The notes below the pieces were generated by a model. The model saw only the letters and a list, made by a program, of their open reading frames with translations, made no database searches and was not told the origin of the DNA. Shown piece by piece: positions 1-23,764 of a stretch of DNA of 23,764 bases (the first letter of the stretch is position 1; the number at the start of each line of letters is the position of its first letter). Position numbers and translations under genes: made by a program. Origin of the DNA: a virus; IMG/VR virus record IMGVR_UViG_3300010370_000248, positions 1 to 23,764 of that record; one strand, 5' to 3'.

Positions 1-2162
1 ATAAAGAAGAGTCTATTGGATCTTCTCCAGATCCATTGACTCCAATGGATAAAAAATTTGCAACCTTAGATGATCTTGCAAATCACTATAGAATTTTTAT
101 TAATAGAATTCAAACCCAATTATCAACAATAGGTGGGGGTGGTGCCGGATTTATTAAGGATCTTGATGATGTTGAATTTGATCAAACAATTGGCAATAAT
201 AAATTATTAATTTACGATCAGGCAAATTCTAAGTGGGTTGGTATTGCTAGCACTGCATTAATGTCTTCATCATCAGTCGGAGCGGGAGGAACGTGGGCGG
301 TTGATTCTGTTGGCATCAATACGGTAAAAAATGTTGGAATTGGAACTACGGCACGATCAGATCAGGCACTTTACGTTCAAGGAGACGCAACTTTTACTGG
401 AAATATTTCTGTTGCTGGAACAGTAACTTATGAAGATGTAACCAACGTAGATTCTATTGGAATTATTACTGCTAGACAAGATATTAAAGTAGATAGAAAT
501 CTTTTAGTTGCTGGAATAACCACTCTAGGTTCGTCAAATGGAATTGGTACAGTTACAATAGGTATTGGATCTACGGCACTTTATGTTGATGGAAATGCTC
601 GTGTTACTGGAATTCTAACGGTCGGTAAATCTTCAGTCATAATTGATGGAGATAATAATACTATTACTGCTGGTGATATTTTAATCACAGGTTCTTCAAT
701 TACTATTGGAGAAAATGTAACTATTAATAGTGGTGCTACTGGCATCAACTCAGCACCAAACGTAGTTTACGTTGCCAAAGATGGAAATGATTCCAACAAT
801 GGAACCTCAATTGATAATGCTAAATTAACGATTGCTGGGGCAGTTGGCATTGCTACAACTGGAACTATTGTTAAAGTTCTTGCAGGAAATTATTTAGAAA
901 ATAATCCAATTGAAGTTCCTCCATTTGTCTCCATAGTTGGTGACGATTTAAAAACTGTAACTGTTTCACCAAATATTGCAAATCAAGACCTTTTCCATGT
1001 GAGAAAAGGTTGTTATATCACAAACATGACTTTTACAAATCATGTTTATCCAGCAGCTGCGATTGGATTTCCAACTACAGAAATAGCAACCAATGTTGGT
1101 GGAGGTAAATGGGAAAGTCCCTATATTCAAAATTGCACTAGCAATACCACAACCGGGATAGGATTGAGAATAGATGGAAATCAAGCAGAAGGTCTAAAAT
1201 CAATTGTATGTGATAGTTACACACAATACAATCAAGGTGGAGTTGGTGTAGCAGTAACTAATAATGGATATGCTCAATTAGTTAGTGTTTTTACAATTTG
1301 CTGCAATGAAGGTATTACAGCGTATAAGGGTGGACAGTGCTCACTTACAAATAGTAATACAGATTTTGGGACTTATGGTTTAGTTGCAGATGGTGTAAGT
1401 GATCTTCAATTTACAGGAATTGTTACTACAAGTGCATCAGTCGGAACTGATAGTGTAGCAGTTGCAATTAATACAACTACAAGACCATACGAAGGTCAGG
1501 TTTTATACTTTGGAACACTTTATTACACCGTAGAAAGTATTAATGTAACCAATGGTGGTAGTGGATATACATCAACACCATCAGTCACAATCGGAACCCC
1601 ATCAGGTCCAAATGGTTCAACTGCTACAGCATTTGCAACTTTAGATGGAGATCGTGTTTCTACTATTACCATTATTTCAAGTGGATCTCAATATACTTCA
1701 TCTCCATCAGTTACGATTTCTGCACCAAATTCAGGAACCACGGCAACAGCATCCGCAAATACGTCACCAATTTACTATACAATAAATAGTTCAACTCCAG
1801 TTTCTTCTGGAATCACTACTATTACCTTGGATGAAAATCTGAATAATACGGTTGGTGTTGGAACTACTGCATACTTTTATCAAGTGAGTAGAATTACGGC
1901 AAGTTCCCATACTTTTGAATATGTTGGATCTGGAAATGATATCACCAACGCAACTCCATTGAGAGGTGGAGTGCCCATTCAAGAAAATGAGGTTGTGACA
2001 ACAAATGGTGGTAAAGTAGTTTTTACAAGCACAGATCAAGCAGGAAACTTCAGAATTGGTAATGATATTGTCATTAACCAAAACAATGGAACAATTAGTG
2101 GTAGAGCATTTACAAGAAGTTTATTTAATTCAATGACACCGTTCATCTTAGCATTAAGTTAG
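1..2162 (+). CDS. Fibre-like virion structural protein, 5'-partial
   Basis: The first in-window start is a TTG at 36, but the frame is open to the left edge (codons from position 3 read K-E-E-S-I-G-S-S-P-D-P-L-T-P), so the N-terminus is probably outside the window. Residue numbers count from the TTG. Residues about 10-50 (LDDLANHYRIFINRIQTQL, then a Gly run and FIKDLDDVEF) match an N-terminal module recalled from marine myovirus structural proteins. About 95-220 holds GIGTT/GIGST repeats, including two copies of an ALYV(Q/D)G...TG unit. From about 245 a region starting VVYVAKDGNDSNNG and continuing through IVKVLAGNYLENNP resembles a right-handed beta-helix. About 495-570 has two GSGYT-type repeats. 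No enzyme motif is visible. Most likely a tail-fibre or other surface component; the exact virion location is unknown. It ends one base before the next gene. Confidence 0.75.
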   Translation, partial: KEESIGSSPDPLTPMDKKFATLDDLANHYRIFINRIQTQLSTIGGGGAGFIKDLDDVEFDQTIGNNKLLIYDQANSKWVGIASTALMSSSSVGAGGTWAVDSVGINTVKNVGIGTTARSDQALYVQGDATFTGNISVAGTVTYEDVTNVDSIGIITARQDIKVDRNLLVAGITTLGSSNGIGTVTIGIGSTALYVDGNARVTGILTVGKSSVIIDGDNNTITAGDILITGSSITIGENVTINSGATGINSAPNVVYVAKDGNDSNNGTSIDNAKLTIAGAVGIATTGTIVKVLAGNYLENNPIEVPPFVSIVGDDLKTVTVSPNIANQDLFHVRKGCYITNMTFTNHVYPAAAIGFPTTEIATNVGGGKWESPYIQNCTSNTTTGIGLRIDGNQAEGLKSIVCDSYTQYNQGGVGVAVTNNGYAQLVSVFTICCNEGITAYKGGQCSLTNSNTDFGTYGLVADGVSDLQFTGIVTTSASVGTDSVAVAINTTTRPYEGQVLYFGTLYYTVESINVTNGGSGYTSTPSVTIGTPSGPNGSTATAFATLDGDRVSTITIISSGSQYTSSPSVTISAPNSGTTATASANTSPIYYTINSSTPVSSGITTITLDENLNNTVGVGTTAYFYQVSRITASSHTFEYVGSGNDITNATPLRGGVPIQENEVVTTNGGKVVFTSTDQAGNFRIGNDIVINQNNGTISGRAFTRSLFNSMTPFILALS

Positions 2163-2163
2163 T

Positions 2164-2499
2164 ATGGCACAATTAGCACTCAACAATTTTAAAACAGTTA
2201 CACTAGAAGTAACTACTTCGGAGCAAACAGCATATACTGCTCCCACTGGATATACTTCTATTGTTTTATATGCACACGTTACCAACATTGGATCTTCAAC
2301 AGAAACTGTAACAGTATCTCACAAAAGAAGTACAACCTCAACAGAAATAGCAAAGGCAGTGGCAGTTCCTCCAAATGATGCTTTTGTTCCAATGGATGGG
2401 AAACTAGTTTTGGAAACTAGTGACTCTGTTGTAATTTTTGCAAGTGCTAATTCTACATTTAAATTGATCTTAAGCATTCTGGAAACTGCAAATGCCTAA
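2164..2499 (+). CDS. Small beta-rich protein, putative virion component
   Basis: A 111-residue protein with no recognised family. It is rich in Thr, Ser and Val in alternating patterns suggesting a small beta-sandwich. A central VPPNDAFVPMDGKLVL stretch is followed by a hydrophobic strand and a final FKLILSILE. There is no signal peptide, membrane segment or catalytic motif. It begins one base after the fibre-like gene stops and overlaps the next gene by 8 bases, so it is probably co-transcribed and translationally coupled with both. Position among structural genes suggests a virion role; this is inference. The pattern loosely resembles the 88-residue protein at 13200, but homology is unproven. 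Confidence 0.65.
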   Translation: MAQLALNNFKTVTLEVTTSEQTAYTAPTGYTSIVLYAHVTNIGSSTETVTVSHKRSTTSTEIAKAVAVPPNDAFVPMDGKLVLETSDSVVIFASANSTFKLILSILETANA

Positions 2500-2839
2500 A
2501 CTTATCAGTCAAAAAAACTTTAGTAATATTACTGTATCTGGAGTTACTACAACAACTTCAAATCAATTTGCCCTCGACAGTTTTCTAAAAAGTTCTTTCA
2601 GATCGGCAAAATATCAAATTCAAATTAATCAAGGATCATCATATCAAACAACAGAATTTTTGGTTGTTCATGATAATACAATCACTTATAACACCGAATT
2701 TGCAATTGTAAAAACTGGAGATTCATTATCAACTTTTGATAGTGATATATCAGGAAATTATGTAAGACTTTTGGCAACTCCATCATCTGCAGCAAGTCCC
2801 ATTAATTTTAAAATTATAAGAATATCAATTGATTCATAA
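2492..2839 (+). CDS. Small structural-module protein, putative virion component
   Basis: A 115-residue protein. Residues about 28-110 (FLKSSFRSAKYQIQINQGSS, then TTEFLVVHDNTITYNTEFAIV, then DSDISGNYVRLLATP) match a beta-rich module that I recall as recurring inside large structural and fibre proteins of marine T4-like phages. Here the module stands alone as a gene. The start overlaps the previous gene by 8 bases. Its TAA stop lies inside a CATAAATA late-promoter-like sequence that would serve the next gene. The molecular function is unknown; a fibre or baseplate accessory role is inferred from the module and the location. Confidence 0.7.
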   Translation: MPKLISQKNFSNITVSGVTTTTSNQFALDSFLKSSFRSAKYQIQINQGSSYQTTEFLVVHDNTITYNTEFAIVKTGDSLSTFDSDISGNYVRLLATPSSAASPINFKIIRISIDS

Positions 2840-2842
2840 ATA
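2835..2842 (+). promoter_or_regulatory. Candidate T4-type late promoter (CATAAATA)
   Basis: CATAAATA differs by one base from the T4 late consensus TATAAATA. It overlaps the TAA stop (2837-2839) of the preceding gene and lies 27 bases before the ATG at 2870. A perfect A6T6 tract follows at 2856-2867. No Shine-Dalgarno sequence is visible before the ATG. The promoter function is inferred. Confidence 0.5.
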
Positions 2843-2869
2843 AAAAAGACAGAATAAAAAATTTTTTGG

Positions 2870-4636
2870 ATGAAACCAAATTTTAGCCATAAAACACCAC
2901 ATCTAAAAGGAAAACAGCACCAATTAGATCCAAATTTAGATCTAAAACAATTGGTACATCACTCAACAGTTCAATATGTTGATCGTGATGCTGATGGTGA
3001 TGTGGATGTTTATGATAATCCAAAAAAGAAGACTCCAGATGAAAATCCAATTGATATTAATGTTGGTGCTGGATCAAGAAAATTACTAGCAAAACAAAAA
3101 GGCGAACTTAAGCATACTAGAAGAGGTATGGCTTACGAAGCATGGAGTGAAAAATACAAAAATTCTATCGACTGTAATAATCCAAAAGGATTTTCTCAGA
3201 GAGCTCATTGTCAAGGACGTAAAAAGAAAATAGATGAAGATCTCCGCAAATGGTTTGGAAAGGGTGGAGAAGGTGGAGTAGGTGGTGGTGGATGGGATAG
3301 ATACAATACAAAAGGTGAAAGAATTGGCAAGTGTGCTCGTGAACCTGGAGAAGGTAAACCAAAATGTCTATCAAAAGAAAAGGCGGCAAAAATGTCTAAG
3401 GATGAAATTGCTGCTGCTGTAAGAAGAAAAAGAAAAGCAGATCCTGTAGCAGATCGTCCAGGAAAAGGAGGGGCACCAAAGATGGTATCTAATAAAATTA
3501 AAGAAGAAATGGGATTGGTTAGGTATTGTCCGAAGTGCCAAAAGAATGAAACTAGAAGTGAATGTGCTTATGGTGCAAGATACTGGGACATGTTTTCAAT
3601 GCCACCAGCACTTACTACAAATCAAATGAAGTATGATATTGCTCAGATTCATCCAACAAATGAGCAAAAAGATCATGAATATTCAATGGCTCGTTCAGAA
3701 CTTTCTACTGTAGCAAATGCAGTAAAGAGGTTGAAGAAAAAAATGGGGAAAGGTGAAGGTAATATCGAAGCATGGGTTCAATCAAAAATTACCAAGGCAG
3801 CAGATTATCTTGATGCCGCGGCAGATTACTTAGATAGTGGTGAACATGATATTGAAGAGGCAAAGGGACCTTGTTGGACTGGATATAAGCAAGTGGGAAT
3901 GAAGAAGAAGGGGAATAAGATGGTTCCAAATTGTGTTCCTGAGCATACTGGCATCATCGCAAAAGTTCTTGAGCAAATTGCAGGAGAAGAAGAACTTCAA
4001 AATCTTGAAGAGAAAAATGTTCCGACTAATCCTGCTTTATGGTCCAAGATGAAGTCTAGAGCAAAAGCAAAGTTTGATGTATATCCTTCTGCTTATGCTA
4101 ATGGTTGGGCAGCAAAGGAATATAAGAAAGCAGGTGGTAGTTGGAAGTCTGTGAGTGAAGAGATTGAACTTGAAGAGGCAATAAGAATGTCAGCAAAAAC
4201 TGGAAATTTAATGCATGTAGTTCTGACTTGGAAAGGAAAGTACTATTCACTTAAGATGTTCTTTCCACAACTATCGATTCCAAGCAGAAAAGATGTTCAA
4301 TATCAGATTGAAAAAGTCTATCCCGGATCTAGAGTTCAATCGTATCATGTTGCAGAGTATCAACCAGGAGAACCTTTTTTACAAACTGAAGGTGCTGCAT
4401 GGACTCGCAGAGAGGGTCAAAATAAAGAAGGTGGTCTTAATGAAAAAGGACGCAAATCTTATGAAAGAGAAAATCCAGGGTCCGATTTAAAAGCACCAAG
4501 TAAGGAGGTTGGAAATCCTCGGAGGGCATCATTTTGTGCAAGGATGCGAGGAATGAAGAAAAAACTTACTTCATCAAAGACTGCTAACGATCCTAATAGT
4601 AGAATCAATAAGTCACTTAGAGCTTGGAACTGCTGA
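2870..4636 (+). CDS. Mosaic protein of short Cys-bearing modules, unknown function
   Basis: This 588-residue protein is a string of short modules recalled from marine phage hypothetical proteins. Residues 38-49 form an Asp-rich EF-hand-like loop (D38, D40, D42, G43, D49). Then come C102/C114 (SIDCNNPKGFSQRAHC); a Gly-rich segment with C155/C166 (GGWDRYNTKGERIGKC); a C220-x2-C223...C232 knuckle followed by YGARYWDMF; C335/C355 (PCWTGYKQVG...PNCVPE); and 384-426 (VPTNPALWSK...FDVYPSAYANGWAAKEY). A beta/alpha module at about 446-496 resembles the neighbouring 108-residue gene. The C-terminal module 507-588 (AAWTRREGQNKEGGLNEKGR, ending RAWNC) resembles a family I recall as DUF6321. Lys/Arg content is high; there is no membrane segment and no known catalytic motif. 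Function is unknown; a nucleic-acid-associated or virion-packaged role is possible. Confidence 0.7.
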   Translation: MKPNFSHKTPHLKGKQHQLDPNLDLKQLVHHSTVQYVDRDADGDVDVYDNPKKKTPDENPIDINVGAGSRKLLAKQKGELKHTRRGMAYEAWSEKYKNSIDCNNPKGFSQRAHCQGRKKKIDEDLRKWFGKGGEGGVGGGGWDRYNTKGERIGKCAREPGEGKPKCLSKEKAAKMSKDEIAAAVRRKRKADPVADRPGKGGAPKMVSNKIKEEMGLVRYCPKCQKNETRSECAYGARYWDMFSMPPALTTNQMKYDIAQIHPTNEQKDHEYSMARSELSTVANAVKRLKKKMGKGEGNIEAWVQSKITKAADYLDAAADYLDSGEHDIEEAKGPCWTGYKQVGMKKKGNKMVPNCVPEHTGIIAKVLEQIAGEEELQNLEEKNVPTNPALWSKMKSRAKAKFDVYPSAYANGWAAKEYKKAGGSWKSVSEEIELEEAIRMSAKTGNLMHVVLTWKGKYYSLKMFFPQLSIPSRKDVQYQIEKVYPGSRVQSYHVAEYQPGEPFLQTEGAAWTRREGQNKEGGLNEKGRKSYERENPGSDLKAPSKEVGNPRRASFCARMRGMKKKLTSSKTANDPNSRINKSLRAWNC

Positions 4637-4637
4637 T

Positions 4638-4964
4638 ATGAAAACATTTAAACAGTTTTTATCGGAAAGCATCAATATTTCCGGAGACTTCAACGGAACT
4701 TTAATTGTTGGTGGTAATGATAGTAATTATCAAGAACCTCAGACTGAAGAGTTTTCGGCGGATATTATTTATCGTGGAAATATTCATAGAATTACCATGG
4801 TTTCTGAGAATGGTGTTCCATCTAAAATGGATCTTACAGAATATCTTCAAGACGATTATCCCGGATCTATTGTTCAAAATATATACGTTAAAGAAGATTC
4901 AAAAGGTTCTATTAAAGTAGTAGACGATAAAAGGTATCATCCATCAAAATTGGAGTGGATTTAA
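4638..4964 (+). CDS. Small protein with an MKTFKQFLSE leader, paralogous to part of its neighbour
   Basis: A 108-residue protein starting one base after the 588-residue gene ends. The N-terminus MKTFKQFLSE resembles the leader of several cyanophage proteins. Residues about 40-92 (ADIIYRGNIHRITM, then VPSKMDLTEYLQDDYPGSIV, then QNIYVKEDS) align with residues about 448-496 of the neighbour (VVLTWKGKYYSLKM, IPSRKDVQYQIEKVYPGSRV, QSYHVAE). Both keep a strand pair, a (V/I)PS turn, a helix and YPGS. The DNA also agrees locally: both contain TATCCCGGATCTA. This suggests duplication of one module. Function is unknown. Confidence 0.65.
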   Translation: MKTFKQFLSESINISGDFNGTLIVGGNDSNYQEPQTEEFSADIIYRGNIHRITMVSENGVPSKMDLTEYLQDDYPGSIVQNIYVKEDSKGSIKVVDDKRYHPSKLEWI

Positions 4965-4967
4965 TTT

Positions 4968-6398
4968 ATGGCTCAGTGGAATATACAAATTCAAGATTAT
5001 TTAAACCAAGAAAGATCACTATTTGAAGTCGTCGGAGTTGCTTCTAGTGATGGTCAAATAATTAGTCCTCAAAATCCATTCCCAGTTACAGGCACCATTG
5101 GGATACAAACTGGAACTGGAATAGTTATTAATTCTGATACTACTGCATATGATGCTTTTGGTAGGCAAAGAATTTCTGAACCATTTACTCTTGGAGATTA
5201 TAAACATCTTTATGCAGTTGATCCAAATTTTTTGGATAGCGTTTCTGGAACAGGTTCAACTGTTACATTTATAGCAAATCAAGCAGCAGCAAGACTACAA
5301 ACGGGTATTGGAAGCACTGCATATTCCATTCATCAAACAAAGTTTTATCACCATTATCAACCAGGAAAATCACAACTAATTTTTAGTTCTTTTAATTTCT
5401 ATGCACCTCAACAGAATGCAACTAAGAGAACTGGATATTTTGATGATAGAGATGGTATTTACTTAGAACAAGTAGGTCTTAACACATCTGATGGTATTAA
5501 TGCTGGTATAGGAACTTATAACTGGGTTATTAGAACTTTTACAAGTGGAATTGCAACAGAAACAAGAATTCCACAATCACAATGGAATAAAGATAAGTGT
5601 GATGGGACAGGAACATCTGGTTTTAATATTGACTTTACAAAAACTCAACTTGCATTTATTGATTTCCAGTGGTTAGGAGTCGGTAGAGTTCGTTGTGGTT
5701 TTGCTCATGATGGTAAACTAATTACAGCACACGAATTTTTACACTCCAATAATAACCCAAAAGTTTATATTTCAAATCCAAACCTACCAGTTCGTTGTGA
5801 AATAAGAAATACTGCTGTTGGAGTTGGAGCATCATTTGACCAGATTTGCTCTACTGTTGCGAGTGAAGGTGGTTATGTTGAAAGTGGTATTGACTTTGCA
5901 TATACAATGACTACAACAAGAACTACACCAACTCCAGCAGGAACAGAATTTCCATTAGTTGCAATTCGTCTTAAAAATACTTTTCAAGGATATCCCAATA
6001 GAATATCAGTTAGATTAAATAATATTTCTATTCATTGCGAAACTAATAGTATCATTTATAAAATTGTAAAACTTCCAAGTTCTGTGTATATTGGTAATGC
6101 AGGAACCCTTACTTGGACTTCTGCATCTGCTAATAGTGGAGTTGAAGTTTGTGTAGATGCAACAACTTATAGTGATGGAGACGTATTTGCGTCTGGTTAT
6201 GTTCCTTCTGGTGCATCACAAAACTCACTGTCTCCAGTTGCGTCCGGAGCACTTACATCAGCAAAGAAAAATATTATTGTTCAAAATATTGATTCAACAA
6301 ATTCAGAAATTTATGCAGTTATTGTAAGAACAATTACCACAACTGGCAATGCAACTTCTTCCGTTGCAGCAGCACTTCAGTGGAGAGAAATTTATTAA
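4968..6398 (+). CDS. Virion structural protein (cyanophage type)
   Basis: A 476-residue beta-rich protein. The start MAQWNIQIQDYLNQE follows the preceding stop by three bases, with GGAG 14 bases upstream. Residues about 62-73 read DAFGRQRISEPF, followed by GDYKHLYAVDPNFLD and the motif HQTKFYHHYQPGKSQLIFSS. I recall this arrangement from marine myovirus virion proteins. The middle part carries FDDRDGIYLEQ and WLGVGRVRCGFAHDGKLITAHEF; the C-terminal third is Ser/Thr/Val-rich. No enzymatic motif or membrane segment is visible. Its place next to terminase and downstream of fibre-like genes fits a baseplate, fibre or head-surface protein, but the exact position in the particle cannot be read from the sequence. 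Confidence 0.7.
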   Translation: MAQWNIQIQDYLNQERSLFEVVGVASSDGQIISPQNPFPVTGTIGIQTGTGIVINSDTTAYDAFGRQRISEPFTLGDYKHLYAVDPNFLDSVSGTGSTVTFIANQAAARLQTGIGSTAYSIHQTKFYHHYQPGKSQLIFSSFNFYAPQQNATKRTGYFDDRDGIYLEQVGLNTSDGINAGIGTYNWVIRTFTSGIATETRIPQSQWNKDKCDGTGTSGFNIDFTKTQLAFIDFQWLGVGRVRCGFAHDGKLITAHEFLHSNNNPKVYISNPNLPVRCEIRNTAVGVGASFDQICSTVASEGGYVESGIDFAYTMTTTRTTPTPAGTEFPLVAIRLKNTFQGYPNRISVRLNNISIHCETNSIIYKIVKLPSSVYIGNAGTLTWTSASANSGVEVCVDATTYSDGDVFASGYVPSGASQNSLSPVASGALTSAKKNIIVQNIDSTNSEIYAVIVRTITTTGNATSSVAAALQWREIY

Positions 6399-6407
6399 GG
6401 TGAAATT

Positions 6408-8054
6408 ATGAGTGACGTATATCTTGGCAATCCATTACTAAAAAAAGCAAATACTCCTATTGAGTTCACTCAAGATCAGATTCTTGAGTTTGTAAAGTGT
6501 AAAGAGGATCCTGTTTACTTTGCAAAGAACTATGTAAAAATTGTGACCCTGGATAAGGGATTGCAACCTTTTCAGATGTATCCATTTCAGGAAAAATTAG
6601 TCAACAATTTTCACAATCACAGATTTAATATCTGTAAGATGCCACGACAAACTGGAAAATCTACCACTGTAGTGTCTTTCCTGCTCCACTATGCTGTCTT
6701 CAATGATAATGTCAACATAGGTATCCTCGCAAACAAAGCAGCAACCGCAAGGGAGCTCCTGGATAGGTTACAGACTGCATATGAGAACCTTCCCAAGTGG
6801 ATGCAGCAGGGTATTATATCATGGAATAAAGGTTCTTTGGAATTGGAGAATGGATCAAAGATTCTGGCTGCTTCTACATCTGCGAGTGCTGTCCGAGGCA
6901 TGTCATTCAATATCCTCTTTCTCGATGAGTTCGCTTTCGTTCCAAACCATATCGCAGATTCCTTCTTTGCATCTGTTTATCCTACTATTACTTCTGGTAA
7001 GAGCACGAAAGTAATCATCGTTTCTACACCACACGGTATGAATCATTTCTACCGCATGTGGCACGATGCGGAAAAGAAGAAGAATGAATATATTCCAACC
7101 GATGTTCATTGGAGTGAAGTTCCTGGTAGAGATGAGGTATGGAAGGCACAAACTATTGCCAACACATCTGATCAGCAGTTTAAGGTTGAGTTTGAGTGTG
7201 AGTTCTTAGGATCTGTTGATACTTTGATTGCACCAAGCAAACTTAAGAGTTTAGTTTATGACCACCCACTTAAAAGAAGTGCAGGTCTAGATGTTTATGA
7301 AGATGTTCAAGATAATCATGATTATGTAATCACTGTTGACGTTGCTCGTGGTGTTGGTAATGATTATTCGGCATTCGCAGTAATAGATATTACCACATTT
7401 CCACATAAAGTAGTCGCAAAATATAGAAATAATGAAATAAAACCAATGCTTTTTCCAAGCATTATTGTAGATGTTGCAAGAAACTATAACGACTCTTACA
7501 TCTTATGTGAAGTAAATGATGTTGGAGATCAGGTAGCAAGCATTGTTCATTATGATCTAGAGTACAATAATCTTTTGATGTGCTCTATGCGTGGTAGAGC
7601 AGGACAAATTGTTGGACAGGGTTTCTCTGGAAAGAAAACACAACTTGGAGTAAAAATGTCCAAGACAGTTAAGAAGGTTGGATGTTTAAACCTCAAGACA
7701 ATGATTGAGGAAAATAAACTTCTTCTTAATGATTATGAGATAATTGCAGAACTTACAACTTTTATTCAGAAGCACAACTCATTTGAGGCAGAAGAGGGTT
7801 GTAATGACGACTTGGCTATGTGCTTGGTAATCTATGCATGGTTAGTTGCTCAGGATTACTTCAAAGAACTTACAGATCAGGATGTTCGTAAGAGAATCTA
7901 TGAAGAACAAAAAAATCAGATAGAACAAGATATGGCACCTTTCGGATTTATTGTTGATGGATTAGATTCCGAAAGTTTTGTTGATAATGATGGTGATAGA
8001 TGGTTTAGTGATGAATATGGAGATAGGTCATATATGTGGGAGTATCTATCATAA
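6408..8054 (+). CDS. 17: Terminase large subunit, packaging ATPase/nuclease
   Basis: Homologue of T4 gp17, the motor that pumps DNA into the prohead and cuts the concatemer. At 548 residues it is somewhat shorter than T4's 610. ATPase domain: Walker A at 79-86 (PRQTGKST), Walker B at 170-175 (LFLDEF; D173, E174) and a coupling motif at 206-210 (STPHG). The RNase H-like nuclease domain has acidic positions D311 (VDVARG), E368 (CEVND) and D467/D468 (CNDDLA). The start is supported by AAGGTG at 6397-6402, which overlaps the previous stop codon. The stop overlaps the start of the next small gene as TAATG. Codons in the first half look more C/G-ending than in the second half. Confidence 0.97.
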   Translation: MSDVYLGNPLLKKANTPIEFTQDQILEFVKCKEDPVYFAKNYVKIVTLDKGLQPFQMYPFQEKLVNNFHNHRFNICKMPRQTGKSTTVVSFLLHYAVFNDNVNIGILANKAATARELLDRLQTAYENLPKWMQQGIISWNKGSLELENGSKILAASTSASAVRGMSFNILFLDEFAFVPNHIADSFFASVYPTITSGKSTKVIIVSTPHGMNHFYRMWHDAEKKKNEYIPTDVHWSEVPGRDEVWKAQTIANTSDQQFKVEFECEFLGSVDTLIAPSKLKSLVYDHPLKRSAGLDVYEDVQDNHDYVITVDVARGVGNDYSAFAVIDITTFPHKVVAKYRNNEIKPMLFPSIIVDVARNYNDSYILCEVNDVGDQVASIVHYDLEYNNLLMCSMRGRAGQIVGQGFSGKKTQLGVKMSKTVKKVGCLNLKTMIEENKLLLNDYEIIAELTTFIQKHNSFEAEEGCNDDLAMCLVIYAWLVAQDYFKELTDQDVRKRIYEEQKNQIEQDMAPFGFIVDGLDSESFVDNDGDRWFSDEYGDRSYMWEYLS

Positions 8055-8284
8055 TGGATATTGATGGTCAGATTAGATTAGGTCATTTACTCCTTAATGA
8101 TAGAAAATGTAGATCGTGCGGAGAAATAAAAAATTTAATTGATGGATTTTACAGAACTAGAAAAAATAGAGGACCTGTACCATCATCATACTCTTATGAG
8201 TGTAAAGAATGTACTATTAGACGAATTATAAGTGAACGAAAAAAGAAAGATTCTTTTATAGATTGGTCTTATCCAGATTGGTAG
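8054..8284 (+). CDS. Small zinc-ribbon protein, endonuclease VII-like N-terminal motif
   Basis: The ATG at 8054 shares one base with the terminase stop and gives 76 residues. A GTG at 8036 in the same frame would add six residues but lies inside gene 17, so the ATG is preferred. Two CxxC pairs are visible: KCRSCG, followed by FYRTRKNRG, and then YECKECTI. This spacing resembles the zinc-binding start of endonuclease VII/HNH-type phage proteins, but the catalytic half is absent and the protein ends in SYPDW. It could be a stand-alone zinc-binding DNA or protein adaptor, or a trimmed nuclease. Translational coupling to terminase is likely. Confidence 0.7.
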   Translation: MDIDGQIRLGHLLLNDRKCRSCGEIKNLIDGFYRTRKNRGPVPSSYSYECKECTIRRIISERKKKDSFIDWSYPDW

Positions 8285-8322
8285 TGTTCATACACCATTT
8301 CCCCGTCCAAAAAGTAGTTTTT

Positions 8323-8330
8323 CATAAATA
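8323..8330 (+). promoter_or_regulatory. Candidate late promoter of the tail sheath gene (CATAAATA)
   Basis: CATAAATA has one mismatch to TATAAATA and sits in the 81-base gap before the sheath gene, 35 bases upstream of its ATG. The gap also holds an AGGAG ribosome site at 8355-8359 and no other recognisable signal. gp55-dependent use is inferred. Confidence 0.6.
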
Positions 8331-8365
8331 TTTTTTAGATAAACTGAGTATCACAGGAGAAAAAC

Positions 8366-10564
8366 ATGGCGACTCCTCAATTATCTCCAGGCGTTCTCGT
8401 CAGAGAGGTTGATTTAACTGTAGGGAGAGCTGATAATGTTTTAGATAACATTGGAGCAATTGCGGGTCCTTTTGCACTTGGTCCAGTTGAAGAACCAATT
8501 GACATCACCACAGAGCAAGAACTAATCAACGTTTTTGGAAAACCACTTTCAACAGATGCTCAATATGAGTATTGGATGAGTGCATCATCATTCCTTTCAT
8601 ATGGTGGCATTCTAAAAGTTGCTAGAGCTGATGGTTCAACACTTGTAAATGCAAATGCTATCAGAAATTCTTCTGGAGTATCAACTGCAGGAGAACCAAC
8701 ACTAAAAATTAAGAACTTCGATGACTACGAAGCAAATCATTCCGATGATGTTGCTAACTACATTTTTGCTGCAAAAACACCAGGAACTTGGTCAAACAAT
8801 CTTAAAGTTTGTGTAATTGACGATCAAGCAGACCAGATTCTCTACGTTGGTGCTGGTGTTACTGCATCAACCACGGTTGGAATGGCATTAACCACAACTC
8901 TAACTAATGTAGTATCTGCTGGAGTTGGAACTACTTCACTTTTCAATGGATACCTGAAGGGTATCGTTACTGGAATTGGTGCTAGCACACTAAATGTAAA
9001 AGTCACTTCAGTCGTTTCCACTGCTGGAGTTGAAACTGAAGTAGATTACGCAGAAAAATCCCAACTCAATTCATTTAAAGCTGCAACTGCTGGTGGAAAC
9101 TTAACAGTTAGTGTTATTAATAGTAGTGGAGTTGGTGTTGGAACTTCAACAATCAATACTGGAACAAATCCAATATTAGATTGGTATGATCAACAAACCT
9201 TATCACTTTCAAACACAGCAATCTACTGGAAATCTATTGCTCCCAAACCAGGAACATCACAATATGCAGTAGATAGAAATGGTAAAAATGATGAGATTCA
9301 CGTAGTAGTTGTTGATGATACTGGATCTGTCACTGGAATCCAAGGCAATATCTTAGAGAAGCACGTTGGTCTATCTAAAGCCAGTGATTCTATTTCTGCA
9401 GTAAATTCTCCACAAAGAATTTGGTGGAAAAATTATCTTGCATTGTATTCAAACTATGTTTATGTTGGAGATAATCCTTCGGATGAACTGAATGCTAATG
9501 AATTAGTATCAGCAACTGGATTCTCAACATCATTCACTCAATACACAAACACTGAAGGTCTTTGGAATCAACCAGCACAAGATAGAACTTACAGTGCTCT
9601 CGGAAACGTAACTTACAATTTAACTGGTGGTGTTGATTATTCTGCTTCTGGTGGAATGACAGCAACTCTAGGCAATCTAATGACAGCATATAATCTTTTC
9701 TCCAACAGAGACGAGATTGCTGTTGACTACTTAATCATGGGACCTGGACTTGGTAACAAGTTCGAGTCTCAAGCAAAAGCAAATAACCTCATCTCTATTG
9801 CGGATCAAAGAAAAGACTGTGTTGCAGTAATTTCTCCACATAGAGCAGACGTTGTTGATATTACAAATACGGACACTCAAACTGATAATATTTTAGAATT
9901 CTTTAGTCCTCTTTCTTCTTCATCTTATGCAGTATTTGATAGTGGATATAAGTACACTTACGATAGATTTAATGATAAGTTCCGTTATATCCCATGTAAC
10001 GCAGACGTTGCTGGTCTGATGGTAAGAACTTCGATCTTTGCATTCCCATGGTTCTCACCTGCAGGACAGCAAAGAGGAATTCTAAACAACGCAATCAAAC
10101 TTGCATACAATCCAAGTAAGGCACAAAGAGATCAACTCTATCCAAAGAGAATTAACGCAATCGTCAATCAACCTGGTGTTGGCATTCTTCTCTTTGGTGA
10201 TAAGACTGCTCTCGGATATGCATCTGCTTTTGATAGAATCAACGTTCGTCGTCTATTCTTAACTATTGAGCAAGCATTAGAAAGATCTGCCCAGGCTCAA
10301 CTATTCGAACTAAATGATCAGATCACCAGAGCAAACTTTGTTAATATTGTTGAACCATATCTGCGTGATGTTCAGGCAAAACGAGGACTTTATGGATTCC
10401 TGGTTGTTTGTGATGAAACAAACAACACTCCTGACGTAATTGATAATAATGAATTTAGAGCTGACATCTTCCTAAAACCAGCTAAATCCATCAACTACGT
10501 CACTCTTACCTTCGTTGCTACACGTACTGGTGTAAGCTTTGAAGAAGTTGTTGGTAGAGTTTGA
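8366..10564 (+). CDS. 18: Tail sheath protein
   Basis: Homologue of T4 gp18, the contractile sheath around the tail tube. It has 732 residues against about 659 in T4. The start MATPQLSPGVLVREVDLTVG is typical of myovirus sheaths and is preceded by AGGAG at 8355-8359. The C-terminal region carries the conserved sheath pattern (RINAIVNQPGVGILLFGDKTA, then INVRRLFLTIEQALERSAQ, then LRDVQAKRGLYGFLVVCDETNN). Residues about 150-255 are a Gly/Thr/Val-rich stretch with AGVGTT and GIGAST, likely a surface-exposed insertion. It directly precedes the tube gene, as in T4. Confidence 0.96.
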   Translation: MATPQLSPGVLVREVDLTVGRADNVLDNIGAIAGPFALGPVEEPIDITTEQELINVFGKPLSTDAQYEYWMSASSFLSYGGILKVARADGSTLVNANAIRNSSGVSTAGEPTLKIKNFDDYEANHSDDVANYIFAAKTPGTWSNNLKVCVIDDQADQILYVGAGVTASTTVGMALTTTLTNVVSAGVGTTSLFNGYLKGIVTGIGASTLNVKVTSVVSTAGVETEVDYAEKSQLNSFKAATAGGNLTVSVINSSGVGVGTSTINTGTNPILDWYDQQTLSLSNTAIYWKSIAPKPGTSQYAVDRNGKNDEIHVVVVDDTGSVTGIQGNILEKHVGLSKASDSISAVNSPQRIWWKNYLALYSNYVYVGDNPSDELNANELVSATGFSTSFTQYTNTEGLWNQPAQDRTYSALGNVTYNLTGGVDYSASGGMTATLGNLMTAYNLFSNRDEIAVDYLIMGPGLGNKFESQAKANNLISIADQRKDCVAVISPHRADVVDITNTDTQTDNILEFFSPLSSSSYAVFDSGYKYTYDRFNDKFRYIPCNADVAGLMVRTSIFAFPWFSPAGQQRGILNNAIKLAYNPSKAQRDQLYPKRINAIVNQPGVGILLFGDKTALGYASAFDRINVRRLFLTIEQALERSAQAQLFELNDQITRANFVNIVEPYLRDVQAKRGLYGFLVVCDETNNTPDVIDNNEFRADIFLKPAKSINYVTLTFVATRTGVSFEEVVGRV

Positions 10565-10571
10565 TTTTCAT

Positions 10572-10579
10572 TATAAATT
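10572..10579 (+). promoter_or_regulatory. Candidate late promoter of the tail tube gene (TATAAATT)
   Basis: TATAAATT matches the first seven bases of TATAAATA. It lies just after the sheath stop and is followed by a strong AAAGGAGG ribosome site at 10583-10590, nine bases before the ATG at 10600. The tube protein would thus have both its own promoter and the best Shine-Dalgarno sequence in the window. Confidence 0.45.
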
Positions 10580-10599
10580 ACTAAAGGAGGAATCTAAAA

Positions 10600-11214
10600 A
10601 TGGCACAAATTCCAACAAGAGGAATCTCACAATTTAAGTCAAAACTTGCAGGCGGAGGTGCCCGTCCTAATTTATTTGAGGTTGATGTTACATTCCCACA
10701 AGCAGTAAACCTCGGAATTCAAGGTGATGGTGATGGGCAGTTTGATTCTGAAAACTTCAGATTTCTTTGCAAGGCAGCTGCACTTCCAGGGTCAAATGTA
10801 TCTCCAATCGAAGTTCCTTTCAGAGGTCGTACTCTGAAAGTTGCTGGAGATAGAACCTTTGATGTTTGGACTGTTACTATCATCAATGATGAGAATTTCT
10901 CACATAGAAGATCATTTGAGGCTTGGATGCAAAATGTTGCTCAATATGGAGATCATTCTGGTCTAACAAACCCAAATGATTATATGGGAAATGCAGTTGT
11001 CTATCAACTTGGTAGAAGTGCATCCAATCAACAGGGAAATAATACAACTGGTGCTCCTTCAAATATTTTAGCACAATATCGTTTCATTGATATTTTTCCA
11101 ACCGCAGTTTCTGCAATTGATCTATCATATGATACGACTGATACCATTGAAGATTTTACAGTTGAGTTCCAAGTTCAATACTACTTCCCCGAAGCACCAG
11201 GATCTGGAGCATAA
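10600..11214 (+). CDS. 19: Tail tube protein
   Basis: Homologue of T4 gp19, which stacks in hexamer rings to form the inner tail tube. It has 204 residues against 163 in T4. The pattern LFEVDVTFP, then FLCKAAALPGSNVSPIEVPFRGRTLKVAGDR, then WTVTIINDENFSHRRSFEAWM is characteristic. The C-terminus is a beta-rich DTIEDFTVEFQVQYY. Residues about 140-155 (SASNQQGNNTTGAPSN) form a polar loop that may account for the extra length. Placement after the sheath gene and the strong AAAGGAGG site fit a very abundant virion protein. Confidence 0.95.
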   Translation: MAQIPTRGISQFKSKLAGGGARPNLFEVDVTFPQAVNLGIQGDGDGQFDSENFRFLCKAAALPGSNVSPIEVPFRGRTLKVAGDRTFDVWTVTIINDENFSHRRSFEAWMQNVAQYGDHSGLTNPNDYMGNAVVYQLGRSASNQQGNNTTGAPSNILAQYRFIDIFPTAVSAIDLSYDTTDTIEDFTVEFQVQYYFPEAPGSGA

Positions 11215-11220
11215 TAAATA
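11213..11220 (+). promoter_or_regulatory. Candidate late promoter of the portal gene (AATAAATA)
   Basis: AATAAATA has one mismatch to TATAAATA. It shares two bases with the TAA stop of the tail tube gene (11212-11214) and lies 29 bases before the portal ATG at 11250. No Shine-Dalgarno sequence is seen before that ATG. Confidence 0.5.
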
Positions 11221-11249
11221 GGTCATATAAGTAGTCAACAACTTTAATA

Positions 11250-12923
11250 ATGGCAAAATTATTTGGATTCTCTATTGAGGATAACGAGCCAAAATCACCA
11301 ACTACGGTCAGTCCCGTCCCACCTAACAATGATGACGGGTCTGACCATTATTTAACGTCTGGTTTTTTTGGATCTTATGTAGATATTGAAGGTGTTTACA
11401 GAACTGAGTTTGATTTAATTAAAAGATATAGAGAAATGGCGCTTCACCCGGAGTGTGATAGTGCTATCGAAGACATCGTAAATGAAGCTATTGTATCAGA
11501 TTCAAATGATAGTCCCATAGAAATTGAACTATCAAATTTGAATGCAAGTGATGGTATTAAAAGAAAAATTAGAGAAGAATTTAAGTATATTTTAGAACTC
11601 TTAGACTTTGATAGAAAGTCTCATGAAATTTACAGAAATTGGTATATTGATGGCAGATTGTTTTATCACAAAGTTATTGATCTCAAAAAGCCAGAGCAAG
11701 GAATTCAAGAGTTACGATATATCGATTCCTTAAAAATAAGATATGTAAGGCAGCAAAAGAAAAATAAAAAAGATCAATATCGACTGGGAAATATTAATAA
11801 TGAAAATCCCATGGAATATGAATTCCCTGAGATTGAAGAATATTTCATTTATAATCCAAAAATGACATATCCAACCGGAAATCCTTCTTCTATGGGAGGA
11901 TCTCAGGGAGTTAAAATTGCAAGAGATTCTATTACGTATTGCACATCAGGATTAGTAGATAGAAACAAAGGATCAACACTTTCATATCTACACAAAGCAA
12001 TTAAGTCTCTCAATCAATTAAGAATGATTGAAGACTCTCTAGTTATCTATAGATTATCTCGTGCTCCAGAACGTAGAATTTTCTATATCGATGTTGGAAA
12101 TCTGCCAAAAGTTAAAGCAGAACAATATCTTCGTGATGTTATGATGCGATATCGTAATAAACTTGTTTACGATGCAAGCACTGGCGAGATTCGTGATGAT
12201 AAAAAATACATGAGTATGCTTGAAGATTTCTGGTTGCCTCGGCGTGAAGGCGGTAGAGGAACTGAAATCTCCACCCTTCCTGGTGGTCAAAATCTTGGAG
12301 AAATTACAGATATTAAGTATTTCCAAGAAAAACTATATCGTTCATTAAATGTTCCATCATCAAGAATTGGAGGTGAAGGTGGTTTTAATCTAGGAAGATC
12401 TTCTGAGATTTTGAGAGATGAAGTTAAATTCAGCAAATTTGTTGGACGTTTAAGAAAAAGATTTTCTTACATGTTCAATGACATGTTAAGAACGCAACTT
12501 ATTTTAAAAAACATTATTACCCCAGAAGATTGGGAAGTCATGGAAGAACATATTCAATATGACTTCTTATATGATAATCATTTTGCAGAACTAAAAGAAG
12601 CAGAACTGTTGAATGAGAGACTTAATATGGTTCAAGCAGCAGAACCTTATGTTGGAAAATATTTTTCTCAAGATTACTTGAGAAGAAAAGTTCTTAGACA
12701 AACCGATCAAGAAATTCTTGAGCAGGATTTATTGATTAAAAAGGAAATTAAAGATGGAATAATTCCAGATCCATCACAAATGCAAATAGATCCCGCAACT
12801 GGACAACCAATTTCTGGAGAAGAATTGCAAACAGATCTTGGAAAACCAGTAATGGAACCTGAAATTAATGCAAGTTCTGTAGAATCTCCAGAAATAAAAA
12901 TACCAAAGGGTGGAGAAATCTAA
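11250..12923 (+). CDS. 20: Portal vertex protein
   Basis: Homologue of T4 gp20, the dodecameric head portal that nucleates prohead assembly and docks terminase and tail. It has 557 residues against 524 in T4. Recognisable stretches include YREMALHPECDSAIEDIVNEAI, the wing/stem part with YRLSRAPERRIFYIDVGNLPK, and LPGGQNLGEITDIKYFQEKLYRSLNVPSSRI. The C-terminal 60 residues are polar and Pro/Glu-rich. Gene 20 is widely used as a cyanomyovirus diversity marker. It sits upstream of the prohead core genes, as in T4. There is no obvious ribosome site before the ATG. Confidence 0.96.
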   Translation: MAKLFGFSIEDNEPKSPTTVSPVPPNNDDGSDHYLTSGFFGSYVDIEGVYRTEFDLIKRYREMALHPECDSAIEDIVNEAIVSDSNDSPIEIELSNLNASDGIKRKIREEFKYILELLDFDRKSHEIYRNWYIDGRLFYHKVIDLKKPEQGIQELRYIDSLKIRYVRQQKKNKKDQYRLGNINNENPMEYEFPEIEEYFIYNPKMTYPTGNPSSMGGSQGVKIARDSITYCTSGLVDRNKGSTLSYLHKAIKSLNQLRMIEDSLVIYRLSRAPERRIFYIDVGNLPKVKAEQYLRDVMMRYRNKLVYDASTGEIRDDKKYMSMLEDFWLPRREGGRGTEISTLPGGQNLGEITDIKYFQEKLYRSLNVPSSRIGGEGGFNLGRSSEILRDEVKFSKFVGRLRKRFSYMFNDMLRTQLILKNIITPEDWEVMEEHIQYDFLYDNHFAELKEAELLNERLNMVQAAEPYVGKYFSQDYLRRKVLRQTDQEILEQDLLIKKEIKDGIIPDPSQMQIDPATGQPISGEELQTDLGKPVMEPEINASSVESPEIKIPKGGEI

Positions 12924-12929
12924 TAAATA
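12922..12929 (+). promoter_or_regulatory. Candidate late promoter before the prohead core gene (AATAAATA)
   Basis: AATAAATA overlaps the TAA stop of the portal gene (12921-12923) in a TAATAAATA arrangement that also occurs at the end of the tail tube gene. It lies 24 bases before the ATG at 12954. Promoter function is inferred from the motif and its repetition. Confidence 0.5.
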
Positions 12930-12953
12930 TAGTGGTTTAGAGAATTAAAAACA

Positions 12954-13160
12954 ATGGATGAATTAATGGACATGATTACATCTGATGAGAGTCCATCTCA
13001 AATTACAGATAAAATCAAAGATCTTCTTTTTGCAAAATCTGCAGAAAGAGTTGATACATTCAAATCATATGCAGCAAACTCACTCTTTGGTGAAGGTGGA
13101 GTTGAAGAAAATGAAATTGTAGATGAAATTGGTGATTATGAGGAAGAGGACGAAGAATAA
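12954..13160 (+). CDS. 67: Prohead core protein, gp67-like
   Basis: A 68-residue protein in the slot of T4 gene 67, between portal and prohead protease. The first 45 residues are amphipathic (MDELMDMITSDESPSQITDK, then KDLLFAKSAERVDTFKSYAA). The tail is strongly acidic, ending GDYEEEDEE. T4 gp67 (80 residues) is likewise a small acidic scaffold protein cleaved during head maturation. Assignment rests on position, size and acidic tail more than on residue identity. It has its own late-promoter-like sequence upstream. Confidence 0.8.
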   Translation: MDELMDMITSDESPSQITDKIKDLLFAKSAERVDTFKSYAANSLFGEGGVEENEIVDEIGDYEEEDEE

Positions 13161-13167
13161 TACATTT

Positions 13168-13175
13168 ACTAAATA
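13168..13175 (+). promoter_or_regulatory. Candidate late promoter before the 88-residue gene (ACTAAATA)
   Basis: ACTAAATA has two mismatches to TATAAATA but keeps the TAAATA core. It lies 24 bases before the ATG at 13200. A 12-base perfect AT palindrome, TATTATATAATA at 13185-13196, sits between it and the start codon, and no Shine-Dalgarno sequence is present. Confidence 0.4.
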
Positions 13176-13199
13176 ACTAATAAGTATTATATAATAACA

Positions 13200-13466
13200 A
13201 TGCAAAGGACTAAAATAATTGAGACTGAAGTTGCAACAGCAACTGTTGCTGGATCTGCTTCCAGCATTACTGCTGCAACTTGTGTCCGTCTTCATAATAA
13301 CACTGCCGGTATTGTTACTGTTGGGGTTTCTACTTTAGTTGGTGCGGCAACTACTGTTTATTTTAGTATGCCAGCAAACACTGTTGAATTTTTGGAAAAA
13401 CTCCCAACGGACGTTATTTGGACAAACGTAGCAATCAAAGCAACTAAAGTAGGATTTACCAACTAA
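13200..13466 (+). CDS. Unknown small beta-rich protein in the prohead gene cluster
   Basis: An 88-residue protein with no recognised family. It is Thr/Ala/Val-rich with alternating hydrophobic residues. The middle part (CVRLHNNTAGIVTVGVST, then TVYFSMPANTVEFLEKLPTD) suggests a compact beta fold. It occupies the T4 gene 68 slot between 67 and 21, but it lacks the acidic/coiled-coil look of a core protein. Under control of head genes it could be a minor head, decoration or neck protein; this is inference. It starts 39 bases after gene 67 and ends four bases before the protease gene. Confidence 0.7.
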   Translation: MQRTKIIETEVATATVAGSASSITAATCVRLHNNTAGIVTVGVSTLVGAATTVYFSMPANTVEFLEKLPTDVIWTNVAIKATKVGFTN

Positions 13467-13470
13467 GAAA

Positions 13471-14121
13471 ATGAAACTTATCAGAGAAGAAATAGAACAA
13501 GTAGAATTTATCGTTGAAAACAAAAACGGTAAAAAATCACTTTATATTGAGGGAGTTTTTCTTCAGGGAAACATTAAGAACCGTAATGGTCGTATGTATC
13601 CTATGGAAACTCTTCGTCGTGAAGTTTCTCGTTATAACGAAAACCATGTTCTACAAGGAAGAGCTCTTGGAGAACTTGGACATCCAGATGGTCCTACTGT
13701 AAATCTTGATAGAGTTTCTCATAAAATTGTATCACTCAGAGAGTCTGGTTCCAACTTCATCGGTAAGGCAAAAATTCTTTCCACTCCAATGGGGAAAATT
13801 GCAGAATCACTTATTTCTGAAGGTGTAAAACTTGGAGTTTCTTCTCGTGGTATTGGTTCCCTCAAATTAACTCGTGAGGGAATCAACGTTGTTGGAGATG
13901 ATTTCATGTTAGCAACTGCTGCTGATATCGTCGCAGATCCTTCAGCACCTGATGCATTTGTTGAAGGTATTATGGAAGGAAAGGAATGGGTATGGGATGG
14001 TGGAATCCTTCGTGAAAAATATGCACAGAAAACCTACAAGACTATTAATACTCTTGTAGATCAAAAGAGATTGGAAGAAAATAAGTTGAACTTATTCAAC
14101 GATTTTCTCGCAAATCTTTAA
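13471..14121 (+). CDS. 21: Prohead core scaffold and protease
   Basis: Homologue of T4 gp21, the serine protease that digests the scaffold and trims gp23 during head maturation. It has 216 residues against 212 in T4. The herpesvirus-assemblin-like catalytic pattern is visible: H71 in ELGHPDGP, S124/S125 in LGVSSRGIGS, and acidic D152/D156 in AADIVADPSAPDA. The N-terminal KNRNGRMYPMETLRREV is typical of the family. It lies four bases after the 88-residue gene and has no strong ribosome site of its own, so translational coupling is likely. Confidence 0.95.
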   Translation: MKLIREEIEQVEFIVENKNGKKSLYIEGVFLQGNIKNRNGRMYPMETLRREVSRYNENHVLQGRALGELGHPDGPTVNLDRVSHKIVSLRESGSNFIGKAKILSTPMGKIAESLISEGVKLGVSSRGIGSLKLTREGINVVGDDFMLATAADIVADPSAPDAFVEGIMEGKEWVWDGGILREKYAQKTYKTINTLVDQKRLEENKLNLFNDFLANL

Positions 14122-14123
14122 TT

Positions 14124-14131
14124 TATAAATA
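14124..14131 (+). promoter_or_regulatory. Late promoter of the scaffold/capsid genes (perfect TATAAATA)
   Basis: An exact match to the T4 late consensus TATAAATA sits two bases after the protease stop. A second AATAAATA overlaps it at 14128-14135. It lies 39 bases before the scaffold ATG at 14171, which has a GGAGAG ribosome site at 14160-14165. This is the best late promoter in the window. The 44-base gap before gene 23 lacks a TAAATA core, so this promoter probably also drives the capsid gene. Confidence 0.7.
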
Positions 14132-14170
14132 AATATAGATTAAATTACTAAGGTTAATCGGAGAGTTCAA

Positions 14171-15253
14171 ATGTCTCGTGGAGATTTACAAGAAATGGAA
14201 GTAGGCACTAAGCAATCCAAAACCGCCGTTAATGCAAATGCTAAGGCGGCAGATGCGATGCCTAGAATGGCAGATCCAGGTACTCAACTGGGTAATGTAG
14301 AAGATCTCGGTGGTCCTACACCAGAAAACTACAAATCTGATGATGATTCAGCAAAACTGAAAACACCTGGAGCAACACTCAAGCAAGTTAGAGATGTTGT
14401 AAATAAAGGTGCTAAGTCTGCTGATGCAATGAAGAAGATGAAAGAAGATGAAGATCTTGAGGATGAAAATCTTCTCCATGAGGCAGAAGAAGAGGAAGTT
14501 GAAGAAGAGGAAGTTGAAGAAGAGGATGGAGTTGACATTGAGGAAGATGTCAATGCTCTTCTTGGTGGAGAAGAACTTTCTGAAGAATTTAGAGAGAAAG
14601 CTAAAGTAATTTTTGAAGCTGCTCTAAAGTCTAAAGTAAATGAAGTTAAAGAAGCTCTCGAAATTCAATACGAAGAAAGACTAGTAGAAGAAATCGAGGA
14701 AATTAAAGAAGCACTCAAGGAAAGAGTTGATTCTTATCTTGAGTATGTTGCCGATGAATGGTTCACCGAAAATGAACTTGCAATCGAACATGGACTTAAG
14801 ACCGAAATGACTGAGAGTTTCCTCTCAGGCATGAAGGAACTTTTTGAAGCACATTATGTATCAATCCCTGAAGATAAATATGATGTTCTTGAGAGCATGG
14901 TAGAAAAACTTGATGACATGGAGACAAAACTCAACGAGCAGATTGAGAAGAATATCCACCTTAACCAAAGACTCGCAGAGTCGGTTGCTGATGGAATCTT
15001 AGATCAAGTTTCTGAGGGCTTAGCAGTCACTCAGAAAGAGAAGCTCGCTTCACTTGCCGAAAGTGTTGAGTTTGAGAGTGAAGAAGAATATCGTGAAAAA
15101 CTGGAGATGCTGAAGGAGTCATACTTCTCAGCAGTCAAAACTCCAAAGGTAAAAACTGAGACTCTCTCTGAGCAAGTAGATGTTGCTCCCGAAAATATTT
15201 CAGGAACAATGGCTGCGTATCTGAGAACCCTTTCAGCAGTTGCCAAAAACTGA
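14171..15253 (+). CDS. 22: Prohead core scaffold protein
   Basis: Homologue of T4 gp22, the major internal scaffold of the prohead, degraded by gp21 before packaging. It has 360 residues against 269 in T4. The N-terminal part (MSRGDLQEMEVGTKQSKTAV, then GTQLGNVEDLGGPTPENY) is the cyanophage form. A Glu-rich block at about 106-127 comes from a 15-base tandem repeat. Residues about 135-330 are highly charged, helical and coiled-coil-like (YEERLVEEIEEIKEALKERV). The C-terminal SGTMAAYLRTLSAVAK is a usual ending for the family. GGAGAG at 14160-14165 supports the start. Confidence 0.94.
   Translation: MSRGDLQEMEVGTKQSKTAVNANAKAADAMPRMADPGTQLGNVEDLGGPTPENYKSDDDSAKLKTPGATLKQVRDVVNKGAKSADAMKKMKEDEDLEDENLLHEAEEEEVEEEEVEEEDGVDIEEDVNALLGGEELSEEFREKAKVIFEAALKSKVNEVKEALEIQYEERLVEEIEEIKEALKERVDSYLEYVADEWFTENELAIEHGLKTEMTESFLSGMKELFEAHYVSIPEDKYDVLESMVEKLDDMETKLNEQIEKNIHLNQRLAESVADGILDQVSEGLAVTQKEKLASLAESVEFESEEEYREKLEMLKESYFSAVKTPKVKTETLSEQVDVAPENISGTMAAYLRTLSAVAKN
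14486..14525 (+). repeat. 15-base tandem repeat in gene 22, about 2.7 copies
   Basis: The unit GAAGAAGAGGAAGTT occurs at 14486-14500 and exactly again at 14501-14515, followed by ten more bases of the unit. It encodes EEEEV repeats. Perfect short repeats in frame suggest expansion by polymerase slippage. Confidence 0.9.
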
Positions 15254-15297
15254 ATTTAATATTAATCAAACGTAAACAATCACATAGGTAAACGCAA

Positions 15298-16701
15298 ATG
15301 TTCCAAGCCGAGCATCTGCAGGAAAAGTGGGCACCACTCCTCAACTATGAGGGTCTTGATCCAATCAAAGATTCCCATCGTAGAGCAGTAACCGCAATCC
15401 TGCTGGAAAACCAAGAAAAATTCCTTAGAGAAGAATCAGCATTCCAGTCTGGCATGAGCCTGATGGAATCACCAACCAACAGCGGTAACGTTGCTGGCGC
15501 ACAAGGTGGTTTCGGTGGCACTGCCGGTAACACTGTTGCTGGTTTCGATCCCGTTCTGATCTCACTGATCAGACGTTCAATGCCAAATCTGGTCGCATAT
15601 GATCTGGCTGGTGTTCAGCCAATGTCTGGTCCTACTGGACTGATCTTTGCAATGCGTTCCAGATATACCAATCAGTCTGGAACTGAAGCATTCTACGACG
15701 AAGCAAACACCACCTTCTCGGGCACCGATGCTGGTTTCGATACCACTCTGACCCGTGACTTTGCTGACGTTAATGCTGGTATCGGTACTACCATTCAGTC
15801 TGGTACTAACCCATCAGTTCTGAACCCTGTTGGAACTGCAACCTCAACCGCATATAACGTCGGTCAAGGTATGCCAACGGGTGATGCAGAAGCACTCGAT
15901 GATGGTACTAATGCATTCAACCAGATGGCTTTCTCGATTGAGAAAGTCACTGTTACTGCAAAGTCAAGAGCACTGAAGGCCGAGTACTCACTCGAACTTG
16001 CTCAAGACCTTAAGGCAATTCACGGTCTTAATGCAGAAGCTGAGTTGGCAAATATTCTGTCAACTGAGATTCTTGCTGAAATCAACCGTGAAGTTATCAG
16101 AACCATCTATAAGGTTGCTGAGCAAGGTGCTGCTGTTAACGTAGCAACTCCTGGTGTATTTGACCTTGACGTTGACTCCAACGGTCGTTGGTCGGTTGAG
16201 AAGTTCAAGGGTCTTCTGTTCCAAATCGAGCGTGATGCAAACGCAATTGCACAAAGAACTCGTAGAGGAAAGGGCAACATCATCCTGTGTTCTGCTGACG
16301 TTGCTTCAGCACTAACCATGGCTGGTGTTCTCGATTACACCCCTGCTCTAAATGCAAACCTGAACGTTGATGATACCGGCAATACTTTTGCTGGTGTTCT
16401 GTCAGGTAAGTATAGAGTTTACATCGACCCATATTCTGCAAACGTTGCTGCTAACCAGTACTACGTTGTTGGATATAAGGGTGCTAATCCTTATGATGCA
16501 GGTCTCTTCTACTGCCCATACGTTCCTCTCCAAATGGTTCGTGCCGTTGGTGAGAACTCCTTCCAGCCTAAGATTGGCTTTAAGACCCGTTATGGTCTTG
16601 TTGCTAACCCATTTGCTGAAGGAACCACTCAGGGTCTTGGCAGACTTCAAGTTAACGCAAACCGTTACTACAGAAGAGTACAGGTTAAAAATCTTATGTG
16701 A
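15298..16701 (+). CDS. 23: Major capsid protein
   Basis: Homologue of T4 gp23, which forms the hexamers of the head shell and is trimmed by gp21. It has 467 residues against 521 in T4, the usual cyanophage length. The N-terminal region (LQEKWAPLLNYEGLDPIKDS, then ILLENQEKFLREE) matches the precursor delta-domain. A core stretch reads PVLISLIRRSMPNLVAYDLAGVQPMSGPTGLIFAMRSRY, with MAFSIEKVTVTAKSRALKAEYSLELAQDLKAIHGL further on. The C-terminus FQPKIGFKTRYGLVANPFAE is conserved. Codons are visibly more G/C-ending than in neighbouring genes, as expected for a highly expressed gene. A terminator follows it. Confidence 0.97.
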   Translation: MFQAEHLQEKWAPLLNYEGLDPIKDSHRRAVTAILLENQEKFLREESAFQSGMSLMESPTNSGNVAGAQGGFGGTAGNTVAGFDPVLISLIRRSMPNLVAYDLAGVQPMSGPTGLIFAMRSRYTNQSGTEAFYDEANTTFSGTDAGFDTTLTRDFADVNAGIGTTIQSGTNPSVLNPVGTATSTAYNVGQGMPTGDAEALDDGTNAFNQMAFSIEKVTVTAKSRALKAEYSLELAQDLKAIHGLNAEAELANILSTEILAEINREVIRTIYKVAEQGAAVNVATPGVFDLDVDSNGRWSVEKFKGLLFQIERDANAIAQRTRRGKGNIILCSADVASALTMAGVLDYTPALNANLNVDDTGNTFAGVLSGKYRVYIDPYSANVAANQYYVVGYKGANPYDAGLFYCPYVPLQMVRAVGENSFQPKIGFKTRYGLVANPFAEGTTQGLGRLQVNANRYYRRVQVKNLM

Positions 16702-16724
16702 TCTAATTCACAGAGTTTATTCAG

Positions 16725-16749
16725 AGGGTCCTTCGGGACCCTTTTTTTT
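16725..16749 (+). terminator. Intrinsic terminator after the major capsid gene
   Basis: The 7-base-pair stem AGGGTCC/GGACCCT (16725-16731 with 16736-16742) is closed by a stable TTCG tetraloop and followed by an unbroken T-run to 16749. It is 23 bases downstream of the gene 23 stop and separates the head cluster from gene 3. It may also protect the 3' end of capsid mRNA. Confidence 0.93.
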
Positions 16750-16750
16750 A

Positions 16751-16758
16751 TCTAAATA
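16751..16758 (+). promoter_or_regulatory. Candidate late promoter of gene 3 (TCTAAATA)
   Basis: TCTAAATA keeps the TAAATA core of the late consensus and begins one base after the terminator T-run. Only nine bases separate it from the gene 3 ATG at 16768, so a transcript from here would have almost no leader. There is no Shine-Dalgarno sequence. Function is inferred. Confidence 0.45.
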
Positions 16759-16767
16759 ATTTAAAAA

Positions 16768-17331
16768 ATGGCAGTATCAAACGCATATAAAAATCAGATA
16801 CAGAATAGAAATTTTCTGTCTCCTGTTGGATTTAAGTTCACTTTAAATAGAGCACCAAAAGTTGCATTTTTTGGAAATTCTGCAAATATTCCAGGAATGA
16901 CTTTAGGTATTGCAAATCAACCAACTTATCTTAAGGACATTCCAACTCCCGGAGACAAGATTGAATTTGAGGATTTTACCATCAGATTTATGGTAGATGA
17001 GGATCTAGAAAATTATATGGAAATACAAAACTGGATTAGAGGTCTTGGATATCCAGAAAGTTTGGAGCAAATATACGATTTGCAAAATGAGAAAAAATAT
17101 ATAAATTCGTCGGATACTAAGTTAATGAACATTTATTCCGATGCAACTTTAACTGTAATGACAAGCAATCAGAATACTAATTTTAATGTAAAATTTTCAG
17201 ATCTTTGGCCTTACTCTCTATCAGCACTTCAGTTTGATGCTACAGATACTGATATAGAATACTTTACTGCAGAGGCAACTTTCAAGTATACTATCTACAA
17301 TATAACCGATTCAAGTGGAAATAATTTATGA
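16768..17331 (+). CDS. 3: Tail completion / sheath stabiliser protein, gp3-like
   Basis: A 187-residue protein in the slot right after gene 23 where cyanophages carry the gene 3 homologue (T4 gp3 is 176 residues). Gp3 caps the tail tube at its head-proximal end. The sequence resembles tube-type proteins: SPVGFKFTLNRAPKVAFFGNS, then NIPGMTLG, then DFTIRFMVDEDLENYMEIQNWI, ending with beta-rich FTAEATFKYTIYNI. Assignment rests on gene order, size and this tube-like pattern. It overlaps uvsY as ATGA. It is preceded by a late-type promoter and lacks a ribosome site. Confidence 0.85.
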   Translation: MAVSNAYKNQIQNRNFLSPVGFKFTLNRAPKVAFFGNSANIPGMTLGIANQPTYLKDIPTPGDKIEFEDFTIRFMVDEDLENYMEIQNWIRGLGYPESLEQIYDLQNEKKYINSSDTKLMNIYSDATLTVMTSNQNTNFNVKFSDLWPYSLSALQFDATDTDIEYFTAEATFKYTIYNITDSSGNNL

Positions 17332-17765
17332 CGTTTGACCTTGACACTATTCAGAAAATGTGGGAAGAGGATTCCCGAATTGATCCAGATAATTTACATA
17401 CAGAGTCTTTAAATATTCCAATTTTGCATTCAAAATATTTTGATATTTACAATAATATTATTCTTTTGAAGAAAAAGGCAGAACAGCAGAGAAAAAATAT
17501 TAGACATGATAGATATGAATATTACACTGGAAAATCGGATCCAGATGTTTATGTAGAAAATCCATTTCCCAAAAAAATTCGTGATAAAGAAACACTCCAA
17601 AAATATTTGGATGCGGACGAAAAATTATCTCAGGTTTGTCTTAAAATTGACTACTATGAAACTATGCTAAATTATATTGAGAGCATTCTCAAAATGATTC
17701 AAAATAGAACTTATCAAATAAAGAATGCGATCGAAGTAATTAAGTTCCAAGCAGGTTATGGTTAA
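17328..17765 (+). CDS. uvsY: Recombination mediator UvsY
   Basis: Homologue of T4 UvsY, which loads the UvsX recombinase onto gp32-coated single strands. It has 145 residues against 137 in T4. Characteristic features are the acidic start FDLDTIQKMWEEDSRID, the IPILHSKYFDIY motif (LHSKY at 33-37), and a helical C-terminus (IDYYETMLNYIESILKMIQ, then TYQIKNAIEVIKFQAG). It overlaps gene 3 by four bases and uvsW by eight, so the three are translated from one message. No UvsX gene lies in this window. Confidence 0.93.
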   Translation: MTFDLDTIQKMWEEDSRIDPDNLHTESLNIPILHSKYFDIYNNIILLKKKAEQQRKNIRHDRYEYYTGKSDPDVYVENPFPKKIRDKETLQKYLDADEKLSQVCLKIDYYETMLNYIESILKMIQNRTYQIKNAIEVIKFQAGYG

Positions 17766-19239
17766 TAATGCGGATTTGGTGATTTCTAAATCAAACGAAG
17801 TTTTTTTAAAGATACAAACACAACCCCATATTGAGTATGAACTAAGGGATCATTTCAAATTTGAAGTTCCAAATGCAAAGTTCATGCCTCAATATAGGGG
17901 AAAGAATTGGAACGGAGAAATACATCTTTTTGACATGAGATCTAAACAAATTTATGTTGGTCTTTTGGATAAAATTGTATCTTTTTGCAATCAGTATGGA
18001 TATAATTATAAATTTGAAACAAATAAATTTTACGGATTACCCTTCGAAGTAAATGAAGAAATATCTTATGAGGGTGTAAAAGATTATATGAAATCTATTT
18101 GTGCTCATTCTCCGCGGGAGTATCAAGTAGAGGGAGTATACGATGCTCTAAGGCATAATAGAAAGCTATTGATAAGCCCCACAGCCTCAGGAAAATCCTT
18201 GATGATTTATTCCCTTGTAAGGTATTATGTAGATAAAGGACAAAAAATTCTCTTAGTTGTTCCAACGACATCTCTGGTAGAGCAGATGTACAAGGATTTT
18301 TTAGATTATGGTTGGGATGCTGAGTCATATTGTCACAGGATTTATTCTGGTAGGGAAAAAACTAATGAACATTCTGTTACAATTACAACTTGGCAATCGG
18401 TATATAAGTTAGAACGTTCTTTCTTTGAAGATTATGGTGTAATCATAGGCGATGAAGCACATTTATTCAAGAGCAAGTCTTTGATACAAATCATGTCAAA
18501 GTTACATCATGCAAAATTTAGATTTGGATTTACCGGAACTTTAGATGGAACTCAAACTCACAAATGGGTTTTAGAAGGATTGTTTGGTCCATCATATAAA
18601 GTTACAAAAACTTCGGAGTTAATGGAGCAAGGACATCTTTCTCAATTAGATATCCAATGTCTTGTTCTTAAACATCCACCACATAAGTTTGAAACTTATG
18701 AAGACGAAATTCAATATTTAATTTCTCACGAGCAACGAAATAAATTTATTACTAATTTATCTTTAGATCTTAAGGGAAACACTCTTGTTTTGTTTAGTAG
18801 GGTTGAGTCGCATGGGGCAATCTTATTTGAAAGAATAAATACTAACAAGCGAGATGATCGTAAAGTATTTTTTGTTCATGGTGGAGTTGATGCTGAAGAA
18901 AGAGAATTAGTTAGAGAAATTACAGAAAGGGAAAATAATGCAATTATTGTTGCTTCTTATGGCACTTTTAGCACTGGCATCAATATTAAAAATCTTCACA
19001 ATGTAATATTTGCATCTCCAAGTAAATCTAGAATTAGAAATTTGCAATCTATAGGAAGAGTGCTTAGAAAAGGAAAAAACAAAACAAGAGCAGTTCTTTA
19101 TGATATATCCGATGATTGCACATTTAAGTCAAGAAAAAATTACACTTTAAATCATTTGATAGAGAGAATTAAGACATATAATGAAGAGAATTTTAATTAT
19201 GAAATAATCACTATTCAACTTAAGACAAATGGGAATTGA
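17758..19239 (+). CDS. uvsW: RNA-DNA and DNA helicase UvsW
   Basis: Homologue of T4 UvsW, a superfamily 2 helicase that unwinds R-loops and branched DNA and helps switch replication from origin to recombination mode. It has 493 residues against 503 in T4. Motifs: Q-like SPREYQVEGVYDAL at 118-131, Walker A PTASGKS at 141-147, DEAH at 232-235, GFTGT at 257-261, ASYGTFSTGIN at 399-409 and QSIGRVLRKG at 430-439. Residues 1-110 form the UvsW-specific N-terminal domain. It overlaps uvsY by eight bases and the next gene by eleven. Confidence 0.96.
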   Translation: MVNNADLVISKSNEVFLKIQTQPHIEYELRDHFKFEVPNAKFMPQYRGKNWNGEIHLFDMRSKQIYVGLLDKIVSFCNQYGYNYKFETNKFYGLPFEVNEEISYEGVKDYMKSICAHSPREYQVEGVYDALRHNRKLLISPTASGKSLMIYSLVRYYVDKGQKILLVVPTTSLVEQMYKDFLDYGWDAESYCHRIYSGREKTNEHSVTITTWQSVYKLERSFFEDYGVIIGDEAHLFKSKSLIQIMSKLHHAKFRFGFTGTLDGTQTHKWVLEGLFGPSYKVTKTSELMEQGHLSQLDIQCLVLKHPPHKFETYEDEIQYLISHEQRNKFITNLSLDLKGNTLVLFSRVESHGAILFERINTNKRDDRKVFFVHGGVDAEERELVREITERENNAIIVASYGTFSTGINIKNLHNVIFASPSKSRIRNLQSIGRVLRKGKNKTRAVLYDISDDCTFKSRKNYTLNHLIERIKTYNEENFNYEIITIQLKTNGN

Positions 19240-19627
19240 AGAAGATTTTTATGCAACACTTAAATTAAAAACCGGTGAAGAAGTATTTGCAAAAGTTGCA
19301 GCTTCTGAAGAGGAAGATCGTACATTATTAATAGTTACAAATCCAATTATTGTTGCTGAAATTAAAGGAAAAACAGGTTCTGTCATGGGATATAAGATAG
19401 AACCTTGGTTAAAGACAACAACTGAAGATATGTTTATTATTAATCTAGAAGATGTTCTAACAATGAGTGAATCTTCCGACATTGAAATGATTTCTATGTA
19501 TCAAACTTATTGTAGAGAAAGTGATAAAACAAGAAATAATCAAGCAAAGATATCTCGCAAAATGGGATACCTTGCCAATGTAAATGATGCAAAAGAGATC
19601 TTAGAAAAACTCTTTAAGAATAGCTAG
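19229..19627 (+). CDS. Unknown protein downstream of uvsW, possibly Sm-like
   Basis: A 132-residue protein starting eleven bases inside the end of uvsW. Residues about 8-75 look like a small beta-barrel: FYATLKLKTGEEVFAKVAAS, then RTLLIVTNPIIVAEI, then MFIINLEDVLTMSES. The pattern 'strand, GE-turn, strand, NP, strand' recalls Sm/Lsm-type barrels, but no diagnostic RNA-binding residue can be fixed by eye. The C-terminal third is helical and basic (DKTRNNQAKISRKMGYLANV). Translational coupling to uvsW suggests a role in replication/recombination or RNA handling; this is inference. Confidence 0.75.
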   Translation: MGIEEDFYATLKLKTGEEVFAKVAASEEEDRTLLIVTNPIIVAEIKGKTGSVMGYKIEPWLKTTTEDMFIINLEDVLTMSESSDIEMISMYQTYCRESDKTRNNQAKISRKMGYLANVNDAKEILEKLFKNS

Positions 19628-19649
19628 AGTCTCATCTTCAAACCCAACA

Positions 19650-19678
19650 AAGGTATTCTACACATTATTTGATACCTT
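19650..19678. repeat. Inverted repeat at the gp55 promoter
   Basis: AAGGTAT (19650-19656) and ATACCTT (19672-19678) form a perfect 7-base dyad around a 15-base spacer, and the right arm overlaps the -35 box of the gp55 promoter. The arm centres are 22 bases apart, about two helical turns. There is no T-run, so a terminator is unlikely. It is a possible operator, but the length is compatible with chance in AT-rich DNA. Confidence 0.4.
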
Positions 19679-19705
19679 GTCAACTATTTGGATAAGTGCT
19701 ATAAT
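19677..19705 (+). promoter_or_regulatory. Sigma-70-type promoter of gene 55, extended -10
   Basis: The -35 box is TTGTCA (19677-19682) and the -10 box is a perfect TATAAT (19700-19705), with a 17-base spacer. TG at 19697-19698 makes it an extended -10. It lies in the largest gap of the window (102 bases), 24 bases before the gp55 ATG. The predicted start site, near 19712, would leave a leader of about 18 bases. It should be read by unmodified host RNA polymerase. Confidence 0.85.
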
Positions 19706-19729
19706 TCATACATATTATGAGATAACCTA

Positions 19730-20224
19730 ATGATAACTACAGCAGTTATGACCAAGAGAAAAAGGTCAGAGCATTACGTAAACAATAAAGAATTTCTTGC
19801 AGCACTGATTAAATATCGTGAAGATGTGGAAATTGCCAAAATTAAAGGCAATCCAAAACCACAAATTCCCAGGTATGTTGGAGAGTGCTTTTTAAAGATT
19901 GCAAATCATTTATCATTTAAACCAAACTTTGTCAACTACATGTTCAAAGATGATATGATTTGTGATGGTATTGAAAATTGTGTTCAGTATATTCATAACT
20001 TTAATCCAGAGAAATCTCAGAATCCATTTGCTTACTTCACTCAAATTATTCACTACGCATTTTTGAGACGCATTCAGAAGGAGAAGAAGCAACTAGAAAT
20101 TAAGAACAAGATTCTAGAAAGAACTGGATTTGATCAGGTGTTCGAGAGTGGGAATGTTGACGGATCAGATTACTCCGACTATAATTCTATTAAGGATGCA
20201 GTACACTCTAAACTCCGTTACTGA
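19730..20224 (+). CDS. 55: Sigma factor for late transcription
   Basis: Homologue of T4 gp55, the small sigma-like factor that brings host RNA polymerase to TATAAATA late promoters. It has 164 residues against 185 in T4. The part resembling sigma region 2 spans about 73-120 (DDMICDGIENCVQYIHNFNP, then NPFAYFTQIIHYAFLRRIQKEKKQ). A second in-frame ATG at 19748 (MTKRKRSEHYVNNKEFLAAL) is an equally plausible start; neither has a good ribosome site. A strong sigma-70-type promoter precedes it. The next gene starts on the base after its stop. The late-type promoters seen before the virion genes in this window are its likely targets. Confidence 0.93.
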   Translation: MITTAVMTKRKRSEHYVNNKEFLAALIKYREDVEIAKIKGNPKPQIPRYVGECFLKIANHLSFKPNFVNYMFKDDMICDGIENCVQYIHNFNPEKSQNPFAYFTQIIHYAFLRRIQKEKKQLEIKNKILERTGFDQVFESGNVDGSDYSDYNSIKDAVHSKLRY

Positions 20225-21265
20225 ATGAAAGTAGCAATTATTACAGACCAACATTTTGGTGCAAGAAAGAATTCCAAACTCTTTCATGATTATTTTCTAA
20301 AATTCTACAATGATATATTTTTCCCAACACTCGAAGAGCATGGGATTACTACTGTTGTAGATATGGGAGATACTTTTGATAGTCGCAAAGGAATTGACTT
20401 TTCTGCACTATCCTGGGCTAAAAATAATTACTATGACTGTCTTCACGAAATGGGAGTGAAGGTTCATACGATCGTAGGAAATCATACTGCATACTATAAG
20501 AACACTAACAATGTAAATGCAGTTGATTTGCTTTTACGTGAGTATGATAATGTGACTGTATATTCGGAACCAACCGAAGTGATGTTGGGACAACTACCAA
20601 CTCTTTTTATTCCATGGATTAATCAAGAAAATGAGGAAAAAACTCTCAAACTTATTCAAAAGACAACTTGCCCGTGTGCGATGGGGCATCTTGAACTCCA
20701 AGGATTTAGAGTTAATAACCAAATCATCATGGAGCATGGTTTGGAGAGCAAATTATTTGAGAAGTTCGAACGTGTCTTCTCGGGACACTATCACACTAGA
20801 TCAAACAACGGGACTGTCTTTTATCTAGGAAATCCTTATGAATTGTATTGGAATGATGTAAATGATACTAGAGGATTTACTATCTTTGATACTGAAACTT
20901 TAGAACATATTCCAATCAATAATTCTTATAGAATGTTTCATAGTATTTACTATGAAGATACTGATTACCAAACATTTGATACTCGTGAGTATCAAAATAA
21001 AATTGTTAGAGTAATTGTTCGTAAGAAAACAGATCTTAAAAGGTTTGAAAAATTTATTGATAAACTTTATAGTTCAAATGTTGCCGAATTAAAAGTTGTA
21101 GAAAACTTTCAAATTCAAGAAAATGAAGATTTTGAAGCATTTGAATCTGAAGATACACTTTCTATCTTAAATAGATATGTACAGGAAGCAGAGATTGAAC
21201 TAGATAAATCCATTGTTCAAAAACTCATCTCCGAAGTATATCAAGAGGCTTGCGAATTAGTGTAG
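20225..21265 (+). CDS. 47: Recombination endonuclease subunit, Mre11-like
   Basis: Homologue of T4 gp47, the nuclease partner of gp46, which resects DNA ends for recombination-dependent replication and host DNA breakdown. It has 346 residues against 339 in T4. Metallophosphoesterase motifs are in order: D8-x-H10 (ITDQHFG), G48-D49...D52 (MGDTFD), G85-N86-H87, H155 (MGHLE) and G187-H188-x-H190 (SGHYH). All metal-binding positions appear present. The ATG directly abuts the gp55 stop, and one base separates its own stop from the next gene. Confidence 0.96.
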   Translation: MKVAIITDQHFGARKNSKLFHDYFLKFYNDIFFPTLEEHGITTVVDMGDTFDSRKGIDFSALSWAKNNYYDCLHEMGVKVHTIVGNHTAYYKNTNNVNAVDLLLREYDNVTVYSEPTEVMLGQLPTLFIPWINQENEEKTLKLIQKTTCPCAMGHLELQGFRVNNQIIMEHGLESKLFEKFERVFSGHYHTRSNNGTVFYLGNPYELYWNDVNDTRGFTIFDTETLEHIPINNSYRMFHSIYYEDTDYQTFDTREYQNKIVRVIVRKKTDLKRFEKFIDKLYSSNVAELKVVENFQIQENEDFEAFESEDTLSILNRYVQEAEIELDKSIVQKLISEVYQEACELV

Positions 21266-21266
21266 A

Positions 21267-21536
21267 ATGTTTATCCTAACAATCAATGGAAGAGAGGACG
21301 AAGGTGCATATTCAGTAGTCAACGAAGATGGGAATCAAGTCCTGTATTTGTTTGAAGAAGAGGATGATGCTGCTCGTTTTGCCATGATGTTAGAAGAAGA
21401 CGACTATCCTGAAATGCATGTAATGGAAATTGATAGTGATCTACTCGTAAATGTTTGTGAAATGCATGGACATGAGTATGTTATCATTACACCTAATGAC
21501 ATTGTGATTCCCCCCAAAGAAAATGATATTGTTTGA
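21267..21536 (+). CDS. DUF3110-like small acidic protein
   Basis: An 89-residue acidic protein between the two recombination nuclease genes. The pattern QVLYLFEEEDDAARFAMMLE, then EDDYPEMHVMEID, then VCEMHGHEYVIITPNDIVIPPKEND resembles the cyanobacterial and plastid family DUF3110, which I recall as sharing LFE-x-EDDA-x-RF, ML-x3-D-x-P, a Cys in the second half and a PP near the end. The function of the family is unknown. It starts one base after gene 47 and overlaps gene 46 by 14 bases, so it is co-translated with both. It may be a host-derived gene or an accessory factor of the gp46/47 complex. Confidence 0.8.
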   Translation: MFILTINGREDEGAYSVVNEDGNQVLYLFEEEDDAARFAMMLEEDDYPEMHVMEIDSDLLVNVCEMHGHEYVIITPNDIVIPPKENDIV

Positions 21537-23235
21537 AAAAATCCGTTGGAAGAACTTTCTTTCTACTGGAAATCAATTCACTGAAGTTGAACTGAATAAA
21601 AACTCAACCACTCTAATTGTGGGGAATAATGGAGCAGGCAAGAGTACAATTCTTGATGCTCTCTGTTTTGTGTTGTTTGGTAAGGCTTTTCGTAAGATCA
21701 ACAAACCTCAACTCATCAACACAACAAATGAGAAGGATTGTCTTGTTGAGATTGAATTAAAGATTGGTTCTACTGACTGGATGATTCGTCGTGGAATCAA
21801 ACCAAATATCTTTGAGATCTATCGCAACGGATCTGTTCTGGATCAAAGTTCTTCTGCGATTGATCAACAGAAGTATCTTGAGCAATCCATTCTCAAGATG
21901 AACTATAAGTCATTCACTCAGATTGTGATTCTGGGTAGCAGTAACTTTGTTCCGTTCATGCAACTCACTGCTGCAAGCCGTAGAGAAGTGATTGAAGATC
22001 TTCTGGATATTAAGATTTTCTCATCGATGAATGTGATCATCAAAGAAAAAATTCGTTCTCTGAAAGAAGAAATCCGCACTCTTGAACTGAAGAAAGAGTC
22101 GGTGAAAGATAAAGTTGAGATGCAGAAAAACTTTATTGAAGAGTTGGAGAATCTTGGCAATGCCAATGTAAATGCCAATAAAGAAAAGATTACCGATTGT
22201 GAAAAGGAAATTGGTGATTATATGAAGGAAAACGAGACTATTGAGGAACCTCTTCGGGCACTTATTCGAGAACAGGATGAAATTACTGGATATGCTGAGA
22301 AACTTAAAAAACTTGGACAACTGAAAGGCAAGATCTCTCAGAAAGTATCTACAATTACCAAAGAACATAAGTTCTTCATGGAAAATACGGTTTGTCCTAC
22401 ATGCACCCAATCAATTGAGGAAGATTTTCGGTTAAATAGAATTAAGAGTGCTCAAGATAACGCAAAGGAGTTGCAATCTGGTTACAAAGAACTAGAGGAG
22501 GCAATTAAAAAGGAAGAAGAACGAGAGCACAAATTTAATACTCTATCTAAAGAGATTTCGAAACTAACGAATGGCATTTCTCAAAATAATATTAGGATTA
22601 ACGGATTACGGAAACAAATCCAAAATCTTGAAAAAGAAATTCAAGTTCTTACCGAGAACCTTGCAAACCGAAATTCTGAACATGAAAAACTAGAACAATT
22701 TAAGAGTGATCTAAAATCAGTATATGATGATCTGTCTGGAAAGAAAGATTTGATTCAGTATCATGACTTTTCGTATTCTCTATTGAAAGATAGTGGTGTA
22801 AAATCCAAAATCATTAAAAAGTATCTGCCACTGATTAATCAGCAAGTTAATCGGTATCTGCAAATGTTGGATTTCTACATCAACTTTACTTTAGATGAAG
22901 AGTTTAATGAAACTGTACAATCTCCAATTCATGAAGACTTTTCTTATTCTTCTTTCAGTGAAGGTGAAAAACAAAGAATTGACCTAGCACTATTATTCAC
23001 TTGGAGGGAAGTTGCCAAGTTTAAAAATTCAACCAACACGAATCTTTTGATTCTTGATGAGGTGTTTGATTCCTCTCTAGATGGACTTGGAACTGAAGAT
23101 TTTATTAAAATTATTCGTTACGTTATTAAGGACTCAAATATTTTTATTATCTCTCATAAATCGGGTATGGATGACAGATTTGAAAGTGTCCTCAAGTTTG
23201 AAAAGGTAAAAGGATTTAGCCGTATGATCTCCTAG
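21523..23235 (+). CDS. 46: Recombination endonuclease subunit, Rad50/SbcC-like
   Basis: Homologue of T4 gp46, the SMC-like ATPase that works with gp47 in end resection. It has 570 residues against 560 in T4. Motifs: Walker A GNNGAGKS at 34-41, a Q-loop region near MNYKSFTQIVILG, coiled-coil arms on both sides of a zinc hook CPTC at 291-294, an ABC signature FSEGEKQR near 478-485, and Walker B LLILDE with D512/E513, followed by a D-loop and the H of ISHK. The ATG lies inside the end of the DUF3110-like gene. All key residues appear intact. Confidence 0.97.
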   Translation: MILFEKIRWKNFLSTGNQFTEVELNKNSTTLIVGNNGAGKSTILDALCFVLFGKAFRKINKPQLINTTNEKDCLVEIELKIGSTDWMIRRGIKPNIFEIYRNGSVLDQSSSAIDQQKYLEQSILKMNYKSFTQIVILGSSNFVPFMQLTAASRREVIEDLLDIKIFSSMNVIIKEKIRSLKEEIRTLELKKESVKDKVEMQKNFIEELENLGNANVNANKEKITDCEKEIGDYMKENETIEEPLRALIREQDEITGYAEKLKKLGQLKGKISQKVSTITKEHKFFMENTVCPTCTQSIEEDFRLNRIKSAQDNAKELQSGYKELEEAIKKEEEREHKFNTLSKEISKLTNGISQNNIRINGLRKQIQNLEKEIQVLTENLANRNSEHEKLEQFKSDLKSVYDDLSGKKDLIQYHDFSYSLLKDSGVKSKIIKKYLPLINQQVNRYLQMLDFYINFTLDEEFNETVQSPIHEDFSYSSFSEGEKQRIDLALLFTWREVAKFKNSTNTNLLILDEVFDSSLDGLGTEDFIKIIRYVIKDSNIFIISHKSGMDDRFESVLKFEKVKGFSRMIS

Positions 23236-23242
23236 TGGAGGT
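23227..23242 (+). promoter_or_regulatory. Hairpin hiding the ribosome site between gene 46 and the next gene
   Basis: CTCC at 23229-23232 can pair with GGAG at 23237-23240, extended by a T-G wobble and an A-T pair. The four-base loop contains the TAG stop of gene 46. The paired GGAGG is the ribosome site of the ATG at 23249. A ribosome terminating on gene 46 would open it, giving coupled translation. The stem is short. Confidence 0.35.
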
Positions 23243-23248
23243 AAAACT

Positions 23249-23470
23249 ATGCAAGTTCCAAACTGGCAGAAACATTCTAAAAAAGATCAGAAAAGACGAT
23301 TAAAACCGCAAGCACTGAGGCAAGCAAAACAACGACTTGCTCAGTTTAAAAAGCGTCACATGGGTCGCCCAAAAGGCGACCTTTCGTTTTATGATAGTCT
23401 CATACGAAAGAAATTCAATGGCAGTCTCTCACGAAATCAAATCTCAACTCGCCAAACTGCTTGCCACTGA
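23249..23470 (+). CDS. Small basic protein of unknown function
   Basis: A possible 73-residue protein, strongly basic at the N-terminal end (KHSKKDQKRRLKPQALRQAK, then FKKRHMGRPKGD), preceded by a clear GGAGG at 23237-23241 with seven bases to the ATG. This suggests real translation. Two points argue for caution: a terminator-like hairpin lies inside the frame at 23363-23381, and the last 53 bases overlap the peptidase gene in another frame. The basic composition fits nucleic-acid binding, but no family is recognised. Confidence 0.55.
   Translation: MQVPNWQKHSKKDQKRRLKPQALRQAKQRLAQFKKRHMGRPKGDLSFYDSLIRKKFNGSLSRNQISTRQTACH
23363..23390 (+). terminator. Terminator-like hairpin at the end of the gp55-gp46 unit
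   Basis: The 7-base-pair stem GGTCGCC/GGCGACC (23363-23369 with 23375-23381) has a CAAAA loop and is followed by TTTCGTTTT. It lies inside the small basic reading frame and 28 bases before the peptidase ATG. It plausibly ends transcripts from the gp55 promoter. The interrupted T-run makes it weaker than the terminator after gene 23. Confidence 0.65.
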
Positions 23471-23764
23471 AGACCTTGTGGTGGAACACAAGAAAGTTCC
23501 TACTGCTTGCTTCAACGTTCACACTCGTGTTCTGACTCTGCCTCTATGGGAAAAGGCAAGTGGGCTCGTATATGATCTTCTGGTGGGTCATGAAGTGGGT
23601 CATGCTCTCTTCACCCCAGATGAAGATTGGTTGGAGACTGTAAAAGTTCCTCAACAGTTTGTGAATGTGGTTGAGGATGCACGTATTGAGAAACTGATGA
23701 AGCGCAAGTATGCTGGACTTGCTAAGACTTTTTACAACGGATACAAGGATTTGAATGAAGAAGA
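23418..23764 (+). CDS. HExxH metallopeptidase, 3'-partial
   Basis: The ATG at 23418 opens a frame running to the window edge, giving 115 complete codons. It encodes MAVSHEIKSQLAKLLATEDL..., with a zinc-peptidase motif HEVGH (H58, E59, H62) and a downstream VVEDARIEKLMKRKY that probably supplies the third ligand. In cyanophages such proteins are annotated as peptidases; some are large and carry a CobT/von Willebrand A-like C-terminal part, which would be outside this window. Codons are more G/C-ending than in the virion genes at the left. No strong ribosome site or clear promoter is visible. Confidence 0.85.
   Translation, partial: MAVSHEIKSQLAKLLATEDLVVEHKKVPTACFNVHTRVLTLPLWEKASGLVYDLLVGHEVGHALFTPDEDWLETVKVPQQFVNVVEDARIEKLMKRKYAGLAKTFYNGYKDLNEE

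Follow-up and report, generated by a model that had tools for sequence, protein, structure and literature searches.

The closest described systems are the internal head proteins of phage T4 and the polyvalent proteins. T4 internal proteins enter the prohead by means of about 10 N-terminal residues, of which positions 4 and 7 serve targeting and positions 8 and 10 processing, and the T4 prohead protease gp21 cleaves after L/I-x-E, as given in the part of PMC9026906 drawn on here. In the T4 record, ipI starts MKTFKEF, and ipII and ipIII start MKTYQEFIAE. Polyvalent proteins are shuffled multidomain proteins that are encoded among virion genes, are predicted to be injected and have been likened to polyproteins (Iyer et al. 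2017, PMC5512222).

The window, by which we mean the whole 23,764-nucleotide stretch of DNA that was analysed, comes from a T4-like marine cyanophage and holds a head and packaging gene cluster, with terminase gp17 at 6408, sheath at 8366, portal at 11250, gp21 at 13471, gp22 at 14171 and gp23 at 15298. Upstream of gp17, the 588-aa ORF and the peptide segments quoted for it in the initial annotation are both present in the sequence (Table 1). We propose that the product of this gene is probably a polyprotein joining T4-style internal head proteins; it would enter the prohead and be divided into its modules by gp21. The late promoter assigned to it earlier is plausible from the placement of an ATAAATA element, shared with gp18, gp20 and gp22 (31-46 nt 5′ of these genes and of ORF 12954), and not from the abundance of that element, the total count of 10 vs 8.2 expected being at chance level. 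No Rfam match was found in window positions 2000-6400. Directly 3′ of gp17, a short ORF with Cys pairs lies at 8036-8284, where relatives carry an endonuclease VII annotation.

Table 1. Features of the window (a slash marks a predicted cut; residues are those of the 588-aa protein)
Feature	Position	Strand	Remarks
ATAAATA, late-promoter-like	2836..2842	+	34 nt 5′ of the ATG of the 588-aa gene
Proposed modular polyprotein gene	2870..4636	+	588 aa; ATG start
M1, Asp-rich	2870..3139	+	residues 1-90 (block in relatives 5-90); EF-hand-like loop DRDADGDVDVYD; ends MAYE/
M2, 2 Cys	3140..3238	+	residues 91-123 (block in relatives 92-120); ends KIDE/
E123, predicted P1	3236..3238	+	KIDE/D
M3, 2 Cys	3239..3505	+	residues 124-212 (block in relatives 125-206); predicted charge +11.8; ends KIKE/
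E212, predicted P1	3503..3505	+	KIKE/E
M4 + M5	3506..3859	+	residues 213-330; blocks 217-245 and 266-325; M4 3 Cys, CPKC...C; M5 helical; ends DIEE/
E330, predicted P1	3857..3859	+	DIEE/A
M6, CWxGYKxVGMKKKG...NC	3860..4012	+	residues 331-381 (block in relatives 335-358); ends LEE/
E381, predicted P1	4010..4012	+	NLEE/K
M7, NVPTNPALWSK...YPSAYANGW	4013..4177	+	residues 382-436 (block in relatives 383-427); ends LEE/
E436, predicted P1	4175..4177	+	ELEE/A
M8, beta-beta-alpha-beta	4178..4390	+	residues 437-507 (block in relatives 441-504); ends QTE/
E507, weaker predicted P1	4388..4390	+	LQTE/G; P3 = Gln; at least 90% conserved
M9 = DUF6321, 2 Cys	4391..4633	+	residues 508-588 (block in relatives 509-588); charge +11.7
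Single-module gene, next after the 588-aa gene	4638..4964	+	108 aa; N-terminal CTS-like; mature part homologous to M8
MKTFKQFLSE, capsid-targeting-like sequence	4638..4667	+	compared with T4 ipI/ipII/ipIII
gp21 prohead protease, proposed processing enzyme	13471..14121	+	Pfam Peptidase_S77, E 1.5e-34; aligns to T4 gp21
gp22 scaffold, known type of gp21 substrate	14171..15253	+	[LI]xE 16 vs 8.7 expected
gp23 major capsid protein	15298..16701	+	candidate site SLME/SPTNSG near residue 57

Conserved modules in variable combinations

Comparison with relatives delimits nine module blocks in the 588-aa protein. The initial annotation spoke of Cys-bearing modules, which holds for M2, M3, M4, M6 and M9; M1, M5, M7 and M8 have no Cys here. 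Pfam names only DUF6321 (PF19846) above its cut-off (78.2 bits vs a gathering cut-off of 28.5, E 7e-22, residues 517-586), and M7 falls short of the DUF5872 (PF19197) cut-off (23.4 bits vs 27.5), which relative L057 passes at 28.0 bits. PHROGs returns several families of unknown function, each covering a different stretch of the protein. No enzymatic family was found in the 588-aa protein at Pfam E up to 1 or in the scanned relatives at E up to 0.01, and searches of NCBIfam, PADLOC and PDB sequences gave no match. An HNH-endonuclease match in PHROGs (E 0.019) and a Pfam match to IMD (E 0.14) were below threshold and were dropped. An EF-hand-like acidic loop occurs both in M1 (window 2981-3016) and in a separate MMKSFSDF protein (L099:1391-2596, DIDNDGDTDSSD). 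The DNA or metal binding suggested in the initial annotation is conjectural; the protein has a net basic charge, to which M3 and M9 contribute about +12 each, and the loop in M1 resembles an EF hand.

The full-length AlphaFold2 model (17 sequences in the alignment) has a pTM of 0.20, with better islands at the modules and low-confidence junctions, and it contains no one continuous fold. The stretches that hold residues 123, 212, 330, 381, 436 and 507 have pLDDT <50 in every case; because an alignment of 17 sequences makes for a weak model, low confidence at the predicted cut sites is consistent with cleavage there and not strong evidence of it.

With the 588-aa protein as query, tblastn found relatives in 517 phage records, 0 of which cover 80% of it in one place; DUF6321 alone occurs in 545 phage records, mostly of marine cyanophages. 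We built profile models for 20 modules from 80 viral loci, with seeds chosen by eye. The first set of 97 unique proteins contains 45 architectures among 74 complete ORFs, with 23 module pairs found in both orders, and a hold-out set, which came from three more viral scans plus a genome scan and was scored with those same models, added 275 proteins with 72 architectures among the 217 complete ones. Individual modules are conserved and their combination is variable; M2, M9 and some others occur as single genes too, and M9/DUF6321, where present, is nearly always the final module of the long protein. The two sets strongly support the initial proposal that the gene was built by module shuffling from units recurring separately in other phage proteins, as they do also in other orders and combinations, and no constant full-length architecture was seen among the relatives examined. 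The M2 case is the most direct. Where the 588-aa protein reads GMAYE/AWSEK...KKKIDE/DLRKWF, relative L002 reads GMAYE/DLRKWF and has M2 encoded upstream on its own, in a 51-aa gene that begins MKTFKQFQEE/WSNKYK; since M1 is directly followed by M3 in such relatives, the M2 indel falls exactly between MAYE/ and KIDE/.

Several further units were seen in the same scans. DUF192 (E about 1e-27 where scanned) is a bead in Bellamy-like phages (L084, L088, L098), and DUF5661 is a bead in L016. In L039:4036-5985, the M7 motif is split as YP/SAYANGW by a 243-aa insert that begins with Cys and ends ...TGN/S; it looks like an intein from these residues, and its match to Pfam Intein_splicing is weak (16.1 bits vs a cut-off of 35.8). 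In three podoviruses (L092, L093, L086), a single DUF6321 gene, accompanied by a small basic gene (GLYANIHAKRKRIKAGSGEKMRKPG), adjoins genes for the capsid or its scaffold, and a similar stretch, GLWDNIHAKRKRGE, lies inside the T4-like module proteins L100 and L108 as a further shared module. The M17 motif IEDANGN scores in fibre-type proteins as well (L023:1519-3321, L084:692-3244), possibly by chance or as a shared short motif.

Protease-type motifs and targeting sequences

In the 588-aa protein, [LI]xE occurs after residues 123, 212, 330, 381, 436 and 525. Five of these six sites, predicted to be of gp21 type, lie at most 5 aa before the starts of M3, M4, M6, M7 and M8, and the sixth is inside DUF6321. 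With the module boundaries as set here, chance would give such placement with a probability of about 8e-6, and it is the placement alone that is non-random, the total count not being enriched (6 vs 3.9 expected). The gp21 gene itself is in the same genome, and of the window genes compared, gp21 and gp22 show enrichment of [LI]xE, and gp17, gp18, gp20 and UvsW do not. Among relatives we scored the relaxed motif [ILVMF]xE, on the assumption that it describes cyanophage gp21 specificity. It is present in 237 of 333 unique junction windows of the first set (mean 107, maximum 131 when each window was shuffled internally) and in 309 of 447 of the hold-out (mean 132, maximum 158), compared with 6/256 and 16/357 module middles; it is depleted within modules (144 vs 215 expected) and enriched in linkers (480 vs 266). 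Polar-x-E at junctions is below its shuffled value, which argues that the enrichment does not merely reflect Glu-rich linkers. Since the module seeds were set by eye, the boundaries depend in part on the motif, and we therefore added a model-free test of indels between close relatives, which partly offsets this dependence. Both ends lay within 2 residues of a motif in 40 of 263 indels, vs 3.1 for random segments, and neither end was at a motif site in 76, the events being drawn from overlapping pairs of relatives and not all independent. From these statistics, the linkers look like prohead-protease sites. Such punctuation at the junctions, together with the T4-type capsid-targeting sequence (CTS) on single-module relatives described below, is what is new relative to the initial annotation.

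The 588-aa protein starts MKPNFSHKTPHLKGKQ and has no CTS at its N-terminus, so that we describe it as working like T4 internal proteins and do not class it as one. The protein encoded next to it has such a start, and its mature part and M8 are paralogues (sequence match E 7e-5) with a common predicted beta-beta-alpha-beta core. Across 30 relatives, K2 and E10 never vary, and F4 and F7 hardly do. CTS-like N-termini were found on 42 of 3927 ORFs, vs 1.8 expected, and nearly all of them belong to module genes; in T4-like phages, most single-module relatives have a T4-type CTS at the start, M2 being a stand-alone CTS-tagged gene in some, and the long module proteins mostly have no N-terminal targeting sequence. 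Internal CTS-type segments nevertheless occur in the long proteins, with 62 unique cases in the hold-out vs about 15 after shuffling, although true relics are somewhat fewer, since the 62 include three within M8 and some that result from extended start sites of single genes. They precede M6, M7 or M9, in the hold-out mostly M6 or M9 directly, and in L109 the internal CTS is complete with its Met (TMKSFKTYLSE/KNKPTNP). The single-module versions of DUF6321 or M7 in podoviruses, pelagiphages, roseophages and Microcystis phages have no CTS. A CTS-like DUF6321 gene (MKNFAQYIEE/DWQKK) was also seen on contig NZ_RMVE01000006 (L101, 188,235 bases), assigned to the bacterium Nonlabens xiamenensis; the length of the contig suggests that the assembly includes a T4-like phage genome.

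M8 and the 108-aa protein offer one lead to function. For the 108-aa model, Foldseek gave no match in the PDB with E <0.001, and VIA-align placed NE1680 first (Z 5.1) and T7 Gp2 next (4.3); for M8 in the full model, the matches were T7 Gp2 (Z 5.0), phi29 p6 (4.6) and YkzG (4.2). All structural matches are below Z 8, which leaves them as a lead that does not discriminate. T7 Gp2 is an inhibitor of host RNA polymerase; with it and RNA polymerase epsilon among the closest, weak matches (non-significant, Z 3.8-5.0), that enzyme might be what M8 and the 4638-4964 protein act on.

The same data bear on whether the long protein is cut at all. It could instead be an uncleaved beads-on-a-string virion protein whose joined modules bind or condense DNA in the head, the Glu linkers being flexible spacers. 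Its basic character (pI 9.5, charge about +36), its Lys/Glu-rich linkers and the presence of relatives in virions would all fit, as would the fact that the strict T4 motif [LI]xE is found in just 31-35% of junction windows. However, flexible spacers would not account for an enrichment specific to a hydrophobic P3, for avoidance of the motif inside modules or for single-module genes with a processable CTS ending in Glu, and we consider an uncleaved protein unlikely.

Virion proteomes of relatives

Mass spectrometry has detected relatives in the virions of S-SCSM1 and S-CREM2, which supports the earlier suggestion, made from the sequence, that the protein is packaged. A 517-aa relative, S-SCSM1 gp029, bears the label 'virion protein' in its record, and the S-SCSM1 paper reports 45 virion proteins by MS. 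For ORF137 of S-CREM2 (108049-109521), the published virion table lists 4 unique peptides at a coverage of 4.1%, and tblastn with an S-N03 family member (M8 and DUF6321 modules) placed the S-CREM2 relative exactly at this ORF. The CTS-bearing DUF6321 protein S-SZBM1_192 is absent from the S-SZBM1 MS table. Packaging is backed by homologues, and the predicted cleavage draws on sequence statistics.

Peptides of this kind could also come from a protein unrelated to the head that is encoded in the hypervariable gp16-gp17 region, works in the cytoplasm or on the host and co-purifies with virions. Variable genes are known to concentrate in this region (PMC3037559), abundant non-virion proteins are possible in CsCl preparations (a caveat in PMC10665884), and the relative S-SM1_115 is annotated as hypothetical and not called structural. 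Against this, the same modules bear a T4-type CTS when single, the place beside terL and other virion genes is conserved, and detection came from two independent virion proteomes, which together make co-purification quite improbable. Least probable is an accessory role in the tail, baseplate or fibre, with variable modules that determine host range, since the fibre-like proteins among neighbouring genes and the M17-like stretches in two fibre-type proteins are set against 0 matches to fibre, adhesin or baseplate families, the small and basic modules and the capsid-side location of the podoviral single DUF6321 gene.

Proposed processing and comparison with known systems

In the polyprotein reading that we favor, the 588-aa protein would be made late and enter the prohead core, where gp21 would cut it after hydrophobic-x-Glu sites between modules and free about 6-8 small, mostly basic modules; these would remain associated with the DNA and may enter the host on ejection. 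Fusion of small capsid-targeted single-module genes would have given rise to the long genes, which would still recombine at their linkers. We infer prohead packaging of the 588-aa protein, its cleavage, the retention and ejection of its products and all module functions. More tentatively, the system may amount to a combinatorial cargo, in which single CTS genes or polyprotein beads recombine at protease sites and are released by gp21 as a phage-specific cocktail that is ejected into the host. One gene would probably deliver several small proteins into the head, with a set of units that varies from phage to phage. If this is true, DUF6321-type proteins are the marine counterpart of T4 internal proteins, many unknown small modules turn into a definable set of candidates for ejected factors in host takeover or anti-defence, and the protease sites have a second use as places where recombination exchanges modules.

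In PhiKZ and SPN3US, head proteins are likewise cut by a gp21-like protease after short Glu-ending motifs, but processing there removes propeptides, and the parts of the two sources used here (PMC9026906, PMC5694885) do not describe a single chain that yields many exchangeable modules. The Pfam families DUF6321, DUF5872, DUF192 and DUF5661 are modules here or in relatives, and their names cover single modules without a function. In the freely accessible papers searched, we found no description of a capsid-targeted cyanophage polyprotein cut by the prohead protease.

T4 IPI, IPII and IPIII share with this system the N-terminal targeting pattern, the type of protease site, a Peptidase_S77 protease gene in the genome and small, mostly basic mature parts, predicted in our case. 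No module matched a T4 internal protein in the family searches made, and each T4 protein has its own gene and a single propeptide, whereas here many modules are joined with sites between them. With polyvalent proteins the locus shares shuffled multidomain architectures among virion genes (terL, sheath and portal neighbours). Those proteins, in a paper that mentions neither cyanophages nor these modules (PMC5512222), have disparate enzymatic domains, often with an embedded metallopeptidase; neither was found in the 588-aa protein or the scanned relatives, which have small, mostly non-catalytic modules and a separate gp21 as the proposed cutter. The 588-aa protein is closest to T4 internal proteins in mechanism and to polyvalent proteins in logic, and neither description covers it.
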